From Gammaproteobacteria bacterium (GTDB lineage: Bacteria > Pseudomonadota > Gammaproteobacteria > Steroidobacterales > JABDMI01): 50,568 nucleotides of DNA. The notes beneath the pieces were generated by a model. The model made no database searches and was not told the DNA's origin. It saw only the letters and a list, made by a program, of their open reading frames with translations. Below are positions 1 to 50,568 of the stretch, piece after piece; positions within the stretch are counted from its first letter, which is position 1, and each line of letters opens with the position of its first letter. The translations under genes and the position numbers were made by a program. The stretch spans positions 1 through 50,568 of the forward strand of contig JABDMI010000048.1 of NCBI GenBank assembly GCA_013001575.1. Reading direction: 5' to 3'.

Positions 1-408
1 CCACTTCCCAGCGATGTGGTGGTTGGGCAAGAATTCTCAGCAGACGCTGAAGCGGTCACAAAGGCCGCAAGCGATGTGTCGGATAGCGATATGATCTTTG
101 ACATTGGACCGGATAGCGCCAGTGAGCTTGCCGATATTTTAAAAAATGCCGGCACCATTGTCTGGAATGGTCCGGTCGGGGTATTTGAGTTTGATCAATT
201 TGGCAAGGGGACCGAAACCTTGTCACTCGCCATTGCTGATTCAAAGGCCTTCTCGATCGCGGGTGGTGGTGACACTTTGGCGGCTTTGGAAAAATACAAG
301 ATTGAAAACAAAGTCTCGTATATTTCAACCGGAGGCGGAGCATTTCTGGAATTCCTCGAAGGAAAAAAACTTCCCGCGGTTGCGGCTCTGGAAGCCCGCA
401 ATAAATAA
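1..408 (+). CDS. pgk: Phosphoglycerate kinase, C-terminal part (5' end outside window)
   Basis: This is the C-terminal third of phosphoglycerate kinase, which makes ATP from 1,3-bisphosphoglycerate in glycolysis. The frame is open from the first base, so the gene begins upstream of the window. The visible part has the nucleotide-binding features of the family: the WNGPVGVFE segment, the GGGDT loop, and the C-terminal [13 protein letters not shown] stretch. It ends at a TAA stop and is followed at once by a strong hairpin terminator. The pyruvate kinase gene lies next on the same strand, a glycolytic pairing common in proteobacteria. Identity is certain; only the truncation limits the call. 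Confidence 0.97.
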
Positions 409-430
409 ACAAAGTGTATTGATTCCTTCT

Positions 431-459
431 AAAGCCGTAATGCTAATACGGCTTTTTTT
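431..459 (+). terminator. Intrinsic terminator after pgk
   Basis: A 9-bp perfect stem (AAAGCCGTA at 431-439 pairing with TACGGCTTT at 447-455) with a 7-base loop runs into an unbroken T run to 459. It lies 23 bases after the pgk stop and separates pgk from pyk, so pyk probably has its own promoter in 460-552. Confidence 0.9.
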
Positions 460-552
460 GTGACTGTAATAAAACAAATACGAAATCAGTGTAAAATCAA
501 TGACTTCAAATAAGCAAAATAAAATTTTTCATACAAACACAAATAAGTAATC

Positions 553-1989
553 ATGAGACGAACAAAAATAGTGGCAAGCCTGGGACCGGCAACCGATGAT
601 CCGGAAATTCTGAAAAAGCTGTTTGCAGCAGGCTTAGACGTTGCCCGACTGAATTTTTCCCACGCCGATCATGCGACCACACGCGAGCGCGTGGCGATGG
701 TACGCAAAGTGGCCAAGGCCGGAAAATACGATGTCGCGATCATGGGTGACCTGCAAGGCCCTAAGATTCGTATCAACAAGTTTGAACACGGTTTTGTTGA
801 ACTAAACAAAGGTGATGACTTTTTTCTGGATCCAGATCACCCCGAACGATCGGGTAATGAGCAGGGCGTTGGCATAGCCTATGCCGAATTAGCCAATGAT
901 GTGGCCGCAGGTGACACATTATTACTGAATGATGGATTGATCGTTTTGACGGTCGACAACATCGACGGTAAACGCGTCAATTGCAAGATCAAGATCGGTG
1001 GTGTGCTGAGTGACAAAAAAGGCTTAAACCTTAAAGGTGGTGGATTGTCGGCAGACGCTTTGACCGAACAAGACAAACTGGATATCGAATTGGCAGCCGA
1101 GCTGGACATGGACTATCTGGCCGTGTCTTTTGTGCGCAATAAGGAAGATGTGAATTATGCTCGCTTGCTTATGAAACAGGCGGGATCCGATGCCGGTATT
1201 GTGGCCAAGATCGAGCGAACAGAAGCGGTGGAGAATTTGTCGGAAATTCTATCCGCCTCCGATGTGGTCATGGTGGCACGGGGTGATCTCGGAGTTGAGA
1301 TCGGTGATGCCGAATTACCGGTGGTGCAAAAACACATTATCCGCGAAGCGCGTTCGCATAATCGTGTAGTAATCACCGCAACCCAAATGATGGAATCCAT
1401 GATCACTAGCCCGATCCCGACCCGGGCCGAAGTCATGGATGTCGCCAATGCTGTGATCGATGGTACTGACGCGGTAATGCTGTCCGGCGAGACCGCAGTG
1501 GGAAAATATCCGGTTGAAACGGTCAGCTCCATGGCACGCGTGTGCAACGGTGCCGAACGGCATTTGAACACCGTGCGTTCCAAGCATCGCTTGAATGAGC
1601 ATTTCACGCGTACCGACGAAGCCATTGCCATGGCCGCGATGTATACCGCAAATCATTTGCATGTAAAGGTTATCGTTTCCTTAACTGAAACGGGTTCAAC
1701 CGCATTATGGCTTTCACGCATCAGCTCCGGCATTCCAATCCTGGCACTCACCCGGCATGACAAGACCCGGCGTAAAGTTAAAATGTATCGTGGGGTGTAT
1801 CCGGTGTCTTTTGATGTGTTACGCAAAACCAGTAATCATGTGCTTGAAGACGCACTGGTCTTTTTGAAGAAAAAAGGCATGGTAGAAGCGGGTGATCTGG
1901 TGGTCATGACCCGCGGCGACCTTTCCGGTATTACCGGTGGCACCAACACCATGAAGATCCTGAAGGTTTCGGCCACTCCAGCGCTGTAA
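553..1989 (+). CDS. pyk: Pyruvate kinase
   Basis: Converts phosphoenolpyruvate and ADP to pyruvate and ATP in the cytoplasm. The 478-residue length is normal. The N-terminal RRTKIVASLGPAT strand, ARLNFSH (31-37), the AKIE active-site lysine (K219, E221), ARGDLGVEIG (242-251) and the TATQMMESM substrate loop (275-283) are all intact. Residues about 70-165 form the B domain, and the C-terminal 130 residues the allosteric domain. It begins at ATG 553 with no clear Shine-Dalgarno sequence; the AT-rich 90 bases upstream probably hold its promoter. The last codons and stop overlap an AGCGCT inverted repeat (1980-1997) that is too poor in T to call a terminator. Confidence 0.97.
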   Translation: MRRTKIVASLGPATDDPEILKKLFAAGLDVARLNFSHADHATTRERVAMVRKVAKAGKYDVAIMGDLQGPKIRINKFEHGFVELNKGDDFFLDPDHPERSGNEQGVGIAYAELANDVAAGDTLLLNDGLIVLTVDNIDGKRVNCKIKIGGVLSDKKGLNLKGGGLSADALTEQDKLDIELAAELDMDYLAVSFVRNKEDVNYARLLMKQAGSDAGIVAKIERTEAVENLSEILSASDVVMVARGDLGVEIGDAELPVVQKHIIREARSHNRVVITATQMMESMITSPIPTRAEVMDVANAVIDGTDAVMLSGETAVGKYPVETVSSMARVCNGAERHLNTVRSKHRLNEHFTRTDEAIAMAAMYTANHLHVKVIVSLTETGSTALWLSRISSGIPILALTRHDKTRRKVKMYRGVYPVSFDVLRKTSNHVLEDALVFLKKKGMVEAGDLVVMTRGDLSGITGGTNTMKILKVSATPAL

Positions 1990-2003
1990 ATAGCGCTACC
2001 TTA

Positions 2004-2354
2004 TTAAGCAAGTGTGGATGGATGTGCTGCCGACCAGGCAACATACCCACCGCTTAACGAGGTCACATTCTTGTAACCCAGCTCCTGCAGGCTGCGAGCG
2101 GCGTAGGCCGAGCGATTGCCACTACGGCAATAGAGATAAACCGGGGTGTCTGGTGTGATCTCCGGCATATTCGAGAGTTTGAATTCCAGCGTACCACGCG
2201 ACAAATGCAAGGCACCGGGCAGGGCACCGGCGTTAAATTCCTCGGTTTCCCGCACATCGATCAATACCGCATCATCGCCCAACTCGGGGAGCTCGGTGAT
2301 GGCTAATTCTTTGATCTCACTTTTGATGCTTTGCAAAACGTCAGCTAATGGCAT
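2004..2354 (-). CDS. Single-domain rhodanese-like protein
   Basis: A 116-residue stand-alone rhodanese domain, probably a cytoplasmic sulfurtransferase. The IDVRETEEF segment (32-40) and the active-site loop CRSGNRS with catalytic Cys76 are present, followed by the typical AARSLQELGYKNV helix and a GGYVAW motif. The six-residue loop fits a sulfur-carrying rhodanese rather than a Cdc25-type phosphatase, which usually has a seven-residue loop. It is convergent with pyk (14-base gap) and divergent from the lipoprotein gene. Its physiological sulfur donor and acceptor cannot be deduced from context. Confidence 0.9.
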   Translation of the reverse strand: MPLADVLQSIKSEIKELAITELPELGDDAVLIDVRETEEFNAGALPGALHLSRGTLEFKLSNMPEITPDTPVYLYCRSGNRSAYAARSLQELGYKNVTSLSGGYVAWSAAHPSTLA

Positions 2355-2422
2355 GATTTTTCCAACATGTGGTGGGTGATGGCAGTAGTATAATCCAATA
2401 ATTCTATTTAACGGAACAAACT

Positions 2423-3703
2423 ATGCCGCGATTTTTGAAATTTTGTTTGCTTATACTTTCCCTGGTTTCGATCACTTTGCTGATTTCAGGCTGCGATTCG
2501 CAAGACAAGACTCAAGGCAATGCTCAATCTGTGGCACAAGAGGTAATTCTTCAGCAGATTGATGCAGCGCGTGTCCCGTATTTGTTCAAAGACACCGAGG
2601 GTGAGGTCTGGTTGAGTTATGTGATTCAAGCCAATACAACTTCGACCTTATGGTTACGGCATTGGCAGAACTCGAACTGGTCAGAGCCGCAAGAGGTTGC
2701 GTCGGGCGATGACTGGTTTGTGAATTGGGCCGACTTTCCATCGGTTGTCAAAAACAAGGATCGTCTGATGGCGCACTGGCTACAAAAGAATGGTGAAGGT
2801 ACCTATGCCTATGGCGTGCAGTATGCGGTCAAGGAATTGGGCGGCGAGTGGCAAAACATGGGACCCTTGCATACCGATAACAGTCCCACCGAACACGGCT
2901 TTGTGAGTTTACAACCCGACCAAGACCGAATCCATGCTATCTGGCTGGATGGGCGCAATATGCTAGCCGGGCACGGTCACGCTGCACCCGATTCCAAATT
3001 GGATGAGGAATCCCACCAGGAAAAACCTCAAGGCATGAGCCTGCGCTACGCCACTCTGGATGCAGAAAATAAAATCACGCAACGTATCGAGTTGGATGAA
3101 TTAACATGCGACTGTTGTCAAACCAGCACAGCGATGTCCGAGAATGGCCTGGTCATCGCCTATCGCGATCGTGAAATACTTACGTCGGATAGCGAGATTC
3201 GTGACATCAAGGTTCTACGCCAACTGGGAAACACTTGGGTGGCATCCAGCGCTTTGGCCACAGACCAATGGGACCTTAAGGCCTGCCCCGTAAACGGACC
3301 GGATCTGGCAGCAAACAAGGCACAACTGGCGCTTGCCTGGTTTACCGCCGCAAATAATCAAAGTGCGGTAAAGATCGCATTTTCAAATAATAATGGCGAA
3401 TCTTTTTTACCGCCGTATGTGGTGGCGACCAAAGGCAGTCTGGGTCGAGTAGGCGTGGACTGGCTCAATCAGGAGCAAGCCGTAATCAGCTGGATTGGTC
3501 AATACCAGGGTCAAAGCCATTTTCTGTTTCGTGTTATTGCGCGTGACGGGTCGATGGAGGCAATAAAGTCGGTCTCACAAATTGACATGTCGCGCGCTTC
3601 TGGTGTCCCGCAATTCAAAGTTTTGGACAATAAACGGATTTTGTTTGTGTGGACAGAGAGCGGCGACTCACCCAGTATTCAAAGCAAAGTAGTTAACTGG
3701 TAA
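2423..3703 (+). CDS. Lipoprotein with sialidase-like (BNR) beta-propeller character and a CDCC motif
   Basis: A 426-residue predicted lipoprotein of unknown function. Residues 1-23 are a lipoprotein signal peptide ending in the lipobox LISGC, so Cys24 is the lipidated residue. Asp25 at +2 would favour inner-membrane retention under the E. coli Lol rule. The mature part is rich in short Trp- and Asp-containing strands (VWLSYVIQ, IHAIWLDGRN, LALAWFTA, AVISWIGQ), as in sialidase-like propellers. A cysteine cluster CDCC at 229-232 sits mid-protein and might bind a metal or form disulfides. The patatin gene follows after 21 bases, so the two may be co-transcribed. I do not claim sialidase activity. 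Confidence 0.7.
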   Translation: MPRFLKFCLLILSLVSITLLISGCDSQDKTQGNAQSVAQEVILQQIDAARVPYLFKDTEGEVWLSYVIQANTTSTLWLRHWQNSNWSEPQEVASGDDWFVNWADFPSVVKNKDRLMAHWLQKNGEGTYAYGVQYAVKELGGEWQNMGPLHTDNSPTEHGFVSLQPDQDRIHAIWLDGRNMLAGHGHAAPDSKLDEESHQEKPQGMSLRYATLDAENKITQRIELDELTCDCCQTSTAMSENGLVIAYRDREILTSDSEIRDIKVLRQLGNTWVASSALATDQWDLKACPVNGPDLAANKAQLALAWFTAANNQSAVKIAFSNNNGESFLPPYVVATKGSLGRVGVDWLNQEQAVISWIGQYQGQSHFLFRVIARDGSMEAIKSVSQIDMSRASGVPQFKVLDNKRILFVWTESGDSPSIQSKVVNW

Positions 3704-3724
3704 TTTAACCGTGATAACGGAAAT

Positions 3725-4951
3725 ATGTCACAAACAAATTCAAATCCTAAAGCAAGTCGACAATTAAGCTCACAATCCAGGGCGTTAATACTCCCGGGTG
3801 GTGGTGCGCGTGCCGCTTATCAAGTCGGGGTTTTAAAAGCCATAGCCGAATTACTTCCGGATGTGCAAACCTCTCCATTCAGGGTCTACAGTGGCACCTC
3901 GGCCGGCGCGATCAACTCCACCGTATTGGCGTCGCACGCCATGGACTTTCATCAAGGTATGCAGAATCTTGAGGCCGTGTGGAATAATTTCAAAGTAAAT
4001 CATGTGTATAAAACCAATACCATGACCGTGATAAAAAATACGGCGCACTGGTTATGGACCATTCTTTCGGCGGGTCGTTTTGGTAAAAAACCCACTTCAT
4101 TACTGGATAACCAGCCCTTGCGCGAATTGTTGCAAAAGCAAGTGAATTTTTCGGGCATCGAACAGGGCCTGCAACAACAACTGATCGATGGGCTGATCAT
4201 TGTGTGCTCGGCTTACAGCACCGCCCAGAGTGTGAATTTTTTCCAGGCGCGGGATACCCAAAATGCCTGGCAACGCTTCCGGCGGGTCGGCGTGCCAAGC
4301 CGTATCGAGGTTGAGCATCTCATGGCCTCGGTGGCCATTCCCTATGTGTTTCCGGCGGTGCAAGTGGGCGAACAGTATTATGCCGACGGCGCTGTGCGTC
4401 AGGCCAAACCCTTGAGTGCGGCCTTGCATTTGGGCGCCAATCGCTTGATGGTCATTGGTGTACGCGATGAAAAACCAAATTACATTAGCACCCAGGATCA
4501 GGTCTATCCCAGTTTGGGGAAAGTTGCGGGCTATATTCTGGATACCTTGTTCATGGACGGTCTTTTCACAGACCTGGAACATTTATTGCACGTCAACCGC
4601 CTGTTGGAAAATTTTGATTCCAATCTGGTGCCCGAAAAACCGGTGGACGTGCATATTATCGTCCCGAGTTCCGATATTCGCGACATCGCCCTCAAACATC
4701 AACATCGCCTGCCTCGTTCTGTGCGTATTTTCATGGCCGGTGCCGGTGCACGCGACAAGATCAGCGGCAGTCAGTTGGTCAGTTATCTGTTATTCGAACA
4801 GGATTATACTCGTGACCTGATCTCATTGGGTTATTGCGATGCGATGGAGCAAAAAGACGCATTGATCGATTTTTTTTGTAGTGAAACGATCACACGCCTG
4901 GAGGCTCCGCAAAGAATTAAAGATCAGTTGCAAGCGGGCGGACTGGGTTGA
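3725..4951 (+). CDS. Patatin-like phospholipase
   Basis: A 408-residue patatin-family lipid acyl hydrolase. The oxyanion loop PGGGARAAYQ (24-33), the nucleophile elbow GTSAG with Ser59, and the catalytic Asp221 in the DGA motif give a complete Ser-Asp dyad. No signal peptide or membrane helix is visible, so it is probably cytoplasmic or peripherally membrane-bound. About 190 residues follow the catalytic Asp, making it longer than compact RssA-type proteins. It lies 21 bases after the lipoprotein gene and converges on mgtE. The substrate is not predictable; phospholipid turnover is the usual role. Confidence 0.9.
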   Translation: MSQTNSNPKASRQLSSQSRALILPGGGARAAYQVGVLKAIAELLPDVQTSPFRVYSGTSAGAINSTVLASHAMDFHQGMQNLEAVWNNFKVNHVYKTNTMTVIKNTAHWLWTILSAGRFGKKPTSLLDNQPLRELLQKQVNFSGIEQGLQQQLIDGLIIVCSAYSTAQSVNFFQARDTQNAWQRFRRVGVPSRIEVEHLMASVAIPYVFPAVQVGEQYYADGAVRQAKPLSAALHLGANRLMVIGVRDEKPNYISTQDQVYPSLGKVAGYILDTLFMDGLFTDLEHLLHVNRLLENFDSNLVPEKPVDVHIIVPSSDIRDIALKHQHRLPRSVRIFMAGAGARDKISGSQLVSYLLFEQDYTRDLISLGYCDAMEQKDALIDFFCSETITRLEAPQRIKDQLQAGGLG

Positions 4952-4971
4952 TCAGACTAAAAACTAGCGCT

Positions 4972-6318
4972 TCAGGTCAGGATAAGCGTTGCGAGTCCCA
5001 GGAACACCATAAAGCCAAATACGTCGGTCACGGTGGTCAGTACGATATTGCCGGCCAGTGCCGGGTCGGTGCCGCGCTGTTTCAAGAACAGTGGAATGAT
5101 GACACCGGCAATAGCCGCGATCAAAAGATTAATGATCAGGGCAACACCAATAATGATGGCAATACTCACATCGTTAAACCATATATAGGTGATACCGGCG
5201 GTTAATAAGGCCAGGCCAACACCATTGAGCAAGCTAACCGCAATCTCTTTTCCCAAGAGCCAGCGTGCGTTAGACGATTGCACTTGCCCCAGTGCCAGAC
5301 CACGCACCATAAGGGTTAAGGTCTGACTCCCGGCATTGCCACCCATACTGGCCACAATCGGCATCAATACCGCCAAGGCCACAATTTTGTCAATGGTAAC
5401 TTGAAAACGATTGATCACCCAGGAGGCCAGAATCGCGGTCCCGAGATTGATGAGCAACCATAAGGCGCGGCGTTTGGCCGACGGAATGATCGGGCCGAAG
5501 ACGTCTTCCTCTTCATCCAGTCCGGCCAGACTCATGATGTTATGGTCGGCTTGGTCGCGGATCACATCCACCACATCATCAATGGTGATTCGACCAATGA
5601 GTTTATTGTGCTCATCCACCACAGCGGCTGATACCAGGTCGCGTTCTTCAAAAAGTTTGGCCACGGCATTTTCATGCAGGTCGGCGGGAATCGGTCTGGT
5701 GTCGCTAAGCATGATCTCGGCGACGGCGGTATCGGTGTCGTTGGTTAAAAGATCCGACAAATTCAAAGCGCCCATGTATTCGTTATAACGGTTGACCACA
5801 AACAGGGCGTCGGTGTTTTCTGGTAGATCGCCACGTAAACGCAAATACCTCAATACCACATCGAGCTCAACATCGGGTCGTACCGTGATGGTGTCGACAT
5901 TCATCAAGCCACCGGCGCTGTCTTCCGGATAGGATAAAACCGCTTCCAGGCGTTGGCGGTTTTGCTGATCCAGCGACAACAGAACCTGATTGGTCAGGCG
6001 TTCGGGCAGGTCATCAAGGATATCCGCGAGGTCGTCAACTTCCATGCCTTCCAGTGCAGCCAGCAGGTCAGCTTCGTCAGTGCCCGCAATCAGGTTGGCA
6101 CGCATGTCATCATTGACATGCAGCAGGGTTTCGCCCGCGTCATCCGGGTCGACCAGATTCCACACTACTTCACGTTCAGCGTTGGGTAAAGATTCGATCA
6201 AAGAACCGATCTCGGCCGGATGCAGCGAGGACAACATACGCCGAACCGGACGCATAGTTCCGCTATCAAGAGCGTCGCGTAAAGTCTGTAAACGAGTTGT
6301 GCTAGGCGTTTCAGTCAT
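4972..6318 (-). CDS. mgtE: Magnesium transporter MgtE
   Basis: A Mg2+ channel of the inner membrane, 448 residues from the chosen start. The N-terminal helical domain contains LHPAEIGSLIE and DDLADILDDLPE. Two CBS domains follow (about 135-260), then the membrane domain from about 285 with NAGSQT and a C-terminal GNIVLTTVTD segment. The frame stays open to 6429, but ATG 6318 begins at the conserved N-terminal domain, and the extra 37 residues look non-coding. It lies 127 bases after rapZ on the same strand; that leader can fold a CAGCAG/CTGCTG hairpin. In related genomes mgtE follows PTS genes that are missing here. Confidence 0.95.
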   Translation of the reverse strand: MTETPSTTRLQTLRDALDSGTMRPVRRMLSSLHPAEIGSLIESLPNAEREVVWNLVDPDDAGETLLHVNDDMRANLIAGTDEADLLAALEGMEVDDLADILDDLPERLTNQVLLSLDQQNRQRLEAVLSYPEDSAGGLMNVDTITVRPDVELDVVLRYLRLRGDLPENTDALFVVNRYNEYMGALNLSDLLTNDTDTAVAEIMLSDTRPIPADLHENAVAKLFEERDLVSAAVVDEHNKLIGRITIDDVVDVIRDQADHNIMSLAGLDEEEDVFGPIIPSAKRRALWLLINLGTAILASWVINRFQVTIDKIVALAVLMPIVASMGGNAGSQTLTLMVRGLALGQVQSSNARWLLGKEIAVSLLNGVGLALLTAGITYIWFNDVSIAIIIGVALIINLLIAAIAGVIIPLFLKQRGTDPALAGNIVLTTVTDVFGFMVFLGLATLILT

Positions 6319-6445
6319 AATTGAAATTCTTAGTTTGAAATGTGACTGTTTTTTATTTATCAGGCAGCAGTGTACTCCTGCTGACACTTGAGGTCTATTC
6401 GTTAGTGCCGGGCAGAACTGCCGGGTCAAGATTCAGGCTTGTTTT

Positions 6446-7378
6446 TCAGATAGAAAAAAACCGTTCATTGGTTTTGAGTTCCAGCGAATTCTGATTACTC
6501 AATTCGCTGTGTCGAACCAGTACTTGTGCATATTCCTGACTGAAATGCTCGGCCAGGCGCTCGGCGAGATACACAGAACGATGGTGTCCACCGGTGCACC
6601 CGATCGCAATGGTCAGATAACTGCGGTTGTTACGCACAAACTGTGGAATCCAGTTACTTAAAAAGGTGGTAATGTCATTTTGCATTTTGAGCACAAGTTC
6701 CTGGGCGCCCAGAAAATCAATTACCGGTTGATCGAGTCCGGAATACTGGCGTAAATTCTGATCCCAGTAGGGATTGGGTAAACAGCGTACATCAAAAACG
6801 TATTCTGCGTCGGTAGGTACCCCATATTTGAATCCGAAGGATTTAAACAATAAAGACATGGTGCCCGGCAAACGGGTGTATACCCGTTGCGCGATCAGAT
6901 CACGCAAGTCATGCACCGAGGTACGCGTGGTATCGAAAATAATGTCGGCGGAATGACTTAAGGGGGCGAGCATTTCACGTTCCAGATCGATCGCATCTTC
7001 CAGACTCAGATTGTTGCTACTGAGAGGGTGGCGGCGACGTGATTCCGAATAGCGCTTGATCAAGACCTGGTCATCGGTGGTCAGAAACAGGATCTCGGCC
7101 TGGATGCCACGTGCATTGAGATCCTTGACCTGTTCGGGTATGGCAGCCAGATCGGTACGTTTGTTACGCGCATCCAGGCCGATGGCCAAATGCCGGTACA
7201 TCGGGTCATCGCCATGCATTAATTGCTCGATCAACTGGGCTAGCAGGGTGGCTGGAATATTATCAATGCAATAATAGCCAAGATCTTCGAGGCGATGCAA
7301 TGCTACCGACTTACCGGAACCGGAAAGCCCGCTCACGATCACAATTCGTTTGGTGGTATTGGCAGCCGTTAATGACAT
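6446..7378 (-). CDS. rapZ: RapZ/YvcJ-family nucleotide- and RNA-binding protein
   Basis: A 310-residue P-loop protein. Walker A GLSGSGKS lies at 17-24, followed by LEDLGYYCIDNIP, typical of RapZ. The C-terminal domain has CTGGHHRSVYLAERLAEHF, which in RapZ contributes to RNA and metabolite binding. In enterobacteria RapZ controls glucosamine-6-phosphate synthesis through the small RNAs GlmZ/GlmY; outside them its partner RNA is less certain. It usually sits between ptsN and npr/ptsO, but here it stands between hpf and mgtE with neither. A terminator upstream suggests it has its own promoter in the 7379-7464 interval. Confidence 0.95.
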   Translation of the reverse strand: MSLTAANTTKRIVIVSGLSGSGKSVALHRLEDLGYYCIDNIPATLLAQLIEQLMHGDDPMYRHLAIGLDARNKRTDLAAIPEQVKDLNARGIQAEILFLTTDDQVLIKRYSESRRRHPLSSNNLSLEDAIDLEREMLAPLSHSADIIFDTTRTSVHDLRDLIAQRVYTRLPGTMSLLFKSFGFKYGVPTDAEYVFDVRCLPNPYWDQNLRQYSGLDQPVIDFLGAQELVLKMQNDITTFLSNWIPQFVRNNRSYLTIAIGCTGGHHRSVYLAERLAEHFSQEYAQVLVRHSELSNQNSLELKTNERFFSI

Positions 7379-7464
7379 GCGCTAACGGTATCATAAGTGG
7401 ATGTGAAATTCCGCTTATCCTTCTACCAATCCGCCAGTCTCTGTGTCATTAATGTGACAGACAT

Positions 7465-7488
7465 AAAAAAAGCGGCACGCAGCCGCTT
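7465..7488 (-). terminator. Intrinsic terminator after hpf
   Basis: Read on the minus strand, a 7-bp stem AAGCGGC/GCCGCTT (7488-7482 with 7476-7470) and a 5-base loop are followed by a T run (7469-7465). It lies 24 bases beyond the hpf stop and would separate the rpoN-hpf transcript from rapZ. A TGTCA-N6-TGACA dyad (7444-7459) lies just downstream and could belong to a rapZ promoter region. Confidence 0.85.
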
Positions 7489-7512
7489 GTATGAGTAAAA
7501 ATGAATACAGGA

Positions 7513-7842
7513 TCAAATGCCCGGGACGCGTTGGCGTTTATCTACCTTGCGAGCATGATGATCCTTGATCTTTTCTTTATGGCGTTTGACTTGGCGATCA
7601 AGTTTGTCCACGAGGCCGTCAATGGCTGAATACATATTTTCTTCCGTGGCATCGGCATAGACCTGAGCGCCAGAGACATTAATGGTTGCCTCGGCCTTGT
7701 GTCTTAGTTTTTCAACAGTCAAAATTACATTTGCATTTGTCATGTGATCAAAGTGTCGCTCTACACGTTGCATCTTGCTTTCCACAAAATCTTTCAGTGC
7801 GCTTGTGACATCCACATGGTGGCCAGTCAAATTAATTTGCAT
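7513..7842 (-). CDS. hpf: Ribosome hibernation promoting factor (short HPF)
   Basis: A 109-residue short-form HPF that binds the 30S subunit and promotes inactive 100S ribosomes in stationary phase. The N-terminal MQINLTGHHVDVT closely resembles the family, and the RH-rich basic C-terminal tail is typical. The start at ATG 7842 is preferred because GGAGG lies 6 bases upstream of it, while the same GGAGG abuts the in-frame ATG at 7848, leaving that one no spacing. It lies 27 bases after rpoN, as in most gammaproteobacteria, and is followed by an intrinsic terminator, so it probably ends the lpt-rpoN transcript. Confidence 0.95.
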   Translation of the reverse strand: MQINLTGHHVDVTSALKDFVESKMQRVERHFDHMTNANVILTVEKLRHKAEATINVSGAQVYADATEENMYSAIDGLVDKLDRQVKRHKEKIKDHHARKVDKRQRVPGI

Positions 7843-7869
7843 AAACATCCTCCGTATTGGTTTAAAATT

Positions 7870-9285
7870 TTATTTACTACTTCGGCGTTCACTGGAACTG
7901 CCCAGTCCCAATGCTTCACGGTACTTCGCAACCGTGCGACGTGCAACCTGTATGCCATCCTCCTTGAGTAACTGAGTCAACTTGTTATCACTCAGCGGTT
8001 TGCCCGGGTTTTCTGCGTTAATCAATTTTTCGATCATGCCCTTAATTGCGGTGGCGGAATGTGCTTCACCGGCATCATTGGTGATCTGTGAAGAAAAGAA
8101 AAAACGTAACGGGTAAGTACCGCGTGGTGTTTGCATGTATTTATTAGCCACGACCCTGGAGATGGTCGATTCGTGTACGGACAACAATTTGGCTAATTCT
8201 CTCATCATCATAGGCTGCATGGCGATCTCGCCGTGTTCCAGGAATTCACTCTGTCTCGACACGATCGCTTGACTTACTTTTATCAGAGTTTCACCGCGCA
8301 TGGCAAGTCCTTGTAATAACCACCGTGCTTCTTGTAATTGTTGTTTTAAATCATCATTTCCACGTCCTCGGATACACTTGGCATAATGCTTGTTTACCCT
8401 TATATTAGGCAGCCAGGACTGATTTACTTCAATCACCCACTGACCAAGGTGTCGTTTTACTACAACATCCGGGACTACGTGAATATTCTCGGTTTGCGCA
8501 AACCTCGCACCCGGTCTGGGGTTTAAATTTCGTACAATCTCGACGGCTTTGTTGAGTTTTTGTTCAGACGTGCGGCACAAGCGGCGTAAGGCGCGGGTGT
8601 TGTTTTTAGCGAGGAGATCCAGGTGTTGGGTGATACCGTGGCAAATTCCCCGGTACTCTTTATCCAGATCCAGTCTGCGTAGTTGTATTTGCAGAGATTC
8701 ACTCAGGTCACGTGCCGCAATCCCGGCGGGATCGCAGTCTTGCAGCACGGATAACGCTTGGCTCAGGTCTTTTTTCGGGAATGGCCCGATCAGACTTTGC
8801 AATTGCTCGTGCAATTCATTCAAAGGTTCAATTAAAAAGCCGTCAGAATCCAGGGCATCGATCAAATATTCCAGACAGATCCGCTCATGTTCGGGCAAGC
8901 GTTCAAGATCGATCTGGCTGGCAAGATGTTGATTCAGGGTTTCCTGACGATGATCGGCAAAATCCCGCATCTCCGGTAAGTCAGAGGATTTACCCGAGGA
9001 TTTGGTGTAATTGGTATCCAGCTCACTGGTCGGTACGTCATCCCAATGATCTTCGGAGGCCAGTTCGGTCTCGTTTTCTGTTGCAGGCGCATCGGTATTT
9101 TCTGAGATCAGTGCGTCGGACTCATCGGCGTTCACTCGCTCAAGCATGACATTGCTTTCAAGTTGTTGCTGCAGCTCGCCTTGTAGATCCATCACAGACA
9201 ATTGCAATATTCGCAAACTGTGTTTTAACTGCGGGGTCAGTTTTAACTGAGTACCGAGTTTGATGTTGATGGATTGTTTTAACAT
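7870..9285 (-). CDS. rpoN: RNA polymerase sigma-54 factor RpoN
   Basis: Sigma-54, which recognises -24/-12 promoters and needs enhancer-binding ATPases. The 471 residues show region I (glutamine- and leucine-rich, LKLTPQLKHSLRILQLS), an acidic region II at about 60-110, the core-binding domain, a helix-turn-helix (MMMRELAKLLSVHESTISRVV) and the RpoN box ARRTVAKYRE near the C-terminus. ATG 9285 is the first codon of region I. It lies between lptB (113-base gap) and hpf (27 bases), the standard location. The gap before it contains AT-rich sequence that may hold an extra promoter. Confidence 0.97.
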   Translation of the reverse strand: MLKQSINIKLGTQLKLTPQLKHSLRILQLSVMDLQGELQQQLESNVMLERVNADESDALISENTDAPATENETELASEDHWDDVPTSELDTNYTKSSGKSSDLPEMRDFADHRQETLNQHLASQIDLERLPEHERICLEYLIDALDSDGFLIEPLNELHEQLQSLIGPFPKKDLSQALSVLQDCDPAGIAARDLSESLQIQLRRLDLDKEYRGICHGITQHLDLLAKNNTRALRRLCRTSEQKLNKAVEIVRNLNPRPGARFAQTENIHVVPDVVVKRHLGQWVIEVNQSWLPNIRVNKHYAKCIRGRGNDDLKQQLQEARWLLQGLAMRGETLIKVSQAIVSRQSEFLEHGEIAMQPMMMRELAKLLSVHESTISRVVANKYMQTPRGTYPLRFFFSSQITNDAGEAHSATAIKGMIEKLINAENPGKPLSDNKLTQLLKEDGIQVARRTVAKYREALGLGSSSERRSSK

Positions 9286-9398
9286 ACCTTCATGCTAACC
9301 AAGATTGACACAAACGACCAGACATTGAGAGTATATATTTACACACGTAAGCACTACTATCTAAAGCACTTGTTTGGTGCATTGAGCTAAATTCAGCC

Positions 9399-10142
9399 TC
9401 AGAGCTTAAAGTCGTCACCCAGGTAAACTTTTTTGACTTGTTCGTTGGCAAGTACAGTGTCGGGTGTTCCGGATGCGATCAACTGTCCTTCGCTCAGAAT
9501 GTAGGCACGATCACAAATGCCGAGGGTTTCGCGCACATTGTGGTCGGTGATGAGTACCCCGATGCCGCGATCGGTTAATTGGCGAATGATCTTCTGGATG
9601 TCGATTACCGAGATTGGATCAACGCCGGCGAAAGGCTCGTCGAGCAAAATGAACAAGGGATCTGCAGCCAGCGCACGGGCAATCTCGACCCGCCGACGTT
9701 CACCGCCCGAGAGGCTGATGCCCAGACTGTCACGAATGTGGGTAATGTGCAGTTCTTCAAGTAATTCTTCGAGTTTGCTTTCGCGTTCGGCCCGGGATAA
9801 ATTTTTGCGCGACTCCAGAATCGCAAAAATATTATTTTTCACACTGAGTTTACGAAATACTGATGCTTCCTGCGGCAAATAACCTACACCCAAACGTGCA
9901 CGTGCGTGCATGGGCAATTTGGTGATGTTTTGCTGATCCAGGCTTATGCTGCCCGAGTTTGGTTTGACCAGTCCGACGATCATGTAAAACGTGGTAGTTT
10001 TGCCAGCCCCGTTAGGACCGAGTAAGCCAACCGATTCTCCGGCGGCAACTTCTAATGACACACCTTTAACCACCTCACGAGTTTTGTAACTCTTTTTGAT
10101 ATTCTCCGCTTTAAGGATACTCGCTTGCTCATTCACACTCAT
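9399..10142 (-). CDS. lptB: LPS export ABC transporter ATPase LptB
   Basis: The cytoplasmic ATPase of the LptB2FGC complex that extracts lipopolysaccharide from the inner membrane. At 247 residues it is full length. Walker [10 protein letters not shown] (42-50), a Q-loop region [10 protein letters not shown], the [15 protein letters not shown] signature, Walker [12 protein letters not shown] and the switch histidine in [10 protein letters not shown] are present. Its start overlaps the lptA stop by 4 bases (ATGA), indicating translational coupling. LptF and LptG are not in the window. Confidence 0.97.
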
Positions 10143-10774
10143 GGTTGTTGGTCACTTTGCGGCTGCTGTTCTTGGGCTTGGTCCTGGACGTCTTCAGCTT
10201 GAGGATCCCTATTCTCACCGGGTGGTTCAAAGATCAGACGCACGCGACCATCGCCTTTGCCTTCATTGTTGGCTTTCAGGCGTTCGGCATCAATATCGTA
10301 TTCGATCAACTCGCCATTCAATTCATTGCCTTGTTCGAGTATTTGAGCGTCTCCAGAAAGTACAATTTTGCGTGTGACCAGGTCAAACTCTATCTCGTTG
10401 GCGCGCCCGCGAGCCCGACCTTCCTCATCGATCAGGTATTGGAAATTCACCGGTGCGCCAACCAGCGCAAACGAGCGAAGTTGACGTTGTGCCAGCAAAA
10501 TGGTGGCGGTTTGTGCCTCGATCTGCATACCGGTTTTTTCAATAGTGATATTGCCATCCAGTTCCCATTCATTTTCAGAACGCGAAAACAGTTTATCGGC
10601 GGTGATCCTGGCATCGCCCTGACGAACCACGACATTGCCATTCAGGGTGCAATTATTCAGGTCGGTGCCGCAATCGGAAGAGTCGGCATCAATTTCCAGG
10701 GCCAATGACGCGGCTATACTCGCCGGACTCGCTAGCAGGAATAGACAAATTAAAAGGTTGATTAGATAGTGCAT
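10139..10774 (-). CDS. lptA: LPS transport periplasmic protein LptA
   Basis: The periplasmic bridge protein of LPS transport. The 211-residue protein starts with a signal peptide (1-22, hydrophobic core [19 protein letters not shown]) and carries the OstA-type fold: [38 protein letters not shown], and [19 protein letters not shown]. The C-terminal 35 residues are Pro/Gln-rich and look disordered. It lies 4 bases after lptC and overlaps lptB by 4, so lptC, lptA and lptB act as one translational unit. Confidence 0.93.
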
Positions 10775-10778
10775 AAGA

Positions 10779-11327
10779 TCAAGGTTGTATCCGAATTTTT
10801 ACATTGGAGTGCAAGCGTACGCGCTGTTTTTCAAGGTCGATCATCATGCCAGTGGCTCGTATGGTTTGTTTGCCTTTGCTGGCCTGGATGCTGTCCCTGG
10901 TACTGAGTTTGGCGGTTTTCACATTATAAAGTAAAGAGTCGCTGCTGAAGCTAACCGCTGCGCCCGGCGTATTTTGAGTGGCGATCACATTACCGGAAAA
11001 ATTTATCTGCTCACGTGAGGCAGGCAGTGTGGCGCTGTCGGCCTGGATATTCCAGTCATTGTTGGCATGGTAGTCGATGTTGATTTTATCCAGAGTCAGG
11101 GCATAGCTTGCAGGGTCTTGAACAATTTTATTAGCCGTGATGGTGTACGCGCGTTTTCCGTCCTGGTCATAGCGGATCAATTCCGCTTCATTGAGGTAAT
11201 AGCCGGGCAGTTCGGTTTGCAAATTATTATTCAGGCTGTCATCGGGTTCCTCTTCATTCAACAAGTTCCATAAAAAAACCGCGGCCCCGAGTAATAACAA
11301 TGCCATTAATGCTTCACGCCAGGACAT
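10779..11327 (-). CDS. lptC: LPS export system protein LptC
   Basis: A 182-residue bitopic inner-membrane protein linking LptB2FG to LptA. Residues about 5-22 form the single membrane helix (ALMALLLLGAAVFLWNLL). The periplasmic part has the LptC-type strands YYLNEAELIRYDQDGKRAYTI and INFSGNVIATQ. It lies 3 bases after kdsC and 4 bases before lptA. Recognition rests on fold-typical strands plus fixed position between kdsC and lptA. Confidence 0.92.
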   Translation of the reverse strand: MSWREALMALLLLGAAVFLWNLLNEEEPDDSLNNNLQTELPGYYLNEAELIRYDQDGKRAYTITANKIVQDPASYALTLDKINIDYHANNDWNIQADSATLPASREQINFSGNVIATQNTPGAAVSFSSDSLLYNVKTAKLSTRDSIQASKGKQTIRATGMMIDLEKQRVRLHSNVKIRIQP

Positions 11328-11330
11328 TTG

Positions 11331-11840
11331 TTAGTTGCTGCCCGAACGCTTGGCCAGAATAAGATCACAGACTTCGCGTACCGCACCTTGACCACCGGAC
11401 TTTTCACAAACCCAGTGCGCCTGTTGTAAAACACTGGTATGGGCATTGGCCGGAGCAAAACTAAGAGCTACCTTTTGCATGGGCTCCAGGTCGGGCAAGT
11501 CGTCACCCATGTAAGCACAGTGTTCGGCAGTGATATTGGTTTTACTGAAAAGCTCGTGCATGGCAGGAATTTTTTCACTCTGGCCCAGGTAATGATGCTT
11601 AATGCCAAGTTCTGTCAAGCGTGTACGCAAGGCTTCACAATCTCGACCCGATATGACGGCAATGGTGATGCCGGCCTGCATGAGTTGTTTTAAGCCCAGA
11701 CCATCGTGCACATGGAATACCTTGAGCTCCTCTCCATGTGGGCCGTAATGCAAACGACCATCGGTAAGCACGCCATCAACATCCAGTATCAGCATGCGCA
11801 GACCTGACAACTGCTTTGAAATATTTTCCGGTGTGGTCAC
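11331..11840 (-). CDS. kdsC: 3-deoxy-D-manno-octulosonate 8-phosphate phosphatase KdsC
   Basis: A HAD-superfamily phosphatase that dephosphorylates Kdo-8-phosphate in lipopolysaccharide core synthesis. The 169-residue length is normal for a capless HAD enzyme. Motif I is LDVDGVLTDG with the Asp pair D20/D22; motif II is AVISGRDCEAL; the last motif is YMGDDLPDLEPM. Its start overlaps kdsD by 4 bases. The pairing with kdsD puts two steps of the Kdo pathway next to LPS export. Confidence 0.95.
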   Translation of the reverse strand: MTTPENISKQLSGLRMLILDVDGVLTDGRLHYGPHGEELKVFHVHDGLGLKQLMQAGITIAVISGRDCEALRTRLTELGIKHHYLGQSEKIPAMHELFSKTNITAEHCAYMGDDLPDLEPMQKVALSFAPANAHTSVLQQAHWVCEKSGGQGAVREVCDLILAKRSGSN

Positions 11841-12805
11841 ATGACACCTGCCTTGAACAGGTCGTGAATATTCAAAGCTCCGACCAGTTGGTCATCATCT
11901 TTCACCAAGAGGGCGGTAATCTTTTTCTGTTCCATGATCTCAACAGCTTCGGCGGCACGTTGCTCGCTGGAAACACAAATAAATTCACGTGTCATCACAT
12001 CATCGATGATGGTGTTATGGATATCGACTTCATCGTCCAGCGTGCGCCGTAAGTCTCCATCGGTAAAAATACCAATAAGCTGTTGCTGGTTGTCCTGGAT
12101 TGCCGTCATGCCCAAACCTTTTTGGGTGATCTCAACCAGTGCTTCACTCAGACTGGTCCGGGTTTTAACGGATGGAATTTGCGTTCCTGTGCGCATCAAG
12201 TCACCAATGGTCAATAACAAACGTCGACCCAGACTTCCTCCCGGGTGCGACATGGCAAAATCCTCGGGGGTGAATCCACGAATCTCTAATAAAGCCACCG
12301 CCAAGGCATCGCCCAGCGCCAGCGCTGCTGTGGTGCTGGCGGTTGGTGCAAGATTCAAGGGGCAGGCTTCTTCCTCAACACTGGCATTCAGGTGAATCAT
12401 GGCACGGGTTGCGAGCATGGACTCGGGTTTGCCGGTAATCGCGATCATGGCAATGTTACGTCGTGACAATATAGGCAACAGGGTCAGGATCTCATCGGTC
12501 TCGCCGGAGTTTGAGAAGGCGATCAAAACATCATTTTCACTCAACATGCCCAGATCACCGTGACTGGCCTCACCGGGATGCATATAGAATGCGGGTGTAC
12601 CGGTACTGGCCAAAGTGGCGGCAACCTTGTTGGCGATATGCCCGGATTTGCCCATGCCAGTCACTACAACTTTGCCTTTGCAGTTCAGACAAAGTTCACA
12701 AGCGCGGGTAAAGTCGGCGTCAAGATTTTTGGCCACATTCTTGATACCGGCCAATTCTATTTCTAGTGCACGGCGAGCATGTTGTATGGGGTCATGTTTT
12801 TGCAT
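11837..12805 (-). CDS. kdsD: Arabinose-5-phosphate isomerase KdsD
   Basis: Interconverts ribulose-5-phosphate and arabinose-5-phosphate, the first step to Kdo. The 322-residue protein has an N-terminal SIS domain (VTGMGKSGHIANKVAATLAS, then HPGEASHGDLGM and IAFSNSGETDEI) and two C-terminal CBS domains from about 205 (MRTGTQIPSV and MTREFICVSS). It is 21 bases downstream of yrbG and overlaps kdsC by 4. The CBS pair is usual for this family and may sense nucleotides. Confidence 0.95.
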   Translation of the reverse strand: MQKHDPIQHARRALEIELAGIKNVAKNLDADFTRACELCLNCKGKVVVTGMGKSGHIANKVAATLASTGTPAFYMHPGEASHGDLGMLSENDVLIAFSNSGETDEILTLLPILSRRNIAMIAITGKPESMLATRAMIHLNASVEEEACPLNLAPTASTTAALALGDALAVALLEIRGFTPEDFAMSHPGGSLGRRLLLTIGDLMRTGTQIPSVKTRTSLSEALVEITQKGLGMTAIQDNQQQLIGIFTDGDLRRTLDDEVDIHNTIIDDVMTREFICVSSEQRAAEAVEIMEQKKITALLVKDDDQLVGALNIHDLFKAGVM

Positions 12806-12826
12806 GGAGCTATTATAGTTTGTTTA

Positions 12827-13828
12827 TTAGGCGCTCACAGGCGCTTGATCCGCTAGCGATTGCATAACAATGGTAATTTGATACACAAGATAAATTGCGA
12901 GTAACAAAATGCCATGCGAACGGGTTAGGGTTGCTTCCGATTTGCCTCCGCGACCTTGCCATAAGCACAAGCCGAACAACAGGCCGGTAAGTAAAAGCAT
13001 CAGACTGTAGTCGCGCAACATCAGTTCCGCATCAAATGATAATGGACTCAAAACGCCGGCAATGCCAATCACGCCCAGGAGATTAAACACATTCGAGCCG
13101 ATCACATTGCCCATGGCCAGGTCGGGCTCGCCTTTCAGCGCACCGGCCAAAGAGGCGGCGAGTTCGGGCAGGCTGGTACCTATGGCAACAATGGTTAAAC
13201 CGATGACTGCGTCTGAAATTCCGATACTGCGAGCTACAAAGGCACTGCCGTCCACCAGGATATTCGCGCCGAGCACCAGGATGACCAAGCCTACGAGCAG
13301 CCAGAAAACAGCCTTCGGGAATGAGATGGCCTCGATGGATACCTCATCCAGGATTTCGGGCGGCTTGCCCATTGCCGCTGAGCGTTTGCCATCAATCACG
13401 ATCCAGGCCATAAAAGCAAACAGGCCCAGTAACATTAGCACGCCTTTGATGAAGGTGAGTTCCAGGTTGTACATGAGTACAAATACACCTAGCATCACGA
13501 GCCATAAAATTGGAAATTCCTTACGTAAGGTTTGCGATTGCACCATCAAAGGCATGACCAAAGCGGTGGCCCCAAGTACCAGCCCGACATTGGCAATGTT
13601 TGATCCAATCGCGTTACCCAGAGCTATCCCCGGATTGCCTTTGAGGGCGGCACTGGCTGAAACCAGCATCTCGGGTGCGGAGGTTCCAAAGGCCACGATG
13701 GTCAGACCGATCAGTAAGGGGGACACTTTCAGTTCTCTGGCTACAGCGGAAGCTCCCCCGACAAAGCGGTCTGCGCCGAATGTCAGGCCAACCAGGCCAC
13801 CAATTATTTTTAAAATCGCGATTATCAT
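12827..13828 (-). CDS. yrbG: Calcium/sodium antiporter of the CaCA family (YrbG-like)
   Basis: A 333-residue inner-membrane cation exchanger with about ten hydrophobic segments. The two CaCA alpha repeats are clear: GNAIGSNIANVGLVLG in the first half and GNVIGSNVFNLLGVIG in the second, each preceded by an IVAFGTSAPE or IVAIGTSLPE motif. It precedes kdsD on the same strand, as in E. coli. Ca2+/Na+ exchange is the family expectation; ion selectivity is not determined here. The start at ATG 13828 is 188 bases from the divergent ibaG. Confidence 0.93.
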   Translation of the reverse strand: MIIAILKIIGGLVGLTFGADRFVGGASAVARELKVSPLLIGLTIVAFGTSAPEMLVSASAALKGNPGIALGNAIGSNIANVGLVLGATALVMPLMVQSQTLRKEFPILWLVMLGVFVLMYNLELTFIKGVLMLLGLFAFMAWIVIDGKRSAAMGKPPEILDEVSIEAISFPKAVFWLLVGLVILVLGANILVDGSAFVARSIGISDAVIGLTIVAIGTSLPELAASLAGALKGEPDLAMGNVIGSNVFNLLGVIGIAGVLSPLSFDAELMLRDYSLMLLLTGLLFGLCLWQGRGGKSEATLTRSHGILLLAIYLVYQITIVMQSLADQAPVSA

Positions 13829-14016
13829 GTTGGATTCTTGATTATTAGTTTGTTTAGATTGTCCTCACAGGAATTTCACAATACCGGTCTATAGTACATA
13901 AGTACTGAGGAAAAATAGTAAAGCGCGTATGATACACGCTTGTCGCTTCAAGGGCGCAGCTACACTGGCCGAGACTTGCGGTCGGGGCATACAAATTCAA
14001 ATCTTTTGGACACACA
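13829..14016. promoter_or_regulatory. Divergent yrbG/ibaG intergenic region
   Basis: This 188-base gap must hold promoters for both the minus-strand yrbG-kds-lpt operon and the plus-strand ibaG-murA pair. An imperfect inverted repeat (AGCGCGTA at 13922-13929, TACACGCT at 13933-13940) is visible. I cannot assign -35/-10 elements with confidence. Confidence 0.4.
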
Positions 14017-14274
14017 ATGAACAAACACGACATACAAGCACTGATAGAGATCGGCATGCCCGAGGCACAGGTAGAAGTCACGGGCGATGATGGTCAGCAT
14101 TTTGAGGCCTTGGTGATCAGTTCCGATTTTGAGGGCAAACGCTTGTTACAACGCCATCAGCAAGTGTATGCCTGTTTAGGAGAGAAAATGGGGCATGAAA
14201 TTCATGCCTTGCGCCTGGCGACCATGACGCCAGCAGAGGCACAACAAAAATCATCACAAGAACAAACAAATTGA
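14017..14274 (+). CDS. ibaG: BolA-family protein IbaG
   Basis: An 85-residue BolA-like protein (YrbA/IbaG type). BolA proteins pair with monothiol glutaredoxins and coordinate Fe-S clusters. The VEVTGDDGQHFEALVISSDF segment and the GKRLLQRHQQVYACLG motif followed by HALRLATMTPAE are typical, with the conserved C-terminal His. It is 31 bases upstream of murA, an arrangement widely conserved in gammaproteobacteria, and probably shares its transcript. Confidence 0.93.
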   Translation: MNKHDIQALIEIGMPEAQVEVTGDDGQHFEALVISSDFEGKRLLQRHQQVYACLGEKMGHEIHALRLATMTPAEAQQKSSQEQTN

Positions 14275-14293
14275 GCGTAACAAGAATTTTTAA

Positions 14294-15574
<1,281 letters not shown>

Positions 15575-15579
15575 TGTTT

Positions 15580-16680
15580 TCAGGAAGAACCCGGCGTACC
15601 CGGGCGCTCTTCAATGGTGGTCACAATGTCCAGTAATTGGCCGTCGCGTTGCACTTGCAAGGTCACGGTGGTGCCGGGTTTAAAGCTCGCCACGGTGTAA
15701 GTGGCTTCCAGTTCTGAATTAATTTCAGTGTCATTAATTGCAGTCAGAATGTCGTACGGTCGCACGCCGGCTTTAGCCGCAGGACTGTTTTGGTACACAT
15801 TACTAATGATGGTGCCTTTATTCACACTAAAGGCTTGACCGTTGGAGTTCACAAAGCGGTCGGTGGGAATGATCCCCAGATAACCCCGGATCACGCGCCC
15901 GTGGGCAATGATCTCGCGCGTGACACCTTCGGCCAGATCGGCCGGGATGGCTAATCCTATCCCCGAATTTTCTCCTTGTGCGGCATACACCGCTGTATTG
16001 ATACCGATCAATTCCCCGCGCGTATTGATCAAGGCACCCCCGGAGTTACCCGCCGTAATGGTGGCGTCGGTCTGGATAAAGTCTTCGTACATGGCAAGAT
16101 TGATGTTGGCGCGACTGGTCGCACTGATGATGCCCTGGGTCACAGTCTGACCGAGCCCATAGGGATTACCGATAGCCAACACCACATCGCCGATACTTTG
16201 CTGTTTGGAGTCGGCAAAACTCAGGGTTGGAAGATTCAGTTTTACTCCGCCATTTTCTATTCGCAATACCGCAAGGTCGGTATCTTGATCGGTGCCAATA
16301 ATTTGCGCCGAGCTTCTGCGCCCGTCAGGCAGGATGATCAATATACTGTCAACGCCCTTGATTACGTGATGGTTGGTTAACACAATTCCGGTGGGATCCA
16401 CGATCACGCCAGAGCCTAGACCCTTTTGACGTACCGAGCGTTGTGAAAAGCGCGAGCGTTGTGTGCGTTGACTGAGCAAGGTAGAAGTCTGAATACTGAC
16501 TACGGCAGGTTGAGCCCTGGCCACAGCTTCGGCATAACTGACCTGACCGGTACTGGATCCGCTATTGGGCAAACCCCGACCTGAAAGCAATATCCATACA
16601 AAGGCCAAGCCCAGTCCGATCAAGACGGCTTGCAGGATAAATGCGGTTTTTTTGAGCCAAACTGGCGAATTTATTGTCAT
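15580..16680 (-). CDS. degS: DegS/AlgW-type periplasmic serine protease
   Basis: A 366-residue membrane-anchored HtrA protease that typically cleaves an anti-sigma factor in the sigma-E envelope stress pathway. Residues about 10-32 form the N-terminal anchor. The protease domain has His105 (TNHHVIKG), Asp135 (DTDLAVL) and Ser213 (AGNSGGAL). One PDZ domain follows (about 265-355: GYLGIIPTD, then SPAAKAGVRPYDILTAIN). The single PDZ domain and the anchor favour DegS/AlgW over DegP or DegQ. It is convergent with murA (5-base gap) and divergent from petA. The anti-sigma substrate gene is not in the window. Confidence 0.92.
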   Translation of the reverse strand: MTINSPVWLKKTAFILQAVLIGLGLAFVWILLSGRGLPNSGSSTGQVSYAEAVARAQPAVVSIQTSTLLSQRTQRSRFSQRSVRQKGLGSGVIVDPTGIVLTNHHVIKGVDSILIILPDGRRSSAQIIGTDQDTDLAVLRIENGGVKLNLPTLSFADSKQQSIGDVVLAIGNPYGLGQTVTQGIISATSRANINLAMYEDFIQTDATITAGNSGGALINTRGELIGINTAVYAAQGENSGIGLAIPADLAEGVTREIIAHGRVIRGYLGIIPTDRFVNSNGQAFSVNKGTIISNVYQNSPAAKAGVRPYDILTAINDTEINSELEATYTVASFKPGTTVTLQVQRDGQLLDIVTTIEERPGTPGSS

Positions 16681-16922
16681 GTTAATCGTGTCTTACTGCT
16701 TGAAAATATTGACTATTTTCATGTAGTCCTAGGCAATTGTGGGTGCTTTATTGTATAATGTTTAATTAGTTTAGCTGTCTAGTGTATGCAAAGCTACTTG
16801 GCTTTGTGTTCAATTCATCATTACTCGTTTATTTATGTTCTGTGTGTGTAACAGGATAGGGCATAGCTTGGGAGATGTGACAGCTTTTTGGGACCACCGA
16901 TCAATAAAATACAGAGGTAATC
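16681..16922. promoter_or_regulatory. degS/petA divergent intergenic region with candidate petA promoter
   Basis: This 242-base gap separates degS from petABC. A consensus -10 TATAAT lies at 16754-16759 on the plus strand, with no good -35 at the right distance. Further down is a perfect inverted repeat, CAAAGC (16789-16794) and GCTTTG (16801-16806) with a 6-base spacer, which would be in the petA leader. The leader from the -10 to the GTG start is about 160 bases. Confidence 0.5.
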
Positions 16923-17513
16923 GTGAGCGACGATAAGGTAGATTCCGGACGCCGTCATTTTCTAACGGTCGCAACCACCGTTACTGGCGTAGTCGGAGCT
17001 GTAGCTGCTGCAGCACCATTCATTCTTTCTCTTAAACCCAGTGCCCGTACCCAGGCACTTGGCGCACCGGTTGAAGCCGATGTGTCCAAGCTTGAGCCGG
17101 GTGCCCGCATGATCGTCGAATGGCGCGGTAAACCCGTGTGGATCATTCGTCGCACCCCGGAAATGTTGGCTAGCTTGTCCAAATACGACAGTCTACTCAA
17201 GGATCCCAATTCAGAAGACCCGAATTCACTGCAACCAAGTTACGCACAAAACGCCGATCGTGCCATCAACCCGGAATTTCTGGTGCTTATCGGTGTTTGT
17301 ACTCATCTTGGTTGCTCGCCTGAATTCAGACCACAACCGGCAGCGGACATCAACAGCGGCGGGTTCTTATGCGCCTGTCATGGTTCCAAGTTTGACCTTT
17401 CTGGTCGTGTGTATAAAGGCGTTCCGGCTCCAACCAACTTGCCGGTACCGGCGTATCGTTTTATTGGCCCGTCCAATATCCTGATCGGTGACGACACAGG
17501 AGTAGCAGCATGA
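16923..17513 (+). CDS. petA: Ubiquinol-cytochrome c reductase iron-sulfur (Rieske) subunit
   Basis: The Rieske subunit of the cytochrome bc1 complex, 196 residues. The N-terminal GRRHFLTVAT is a twin-arginine-type signal that remains as the membrane anchor (hydrophobic 14-36). The 2Fe-2S ligands are C126 and H128 in CTHLGC and C150 and H153 in CACHGS; C131 and C152 form the structural disulfide. The second box has Ala where Pro is usual (CPCHGS). The start is GTG 16923 with AGAGG about 6 bases upstream. Its stop overlaps the petB start by 4 bases. Confidence 0.97.
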   Translation: MSDDKVDSGRRHFLTVATTVTGVVGAVAAAAPFILSLKPSARTQALGAPVEADVSKLEPGARMIVEWRGKPVWIIRRTPEMLASLSKYDSLLKDPNSEDPNSLQPSYAQNADRAINPEFLVLIGVCTHLGCSPEFRPQPAADINSGGFLCACHGSKFDLSGRVYKGVPAPTNLPVPAYRFIGPSNILIGDDTGVAA

Positions 17514-18757
17514 ATGTATTTGGCAAGATCGGTGATGGCATGAGCAACTTCAATGTGTGGTTGAACAAGCGCTTCCCACTCGACAAAATGATGAAAGAGC
17601 ACGTAACCGAATATTACGCCTCTAAAAATCTGAATATCTGGTATGCCTTTGGAGTACTGGCTCTGGTTTTATTCGTTAACCAGATCGTGACCGGCATTTT
17701 CCTGACCATGAATTACAAACCGTCGGCGGCAGAAGCTTTTGCGTCGGTGGAATACATCATGCGTGATGTGGATTGGGGCTGGTTGATCCGTTACATGCAT
17801 TCAACCGGTGCGTCACTGTTTTTTGTAGTGATCTATTTGCACATGTTCCGTGGCATGATGTACGGATCCTACAAGGCACCACGTGAATTGGTCTGGATCG
17901 TGGGCATGATCATTTACCTGGTATTGATGGCCGAAGCATTTTTTGGTTATCTATTGCCTTGGGGACAAATGTCCTACTGGGGCGCCAATGTAATTACAGA
18001 ATTGTTTGGGGCGATTCCAAAGATCGGACCGGGCCTGGTCGAATGGGTACGGGGTGATTACGTGATCTCCGATGTAACCCTGAATCGCTTTTTTGCCTTG
18101 CATGTGATCGCCTTGCCATTGGTTTTGGCCTTATTGGTCGTGGTGCATATTCTGGCCTTACATGAAGTGGGCTCAAACAATCCGGATGGTATCGAGATCA
18201 AGGAAAACAAGAACGCGGAAGGTAATCCGGTAGACGGCATCACTTTCCACCCTTATTTCACCAGTAAAGACACCGTGATCACAATTGGCTTTTTGATCAT
18301 CATGGCTGCGATCATTTTCTATGCACCGACCATGGGTGGTTTATTCCTGGAGCATGCAAACTTTGAACCGGCGAATAACCTTAAAACTCCGGAACACATT
18401 GCACCTGTCTGGTACTTCACGCCGTTTTATGCGATCTTGCGCGCAGTACCTAACAAGGGTCTGGGCGCTTTATTGATGCTGGTCGCGATTCTGCTGTTAT
18501 TCCTGTTGCCATGGCTGGATCGCGCACAGGTTAAATCGGTCAAGTACCGTGGCATCTATTACAAAGGTGCTTTGGCACTGTTTGTGATCAGCTTTATTGT
18601 GCTCGGGTATCTCGGTTTGCAAAAGCCGACACCGGTGGGCACATTAATGGCGCAGATCTTCAGTGCCATCTACTTTGCCTTTTTCATTCTGATGCCGTGG
18701 TACACCAAATGGGACAAGAATAAACCGGTACCCGACCGCGTGACCTTTGAGCATTAG
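17510..18757 (+). CDS. petB: Cytochrome b of the bc1 complex
   Basis: The membrane core of complex III, which binds hemes bL and bH and the quinone sites. At 415 residues it is a full-length cytochrome b with both N- and C-terminal parts, not the split b6/subunit IV form. Heme-binding His pairs are in MHSTGASLFFVVIYLHMF and in the HVIALPLVLALLVVVH helix. The Qo-site PEW motif of many cytochromes b appears here as PEHIAPVWYF. It is translationally coupled to petA by a 4-base overlap and followed 54 bases later by petC. Confidence 0.97.
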   Translation: MNVFGKIGDGMSNFNVWLNKRFPLDKMMKEHVTEYYASKNLNIWYAFGVLALVLFVNQIVTGIFLTMNYKPSAAEAFASVEYIMRDVDWGWLIRYMHSTGASLFFVVIYLHMFRGMMYGSYKAPRELVWIVGMIIYLVLMAEAFFGYLLPWGQMSYWGANVITELFGAIPKIGPGLVEWVRGDYVISDVTLNRFFALHVIALPLVLALLVVVHILALHEVGSNNPDGIEIKENKNAEGNPVDGITFHPYFTSKDTVITIGFLIIMAAIIFYAPTMGGLFLEHANFEPANNLKTPEHIAPVWYFTPFYAILRAVPNKGLGALLMLVAILLLFLLPWLDRAQVKSVKYRGIYYKGALALFVISFIVLGYLGLQKPTPVGTLMAQIFSAIYFAFFILMPWYTKWDKNKPVPDRVTFEH

Positions 18758-18811
18758 CAATTTACTAATTCATAAATACTGAATTTAATAAAAATTTTTA
18801 CGAGAACGAGT

Positions 18812-19594
18812 ATGTTTAGTGTGAATAAAATTTGTAGGGTATTAATTGGCATGTTACTGATCGCTTCTGGTCACAGTCTAGTGGCTGCGGGTGGTGGCGA
18901 TTACATGTTGCGTGTCCAAAACGACCTTAACAATCAAGAATCCTTGCAGCGTGGTGCCAAATATTTTGTCAACTACTGCCTTGGTTGCCACTCTGCCAAA
19001 TACGTGCGCTACTCACGCGTTGGCGAAGATCTGGATATCAGCGAAGACGAGTTGGTGAATAACCTGATGTTCAATGCCAACAAACCGTTCGAGACCATGT
19101 TGTCTTCCATGCAGCCCGAAGACGCACAGCGCTGGTTTGGTGCTACACCGCCTGATCTGTCCTTGATCAGCCGCAGTCGCAATCCGGATTGGTTGTTTAC
19201 ATACCTCAAATCTTTTTATCAAGATGATTCACGTCCACTAGGTAGTAATAACAAACTGCTCCCGGGCGCGAGTATGCCGAATGTATTTTGGGATCTGCAA
19301 GGGGAACAAACCCCGATCTATAAAGAAGTTGTCGTAGAGTCGGTTGATGAAGAGGGCAACACAGTTACCCGCAAGCTCAAAAAATTCTCGCACTTTGCCC
19401 AGGTCACCGAAGGCAGCTTGAGTCCGGAAGCCTTTGATAGTGTGGTTCGCGATACAGTGAACTTTCTCGATTACATTGGTGAGCCGGTAAAAATGAAACG
19501 TAAAAAAATGGGTGTGTGGGTGATATTCTACTTGATCATACTCTTCGGTTTTGCTTATTTCCTGAAAAAGGAAATCTGGAAAGACGTGCACTAG
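18812..19594 (+). CDS. petC: Cytochrome c1 of the bc1 complex
   Basis: The c-type cytochrome that passes electrons from the Rieske protein to soluble cytochrome c. The 260 residues start with a signal peptide (1-26). The heme motif is CLGCH (C56, C59, H60), and a candidate Met ligand lies in GASMPNVFW. The C-terminal helix WVIFYLIILFGFAYFL anchors it in the membrane, ending in KKEIWKDVH. It completes the petABC operon; sspA follows after 54 bases on the same strand. Confidence 0.96.
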   Translation: MFSVNKICRVLIGMLLIASGHSLVAAGGGDYMLRVQNDLNNQESLQRGAKYFVNYCLGCHSAKYVRYSRVGEDLDISEDELVNNLMFNANKPFETMLSSMQPEDAQRWFGATPPDLSLISRSRNPDWLFTYLKSFYQDDSRPLGSNNKLLPGASMPNVFWDLQGEQTPIYKEVVVESVDEEGNTVTRKLKKFSHFAQVTEGSLSPEAFDSVVRDTVNFLDYIGEPVKMKRKKMGVWVIFYLIILFGFAYFLKKEIWKDVH

Positions 19595-19648
19595 GCACGT
19601 TCTTCCGGCTACTTATTTCTTGTTTTAATTTTTGTTTAGGAGATCAAC

Positions 19649-20287
19649 TTGTCTGATCTAGGTTTATTATCCAATCGTCGTTCCGTAATGACGCTTTTCT
19701 CACATCCTACCGAGTGCCATTGTCACCGTACCCGTCTGGTCCTTGCTGAAAAGCACATTCAGGCCGAGATCGTGTTGGTGCGTGATCACGAAGCGCCCGA
19801 AGATCTTGCCAATTTGAATCCTTACAACAGTACGCCAACTCTGGTAGATCGTGATCTGACTTTGTACGATTCACGCGTGATCATTGATTACCTCGATGAA
19901 AGATTTCCGCATCCGCCATTAATGCCGGTTGATCCGGTCTCACGCGCACAATTCCGCTTGATGTTATATCGCATTGAACGTGACTGGTATCAAATGCTTT
20001 CTGAAATCGACAACGCTAAAGACAAACGCGCTGCCAACAAGATTCGCAAGATCCTGACTGAAAGTCTGGTGAATGCCGCAGAAATGTTCAGCATGAAGAA
20101 GTTTTTCATGAGCGACGAATATACTCTGGTTGACGCAAGTATCTTACCGGTCTTGTGGCGTTTGAAGGAATACGAGATTGAATTACCCAATGAAGCACAG
20201 CCAATACTTGACTATGCCAAACGTCATTTCATCCGGGCCGCATTTAAAATGAGCTTGACCGAACTGGAAGCGGAAATGCTGCAGTAA
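19649..20287 (+). CDS. sspA: Stringent starvation protein A
   Basis: An RNA-polymerase-associated protein with a glutathione-transferase fold, involved in stationary-phase and stress transcription. The 212 residues have the family signatures NRRSVMTLFSHPTECHC, LVDRDLTLYDSRVIIDYLDERFPHPP and MPVDP. The start is TTG 19649 with AGGAG 6 bases upstream, which decides the call. It follows petC by 54 bases; the petABC-sspAB linkage is common in gammaproteobacteria. A strong terminator follows, so sspB is not simply its co-transcribed partner. Confidence 0.95.
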   Translation: MSDLGLLSNRRSVMTLFSHPTECHCHRTRLVLAEKHIQAEIVLVRDHEAPEDLANLNPYNSTPTLVDRDLTLYDSRVIIDYLDERFPHPPLMPVDPVSRAQFRLMLYRIERDWYQMLSEIDNAKDKRAANKIRKILTESLVNAAEMFSMKKFFMSDEYTLVDASILPVLWRLKEYEIELPNEAQPILDYAKRHFIRAAFKMSLTELEAEMLQ

Positions 20288-20315
20288 GGCAAAACAGACT
20301 AACAAGTTTGATTTC

Positions 20316-20341
20316 AAATCCACACACGGTGTGGATTTTTT
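20316..20341 (+). terminator. Intrinsic terminator after sspA
   Basis: A 10-bp perfect stem AAATCCACAC (20316-20325) and GTGTGGATTT (20329-20338) with a 3-base loop ends in a T run to 20341. It lies 28 bases after sspA and probably ends the petABC-sspA transcript. Confidence 0.9.
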
Positions 20342-20365
20342 ATGAGACCTGGCAGCGCTAAAAGG

Positions 20366-20395
20366 TTTACAATTTAAGCGCACAGGTTCTATGTT
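20366..20395 (+). promoter_or_regulatory. Candidate sspB promoter
   Basis: TTTACA (20366-20371), an 18-base spacer and TATGTT (20390-20395) resemble a sigma-70 promoter. It lies between the sspA terminator and the sspB start, where one is needed, but the match is moderate. Confidence 0.4.
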
Positions 20396-20426
20396 CAAAT
20401 TAATTTACTTTATGCATTAAAGTCGT

Positions 20427-20873
20427 ATGACTGAATTTCAAAATACCTCCCGCCGACCCTATTTATTGCGTGCCATGCACGAATGGATCACAGACAATCA
20501 ACAAACCCCTTACATCGTCGTTGACGCGGGCATTGTGGGTGTTGAGGTACCGCGTGAACACGTGCAAGATGGCAAGATAATCCTCAATGTAAGTTACAGT
20601 GCCGCGAATGCGCTGGAACTGGGGAATGACTGGGTGATGTTTCAGGCGCGTTTTTCAGGCCTGTCACAATCCATTGCCATTCCAATTTTGGCGGTATTGG
20701 CCATTTATTCCAAAGAAACCGGGCAAGGCTTGATCTTTGAGGACGAGGAAGATTACATTCCACCGACTGGCGGTGATGACCCGGGATCTAAATCCGACAG
20801 TCCAGAGGGTGATAAATCCGGCGGCGATAAACCAGAGAGTTCTAAACGCTCACACTTACGTGTGGTTAAATAA
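20427..20873 (+). CDS. sspB: ClpXP protease specificity-enhancing factor SspB
   Basis: The adaptor that delivers ssrA-tagged peptides to ClpXP. The 148-residue protein has the SspB core (RRPYLLRAMHEWITDNQQTPYIVVDA, then ILNVSYSAANALELGNDWVMFQARFSG). A flexible acidic linker (EDEEDYIPPTGGDDPG) leads to the C-terminal ClpX-binding tail ending SHLRVVK, which matches the known XB motif type. It begins at ATG 20427 after the sspA terminator and converges on diaA. Confidence 0.96.
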   Translation: MTEFQNTSRRPYLLRAMHEWITDNQQTPYIVVDAGIVGVEVPREHVQDGKIILNVSYSAANALELGNDWVMFQARFSGLSQSIAIPILAVLAIYSKETGQGLIFEDEEDYIPPTGGDDPGSKSDSPEGDKSGGDKPESSKRSHLRVVK

Positions 20874-20896
20874 AGTTTCGGGAGTAAATCTAGCGT

Positions 20897-21932
<1,036 letters not shown>

Positions 21933-22105
21933 TTTGATTCCTTATGCGAATTTTAATTTCCATATTGCGCCGAACAGAAAAATTCGGCATCTGATTGGTG
22001 CGAGTGTCGCTAATTGCAAATACTACAATAGTTAACGACTTCAGTCATTGTAACCTGTGTAAGATCTAATGCACAGAGAATGTGGTTCAATGAATTTAGC
22101 TTGTT

Positions 22106-24031
22106 TTATTCACCCGGGTCAATGTCAGAATATTCTTCATCCGACAATTCGTCGTCGAGTGGTTCCAGTTCGCGCACGATCTCATGGGTTTTTTCAACCT
22201 GCCCCCCGGAAACCAAAGCTAGTGGTAATTTACGCTGGATCACGCCAATTTCATTAATACTCAGCTCACCACTCAATCCTTGATACGGTGTGAGCGGATC
22301 GATACTCAACTGGTCCAGGTAATTTATCGCATCAAAACCCAGGCTGATCAATTGCAATAATTGGCTGTTACTGGGGTTGTCAGGGGTGATATTCAAGGTG
22401 CTGGCCAGTTCAGGGTCAGTCTGTAAGGGGTCTATGATCCAGTCACTCAAGGTGATGTGCACCCCGTTAAGGTCTTTATTGCGCACCGGGTCTGCCTCAT
22501 AAATACTCGAGGTGGCGATTACCGGAATACGGCTGGCGTAATGGAACTTGAGTTGTGGTCGAATCAGGCGACCTTGTTTCGAATCCGCACCCAGGAAAAT
22601 AAAATCCACGTCTTGACGTCGTCGTGCTTCGTATTCTATTTCGTTACCCAGTAGCCAGCTGAGTTGCCGAAAACGCTGCTTGCTTTCATCCACATTCAGC
22701 ATTCCGGTAATGGCCACACTGTGGTCATTCTCACGTGTGGAATAGTTTGCTTGTTCCAGTAGTATGCCGCCGCCATTCTCGAAACGCGTTTGAAAGGCTT
22801 GCACAACACGACGTCCCCAATCGGTGCTTGGAGTAAGGGTTAAGGCCTGAGTGTACCCTTCGGTCAAGGCATATTCGGCCGCCGCGATGGCTTCATCTTC
22901 CGGTGCCAGACCAAATTGCAACAGGTTTGCAATACCAAATTCATTATCGACCCGGTTCAAGGCCAGAACCGGAACACTGCCCAGGCGTGGCTCGATCTCT
23001 TCTATGCTGCTTTTATTCAAGGGTCCGATCAAGGCATCCACGTCATAGGTCATGGCCTCGGCGTACGCATTGATCGCGCCCAAGCCGGTGTCGTGGAAAC
23101 TCAACTGGAAGGGCAGAATACGACGCTGATTGGCGCTCACAATACCTTGACGAATGACCTCACCCGCACGTGCCAGACGACCGCTTAATGGCAGTAACAC
23201 ACCCACGCGTTCGATATTACCGAGCGGGGCAATGCTGCCGCCGGTGAATTCATCCTGGTCGCTGTAAAGATTGTTCAGGCCTATTTCAAAGGCCGGATGC
23301 CCGGGAAATTCTGCGCTCCACTCGGTTAGCGCACGCCGCTTGAGGCGGGCGTTGGGTGCGGAATTGAAAGCAGCAACCGCGCTTATCCAACCATTCAACA
23401 GGGTTTCGTCCGGATCCAGAGTTTCGCTAAATCCGGCAATCAGGTTTTGATTCAGGAGATTCCACAAGCGTTGACGATTGTCTTGCAGTTCTTCCGCATT
23501 GCGCATAAAGCGTTCGCGTTCCAGAAACTGTCGTGCACCATCAGTGGTCTGCCCCAAGGCAAAAAATGCATGACCTTTTAAACCATAATAGGGACGCGCG
23601 ATGTCGGCCGAGGATTGCGGATCCAGGGTGTTGATCGATGTCAGGGCCTGCATGGGCATATCCAGCTCGAGCAATACCCTCGTTTGCAGCAGGATCTTGC
23701 GTACCTGGCTTTTTGCATCCAGCATGTTCCGGATCGACGACAGATCGCGCTGGGCATTTTGGTATTGTTGTACCTCAAACCATTGTTGCGCGGCTTCGAG
23801 CAAATATTTATCGCGTTGAATGCCGCTGCTCCGGCTGGCTAATTGACGATACCCGCGTGCCGCTGCATTATGATTGCCTCTGCGCGCGTGTTCGGCCGCG
23901 GTCACAGTCGGTACCGGGTTGGAACTTGGGCGGCTAGGGCCGTATACGCCGGTTTCGCATGCGCTGAGTATGAATAAGGAGAATAGTGTGATGGCACACG
24001 TTCTGATTAAAAAATATTTCGATCGGTTCAC
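22106..24031 (-). CDS. lpoA: Penicillin-binding protein activator LpoA
   Basis: An outer-membrane lipoprotein that activates the bifunctional peptidoglycan synthase PBP1A. From GTG 24031 the 641-residue protein has a signal peptide with Arg/Lys start and lipobox LSAC, lipidated at Cys25; Glu at +2 fits outer-membrane sorting. The N-terminal half is TPR-like (HARRGNHNAAARGYRQLA). The C-terminal half has a periplasmic-binding fold (ERVGVLLPLSGRLARAGEVIRQGI, then TLTPSTDWGRRVVQAFQ). The frame is open to 24238, but the GTG has AGGA about 7 bases upstream and avoids overlapping rsmI. rsmI is divergent, as in E. coli. Confidence 0.93.
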   Translation of the reverse strand: MNRSKYFLIRTCAITLFSLFILSACETGVYGPSRPSSNPVPTVTAAEHARRGNHNAAARGYRQLASRSSGIQRDKYLLEAAQQWFEVQQYQNAQRDLSSIRNMLDAKSQVRKILLQTRVLLELDMPMQALTSINTLDPQSSADIARPYYGLKGHAFFALGQTTDGARQFLERERFMRNAEELQDNRQRLWNLLNQNLIAGFSETLDPDETLLNGWISAVAAFNSAPNARLKRRALTEWSAEFPGHPAFEIGLNNLYSDQDEFTGGSIAPLGNIERVGVLLPLSGRLARAGEVIRQGIVSANQRRILPFQLSFHDTGLGAINAYAEAMTYDVDALIGPLNKSSIEEIEPRLGSVPVLALNRVDNEFGIANLLQFGLAPEDEAIAAAEYALTEGYTQALTLTPSTDWGRRVVQAFQTRFENGGGILLEQANYSTRENDHSVAITGMLNVDESKQRFRQLSWLLGNEIEYEARRRQDVDFIFLGADSKQGRLIRPQLKFHYASRIPVIATSSIYEADPVRNKDLNGVHITLSDWIIDPLQTDPELASTLNITPDNPSNSQLLQLISLGFDAINYLDQLSIDPLTPYQGLSGELSINEIGVIQRKLPLALVSGGQVEKTHEIVRELEPLDDELSDEEYSDIDPGE

Positions 24032-24115
24032 GATGATTCCTGCGTTGGCCGTTATTAATGAACATCGCCAGCCCGGGATGTTCTGTGATGTGAAAACACA
24101 AGAGACCATTGTAAC

Positions 24116-24946
24116 GTGAGTACCCTGTATCTGGTAGCAACCCCCATCGGAAATCGTGAAGATATGTCTCCGCGTGGCAGCCGCATATTGAGCGAAGTAG
24201 ACATTGTGTACGCCGAAGATACCCGCCATAGCCGGCAATTGCTATTTGCTTTCGGGATAGAAGCCGAATTGCGCTCCCTGCATCAACACAATGAAAAAGT
24301 ACGAGTTACCGAAGTCATCGACTTGTTGGATGCGGGTAAAAATATCGCCTTGGTCTCCGATGCCGGCATGCCATTGATCAGTGACCCGGGCTCCTTGCTG
24401 GTTGCATCAATCCAGAAATCAGAGCACAGCGTTGTGCCCATTCCCGGTCCCAGTGCGGTGATCGCCGCTGTGGCGGGTTCGGGCTTGAGCACCCAGCCAT
24501 TCAGTTTTTTCGGCTTTCTGCCAGACAAAAAAGGCAAACGTGAAAATTATATATCGTCATTAACAAATCTTGCGCACACACTGGTGTTCTTTGTGGCGAT
24601 CCATGATCTGCAAAAATACCTGAAAGAGATCGAGGGCATTTTCCCAATCCAGACCCTTTGTGTGGCGCGTGAACTCACAAAACTGCATGAACAATTTTAT
24701 TCGGGTACGGCGAGTGAGTTATCCGAGATGATAGAATCAAGACAACTGGTTCTGAAAGGCGAGGCGGTGTTGTTGATCGATAATACGCAAGCCGAATCGG
24801 GTGATTCTGAGTCAATTAACAAGTCTGAGATCATCAAAGCCTTTGCCAATGAGTTGCCAAGCAGTAAACTGGCCAAGATCATCGCCAAACTGACGGGTGA
24901 GAATCGCCAGGATGTGTATGCCGAAATAGAGGAGCTGAAAAAGTGA
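24116..24946 (+). CDS. rsmI: 16S rRNA (cytidine-2'-O)-methyltransferase RsmI
   Basis: Methylates the 2'-O of C1402 in 16S rRNA, together with RsmH, which targets N4 of the same base and is encoded at 27145. The 276 residues have the tetrapyrrole-methylase-type fold: YLVATPIGN, YAEDTRHSRQLL, LVSDAGMPLISDPG and PIPGPSAVIAAV. The start is GTG 24116, since the family N-terminus begins there. The stop codon lies inside an 8-bp inverted repeat (24943-24961). Confidence 0.96.
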   Translation: MSTLYLVATPIGNREDMSPRGSRILSEVDIVYAEDTRHSRQLLFAFGIEAELRSLHQHNEKVRVTEVIDLLDAGKNIALVSDAGMPLISDPGSLLVASIQKSEHSVVPIPGPSAVIAAVAGSGLSTQPFSFFGFLPDKKGKRENYISSLTNLAHTLVFFVAIHDLQKYLKEIEGIFPIQTLCVARELTKLHEQFYSGTASELSEMIESRQLVLKGEAVLLIDNTQAESGDSESINKSEIIKAFANELPSSKLAKIIAKLTGENRQDVYAEIEELKK

Positions 24947-24991
24947 CAATAAAATTGTCACTTTATTGTCATCCCGTACAAGATACGGGAT
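24943..24991. repeat. Two adjacent short inverted repeats after rsmI
   Basis: The first is GTGACAAT (24943-24950), AAA, ATTGTCAC (24954-24961), an 8-bp perfect stem containing the rsmI stop. The second is ATCCCGTA (24971-24978), a 5-base loop, TACGGGAT (24984-24991), again perfect. The TCATCCCG...CGGGATCC pattern resembles short dispersed palindromes known from many proteobacterial genomes. The first hairpin may also help end rsmI transcription, though its T tract is poor. Confidence 0.65.
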
Positions 24992-25025
24992 CCATTTATT
25001 TTAATAATAACAACCGGAGAAACCC

Positions 25026-25451
25026 ATGACCGCCACCGAAGATATTTTCCTACCCGCCATCGCTTTGATTTTATGGACCCTGGTTTATGCCGGAGTTATG
25101 GGGTATTACCGAGTGCGTTCTGCCAAAGAAGGCAAGGTGGATCCGCGCGCGTTTAAAACCTACGCCGACACTTCATCCTTTACGGACACTATGCGAAAGA
25201 TGAGTAATCATTACGACAATCTACTCATGATGCCAATGTTGTTTTATGTGATTGTGATTATGGTTTATATAACCGATTCTGTTGACTCGGTATTTATAGG
25301 CCTTGCCTGGATCTATGTGGGATTACGCTTTGTGCATTCCTTTATTCACTTGGGCAGGAATAATCCGATCAAACGCTTTATGCCGTTTGCAGGGAGTGCA
25401 CTGGTGTTGTTGATTATGTTATTGAAGTTAGCGGTGGGATTGGCTAGTTAG
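25026..25451 (+). CDS. MAPEG family membrane protein
   Basis: A 141-residue integral membrane protein with about four hydrophobic helices (8-28, 70-88, 90-108, 118-139). The second and third have the MAPEG pattern: MSNHYDNLLMMPMLFYVIVI and IYVGLRFVHSFIHLGRNNPIKRF, the latter with the conserved RxxHSxxH-like segment. MAPEG proteins include membrane glutathione transferases, but many bacterial members have no known substrate. It lies in the only accessory-looking pocket of the window, between rsmI and rnpB. Its stop overlaps that of the broken minus-strand gene by 3 bases. Confidence 0.85.
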   Translation: MTATEDIFLPAIALILWTLVYAGVMGYYRVRSAKEGKVDPRAFKTYADTSSFTDTMRKMSNHYDNLLMMPMLFYVIVIMVYITDSVDSVFIGLAWIYVGLRFVHSFIHLGRNNPIKRFMPFAGSALVLLIMLLKLAVGLAS

Positions 25452-26003
25452 TTATTGCAGCGATAGTTGAGTTTTCGTTTAGTGTTTTCTTCAAAGTTGG
25501 ACGTTTCGGAAATTGAAATAACACCGTATTTACGAGTGAATTTATATTCAATCAAGTTGGGTAGATAGCATCCTAGATTCTTCCCAGAAAAATCCCATAC
25601 ATATTCATTGTAGATACCCTCTGATGAATCAAGACATGAAATTGATTTAATATTGAGTAAACTGCCTTGCTCTTCTTGTAAAGACAGCTTATTGCAAGGA
25701 AACAATAGTTTCTGATGAGTGAGTTCGGGTAAGAGATATCTATTATCCGAATATATCAATGCAAAAACTTTCGTATTCCCATCGAAATCTTTTAAGTAGA
25801 GATATTTCGATATTTTTCTGCTGTAACTTTGAAGAACTTATATTCGCCATTGTTAAGGTTTGGATCCGTGAAGCTTCTACTATGATCTCCTCTATCTTTT
25901 GCTAATGATGTTGGAGCAAGACTGGAAAATAAAATATAAATTACAAATACTAGACCTGTAAACAGAAAAAAAGTATCGAGCTTTTAAGTATCCGCTTATT
26001 CAT
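25448..26003 (-). pseudogene. Broken gene for a secreted protein of unknown family (two frameshifts)
   Basis: From ATG 26003 the frame reads a basic N-terminus and hydrophobic core but stops after 17 codons. Adding one base to the T7 run (minus strand, 25972-25966) restores a good signal peptide ending FSSLAPTSLA. A second single-base shift, in the A5 run at 25817-25813, restores the frame through YLYLKDFDGNTKVFALIYSD to a stop at 25448. The repaired protein would be about 185 residues with several Cys residues in the second half. The region is visibly more AT-rich than its neighbours, suggesting transfer. I do not recognise the family. Sequencing error and true decay are both possible. Confidence 0.6.
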
Positions 26004-26017
26004 AAATTTTAAATCTC

Positions 26018-26045
26018 TTGCGAAATTTCCAACTAAGTGTATCGT
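26018..26045 (+). promoter_or_regulatory. Candidate rnpB promoter
   Basis: TTGCGA (26018-26023), a 16-base spacer and TATCGT (26040-26045) sit just right for a start near 26053, the first base of the RNase P P1 helix. The match to sigma-70 consensus is moderate; position is the main support. Confidence 0.5.
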
Positions 26046-26052
26046 ACCACCC

Positions 26053-26406
26053 CTGAGCCGGCCAGACAGTCGCTGTTGATCTCGTATCAATGGAGGAAAG
26101 TCCGGGCTCCACAGGGTAGAACGCCAGATAGCGTCTGGGTGGTGTGAACCAACGGAAAGTGCCACAGAAAATATACCGCTGACTCCGGTCAGTAAGGGTG
26201 AAATGGTGCGGTAAGAGCGCACCGCGCGTCTGGTAACAGGCGTGGCAGGGTAAACCCCGTTCGGAGCAAGGCCAAATAGGGGAGTTGGGGCGAAAGTCCC
26301 GCCTGTGACCCACAGGGCTCCCGGGTAGGCTGCTTGAGATGCCTGGTGACAGGTAATCCAGATGAATGACTGTCCGCGACAGAACCCGGCTTATCGGCCG
26401 GCTCAG
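26053..26406 (+). ncRNA. rnpB: RNase P RNA, type A
   Basis: The catalytic RNA that matures tRNA 5' ends. CTGAGCCGGCC (26053-26063) pairs with GGCCGGCTCAG (26396-26406) to form helix P1, which sets both ends at about 354 nt. The universally conserved GAGGAAAGTCCGGGCTCC lies at 26093-26110. Further landmarks are CACAGAAA near 26163, GGCAGGGTAAACCCC near 26243, and the GATGAATGACTGTCC and CGACAGAACCCGGCTTA segments near the 3' end. A T run (26409-26413) directly follows. Its position between rsmI and mraZ matches other gammaproteobacteria. Confidence 0.97.
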
Positions 26407-26572
26407 ACTTTTTCTGTATAAATAATATACAATTTCACTTTCTTAACAAGTGCTTAAAGGAAGTGCTTGTAAGTCACTGATATTCCGTTTTATTAGTCCT
26501 CGATTTTTCCTGTTTTATGGTGTAAAATGTGCCGTAAGTCACTGTTCTCACACATTTTTTTCTAAAATACAG

Positions 26573-26602
26573 TTGACACTCTCACACCACATTAACTATA
26601 GT
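26573..26602 (+). promoter_or_regulatory. Promoter of the dcw cluster (Pmra)
   Basis: A consensus -35 TTGACA (26573-26578), an 18-base spacer and -10 TATAGT (26597-26602) give a strong sigma-70-type promoter. Transcription would start near 26609, immediately before the MraZ boxes, leaving a leader of about 78 bases to mraZ. Confidence 0.8.
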
Positions 26603-26611
26603 GTCGATTAG

Positions 26612-26635
26612 TGGTAAAAAGTGGGAGAAAATGGG
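26612..26635 (+). promoter_or_regulatory. MraZ operator: three 10-bp-spaced TGGG-type boxes
   Basis: TGGT (26612-26615), TGGG (26622-26625) and TGGG (26632-26635) repeat at exactly 10-bp intervals with A-rich spacers. This matches the known MraZ binding pattern of TGGGN repeats separated by 5 bases. The site lies just downstream of the promoter, so MraZ would repress its own operon. The first box departs from consensus at its fourth base. Confidence 0.85.
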
Positions 26636-26686
26636 TTTTTTAGGCACTGTCTGGTCACCTGACCGCAGAAACCCGACAAATAAGTC

Positions 26687-27133
26687 ATGTTACGTGGTGC
26701 AAGCCAAATCAATCTCGATGCCAAGGGTCGCTTATCGATCCCTTCGCGCTATCGTGCCCAGCTGCAAGAAACCTGCCAGGGCCAGGTTGTGGTTACCGTG
26801 GATAAAGACTACTGCCTGTTGATCTACCCCTTCCCGGAATGGGAAGACGTTGAACGCAAACTCAACCGCCTGCCCAACCTGAATAAACAGGCCCGCCGCT
26901 TACAACGCTTGATGATCGGTTACGCCTCGGAAGTTGAAATGGATGGTAACGGCCGTGTATTGCTGCCCAAAGAGTTACGCGCTTTCGCCGGATTGGAAAA
27001 ACAAGTGGTCTTGCTGGGGCAAGGCAACAAGTTCGAGCTTTGGGACGAAACCCGCTGGAACGAGAATCGCGATGCCTGGTTGGCAGAAGACGATGGCCCT
27101 CTCGAGGGCGAATTAGAAACCTTGTCGTTGTAA
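26687..27133 (+). CDS. mraZ: Transcriptional regulator MraZ
   Basis: The AbrB-like regulator at the head of the dcw cluster, 148 residues. It has two tandem half-domains, each with the DxxxR motif: DAKGRLSIPSRYR near the N-terminus and DGNGRVLLPKELR at about 84-96. MraZ forms ring oligomers that bind repeated TGGG boxes; three such boxes lie 52-75 bases upstream. rsmH follows after 11 bases. The start ATG 26687 gives the family N-terminus LRGASQINLDAKGR. Confidence 0.96.
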   Translation: MLRGASQINLDAKGRLSIPSRYRAQLQETCQGQVVVTVDKDYCLLIYPFPEWEDVERKLNRLPNLNKQARRLQRLMIGYASEVEMDGNGRVLLPKELRAFAGLEKQVVLLGQGNKFELWDETRWNENRDAWLAEDDGPLEGELETLSL

Positions 27134-27144
27134 GCCTTCTTACG

Positions 27145-28146
27145 ATGACATCCACTTTAAACAACGGATCGCACAAGTCCGCTGACGGGACTGTGCAGCA
27201 ACGAGTACACGAGCCGGTTTTACTTGAAGAGGCAATGGCTAACTTGGCATTAAAGGCTAACGGAATATATGTTGACGCGACTTTTGGTCGTGGCGGCCAC
27301 ACATCCGCGATGTTAAAGCAAGTCAAACATGTGTACGCCTTCGACCGCGACCCCACCGCGCACGCGCATGCCGAGAAGCATTTTTCCGAAGTGAGTAATT
27401 TCACCCTGATCAATCGCCCGTTTAGCGAGTTGCAACAGGGCCTGCAAGAGCACGGCGTTGACAAGATCGATGGTCTGTTGATGGATCTTGGGGTTTCTTC
27501 ACCGCAACTGGACGTGGCCGAACGCGGCTTCAGTTTTCGGCTTGATGGGCCGCTGGACATGCGTATGGACTACACCCGTGGTCAACCGGTCAGTGACTGG
27601 TTGGCCGAGGCCGGTCACCAGGACATCGCCCGGGTGCTACGCACTTACGGTGACGAGAGTGAGGCACTTTCCATAGCCTCGAAGATCATCCAATACAGAG
27701 CACATACACCACTCACACGTACTTCACAGTTGGCCGATATCGTGTCACAAGTGAAATCGCACAAATCCAGACGCGCTGGCAAGGGCGTAAAAAAGTCCAT
27801 TCACCCGGCCACCAAAACCTTCCAGGCCTTACGCATATTCATTAATCAGGAGATGCAGGAATTGGAAGCGTGTTTGCAACAGGGTGCCGAACTGCTTAAT
27901 CCCAATGGCCGCCTGTGTGTGATCAGCTTTCACTCTCTGGAAGACCGCATTGTTAAACGCTTTATGCGCGATGCTTCGCGAATTGATCCGGCTTTGTCGC
28001 GCTTGCCAGAGATCCCGCGGGAATTGCAACCGAAATTCAAAATCATTGGAAAAGCAATTAAAGCGGGAAAAGCCGAAATTGAAAAAAACCCGCGGGCCCG
28101 CAGTGCGGTTTTGCGTGTCGTTGAACGAGTGGCGCAGGCCGCTTAG
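27145..28146 (+). CDS. rsmH: 16S rRNA (cytosine(1402)-N4)-methyltransferase RsmH
   Basis: Methylates N4 of C1402 in 16S rRNA. From ATG 27145 it has 333 residues. HEPVLLEEAMANL and DATFGRGGHTSAML form the SAM-binding start; MDLGVSSPQLDVAERGFSFR, GPLDMRMD and CVISFHSLEDRIVKRFM are all family hallmarks. The frame is open upstream to 27040, but that part lies within mraZ, and ATG 27145 fits the 11-base gap. It acts on the same nucleotide as RsmI. Confidence 0.96.
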   Translation: MTSTLNNGSHKSADGTVQQRVHEPVLLEEAMANLALKANGIYVDATFGRGGHTSAMLKQVKHVYAFDRDPTAHAHAEKHFSEVSNFTLINRPFSELQQGLQEHGVDKIDGLLMDLGVSSPQLDVAERGFSFRLDGPLDMRMDYTRGQPVSDWLAEAGHQDIARVLRTYGDESEALSIASKIIQYRAHTPLTRTSQLADIVSQVKSHKSRRAGKGVKKSIHPATKTFQALRIFINQEMQELEACLQQGAELLNPNGRLCVISFHSLEDRIVKRFMRDASRIDPALSRLPEIPRELQPKFKIIGKAIKAGKAEIEKNPRARSAVLRVVERVAQAA

Positions 28147-28160
28147 GTATTAGTGGAGAA

Positions 28161-28439
28161 ATGAAAGCATCAATGACGGGAATTGTGATCGTGGTGTTGT
28201 GGGTGGCGGTGCTGTATTCAGCCATCAGTCTGGTCACGGTGCGCCATGAGGCGCGCAACCAGTTCATCGCCTTGCAGCAATTGGTGAAGCAGCGCGATGC
28301 CTTATTGGTGGAATGGGGACAGTTACAAATTGAACAAAGTACTTTTGCCACGCACGCCCGCATTGATCGTTTGGCGCGGGAAAAATTGAAACTCAAGCAA
28401 CCGCTGGCCAATGACATTGTCATTGTTAAAGCGAAATAG
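28161..28439 (+). CDS. ftsL: Cell division protein FtsL
   Basis: A 92-residue bitopic divisome protein that joins FtsB and FtsQ and helps activate FtsWI. A single membrane helix (about 6-25) is followed by a periplasmic coiled coil (about 30-65: ARNQFIALQQLVKQRDALLVEWGQLQIEQ). The ending with RIDRLAREKLKLKQP is typical of FtsL. Its place between rsmH (14-base gap) and ftsI (20-base gap) confirms the call despite low sequence conservation. Confidence 0.94.
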   Translation: MKASMTGIVIVVLWVAVLYSAISLVTVRHEARNQFIALQQLVKQRDALLVEWGQLQIEQSTFATHARIDRLAREKLKLKQPLANDIVIVKAK

Positions 28440-28459
28440 AGTGTAAACCTGAAAACTGC

Positions 28460-30238
28460 ATGAAAAAAACAACCAGCAAACGCAGCGAAATGCAAAAACG
28501 GATTGCCGCCTTTAAATGGCGCGGCGCGTTTATCTTTGCGTGCTTTTTTGTGTTATCCGCGGGATTGGCCGGACGTGCATTTCAGTTACAAGTGCTTGAA
28601 CATGAATTCTTTACCGATCAAGCCGATGCCAGACATGTGCGTACTGTCAAGATCAGTGCCCATCGGGGCCAGATCACCGACCGCAATGGCGAATTGATCG
28701 CGGTCAGCACCCCGGTGGATTCGGTCTGGGTGAATCCCAAAACCATTTTACAAGCCGAAGTGAATTATCCGGCCCTGGCCAAGGCCCTGAGTCGTGATGA
28801 AGCGTGGGTTTCGCGTCGTATCAGTCAAAACTCGCACAAAGAGTTTGTGTATTTACGTCGACACATGCGTCCCGACCTGGCAGAGCAGATCAAGGCCATG
28901 AATATTCCAGGTTTGTATCTGGAACGCGAATATCAACGCTATTACCCGGCGGGTGAGGTCACCTCGCATTTACTCGGTTTCACCAATATTGATGATCAAG
29001 GTCAGGAAGGTTTGGAGCTGGCCTATGATCATCGCTTACAGGGTGAACCGGGCAAGAAGCAAGTATTGCGCGATCGTTTGGGTCGCAGTATTGACGATCT
29101 TGACCTGATCGCAGAACCGCGTCCGGGTGAAACCCTGGTCACCAGTATTGATCTGCGTTTGCAGTACCTGGCCTATCGCGAATTAAAAACCGCGGTGCAA
29201 AAATTTTCTGCTTCCTCGGGCTCTATTGTGGTTCTGGATGTGCACAGTGGCGAGGTTTTGGCAATGGCAAATCAACCTGCCTACAACCCGAATAACCGCG
29301 GTGATTCTCCGGTCTCACATTATCGCAATCGTGCCGTCACCGACCTGTTCGAGCCGGGTTCAAGCATTAAACCTCTGATCGCAGCCGCGGCCATTGAAAC
29401 CAACAGCTATAGCCAGTACTCCAAGGTTAATACGGATCCGGGTTTTTTCAAGATCGGTTCGCGCACCATTAAAGACAAACACAATCTGGGCGAGATCGAC
29501 CTGACGACAGTGATAGCGCGTTCGAGCAATGTGGGTATTGCCCGGGTTGCCCTGCAGCTTGAGCCCAAAAAAATGTGGAATATATTATCGGGTTTTGGAT
29601 TGGGGCAATTGACCTACAGCAGTTTTCCCGGTGAATCGGCCGGATTGTTGAATCACTACAGTAACTGGCGTGAAAACTCGCAGGCCAGCATGGCTTATGG
29701 CTACGGCTTGTCGGTAACACCACTGCAAATGGCGCAAGCCTATGCGGTTATTGGTAACAACGGCGTGCGTTATCCGATCAGTTTTTTAAAACGTGAATCC
29801 AGTGATCTTTCTTATCTCGGTGAACGGATAATTTCTTCCGACACCGCGCGTCAATCCATTGCCATGATGGAACAGGTGGTGAACCCGGGTGGCACCGCGC
29901 CGCAGGCGCGAATTGAAGGGTATCGCGTAGCGGGTAAAACCGGAACGGCCTGGAAATTTATTAATGGCGCCTACAGTCAAGAGCGTTATCGCGGTTCATT
30001 TGTTGGCTTGGCACCGGCAACCGATCCGCAAGTGGCTGTGGTGGTGATGATCGATGATCCGCGAGGTGAAAAGTATTACGGCGGGGATGTTGCAGCGCCG
30101 GTGTTTTCCAATACGCTGGCCGGTGCATTGCGTTTGTTGAATGTTCACCCGGACGGATTTCCCGAATACACCGACCCGCATGCCTTGCAAGTTACCAATC
30201 GCTTGAGTGAGCTGTTGCACAACGAGGAATCGCAATGA
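28460..30238 (+). CDS. ftsI: Septal peptidoglycan transpeptidase FtsI (PBP3)
   Basis: The class B penicillin-binding protein that crosslinks septal peptidoglycan. The 592 residues have a short cytoplasmic tail, a membrane helix (about 21-40) and a pedestal domain. The transpeptidase domain has nucleophile Ser301 in EPGSSIKP (SxxK, Lys304), the SSN motif in RSSNVGIA, and AGKTGTAWK. Its stop overlaps the murE start by 4 bases, as usual in dcw clusters. All catalytic residues are present. Confidence 0.97.
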   Translation: MKKTTSKRSEMQKRIAAFKWRGAFIFACFFVLSAGLAGRAFQLQVLEHEFFTDQADARHVRTVKISAHRGQITDRNGELIAVSTPVDSVWVNPKTILQAEVNYPALAKALSRDEAWVSRRISQNSHKEFVYLRRHMRPDLAEQIKAMNIPGLYLEREYQRYYPAGEVTSHLLGFTNIDDQGQEGLELAYDHRLQGEPGKKQVLRDRLGRSIDDLDLIAEPRPGETLVTSIDLRLQYLAYRELKTAVQKFSASSGSIVVLDVHSGEVLAMANQPAYNPNNRGDSPVSHYRNRAVTDLFEPGSSIKPLIAAAAIETNSYSQYSKVNTDPGFFKIGSRTIKDKHNLGEIDLTTVIARSSNVGIARVALQLEPKKMWNILSGFGLGQLTYSSFPGESAGLLNHYSNWRENSQASMAYGYGLSVTPLQMAQAYAVIGNNGVRYPISFLKRESSDLSYLGERIISSDTARQSIAMMEQVVNPGGTAPQARIEGYRVAGKTGTAWKFINGAYSQERYRGSFVGLAPATDPQVAVVVMIDDPRGEKYYGGDVAAPVFSNTLAGALRLLNVHPDGFPEYTDPHALQVTNRLSELLHNEESQ

Positions 30239-31734
30239 GTGCTTACCTGACGACACTTGGAGAATTGCTCGACGGCATGCACGAGTTGGATACGGGTATT
30301 CAGGCGATCAAGGTTCGCGGGCTTGCACTCGATTCCAGACGTTTGCAGCGCGATGAAGTGTTTATTGCTGTGCAGGGAGGTGCTGCCCATGGTCTGGATT
30401 TTCTGGACAGTATTCTGGACAAACAAGTTGCTGCAATTATTTTTGAGCCGAGTGAGCAATATCCGGAGAATTTCACGTCCACAGTGCCAATGATCGCAGT
30501 CGAGGGCTTGGGACAAAAGGTTTCAGACATTGCCGCACGTTTTTATGCTCATCCCAGTGAAGATCTTGGCGTAATTGCTATTACGGGCACAAACGGCAAA
30601 ACCACGTGTGCGTACTTATTGACCCAGTTGCTCACCAATCTTGAAAAAGATGCTGCCATGATCGGAACACTGGGTGCCGGGCGTTTAGACGAAATACAAG
30701 AATCCGGCTTAACCACGCCAGATGCGATCAGTGTACAGGCCTTGCTGGCAGAATTTCGTGATAGAGGAATTGAGTACGTGGTTATGGAGGCCTCATCCCA
30801 CGCTTTGCACCAGCACCGACTGGCCGCGGTAAAAATAGATGTCGCGGCTTTTACCAATTTGTCGCAAGACCATCTGGATTATCACGCCGACATGCATGCA
30901 TATCTTGCGGCTAAAGCACAATTGTTCAATTTTCCGAGTCTGGCTACCGGCGTATTGAATGCAGACGACAAAGTGTTTCGTAAATTGCAAAGTCTGATGC
31001 CGGCAAAATTGAAAACTATAAATTTTTCCTTGCAAGCATCCGGGTCTGCAACGGTATCGGCTTCGGCAATACAAAGCGATGCCAGAAAAACAGAATTTAC
31101 GCTCAGTCTGAATAATAAAAATTATTTTGTGCAGTCGCCTTTACTGGGTGAGTTCAATGTGGCCAATCTTTTACTGGTGATCTCGGTGATGACTGCCTTG
31201 AACTTTGACCCGGAAGCAATCGTTGCCCAAATTAAACAATTATCAGCGCCAAAAGGCCGTTTACAACGCATGGGTAATCTTGAAACGCCAACGGTGGTTA
31301 TTGATTACGCCCACACACCGGATGCGTTGGAAAAAGCTTTGCAAACCTTAAAGCCCTTGAGTCAGGACAAACTAGCCGCGGTCTTTGGCTGTGGTGGCGA
31401 TCGCGACAAAAGCAAGCGGCCGGTGATGGGCATGATCGCTGCCAATCTTGCCGATCAAATTTATTTAACTGATGACAACCCGCGTACCGAGGCCTCTGAA
31501 GACATTATTGCGGATATCCAAAACGGCATTCGTGAACAGATTGAGGTCAGAATCATTCCAGATCGTGCCAAAGCTATTCGTCAAAGCATTCATGCGGCCA
31601 GTGCTCAGGACATTGTCTTGATCGCCGGCAAAGGCCATGAGACCTATCAGATCATCGGTAGCACAAAGCACGATTTCAGTGATGAGCTGCACGCACAAAG
31701 CGCCCTGGATGTGTGGCCGGAGTTAAGCGCATGA
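30235..31734 (+). CDS. murE: UDP-MurNAc-tripeptide synthetase MurE (meso-diaminopimelate-adding)
   Basis: Adds the third peptide residue to UDP-MurNAc-L-Ala-D-Glu. The 499 residues have the ATP loop GTNGKTTCAYL, YVVMEASSHALHQHR, FTNLSQDHLDYH, and VIDYAHTPDALEKAL. The DNPRTE motif in the C-terminal domain marks specificity for meso-diaminopimelate rather than lysine. The start overlaps ftsI, and the stop overlaps murF, each by 4 bases. Confidence 0.97.
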   Translation: MSAYLTTLGELLDGMHELDTGIQAIKVRGLALDSRRLQRDEVFIAVQGGAAHGLDFLDSILDKQVAAIIFEPSEQYPENFTSTVPMIAVEGLGQKVSDIAARFYAHPSEDLGVIAITGTNGKTTCAYLLTQLLTNLEKDAAMIGTLGAGRLDEIQESGLTTPDAISVQALLAEFRDRGIEYVVMEASSHALHQHRLAAVKIDVAAFTNLSQDHLDYHADMHAYLAAKAQLFNFPSLATGVLNADDKVFRKLQSLMPAKLKTINFSLQASGSATVSASAIQSDARKTEFTLSLNNKNYFVQSPLLGEFNVANLLLVISVMTALNFDPEAIVAQIKQLSAPKGRLQRMGNLETPTVVIDYAHTPDALEKALQTLKPLSQDKLAAVFGCGGDRDKSKRPVMGMIAANLADQIYLTDDNPRTEASEDIIADIQNGIREQIEVRIIPDRAKAIRQSIHAASAQDIVLIAGKGHETYQIIGSTKHDFSDELHAQSALDVWPELSA

Positions 31735-33152
31735 TGGCCGATCTCAATACCTTGGCGCATCTGGTCGGAGGCACCTTGCATGGCAGTAATGCCATGTTCG
31801 AGAATGTTTCTACGGATAGCCGCACGGTCGGATTTAACGATCTGTTTGTGGCGCTCAAGGGCCCAAATTTCAATGGCAACGATTTCATGATCCAGGCGCA
31901 GGAAGCCGGTGCGGCTGGTGCGCTGGTTTCGGAACTGAATCCGGACGCCTTGATCAACCAGGTTCTGGTTGAAGACACTTTAAAGGCCTTGCAAGTATTT
32001 GCCACGCATTGGCGTGAGCAATTCAGTATTCCGGTCATCGGCATCACCGGCAGTAATGGAAAAACCACCACCAAAACCATGCTGGCCGAGATCCTTAAGC
32101 AGTCGCATCAGGTGCACGTGACCGAGGGGAACTTTAATAATGACATCGGTGTGCCAATTACTTTGTTGAAGCTGCGCGAAAATCACCAGTTTTCAGTGAT
32201 TGAAATGGGCGCCAATCATCGCGCCGAGATCGGTGAACTGGCGGCCATGGCAAAACCCGACATTGGGATTATCACCAACACCAGTGCAGCACACCTCGAG
32301 GGATTTAAAGACCTGGAAGGTGTGGTGCGCACTAAAGGTGAGTTGTTTCAGGCCTTGGCCGCAACCGGCACAGCAATTATCAATGCCGAATCCAAAGGTT
32401 CCCTGTTTTTGAGCAAGCTGGCACAGCATAGTGAACAGATTAATTTTGGTTTTGAGCCTGGTACCGATGTGCGGGTTTCCGATTTTCATCATCGTGTGAT
32501 CGAAGGCAGCTTAAAACAGGTTTTCAATTTACGCACCCCGGCCTGGGAAACGGAAATTGTCATGAATTTGCTCGGCAAGCACAACGCCATGAATGCGGCT
32601 GCCGCAGCCGCTGCGGCAACTGTTCTGGGTATCGAACGGGTCGATGTGGAAAACGGTCTGTTACGAATGCATGCGGTAAAAGGACGATTTAATTTGCACG
32701 AACTGGGCACTGGTGGTTGGCTAATTGATGATTGTTACAACGCAAACCCTGCATCCATGTTCGCTGCCATCGAAACCGCCTGCGCATTGGAGCACCCGGT
32801 CTGGTTTGTTATGGGTGACATGTTTGAAATGGGTGATAAAGCCGATGCGTTTCATGCCGAGATCGGCGCTTATGCCAAAAAACACGGGGTTGAGCGTTTG
32901 TATACCGTTGGTGAACACAGTATGGCCGCCGTGGCTGCGTTTGGTGAACAAGGAAAAAACTTTACCAGTACCGAAGAACTCAGCATGCACCTGAATCAGG
33001 TCATGGCAGCAACCGCAGAACCGATAACGGTTTTGGTGAAAGCTTCACGCGGTATGCATTTCGAGAATATTGTCAGTGAGGTTAGCAAGCACTTCATCGA
33101 AGCAACAGGGCAGTACAGAATCCTGAACAAACAATTACTGGAGTCACAATAA
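31731..33152 (+). CDS. murF: UDP-MurNAc-tripeptide-D-alanyl-D-alanine ligase MurF
   Basis: Adds D-Ala-D-Ala to complete the pentapeptide precursor. The 473-residue protein has the ATP loop [27 protein letters not shown], and [16 protein letters not shown]. The start at ATG 31731 forms an ATGA overlap with the murE stop; a second ATG follows directly at 31734, and a further upstream start at 31713 is unlikely. D-Ala-D-Ala comes from Ddl, encoded at 39402. Confidence 0.97.
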
Positions 33153-34237
33153 TGCTGCTTTATTTAACTGAATACATGCAACAGTATGTGTCTGGATTCA
33201 ATGTGTTTGGTTACTTGACCATGCGCGCAATTCTGGGCGCTTTGACTGCTTTGGTAATTTCACTTGCCATCGGGCCATGGATGATCAATCGCTTGAGCGC
33301 CAAACAGATCGGACAGGTAATTCGCGAAGATGGCCCACAATCGCATTTGAGTAAAGCGGGCACTCCAACCATGGGCGGTACATTGATCGTAGTGACCATC
33401 GCCATCAGTACCTTGTTGTGGGGAGATCTGCGTAATCAATACGTCTGGTTGGTTTTGCTGGTTACCTTCGCCAACGGACTGATCGGTTTTTACGACGACT
33501 ATCAAAAGATCAAGTTTGGGAATAGCAAAGGCTTGTCTGCGCGCGGCAAGATCTTGTGGCAATCGGTCATTGCTTTAGCCGCGGCCTGGTATTTGTTCGA
33601 CATTTCTGTTGGCACGCCTTTGGGTAATAGTCTGATCATTCCGTATTTAAAGGACGTCGCCATTCCGCTGGGCTTTGGTTCAATCTTGCTGACTTATTTG
33701 GTCATCGTGGGTACCTCCAATGCAGTCAATCTCACTGACGGCCTCGATGGTCTGGCCATTATGCCGGCCGTGCTGGTGGGAGGCGCTCTGGGTTTATTTG
33801 CCTACGTTGCGGGCAATATCAATTTTTCGGAGTACCTGGGAATTCCATACATTGAAGGTGTGGGCGAACTGTTTGTGTTCTGCTCAACCATCGGAGGCGC
33901 AGGACTGGGCTTTTTGTGGTTCAACACCTATCCCGCACAAGTGTTCATGGGCGATGTAGGCGCTCTTGCTTTGGGTGCAGCGCTGGGTGTGGTTGCGGTG
34001 GCGGTTAAACAGGAAGTCGTGTTAATGATCATGGGCGGCGTGTTTGTGATGGAGGCGGTGTCGGTTATTTTGCAAGTCGGCTCGTTTAAATTGCGCGGGA
34101 AAAGAATTTTCCGCATGGCACCCATTCACCATCACTACGAATTAAAAGGTTGGGCCGAACCCAAGGTGATCGTGCGCTTTTGGATCATCACGGTAATTCT
34201 GGTTTTGATCGGTCTGGCCAGTCTGAAAATTCGCTAA
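33152..34237 (+). CDS. mraY: Phospho-MurNAc-pentapeptide transferase MraY
   Basis: Transfers phospho-MurNAc-pentapeptide to undecaprenyl phosphate, forming lipid I in the inner membrane. The 361 residues show about ten membrane helices. Family motifs are [15 protein letters not shown] with the paired Asp residues, [10 protein letters not shown], and [13 protein letters not shown]. The ATG shares its A with the murF TAA stop, a 1-base overlap, and GGAG lies about 8 bases upstream. Confidence 0.97.
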
Positions 34238-34269
34238 TAATTCGCTAATCGGAAACAAATTTAACGCTA

Positions 34270-35619
34270 ATGCAAAAACATACCACACAATCTGAAATAC
34301 TAGCCCCGGTCGTACTTGGACTCGGTGCTAGCGGAGTGTCGTGTCTGGAATATTTTGCGAATGTAGATGCGGTTGCTGCCTGCGATGACCATCTGTCCGC
34401 TGAAAAACTTGCAGAGTTGCAAACGCGTTTTCCAAATATCGAATTTGTCTCCAGCACAGATTGTCTGCAGCGCGATTTCAGTGAGTTGGTCGCGTCACCG
34501 GGAATTGCGGATTCGCATCCGCTTATTCAAAAATCAATACAGACTGGCACCCCTGTAGTTTGTGATATTGAATTGTACGCGCGTGAAGAAAGCGCTCCGG
34601 TGATCGCCATTACCGGTACGAATGGTAAAAGCACCGTAGTCTCCTGGTTGCATCATGTCTTGCAAGCCTGCGGATATCGCTGTGCCCTGGCCGGAAACAT
34701 CGGTGTGCCTGCATTGAATGTTTTGAATTCTGAACACGATTGCAGTGTGCTGGAGTTGTCGAGTTTCCAGTTGGAGCGGACCTATTCTTTGGCACCATTG
34801 GCGGCCTTGATATTGAATATCAGCGCCGATCACCTCGATCGCTATGCGTCGATGGAAGAATACAAGCTTGCCAAACAACGCATTTACCGGAATGCAAAGA
34901 TTGCTGTGATCAATCGTGATGCGCAAGCGTTTGATATGCCAGTAAGCGTCGAACAAAAAATTTCCTTTGGCCGGGATCAGACTGATTCCGATGCGGCAAC
35001 TGAAGTGGACTTCAGTGTTATTAAAAAACACGGCAAAAATTATCTGGCTTTTCGGTGCGAAGCTTTATTGGACTGTAAAGAATTGCCTTTGATCGGTGAG
35101 CACAATGTGTCTAATGCATTGGCAGTGCTTGCCTGTGCCTTTGCATTTGGTGTTGAGCCAGCGAAAGCCGTCAAAGCCTTGCTCGGATTCAAGGGCTTGC
35201 CGCATCGCACAGAACTCGTGGCAATCATAGATGAGGTGCGCTACATCAATGACTCAAAAGCAACCAATGCCGGTGCAACCATTGCCGCAGTCAGCGGCGA
35301 TCTCGATAACATCATATTGATCGCCGGCGGTGATGCCAAATCTGCAGACCTGTCACCTTTATCCGACGCATTGAAGGGCAAATTAAAAATGGCCATTTTG
35401 CTGGGTCAGGATGCACATAAGCTTGAAGCAATTTTGCGTAAATTGGCACCTTGTGTACACGTAGACAGCATTGAGCAAGCGGTAGGGATTGCTGCAGACA
35501 TGGCGGAAGCTCAGGATATTGTGTTGTTATCACCAGCCTGTGCCAGTCTGGATATGTTTAGCAATTACATTGAACGCGGCGAGCGCTTCCGTCAAAGTGT
35601 TCAGGAGTTGGCCGCATGA
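34270..35619 (+). CDS. murD: UDP-MurNAc-L-alanine-D-glutamate ligase MurD
   Basis: Adds D-glutamate to UDP-MurNAc-L-Ala. The 449 residues begin with VVLGLGASGVSCLEYF, the UDP-binding N-domain, followed by ITGTNGKSTVVSWL, VLELSSFQLE, ISADHLDRYASMEEY, and YINDSKATNAGAT. The last motif, with DSKATN, is typical of MurD. It follows mraY by 32 bases and overlaps ftsW by 4. Confidence 0.97.
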   Translation: MQKHTTQSEILAPVVLGLGASGVSCLEYFANVDAVAACDDHLSAEKLAELQTRFPNIEFVSSTDCLQRDFSELVASPGIADSHPLIQKSIQTGTPVVCDIELYAREESAPVIAITGTNGKSTVVSWLHHVLQACGYRCALAGNIGVPALNVLNSEHDCSVLELSSFQLERTYSLAPLAALILNISADHLDRYASMEEYKLAKQRIYRNAKIAVINRDAQAFDMPVSVEQKISFGRDQTDSDAATEVDFSVIKKHGKNYLAFRCEALLDCKELPLIGEHNVSNALAVLACAFAFGVEPAKAVKALLGFKGLPHRTELVAIIDEVRYINDSKATNAGATIAAVSGDLDNIILIAGGDAKSADLSPLSDALKGKLKMAILLGQDAHKLEAILRKLAPCVHVDSIEQAVGIAADMAEAQDIVLLSPACASLDMFSNYIERGERFRQSVQELAA

Positions 35620-36863
35620 CAACTCTGACTCAAAAAACCGCTTTGCATGCAGCCGCTCGCGCCAGCAGACAAAGAATTGAAGAAAACCAGCCGGTAATCG
35701 GGTTCCTGGATCAACGACTCTTAAGTGTCAGTTTGATCTTGCTGTTGGTCGGGGTGGTAATGGTGTATTCAGCCTCGATCGCAAGTGCTGAAAAGCTAAT
35801 GCACAATCCAGCGCATTATCTGAATCGTCATTTAATTTTTGCCGGACTGGGATTGTTTGCGGGTTTCATCACTTATCAGATCCCAACTAAATTCTGGCGG
35901 CACACACGCTGGTTGTCGTTATTGGCGGTATTTGTGCTGTTGATACTGGTTCTGATACCCGGCATCGGAAAAGAAGTGAATGGCTCACGTCGCTGGATCG
36001 ATTTCGGCTTGTTTGGATTGCAAGCCTCTGAATTGGCGAAACTGGGGGTGATCATCTTCTTGGCCGGTTACCTGGTTAATCAGCAACAAGACGTGCAACA
36101 AAGTTTCATGGCCTTTATGCGCCCCTTGTTCGTGGTGGTTTTAGTGTGTGTTTTGCTCATGCTGGAACCCGACTTTGGAGCCACCGCCGTACTTATGGGC
36201 ATCACCATGGGTATGCTGTTTTTAGGCGGCGTACGCATATTGCATTTTTTGTTTTTTGTTATCACTTCAGTCGTTGCCTTGACGCTGGTTGCGATCTCAA
36301 GCGAATATCGCGTGCAGCGTATTTTGTCTTTCCTAGATCCATGGCAGCACTCACAAGACAGTGGCTATCAATTGGTGCAATCACTGATCGCGGTAGGGCG
36401 CGGTGAATGGTTTGGTGTGGGTTTGGGTAATAGCATGCAAAAGCTTTTCTACCTGCCCGAGGCACATACCGATTTTGTGTTTGCAATCTTTGCTGAGGAA
36501 TTTGGACTGGTCGGGGTTGTTGTATTGATCGCATTGTTTGTAATGTTATTGTTAAGAGCTTTTGCGATTGCGCGGGGTGCCATGCGCTTGCAACGGCCTT
36601 ACCAAGCGTATTTGGCCAGTGGTGTGGGTCTGTGGCTGGGCCTGCAAGCGGTGATCAATATTGGGGTAAATCTGGGCGCACTTCCAACCAAAGGTTTGAC
36701 TTTACCATTGATCAGTTATGGCGGAAGCAATCTGATCTGTGTATGCATTGGCATCGCACTGTTGTTACGCGTGCATAAAGAAAATATTCGTGCCAGTCAT
36801 GGTTACGCCAAAAACACATCGGGTAATCGCAGCAATCGGCGTAAAAAAGGGGCAGGCATATGA
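35616..36863 (+). CDS. ftsW: Septal peptidoglycan polymerase FtsW
   Basis: The SEDA-family glycosyltransferase that polymerises lipid II at the septum together with FtsI. The 415 residues have a cytoplasmic N-terminus of about 30 residues and about ten membrane helices. MVYSASIASAE, GSRRWIDFGLFGLQASELAKLGVI, EPDFGATAVLM, PEAHTDFVFAIFAEEFGLVG, and the C-terminal LPLISYGGSNLI are hallmarks. The start overlaps murD and the stop overlaps murG, each by an ATGA. Confidence 0.97.
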   Translation: MTTLTQKTALHAAARASRQRIEENQPVIGFLDQRLLSVSLILLLVGVVMVYSASIASAEKLMHNPAHYLNRHLIFAGLGLFAGFITYQIPTKFWRHTRWLSLLAVFVLLILVLIPGIGKEVNGSRRWIDFGLFGLQASELAKLGVIIFLAGYLVNQQQDVQQSFMAFMRPLFVVVLVCVLLMLEPDFGATAVLMGITMGMLFLGGVRILHFLFFVITSVVALTLVAISSEYRVQRILSFLDPWQHSQDSGYQLVQSLIAVGRGEWFGVGLGNSMQKLFYLPEAHTDFVFAIFAEEFGLVGVVVLIALFVMLLLRAFAIARGAMRLQRPYQAYLASGVGLWLGLQAVINIGVNLGALPTKGLTLPLISYGGSNLICVCIGIALLLRVHKENIRASHGYAKNTSGNRSNRRKKGAGI

Positions 36864-37987
36864 CTCTGAATACCGAGCGCGCACATCCCATGCAAGCGAT
36901 CGTGATCATGGCGGGTGGTACCGGCGGACACATTTTTCCTGCAATGGCAGTGGCCAAACAACTCATGGCAAGTGGTTGTCCGGTCTATTGGATTGGGACT
37001 GATAACAGCATGGAGGCCAAACTTGTACCGCAACACAATGTACCGATGCGTTTTATCAACATTCAGGCATTACGTGGCAAAGGTCTGATGACCAAATTAT
37101 TACTACCCTTGCGCTTGCTAAAGGCGATAGTTCAGGCTATTGGTATTCTGCGTGAGTTAAAACCGGCCGCAGTCCTTGGCATGGGCGGGTTTGTCACGGG
37201 GCCAGGCGGCGTGGCGGCGTGGCTTTTAAGAAAGCCATTGATCATTCATGAGCAAAATGCCGTAGCTGGAATGACTAACCGCTACCTGGCACGCTTGGCT
37301 CGGCATGTGTACGAAGCATTCCCGCATAGTTTTGATAACAAACAAAAAACTGAAACGGTAGGCAATCCGATTCGTTCCGAGATCGTGCAATTACACGCAC
37401 AGGAAAAAATAACCGATCTGAATAATCGCCCACTGCACTTGTTAGTGGTTGGCGGTAGTCTGGGTGCCCTGGTTTTGAATGAAACTGTACCCAAAGCCCT
37501 GGCAATGTTATTTGCCCAGCAAAAATTAACCGCCGAGAACATTGAGATCCGCCATCAAACCGGCGAACGCACTTACCAACATGCACGCACAGCCTATGCG
37601 CAAGAAAAAGTAAACGCGGATATCATTAAATTCATTGATGATATGGCAGCGGCGTACGCCTGGGCTGATGTGATCATTTGTCGCGCCGGTGCATTAACCG
37701 TATCCGAAGTGGCCGCCGCCGGTGTGCCGTCTATATTTGTTCCATTCCCGCACGCTGTGGATGACCATCAAAGAAAAAATGCCGAGGCCCTGGCAAAACA
37801 AGATGCCGCTATAGTGCTGGTGCAAAAAGACCTCAGCCCGGAAAGCTTGGCGAATTCCTTGTATGCAATGATTCAGCAACCGCAACGTTTGCAAAACATG
37901 AGTCAACGCGCCAAAGCCTTTGCTCAATTGAACGCAGCCGATGTAATTACCCAACAGTGCTTGCACTACGCCAGGGAGGCCGCATGA
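36860..37987 (+). CDS. murG: Lipid II synthase (GlcNAc transferase) MurG
   Basis: Adds GlcNAc to lipid I to make lipid II on the cytoplasmic face of the membrane. The 375 residues have MAGGTGGHIFPAMAVA, LGMGGFVTGPGGVAAW, HEQNAVAGMTNR, CRAGALTVSEVAAAGVPSIF, and PFPHAVDDHQRKNAEAL. The start ATG 36860 is chosen for the ATGA overlap with ftsW; ATG 36890 just before the glycine-rich loop is a shorter alternative. Confidence 0.97.
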   Translation: MTLNTERAHPMQAIVIMAGGTGGHIFPAMAVAKQLMASGCPVYWIGTDNSMEAKLVPQHNVPMRFINIQALRGKGLMTKLLLPLRLLKAIVQAIGILRELKPAAVLGMGGFVTGPGGVAAWLLRKPLIIHEQNAVAGMTNRYLARLARHVYEAFPHSFDNKQKTETVGNPIRSEIVQLHAQEKITDLNNRPLHLLVVGGSLGALVLNETVPKALAMLFAQQKLTAENIEIRHQTGERTYQHARTAYAQEKVNADIIKFIDDMAAAYAWADVIICRAGALTVSEVAAAGVPSIFVPFPHAVDDHQRKNAEALAKQDAAIVLVQKDLSPESLANSLYAMIQQPQRLQNMSQRAKAFAQLNAADVITQQCLHYAREAA

Positions 37988-39405
37988 ACCGTCCCATGCA
38001 TCGCATAGAGCATATCCATTTTGTTGGCATCGGTGGAGCCGGCATGGGTGGTATTGCTGAAGTGTTACTAAACCTAGGCTATACCGTGAGCGGTTCGGAT
38101 ATTAAACAGAACGCCATGGCGGCTCGTTTGGAAAATATGGGTGCAAGTGTATTCATCGGACACGCCCCGGAAAACATTGAGAGCGCCGATGTGGTGGTGA
38201 TTTCAACAGCCATTCCCGACAACAACCCGGAAGTTGCCACGGCACACGAGCGACGCATTCCTGTTGTGCGACGCGCTGAAATGCTCGCGGAGTTAATGCG
38301 TTTTAAATTCGGAATAGCCATTGCTGGCACCCACGGGAAAACCACCACAACATCCTTAACCGCCAGTGTGTTGGCCGAAGCAGGGGAAGATCCCACCTTT
38401 GTGATCGGTGGCTTGTTAAATTCCACACAAAGTAATGCCAAGCTGGGAGCCGGACGCTATCTGGTAGCTGAAGCCGACGAAAGCGATGCCTCATTCTTAC
38501 ATTTGCAGCCCATCCTGGCGGTCGTGACTAATGTGGATGTTGATCACCTTGGGACCTACGAGGGCGATGTGCAAAGACTGCATCATTCGTTTATTGAATT
38601 TTTGTCTAATTTGCCATTCTACGGCACAGCCATTATGTGTGTGGACGATGCCGGGGTACGCGAGATCATGCCAGATGTGCATCGTCGCATACTGACTTAC
38701 GGCATGCATGAGACGGCGGATGTGCGCGCCATTGATCTTAAGCAAAATAATTTTCAAACCAACTTTAGTGTGGTGCGTGAAGGCTATCCACAACTGGACA
38801 TTCAATTGAATATGCCGGGCTTGCACAATGTACAAAATGCTCTGGCCTCAATCGCCATTGCCCAGGAATTGGGTTTGGAAGAGGAATCCATTTTAAAAGC
38901 CCTTTATGCCTTCGATGGCATTGGGCGGCGCTTTGAGCAATTGGGACGTGCCTCTGTTAAACAAGGTGAAGTGACGCTGGTCGACGACTATGCGCATCAC
39001 CCTGTTGAGTTACAAGCGACCTTACAAGCTGCCAAACAAGTGTGGCCAGATCGCCGTCTGGTTGCGATTTTTCAGCCGCACCGTTACACCAGAACCCATG
39101 AATTAATGGATGACTTTGTGCAGGTTTTATCCGGAGTCGATAAGTTATTACTCACCGAGGTCTATCCTGCGGGTGAAAAAGAAATTAGCTCTGCAAACAG
39201 CCATGCTTTAGCACGGGCTATACGTGAACGCGGACAAGTCGAGCCAGTATTATTAAGTGATCTGGACGAGATCGCGCCAACCCTGTACGCGGTTGCCGAA
39301 GACAATGACGTGGTGTTGATCATGGGTGCCGGCAGCATTGGCCGTGTGGCACAAACCATCGTTGCGCAATTGACCGCATTGAATAAAGACGGAGAGGGCG
39401 CATGA
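37984..39405 (+). CDS. murC: UDP-MurNAc-L-alanine ligase MurC
   Basis: Adds L-alanine to UDP-MurNAc, the first amino acid of the stem peptide. From ATG 37984, which overlaps the murG stop as ATGA, it has 473 residues. HFVGIGGAGMGGIAEVL starts the N-domain; AGTHGKTTTTSL is the ATP loop; EADESDASFLHL, NVDVDHLGTYEG and DDYAHHPVEL are family motifs. The frame is open upstream to 37957, but that would overlap murG by 31 bases. Confidence 0.97.
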   Translation: MNRPMHRIEHIHFVGIGGAGMGGIAEVLLNLGYTVSGSDIKQNAMAARLENMGASVFIGHAPENIESADVVVISTAIPDNNPEVATAHERRIPVVRRAEMLAELMRFKFGIAIAGTHGKTTTTSLTASVLAEAGEDPTFVIGGLLNSTQSNAKLGAGRYLVAEADESDASFLHLQPILAVVTNVDVDHLGTYEGDVQRLHHSFIEFLSNLPFYGTAIMCVDDAGVREIMPDVHRRILTYGMHETADVRAIDLKQNNFQTNFSVVREGYPQLDIQLNMPGLHNVQNALASIAIAQELGLEEESILKALYAFDGIGRRFEQLGRASVKQGEVTLVDDYAHHPVELQATLQAAKQVWPDRRLVAIFQPHRYTRTHELMDDFVQVLSGVDKLLLTEVYPAGEKEISSANSHALARAIRERGQVEPVLLSDLDEIAPTLYAVAEDNDVVLIMGAGSIGRVAQTIVAQLTALNKDGEGA

Positions 39406-40367
39406 AAGGACAAGCCATGCAACGCCTGACCCGTAAGATAACTTCGACCAAAGACTTTGGAAAAGTCGCAGTTCTGTATGGCGGCATGTCCGCCGAACGC
39501 GATGTGTCGCTCATGAGTGGCAAAGCGGTACACGCAGGACTGGAAAAACAATTGGTCGATGCACACTTGATCGACCTGCAACATCAAGATCTTCAAATCT
39601 TGGCTGAACAACAATTTGATCGTGTTTTTATTGCCTTGCACGGACGCGGTGGCGAAGACGGCACTTTGCAAGGTGCTTTGGAACATTTGAATATTCCCTA
39701 TACCGGTTCAGGGGTTCTGGGATCGGCCTTGAGTCTGGATAAGTTACGTTGCAAGCAGGTCTTCAAGGCGTGTGGATTGCCAACACCGCGCTGGGCTGTG
39801 GTCAATGCTGCAACCGATAGCCAGACATTGATTGATGCGGTTGGGCTGCCCATGGTGATCAAACCTTCCAATGAGGGTTCAAGTATTGGCATGAGTATTG
39901 TCATGCAGGCAGATGAATTGCCGCGTGCGATTGAAGCCGCATTGCAACTGGATGCCAATGTGATTGCCGAGCAATTCATTGACGGAAAGGAATTAACCGT
40001 ATCGATATTACACGACCGGACATTGCCGATCATTCATATTGAAACCCCGCGCACCTTTTACGATTACGAAGCAAAATACTTTTCCGATAATACCCGTTAC
40101 CACTGTCCCGCCGCTTTACCTGAAGAGCTCGCACAGAACATTGCGGCAATGTCACTCGCTGCATTCAAGGCAGTCGACGCCTATGGTTGGGGTCGGGTTG
40201 ACTTGATGTTGGATCAAAAACAGAACGCCTGGTTGCTTGAAGTTAATACCGTGCCCGGAATGACCTCCCACAGTCTGGTGCCAATGGCGGCCAAAGCTGT
40301 AGGTATTTCATTTGCCGATCTGGTCTGGCAAATACTTGAAACGGCTTTTATTCAGGAGCAATGCTAA
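39402..40367 (+). CDS. ddlB: D-alanine-D-alanine ligase (DdlB type)
   Basis: Joins two D-alanines for MurF. This ATP-grasp enzyme of 321 residues has VLYGGMSAERDVSLMSG near the N-terminus, LHGRGGEDGTLQGALE, PYTGSGVLGSALSLDK, VIKPSNEGSSIGMS, and the metal-binding end LLEVNTVPGMTSHSLVP. The start overlaps murC as ATGA. The location between murC and ftsQ is typical for ddlB in gammaproteobacteria. Confidence 0.97.
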   Translation: MKGQAMQRLTRKITSTKDFGKVAVLYGGMSAERDVSLMSGKAVHAGLEKQLVDAHLIDLQHQDLQILAEQQFDRVFIALHGRGGEDGTLQGALEHLNIPYTGSGVLGSALSLDKLRCKQVFKACGLPTPRWAVVNAATDSQTLIDAVGLPMVIKPSNEGSSIGMSIVMQADELPRAIEAALQLDANVIAEQFIDGKELTVSILHDRTLPIIHIETPRTFYDYEAKYFSDNTRYHCPAALPEELAQNIAAMSLAAFKAVDAYGWGRVDLMLDQKQNAWLLEVNTVPGMTSHSLVPMAAKAVGISFADLVWQILETAFIQEQC

Positions 40368-41287
40368 TGGCTAAGCGCATGGCAAAACGTCTGGATAGCA
40401 AAACTGTTAAACGTCGCACAAACGCAGGCAAGAAAAAAACCACAAGTCAAATTAATTCGCTGGCATTTATGTGGCCCCGCATCAAAATGGGCTTCAGCGC
40501 TCTGAGTGTTGTGGTGGTGTTCAGTGCTTTGCTGGCGTCGGCGTATTACTTGATAAATCGACCATTACAGTCGATCGAGTTGCAAGCCGATTTGGTGAGG
40601 GTGAACAGTCTGGAGATTGAAAAAGTGTTGGCGGATTACCAGAACATGAAGTTCTTAAGTGTGGATCTGACAGTACTCAAGTCACAAATAGAATCAGTTG
40701 GCTGGGTGGATCGCGTCGAGGTACAAAGACGCTTCCCGGGCAAACTGTTTATACAATTAACCGAGCATGTCGCAGCTGCACGTTGGGGTGATAGCGGGTT
40801 ACTCAATACGCGGGGCGAATTAATTGTGCAAAACGCACAATTTTTGCCACCAGAACTACCACGCCTGGATGGACCACAAGGCACCGAATGGCAAGTAGCA
40901 CAACAATATCTTGAACTGCGTGGCTATGTTCAAAAATATGGCTTGCGTATTAAAACGTTCGGAATGGACGCCCGCGGCGCATGGCAATTCAGATTATCCA
41001 ATGGACTAGAGGTCAAGATAGGACGTGATGCAATCATTCAACGCTTCCAGCGTTTTGCACGCCAGGTATTGCCTTTGTTATCGCAACAATCACGCAGCAT
41101 GGCGGTGGTCGACATGCGTTACAGCAATGGTTTTGCAGTCAAATGGAATTCGGAAAATGACACTTCGCCAGCTACTGATGGCGAAAATTACAGCGAGATT
41201 CAGTCTGGAAACAGTTCACAAAAAATAACCCAAAAAAACACGCATACCAAAATAATGCGCAGTGGAGGAGATCAGTACGATGTCTAA
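40367..41287 (+). CDS. ftsQ: Cell division protein FtsQ
   Basis: A bitopic divisome scaffold that binds FtsB and FtsL. The 306 residues have a Lys/Arg-rich cytoplasmic tail (1-40), a membrane helix (about 42-63), a POTRA domain (about 68-137) and a beta domain (ending near SNGFAVKW). A polar Ser/Asn/Thr/Gln-rich tail of about 45 residues follows. Start ATG 40367 is preferred because AGGAG lies 8 bases upstream; ATG 40361 would leave only 2 bases. The start shares a base with the ddl stop, and the end overlaps ftsA by 8 bases. Confidence 0.95.
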   Translation: MAKRMAKRLDSKTVKRRTNAGKKKTTSQINSLAFMWPRIKMGFSALSVVVVFSALLASAYYLINRPLQSIELQADLVRVNSLEIEKVLADYQNMKFLSVDLTVLKSQIESVGWVDRVEVQRRFPGKLFIQLTEHVAAARWGDSGLLNTRGELIVQNAQFLPPELPRLDGPQGTEWQVAQQYLELRGYVQKYGLRIKTFGMDARGAWQFRLSNGLEVKIGRDAIIQRFQRFARQVLPLLSQQSRSMAVVDMRYSNGFAVKWNSENDTSPATDGENYSEIQSGNSSQKITQKNTHTKIMRSGGDQYDV

Positions 41288-42515
41288 ACTTACCGATAAA
41301 AACCTGATCGTTGGGCTGGATATTGGCACATCAAAAATTGTCGCCTTGGTCGGTGAACTTAATGATGAAGGTCAGGTTGAGGTCATCGGGCTTGGTACCA
41401 GCGCTTCCAACGGTCTTAAAAAAGGCGTGGTGGTGAACATCGAAGCTACGGTCTCATCGATTCAGCGTGCAGTCAACGAAGCGGAAATGATGTCCAACTG
41501 CCAGATCACTTCGGTGTTTGCCGGTATTGCCGGGAGTCATATCAATAGTATGAGTTCAACCGGGGTAGTCAAGATTGTAGATGGCGAAGTCGATGAAGAC
41601 GATGTGCATCGGGTTATCGAGGCCGCTCGCGCTATGGACATTCCTGACAATCAACGCATTCTGCACGTACTGCCACAGCAATTCATTATTGATAAACAAG
41701 AAGGCATCCGCGAACCGATTGGCATGTCGGGTGTACGCCTTGAAGCCAAAGTTCATATGGTCACTTGTGCCGAGAGTGCCGCGCAAAACATTATCAAGTG
41801 TGTACAACGCTGCGGATTGGAAGTGGAGAATGTGGTACTTGAGCAATTAGCCTCCAGTTATTCCGTACTCACCGAAGATGAAAAAGAACTCGGGGTCTGT
41901 TTGGTCGATATAGGCGGGGGCACCACCGATATTGCGGTTTTTTGTGGTGGCGCGATTCAACACACCGCAGTGATACCGATCGCCGGAGACCAGGTCACCA
42001 ACGACATCGCCATAGTGATGCGTACCCCGACCAAAAACGCTGAAGAGATCAAGATCAAATACGCCTGTGCTTTATCACAACTGGTTGGCGCGGATGAAAG
42101 TATCGAAGTGCCAAGCGTTGGCGACAAACCCGCCAGACGCCTGGCACGCAGCACCCTGACCTCGGTAGTTGGTCCGCGTTACGAAGAATTGTTCACCCTG
42201 GTGCGTAATGAATTGCAACGTAGCGGATTCGAACAATTGATTCCGGCCGGGATAGTTTTGACTGGCGGAACCTCAAAAATGGAAGGCGTGATCGAGTTGG
42301 CGGAAGAGATCTTCCACACTTCGGTGCGTCTGGGCGAACCAACGCATGTGGTCGGCTTGGCCGACGTGGTACGTAACCCGATCCACGCCACGGGCGTTGG
42401 CTTGTTGTTATACGGACGTCAGCATTATCTAAATGAGCCGGAACACAAGCCTATGGGGTCCGGCCTTAAAGATGTGTTGGAACGGATGTTGGCCTGGTTC
42501 AGGAAAAGTTTTTAG
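41280..42515 (+). CDS. ftsA: Cell division protein FtsA
   Basis: The actin-like protein that tethers FtsZ to the membrane and recruits the divisome. From ATG 41280 it has 411 residues. NLIVGLDIGTSKIVALVGEL is the phosphate-1 motif; VDIGGGTTDIAVF is phosphate-2; PAGIVLTGGTSKMEG is the adenosine motif. The C-terminal LERMLAWFRKSF is the amphipathic membrane-targeting helix. GGAGGAG lies 9 bases upstream and decides the start. The 122-base gap before ftsZ is the longest within the division part of the cluster. Confidence 0.97.
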   Translation: MSKLTDKNLIVGLDIGTSKIVALVGELNDEGQVEVIGLGTSASNGLKKGVVVNIEATVSSIQRAVNEAEMMSNCQITSVFAGIAGSHINSMSSTGVVKIVDGEVDEDDVHRVIEAARAMDIPDNQRILHVLPQQFIIDKQEGIREPIGMSGVRLEAKVHMVTCAESAAQNIIKCVQRCGLEVENVVLEQLASSYSVLTEDEKELGVCLVDIGGGTTDIAVFCGGAIQHTAVIPIAGDQVTNDIAIVMRTPTKNAEEIKIKYACALSQLVGADESIEVPSVGDKPARRLARSTLTSVVGPRYEELFTLVRNELQRSGFEQLIPAGIVLTGGTSKMEGVIELAEEIFHTSVRLGEPTHVVGLADVVRNPIHATGVGLLLYGRQHYLNEPEHKPMGSGLKDVLERMLAWFRKSF

Positions 42516-42637
42516 GAATTTAGAACCAGTGTATTTATTGAATTTGAAAATTCGTGTGCGACTGCAAACCTGTGCACGTGTTTTTAAACATGCAGTGACT
42601 GAAAGGTCATTTAATTTGAAATCAGAGGAGAAATACT

Positions 42638-43789
42638 ATGTTTGAATTGATGGATTCCAGCCGCCAAAGTGCGGTCATCAAAGTGATCGGCGTCGGTGGT
42701 GGCGGCGGTAATGCGGTAACCCACATGATGTCAGCCGGAATTGACGGTGTAGACTTTATTTGTGCCAATACCGATGCTCAGGCTTTGGGTAATTCCAAAG
42801 TTAAAACCGCCTTGCAAATTGGTTGTGGTATTACCAAAGGGCTGGGCGCAGGTGCAAATCCCGATATCGGTCGTCAAGCGGCGATGGAAGATCGTGATCG
42901 CATCAAAGAAGTGATCGAAGGCAGCGATATGTTGTTCATTACCGCCGGCATGGGTGGTGGCACGGGCACAGGCGCGGCGCCTGTGGTTGCCCAGGTTGCA
43001 CGTGAAATGAATATTCTGACGGTAGCGGTGGTGACCAAGCCCTTCGGATTCGAAGGTGACAAACGTCAGCGTATCGCTGAAAAAGGCATTGAGGAATTGA
43101 GTGGGTATGTCGACTCACTGATCACTATTCCGAACCAGAAACTCTTGAGTGTACATAGCAACCTCAGTTTGCTGGATGCCTTTAAAGAAGCCAATAAAGT
43201 CTTACAGGGCGCGGTGCAAGGTATTGCGGAACTCATCACGCGTCCTGGTTTGATCAATGTGGATTTTGCCGACGTACGCACCGTCATGTCAGAAATGGGT
43301 ATGGCCATGATGGGTACCGGTACCGCACAAGGCGACAATCGCGCCCATATCGCGGCCAGTGAAGCGGTTTCTTCACCCTTGCTGGAAGACATCAATATTT
43401 CCGGTGCGCGCGGTATTCTGGTCAATGTTACAGCCGGTGCCGACCTGAATATTATGGAGTTGGATGAAGTGGGTTCAACGGTTAAGGAATTTGCATCCGA
43501 CGATGCTACGGTCGTGATCGGTACGGTAATCGATGCCGAGATGTCAGGACACTTGCGGGTTACGGTAGTGGCTACAGGTTTGAATGACAGTGCCGCGGCG
43601 CTGGAAAAACCGGATGTACGCAGTCTGGTGCGCGAGATCAAGTTACCTGAGCGTCCGGACTTTGAAGAGCTTGACAAGCCCATGGTGGCCAGACGTCAAC
43701 AACGTGCAGTTGGCGGCGATGTAATGCCGGCTCTGTCCAGTGAGGATCTTCTGGATATTCCTGCATTTCTACGCAAACAGGCGGATTAA
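42638..43789 (+). CDS. ftsZ: Cell division protein FtsZ
   Basis: The tubulin-like GTPase that forms the cytokinetic ring. The 383 residues have IKVIGVGGGGGNAVTHM, the tubulin signature GGGTGTGAAP, TKPFGFEG, and NVDFADVRTVMSEMG (T7 loop). The linker is short (about 40 residues), and the C-terminal peptide DIPAFLRKQAD, which binds FtsA and ZipA/ZapD, is perfectly typical. A strong GAGGAG lies 7 bases before ATG 42638, fitting the high expression of FtsZ. The 122-base upstream gap may carry a promoter. Confidence 0.98.
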   Translation: MFELMDSSRQSAVIKVIGVGGGGGNAVTHMMSAGIDGVDFICANTDAQALGNSKVKTALQIGCGITKGLGAGANPDIGRQAAMEDRDRIKEVIEGSDMLFITAGMGGGTGTGAAPVVAQVAREMNILTVAVVTKPFGFEGDKRQRIAEKGIEELSGYVDSLITIPNQKLLSVHSNLSLLDAFKEANKVLQGAVQGIAELITRPGLINVDFADVRTVMSEMGMAMMGTGTAQGDNRAHIAASEAVSSPLLEDINISGARGILVNVTAGADLNIMELDEVGSTVKEFASDDATVVIGTVIDAEMSGHLRVTVVATGLNDSAAALEKPDVRSLVREIKLPERPDFEELDKPMVARRQQRAVGGDVMPALSSEDLLDIPAFLRKQAD

Positions 43790-43900
43790 TGCGCTAACTC
43801 TTCTGATTGATGTATGGGGTAAACAGGAATTGATGCAGGTGTAAGGGTAATAAATGAGTAAATGACTGGGTTTATGCAATAGTGCCGTCGTATCCGTGAC

Positions 43901-43929
43901 TTACCAATTGGTAATAATCAGGTTACAAT
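43901..43929 (+). promoter_or_regulatory. Candidate lpxC promoter with overlapping perfect palindrome
   Basis: TTACCA (43901-43906), a 17-base spacer and TACAAT (43924-43929) form a plausible sigma-70 promoter in the 206-base ftsZ-lpxC gap. TTACCAATTGGTAA (43901-43914) is a perfect 14-bp palindrome over the -35 region and could be a repressor or activator site. No intrinsic terminator is visible after ftsZ. Confidence 0.5.
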
Positions 43930-43995
43930 GCGCTGTTATATAAGCTTTATGTCATGCTTGTACCGGCAGTCAAAGCCTAGACTTTTGGAATAAAA

Positions 43996-44907
43996 ATGCT
44001 ACGACAACGTACCTTAAAAAACTCGATCCGGGCAACCGGTGTAGGTTTGCATTCAGGCGAAAAGGTTTTCATGACTTTACGCCCCGCACCGGTGAATACG
44101 GGTATTGTTTTTCAGCGTGTTGATCTTCCTGAACCCCAATGTGTGAATGCCGACGCTAGTCTGGTCGGCGACACCATGCTGGGTACTTCCCTGATCCAAA
44201 ATGATGTGCGCGTGGCTACCGTTGAGCATTTGCTCTCAGCCATGGCTGGTGTGGGTTTGGATAATGCCTATGTTGACTTGAGTGCTGCGGAAGTCCCGAT
44301 CATGGATGGCAGTGCGGCACCTTTTGTATTCTTGTTGCAATCGGCTGGCCTGGTTGAGCAGAATGCCTTGAAAAAATTCGCCCGCATTAAAAAAACCGTG
44401 CGTGTCGAAGAAGAAGACAAGTGGGCACAGTTCGATCCATACGAGGGCTATAAAGTCAGTATGACCATCGATTTTGATCACCCGGTCTTCAAATCACATA
44501 CCCAGTTTGCGAGTATCGATTTCTCTTCAACTTCTTATTTGAAAGAGGTCAGTCGTGCCCGCACCTTCGGTTTTATGCGTGACATTGAAATGCTGCGTTC
44601 ACGTCAATTAACCTTGGGCGGGTCTTTGGACAATGCGATTGTGCTGGATGATTTTCGTGTACTCAATGAAGACGGCTTGCGCTATGAAGATGAATTCGTT
44701 CGTCACAAGATCCTGGATGCGATTGGTGACCTGTATCTACTCGGCTACAGTTTGATCGGCGCTTTCAGTGGCTATAAAACCGGTCATGGTTTAAACAACA
44801 AATTAGTACGTGCAGTATTGCAAGATCGTTCTTCCTGGGAAGAGGTTACCTTTGATACTCAGCAGTCTTCTCCGATTTCTTACGTGCGTGCCTTGGCATT
44901 AGCCTAG
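43996..44907 (+). CDS. lpxC: UDP-3-O-acyl-N-acetylglucosamine deacetylase LpxC
   Basis: The zinc enzyme of the committed step of lipid A synthesis. The 303 residues have [20 protein letters not shown], the [11 protein letters not shown] motif with zinc ligand His78, and HKILDAIGD with His237 and Asp241, the other zinc ligands. [15 protein letters not shown] contains the catalytic His. It begins at ATG 43996, with GGA about 7 bases upstream, and stands at the end of the dcw cluster as usual, probably with its own promoter. Confidence 0.97.
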
Positions 44908-44952
44908 AACAAACCTGTTTCTAAAAATTTCTCAAATACTTTCTAAGCTGAT

Positions 44953-45282
44953 TCAGATTACGTCGGCCGCAGTCCGCACTACTATTTTCTCCAAGCGATA
45001 GCGATCTTCGGGATCACTGTAGGCGGTTTCCCAAAAGTCACGAATATTCTCGGTTTCAAAGCGTAGCCGATTGGCCCAGGCAGGAGACTCGGCAACCAGA
45101 ACCAATATATGATTTCGATAGGTTGCCGCCAGTAAGCGTTTGGCAAAATGTGATGGAAGTACTGCCCTGATTCGGCTTAATAAGGTATCATTCTGGGTTT
45201 GCTGTTGGGTCAGGCGCGAAAATAAGTCACCTGTCTGATCAGCCAGAATATCCTGAAGCGAGCGTGGATCTTTGTTTTTCAT
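44953..45282 (-). CDS. dciA: DUF721 protein, DciA-like helicase loader
   Basis: A 109-residue DUF721 protein. In many bacteria lacking DnaC, the DUF721 protein DciA loads the replicative helicase DnaB. RSLQDILADQTGDLFSRL, VLPSHFAKRLLAATYRNHILVLVAESPAWANRLRFE and the LEKIVVRTA end fit the DUF721 KH-like core. Its place between lpxC and secA, on the opposite strand to both, matches Pseudomonas. DnaB is not in the window, so the functional link is by homology and location. Confidence 0.85.
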   Translation of the reverse strand: MKNKDPRSLQDILADQTGDLFSRLTQQQTQNDTLLSRIRAVLPSHFAKRLLAATYRNHILVLVAESPAWANRLRFETENIRDFWETAYSDPEDRYRLEKIVVRTAADVI

Positions 45283-45469
45283 GGATTTTCTATAAAATAC
45301 AATAAGTTACAAGACTCATAAAGCGATATAACAGCCACTCTACTGGGCATCGCAGAGCGTGTCAAAACTTGGAGCGAAAACCGGCACCTCCCGGTTTACC
45401 GCATTTTTAGGCGCAGCCTGAATGGAAATCAAGCGTTTGCCATTTGTAATTATAAATTGATTGAGCCAA
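45283..45469. other. Intergenic region between dciA and the M23 gene
   Basis: This 187-base gap must hold divergent promoters for dciA and the M23 gene. A hairpin AAACCGG (45378-45384), CACCTC, CCGGTTT (45391-45397) lies in the middle and is followed by a short T run (45403-45407) 5 bases later; it could be a leader structure. I see no clear -35/-10 pair. Confidence 0.4.
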
Positions 45470-46402
45470 ATGAACATAATTGTTTTAACAAAAAGTCAAA
45501 CTCAGGCACGTCAGATCGATCTGATGTCGCCACGTTTTATAGCCATGGGTGTTGCGATCCTGATCGCAGCCTTCAGCCTGTTATTTTTTGCCGGATTTCA
45601 GATTGGAACATCAGGTGTAGATCCGGATGAACACGCGCGTCTGTTAGCTCTTCAAGAATCCCTGAATGCACAATCCCTGAGTATTGAAGAACAGAATGAA
45701 CGTCTTAACAATAACATTCAGGAAAAAGTTAATGCTGTTGCGATCCGTTTGGGACAGTTACAAGCTCGACTGATACGTCTGGATGCCATGGGTGGTCGTT
45801 TGACTGAAATGGCCGGACTGGAAAAAAGCGAATTTGATTTCACAGAGGTTCCTCCACAAGGTGGGCCGGAAAGCGCACCTCACTCAGTCAGTCTGACCGA
45901 ACTCGGTTCAGAACTGGATCTGTTTGATAATTATTTGGAAGATCGTGAACAACAATTAAAAATTCTGGATACATTTCTTGAAGTGCATCAGCTTAGTCAG
46001 GATACCGAGGTACAAGGTAAACCAGCGCCCAAAGGCTGGATCTCTTCGCATTACGGCAAACGCATTGATCCTTTCACCGGTAAAAAAGCCAATCACACCG
46101 GGGTTGATTTTGCCGGTTATGATGGTGCCGATGTAGTTTCTGTAGCGGCAGGAGTAGTTACCTGGACCGGGCCTCGCTCGGGGTATGGCGAGATGATCGA
46201 AATTAATCATGGCAATGGTTATGCCACCCGATATGCGCACAACAAAGTGAATCTGGTCGGGGTTGGTGATCAAGTTCAAAAGGGTGATGTGATCGCACTC
46301 ATGGGCCAGACCGGTCGTGCAACAGGTCCAAACTTACATTTTGAAGTCTTAAAGAATGGTCAATCGGTCAACCCGGTTCCGTTTATTAAAAAATCCAGAT
46401 AG
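45470..46402 (+). CDS. Membrane-anchored M23 (LytM) family peptidase-like protein
   Basis: A 310-residue envelope protein. A membrane helix (about 23-45) is followed by a coiled coil (about 56-105) and a LytM domain from about 188. Zinc ligands His209 and Asp213 (HTGVD) and His290 (LHFEV) are present, as is His257 in RYAHN. The first His of the usual HxH motif is Asn288 (GPNLHFEV), so hydrolase activity is uncertain; it could act as an amidase activator. Start ATG 45470 is chosen over TTG 45461. A similar gene sits between dciA and secA in Pseudomonas. Confidence 0.9.
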   Translation: MNIIVLTKSQTQARQIDLMSPRFIAMGVAILIAAFSLLFFAGFQIGTSGVDPDEHARLLALQESLNAQSLSIEEQNERLNNNIQEKVNAVAIRLGQLQARLIRLDAMGGRLTEMAGLEKSEFDFTEVPPQGGPESAPHSVSLTELGSELDLFDNYLEDREQQLKILDTFLEVHQLSQDTEVQGKPAPKGWISSHYGKRIDPFTGKKANHTGVDFAGYDGADVVSVAAGVVTWTGPRSGYGEMIEINHGNGYATRYAHNKVNLVGVGDQVQKGDVIALMGQTGRATGPNLHFEVLKNGQSVNPVPFIKKSR

Positions 46403-46451
46403 GTCCTAACGCTGGTTTGAAATTCGCAATTCGCACCCCATATTCAATTTT

Positions 46452-46479
46452 ATCGGCAGCCATGGTTGCCGATTTTTTT
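46452..46479 (+). terminator. Intrinsic terminator between the M23 gene and secA
   Basis: A 7-bp stem ATCGGCA (46452-46458) and TGCCGAT (46467-46473), enclosing CCATGG, ends in a 7-base T run. It lies 50 bases after the M23 stop, so secA needs a promoter between 46480 and 46558. Confidence 0.88.
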
Positions 46480-46558
46480 AATTACACGAACAAATTTAGG
46501 TCCTGTAACCGGACGTAAAAACAAGACAATTTTGCGCCAGTCGCAAAGAGGGAAAAAC

Positions 46559-49432
46559 GTGGCAAATATCCTGACAAAAGTTTTCGGAAGTCGTAACGAC
46601 CGATTACTGCGAAAATTCCGTAAAACCATCCAGATCATCAATGGTCTTGAAAGCAAAATGGAAGTGCTGGACGATGCAGCGCTAAGTGCCAAAACCACTG
46701 AATTTCAGGATCGCATTGCCAATGGGGAGTCACTGGACTCCATTCTCCCGGAAGCCTTTGCCGTGGTCAGAGAGGCCAGTCGTCGCACCCTGAACTTGCG
46801 TCATTATGACGTGCAATTAGTGGGTGGAATTGTTATTCATCAGGGCAAGATCGCTGAAATGCGCACCGGTGAAGGTAAAACCCTGATGTCAACTTTGCCG
46901 GCCTACTTGAATGCACTCAGTGGCGATGGCGTACATATTGTTACCGTGAATGATTATCTGGCCAAGCGTGATGCCGAGTGGATGGCGCCAATTTATAATT
47001 TCTTGAATCTTGAAGTGGCAACAATTTTTAGCGGGCAAGCAAAAGAATTAAAACAGGCTGCTTACAATGCCGATATTACCTACGGAACCAATAATGAATT
47101 TGGTTTTGATTATTTGCGCAATAATTTGGCCTTTAGTGCTTCTGACCGACTACAGCGAGGTTTGAACTTTGCCATTGTGGATGAAGTGGATTCTATCCTT
47201 ATTGATGAAGCACGTACACCTTTGATCATATCCGGACCGGCGGAAGACAGCACCGACCTGTATTTGAAGATCAATAAACTTATTCCAAACCTCGAGCCCC
47301 AGACTGAAGAAGATGGCCCGGGCGATTACCGTCCGGATGAAAAGTCCAAACAAGTACATTTATCGGAAGACGGTTTCAGTAAGGTCGAAGGATTAATGCA
47401 CAAAGCGGGTTTGTTACCAGAAGGTCAGTCTTTGTATGACGCTTCAAATATTATTTTGATGCATCACCTCAATGCTGCCATGCGCGCCCATGCGCTCTAC
47501 ATCCGTGACGTGGATTACATCATTCAGGATGGTGAAGTAGTGATCGTGGATGAATTCACCGGTCGTACCATGCCGGGTCGACGCTGGTCGGATGGTTTGC
47601 ATCAGGCTATTGAAGCCAAAGAAGGACAAAGCATTCAAAGTGAAAACCAGACATTAGCCTCGATCACGTTCCAGAATTATTTCCGCATGTATCAGACCCT
47701 GTCTGGCATGACGGGTACAGCGGATACAGAAGCCTACGAATTTCAGTCAATTTATGGACTGGAAGTGGTGGTGATACCTACGCATAAACCAATGGTTCGT
47801 GATGATCGTCCGGATCTGGTTTATCGCACCAGTGATGAAAAATTCCGGGCTATCGTAAACGAGTTGCGAGAGATCAACATGCGAGGTCGTCCGGTGTTGG
47901 TGGGTACAGCATCTATCGAGACATCAGAATTATTGTCGGCTTTATTGAAAAAAGAAGGCGTGCCACACAATGTGTTGAACGCAAAACAGCACGAACGCGA
48001 AGCCGAGATTGTGGCGAATGCCGGACAATTGGGCGCAGTGACCATTGCAACCAACATGGCTGGCCGGGGTACAGATATCGCCCTGGGCACTTTTGAGTAC
48101 GCTGACCTGGTGCGTTATTGGGTTAAGCACGGCTATGCCCCAAATTCGCTGAATGAAAATACTCAAGACCCGGCGCCTTTGATCATTGAGCAAATGTTCG
48201 CAGAATATTTTGATCAGGCCACGATTGAAAAACATCAGTCAAAATCAACTGACGCCAAGCTCAAACTAATTAATGATCTGCTAAAAGAAAACAAGATCGA
48301 AACATTATCGTCGGAGCATATGCAAAAAGGCATAAGTTCAATTGTCGAATTAGGTGGCTTGCATATCCTGGGAACAGAACGACATGAATCGCGTCGAATC
48401 GATAACCAGTTGCGAGGTCGTGCGGGTCGTCAAGGTGATCCGGGCTCCAGCCGTTTTTATATTTCCTTGCAAGATAACCTGATGCGAATATTCGGTGACG
48501 TAAAGCGTATGGATGCCATTATGCGTATGTTGCCGGAAGACCAGGCGATTGAAAGCAAAATGCTCAGTCGCCAGATCGAGGGTGCACAACGCAAAGTGGA
48601 AGCGCATAACTTTGATATGCGGAAGAATTTGCTTGAATACGATGATGTTGCCAACGAACAACGCAAACTGGTTTATGAATTGCGTAATGACCTCATGGAT
48701 GAAGACGATGTGTCGGATATTATCGAATCAATCCGCGATGACAGTTTGACCCAACTCGTAGAAGATTACATTCCGCCACAATCGGTAGAACAACTCTGGG
48801 ATGTTTCCGGTTTGAGTCAAACCCTTTCCAGTGAATTTGGTTCACAATTCGATATCCAGGCCTGGATGGAAGCCGATAGCAAACTCAACGCCGATGGTAT
48901 TCGCGAGCGCGTTATTCAAGAAATTGAATCTGCCTATGCGGATAAAGAACAACAGATTGGCAGCCCAACGCTCAGACACTTTGAAAAAGCCGTCATGCTT
49001 CAGCAGTTAGATATGCACTGGAAAGAACATCTGGCCGCCATGGATCACTTGCGTCAAAGCATTGGTCTGCGCAGTTATGCACAAAAGAATCCCAAGCAGG
49101 AATACAAAAAAGAAGCTTTTACCATGTTCAATACCATGTTGGACAACGTGAAACGCGATACCGTTAGTATTCTTGCACGCGTACGCGTACGTGACGAACA
49201 GGAAGTTGAAGAAATGGAACGCAGACGTCAAGCGCAACAAGCCAAACGCAATATGCAATTCAAGCACGCCGAGAGTTCCAGCTTTAACCAGGGTGACGCC
49301 GACGCAGAGTCAGCTAACGCTGCGGAGCCAGTACAACCATTTGTGCGTGAAGGGAAAAAAGTAGGTCGCAATACCCCGTGCCCGTGTGGCTCCGGCAAAA
49401 AATACAAACATTGCCATGGCAAGCTAAACTAG
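46559..49432 (+). CDS. secA: Preprotein translocase ATPase SecA
   Basis: The motor ATPase of the Sec pathway. From GTG 46559 it has 957 residues, somewhat longer than E. coli SecA (901). Walker A MRTGEGKT holds Lys107, the DEAD-type Walker B is [15 protein letters not shown], and [13 protein letters not shown] and [16 protein letters not shown] are conserved helicase motifs. The C-terminal zinc domain [14 protein letters not shown] binds SecB and lipids. The frame is open to 46466 through the terminator, but GAGGGA about 6 bases before GTG 46559 and the family N-terminus [14 protein letters not shown] decide the start. No SecM-like gene precedes it. Confidence 0.97.
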
Positions 49433-49465
49433 AGAATTGTATTTGACGCTTTGTAAGGCTGCATA

Positions 49466-49882
49466 ATGTCTGAAACTGCAATCGATGTGGCCGTTGCTGT
49501 CATTCGTGATGCGGCTGGCAGAATTCTGGTCAATAAACGTCAAATCGATAAAGAACATCCGGGTATGTGGGAGTTTCCAGGCGGCAAATTTGACCCGCAT
49601 GAGACGCCTGAACAAGCCTTATACCGTGAGTGCGAAGAAGAGCTCGGTATTCGAGTAAAAGCGGCGCAAGAGCTAATCTGCCTAAGCCACGAATACCCCA
49701 AAAAAACCGTTTGCTTGCATGTTTTCGTGGTGTCTGAGTACTTGAATATACCTCAAGCACTAGAGCAACAGGAGATGGCTTGGAAAACCCTGAATGAGCT
49801 AATGGTGTTTGAGGGCTTACTTCAGGCTGATCGGCCCATTCTGGAAAAGCTCATAGAATTGGAATCCGAAAATTATACTTAA
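49466..49882 (+). CDS. mutT: MutT-type Nudix hydrolase (8-oxo-dGTP diphosphatase)
   Basis: Removes oxidised guanine nucleotides from the pool. The 138-residue protein has [19 protein letters not shown] and a perfect Nudix box from Gly40 to Gly61 (GKFDPHE, then RECEEELG with R54, E55, E58 and E59 as the metal-binding core). It follows secA by 33 bases, as in many gammaproteobacteria, with AAGG before ATG 49466. Its stop overlaps the yacG stop by 3 bases, tail to tail. Confidence 0.95.
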
Positions 49883-50079
49883 TTAGGTTCGGGTTTTGCC
49901 GGGTGCTCAGCTGGCGTACTGAAGCCTTCCTTACTCGTGTCTGAAATTGTATGCTCTTCCATGAACCAGGCGCCGAGATCGTGCAAGCGACAGCGTTCAG
50001 AACAAAAAGGCCGAAATTCAGACTCACTGTTCCATTTCACCTCTTTGTTACAACTTGGACAATGAACAGTAGCGGTCAT
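49879..50079 (-). CDS. yacG: DNA gyrase inhibitor YacG
   Basis: A 66-residue zinc protein that binds GyrB and inhibits gyrase in E. coli. The zinc ligands are C7, C10, C26 and C30 (HCPSC and [14 protein letters not shown]). The start ATG 50079 is chosen over an upstream codon at 50094 because the family begins just before the first Cys pair, and the longer start would overlap zapD. It lies 5 bases after zapD, and its stop overlaps the convergent mutT. Confidence 0.95.
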
Positions 50080-50084
50080 AATTT

Positions 50085-50568
50085 TTAGCAGCACACCAGG
50101 CGAAAGCTAATGTCCTGGTCAGTTTGTTTAGAGCGTTCGCTAATATCTTGTGGTTGATAAAACCGAATGGTAAAACGATGCTGGCTGCCACTGATCTCGG
50201 GATAGAGGTCCGTGTGTTCGGGTAACCCCACGCGAATCAGGCTCACATTACTTTTGCGACCAAGTTGTTGTTGAAACACGCCTCTGCTTGCGACCACATC
50301 ATCGTATTGTGAGCTTTCACGCGTAAGCCATAACACACGCTGAATGGCTTTATGCAAGGGCGTGATGTTGCTATACCAACTCTCCAGGTCACTGACTCGG
50401 TGTTCAAATGGCTGGCGTAACCAGTGGGCAAATGCCGGTAAATCAAAATTACACGCACCACCGGGAATAGCCGAACGGTGTTTGATGCTGTTCAGAAATT
50501 CGTGCTCGCGAAGTTCACTGCCAAGACTCATTCCAAGAGCCTCAAGCTGTAGTCGAGTTTGGGCAATA
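50085..50568 (-). CDS. zapD: Cell division protein ZapD, C-terminal part (5' end outside window)
   Basis: ZapD bundles FtsZ filaments at the division site. The frame is open to the last base of the window, so the gene begins beyond it; about 161 codons are visible. [36 protein letters not shown] and the C-terminal RFTIRFYQP are typical of ZapD, which is about 250 residues. It precedes yacG on the same strand by 5 bases. The secA-mutT-yacG-zapD neighbourhood is the same as in E. coli, but yacG and zapD are inverted here. Confidence 0.93.

Follow-up and report, generated by a model that had tools for sequence, protein, structure and literature searches.

A broken gene of a putative cluster-less Rieske-subunit look-alike, and its scattered intact relatives, in Gammaproteobacteria

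The DNA analyzed here (the window) is a contig of 50,568 nucleotides from a gammaproteobacterial genome. Between the gene of a MAPEG-family membrane protein and rnpB, which is itself followed by mraZ, we found a broken gene on the minus strand that is read in three successive frames (Table 1). The first-pass annotation had proposed a secreted-protein gene on exactly this span, interrupted by two single-base shifts at homopolymer runs; our data agree with both its coordinates and its two runs, each of which lies near a frame change. Translation would begin at an ATG at position 26003 and end at the stop codon at 25448-25450, with the peptide of the third stretch occupying 25451-25810, stop excluded. 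The second stretch has no ATG, GTG, or TTG in its own frame from the preceding stop to the membrane helix. In addition, the broken gene is AT-rich (GC 0.33), and the 1-kb window that holds it has a GC content of 0.379, compared with 0.446-0.545 for the remaining 49 one-kb windows. The contig also carries petA, the gene of the genuine Rieske iron-sulfur subunit, ~8 kb from the broken copy.

Table 1. Features of the window and of loci in other genomes that are discussed in the text
Feature	Location	Strand	Evidence or remark
petA, genuine Rieske subunit, intact	16923..17513	+	TIGR01416 220.2 bits, above cut-off; PF10399, PF00355; CTHLGC and CACH motifs
MAPEG-family membrane protein	25026..25451	+	PF01124 E 5.6e-18; tail-to-tail overlap of 4 bases with the broken gene; one of three MAPEG genes near look-alikes
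Broken gene of cluster-less Rieske-subunit look-alike	25448..26003	-	Three frames in turn and family profile match
First stretch: 13 N-terminal residues from the start codon on, positively charged at the start	25965..26003	-	Aligns with family N termini
Second stretch, different frame: membrane helix, SLAP hinge, linker	25804..25965	-	
Third stretch, different frame: outer domain (W, G, and the two cysteines conserved) through the stop codon	25448..25810	-	Window-free profile E 1.1e-18
A7 run near first frame change	25966..25972	+ (as read)	
T5 run near second frame change	25813..25817	+ (as read)	
rnpB, RNase P RNA class A, upstream of broken gene	26054..26409	+	RF00010, 331.5 bits
Ligand-less Rieske paralogue L084	G633:C84:174422-174937		By eye
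Ligand-less Rieske paralogue L085	G633:C49:20127-20393		By eye
Ligand-less Rieske paralogue L086	G621:C9:190246-190773		By eye
MAPEG gene near look-alike	L042 2036-2449		
MAPEG gene near look-alike	L048 145-684		

The read-through protein, with an X at both joints, was searched against 147 genomes (the window's own and its relatives), and the single match outside the window's own genome was an open frame of 188 residues in genome G116 (E 8.0e-7). When the G116 protein was searched against 396 genomes of the order, it recovered the window (E 1.6e-6, residues 60-147) and revealed three full-length relatives (in G325, G162, and G165; E 1.7e-35 to 1.3e-31). As many as 288 of the 396 genomes were positive in this search, the other places among the matches listed covering only about the first 50-87 residues. 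We fetched 26 of these partial matches (loci L014-L039), and 25 of them yielded a genuine Rieske subunit with both ligand motifs; the remaining one (L023) was omitted, and the 25 proteins served as the PetA control set. A five-row profile that included the window uncovered four more members among 369 genomes of the class (in G732, G633, G621, and G410). A nine-row profile then added one member from the order (G114; 6 of 396 genomes positive, including the window) and two from a draw of the phylum (G1060 and G402; 3 of 398 positive, including the window), the draws of order, class, and phylum overlapping one another. The weakest members are those in G114 and G402 (E 6.9e-7 and 1.4e-6), and these two and the G1060 protein are present only in a later twelve-row alignment and absent from the nine-row one.

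Collectively, 11 other genomes carry the family protein, in each case in a single open frame with no stop inside the match, and two congeners, whose genomes are 73% and 89% complete, gave no family match. The family is rare and scattered in the class. Searches of plasmid records by tblastn were negative both for the last stretch of the window copy (E limit 0.01) and for the G116 protein (at an E limit of 0.001). Among viral contigs, none of 45 pattern-matching stretches was confirmed; among genome contigs, none of 30 was confirmed with the window piece as the query, and of 90 found with the G116 protein the only one confirmed was its own record. Four members and the window piece were also compared with PADLOC, in which none of the five proteins had a match, and with PHROGs, in which there was one chance-level match (E 0.078). 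The whole family has no name in these two libraries or, for the eight members scanned, in Pfam and NCBIfam, and no such family is described in the titles or abstract openings of the papers that literature searches listed. The first-pass annotation did not recognize the protein; its front half, as shown below, is related to the Rieske iron-sulfur subunit.

For a single fixed reading at GC 0.33, a stop-free run of 187 codons has a probability of ~5.5e-7, although a reader who may switch frames gets more tries. To avoid circularity, we built a profile from the 11 other members, leaving the window out, and searched it against 1869 six-frame segments of the window. The third stretch ranked first, the window's own petA ranked second (E 2.6e-12, N-terminal half only), and the middle stretch taken alone was weak (E 0.48, rank 5). 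The joined reading, with X at both joints, scored 80.4 bits, compared with 63.3 bits for the outer part and 12.5 bits for the front half, a gain of 17 bits; none of 300 controls in which the front half was shuffled in two blocks reached that score (maximum 75.5 bits). The joined reading surpasses all of these controls, and we therefore conclude that the three frames carry one protein, with moderate support for its front part. The relatives, the profile match, and the joined-reading score all speak for a genuine coding gene whose frame is broken twice, as had been proposed.

The front of this protein resembles that of the cytochrome bc1 Rieske subunit. Model TIGR01416, which describes that subunit, matches 6 of the 8 intact members, only over its first ~57-74 positions, with E-values of 1.1e-9, 3.2e-8, 2.3e-6, 0.006, 0.012, and 0.035, of which the last three are weak; of the other two members, one has no match and one matches another family at chance level. 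None of the eight reaches the cut-off of 97.4 bits (best, 38.5 bits). PF10399, the Rieske N terminus, is above its cut-off in one of the eight (E 1.5e-5) and below it in three others, and the window reading itself matches nothing in Pfam up to an E-value of 1. A full-length comparison of the nine-row family profile (window included) with the 25 genuine Rieske subunits of the order gave a probability of 98.5 and an E-value of 1.9e-15, the N-terminal half carrying the signal. Among solved structures, the best of eight matches was the front of a bc1 Rieske chain (E 0.004), and the other seven were chance-like (E 0.07 to 0.72). At the level of sequence, a Rieske-type N-terminal anchor and hinge are thus present in the family, being recognized in the window copy through the family profile only. 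For what the first-pass annotation took for an excellent signal peptide, the more apt description is a Rieske-subunit-type membrane anchor at the N terminus.

The look-alikes share with PetA (TIGR01416, PF10399 plus PF00355) the N-terminal membrane anchor, the SLAP-type hinge, and the linker to about residue 70. They differ from it in that cluster-ligand motifs are missing from all 12 members, the TIGR01416 cut-off is missed by all eight scanned, and the twin arginine is absent from 7 of 12. The window reading has no RR among its first 20 residues, whereas 5 of the 12 members have one there; a looser pattern is met by all 25 PetA proteins. Loss of the twin arginine would fit a protein that no longer needs to be exported folded around a cluster. 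In addition, no look-alike gene was seen by eye beside petBC, whether in the window or around the eight intact members whose flanks were read.

Beyond the linker lies an outer domain of ~100 residues, in which two cysteines, a tryptophan, and a glycine are identical in 9 of 9 members and, in the later alignment, in 12 of 12, window included. The two cysteines probably form a disulfide. The ligand motifs C.H..C and C.CH were found in none of the 12 members, the window copy among them. Aligned alone with the Rieske domain, the outer domain fell short of significance, with an hhalign E-value of 0.36 for nine rows and of 0.016 for twelve rows, the latter at a probability of 2.8; 3 of 200 column shuffles scored equally well, and the reversed control was lower. 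For the G116 protein, AlphaFold modeling in which the window piece served as the second row gave a pLDDT of 42.4, too low for the model to be of use. The order of the end motifs in the profile alignment (W..xGK..., NM/NL, and the final strand) agrees with the end of the Rieske domain, a result equaled by 3 of 200 shuffles. A Rieske origin of the outer domain is no more than suggestive.

The strongest competing explanation is that a Rieske-type anchor has been fused to an unrelated small domain, in which case only the targeting part would come from the Rieske subunit and the tethered domain would do something else. Significance against the Rieske models is indeed confined to the N-terminal half, whereas the end-motif agreement points the other way, with the same 3 of 200 column shuffles doing equally well. 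Also counting against a fusion are ligand-less Rieske paralogues in two of the carrier genomes. A genuine Rieske subunit above the TIGR01416 cut-off is present in all 11 genomes considered (the window's, those of the two congeners, and those of the eight family carriers other than G114, G1060, and G402), and below the cut-off there are further Rieske paralogues, two in G633 and one in G621. Their alignments with genuine subunits cover residues 5-181 of 182, 1-151 of 188, and 35-209 of 212 compared, with blastp E-values of 8.6e-20, 7.7e-10, and 2.9e-21 in a 17-sequence database. Inspection by eye shows changes at the ligand positions, with each motif keeping its second cysteine, which indicates that ligand loss with a presumed disulfide kept occurs in this class; the look-alikes may be an extreme case of it. 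These paralogues resemble the look-alikes in being PetA-like with changed ligands; unlike in the look-alikes, the alignment with PetA spans most of the part compared. NirD, the small subunit of nitrite reductase, provides a precedent: it has the Rieske fold but no cluster ligands, is encoded beside nirB, and, unlike the look-alikes, is cytosolic and has no membrane anchor; no such Pfam match appeared among eight look-alike members at E up to 10. We regard fusion to an unrelated domain as a possible origin, though a less likely one than a degenerate Rieske domain. By eye, the G621 paralogue also runs on into a C-terminal stretch resembling ankyrin repeats.

Since all 11 relatives are open in one frame, the two breaks belong to the window copy and frameshifting is no trait of the family; with its frame broken here and intact in every relative, the window copy was classed as a probable pseudogene. 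The first-pass annotation had offered recent decay of a transferred gene, phase-variable tracts, or assembly error as the cause, and of these, recent decay of an acquired gene is the best supported: the GC content is 0.33, the native codon model does not call the gene coding, and the congeners have no match. The lack of any in-frame stop in ~187 codons, together with the conserved residues, points to a recent loss.

If the frame had instead been lost through assembly or base-calling error at two short runs, the gene would be intact in the organism. Both frame changes do lie at homopolymer runs, the assembly is in 132 contigs, and the conserved residues and absence of in-frame stops suggest selection until recently. 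We gauged the error rate on 21 pieces of the genome totaling 288,612 bases, namely, the window and 20 other stretches, on which the codon model was trained and of which 259,540 bases were called coding. This analysis uncovered 66 direct same-strand frame changes; 65 of them had some start codon, and 61 had an ATG, at most 60 bases from the upstream stop. As a positive control, one base was removed at random inside long frames; 246 of 250 simulated deletions were detected, with some start codon nearby in 189 and an ATG in 113 of the 246. A nearby start codon of any kind is a weak test because so many simulated deletions also have one; the difference in ATG frequency (61 of 66 vs 113 of 246) indicates that most real frame changes are gene junctions, which argues against error. 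As an upper estimate, the five ATG-less changes translate into at most ~9 true shifts in the 259,540 coding bases, or ~0.02 expected in 556 bases, although the scan is tuned to native codon usage and is blind to the broken gene itself. Two shifts in one small gene would be an outlier and are unlikely as general error, and we consider assembly error an improbable cause.

Still less plausible is a phase-variable or programmed-frameshift gene, in which slippage at both runs would restore the full protein in some cells or transcripts: the changes are located at runs, but both runs would need to slip together, runs of seven and five are short for slippage, and all 11 relatives use a single frame. 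Random open sequence with no gene is hardly credible, since the codon model's non-coding call for 25449-26684, a region that also holds rnpB, is outweighed by the match to a profile built without the window and by the four conserved residues kept in the window copy.

We assign a probability of about two-thirds to the reading that joins these results, namely, that the window holds a recently inactivated accessory gene whose intact copies encode a Rieske-derived anchor and hinge with a cluster-less periplasmic domain, serving as a redox-inactive companion or competitor. The intact proteins would be ~160-210 residues long, with an N-terminal anchor and hinge descended from the cytochrome bc1 Rieske iron-sulfur subunit, followed by a periplasmic domain of ~100 residues that has two conserved cysteines and no [2Fe-2S] ligand motifs. 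Such a protein would reside in the inner membrane, face the periplasm, and, being redox inactive, may accompany the genuine Rieske subunit or compete with it. In either role, it might bind the bc1 complex or its assembly pathway through the common anchor and hinge. Its loss would be tolerated here because the genuine petA is intact.

We postulate, as a decidedly speculative and rather improbable extension, that Gammaproteobacteria harbor a scattered family of cluster-less membrane proteins derived from the Rieske subunit, that these serve cytochrome bc1 as regulators, decoys, or non-redox partners, perhaps with MAPEG enzymes, and that the window captures one of them being lost. The broken copy by itself is an ordinary gene loss; what makes it of interest is the family, whose proteins are anchored like the Rieske subunit, lack cluster ligands, and are unnamed in the libraries scanned. 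If this family touches cytochrome bc1, it would provide a natural redox-dead stand-in for the moving subunit that could be used to test subunit recruitment.

The flanks that were read of the family members have no common neighborhood. A MAPEG gene nevertheless lies within ~0.8 kb of the look-alike in three cases: in G325 and G732 it is downstream on the same strand, and in the window the two genes meet tail to tail. The 12 genomes hold 32 MAPEG genes, which gives a chance expectation of ~0.04 within 1.5 kb (Poisson P ~1.2e-5); the proximity was spotted post hoc among 19 scanned neighbor proteins of the relatives and the genes around the window copy. We treat the association between MAPEG genes and look-alikes as a lead only. 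The mixed neighbors (DUF4240, Cdd1, and AAA_15) raised the idea of a function in defense, as a toxin, or in immunity, which is unsupported. Small helix-hairpin-helix (Cdd1) or TfoX_N genes lie near three members (L048 2989-3249, L094 1144-1431, and L041 38-370), the matches in L048 and L041 being below the Pfam cut-offs.

The interval between the MAPEG gene and rnpB differs within the genus: in G001, rnpB is preceded by other sequence, and contig boundaries of both G001 and G002 fall at this interval (window 25452-26053; L007 1-450; L009 1940-2120; L008 1-120). It may be a variable spot. No direct repeats of at least 12 bases were reported in 24900-26800, and two inverted pairs of 12 bases were found there. 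A short inverted repeat (ATCCCGTA...TACGGGAT) is located between rsmI and the MAPEG gene, at 24967-25005; two similar copies occur on another contig (G000:C128:16545-16632), and a similar one occupies the same place in G001.
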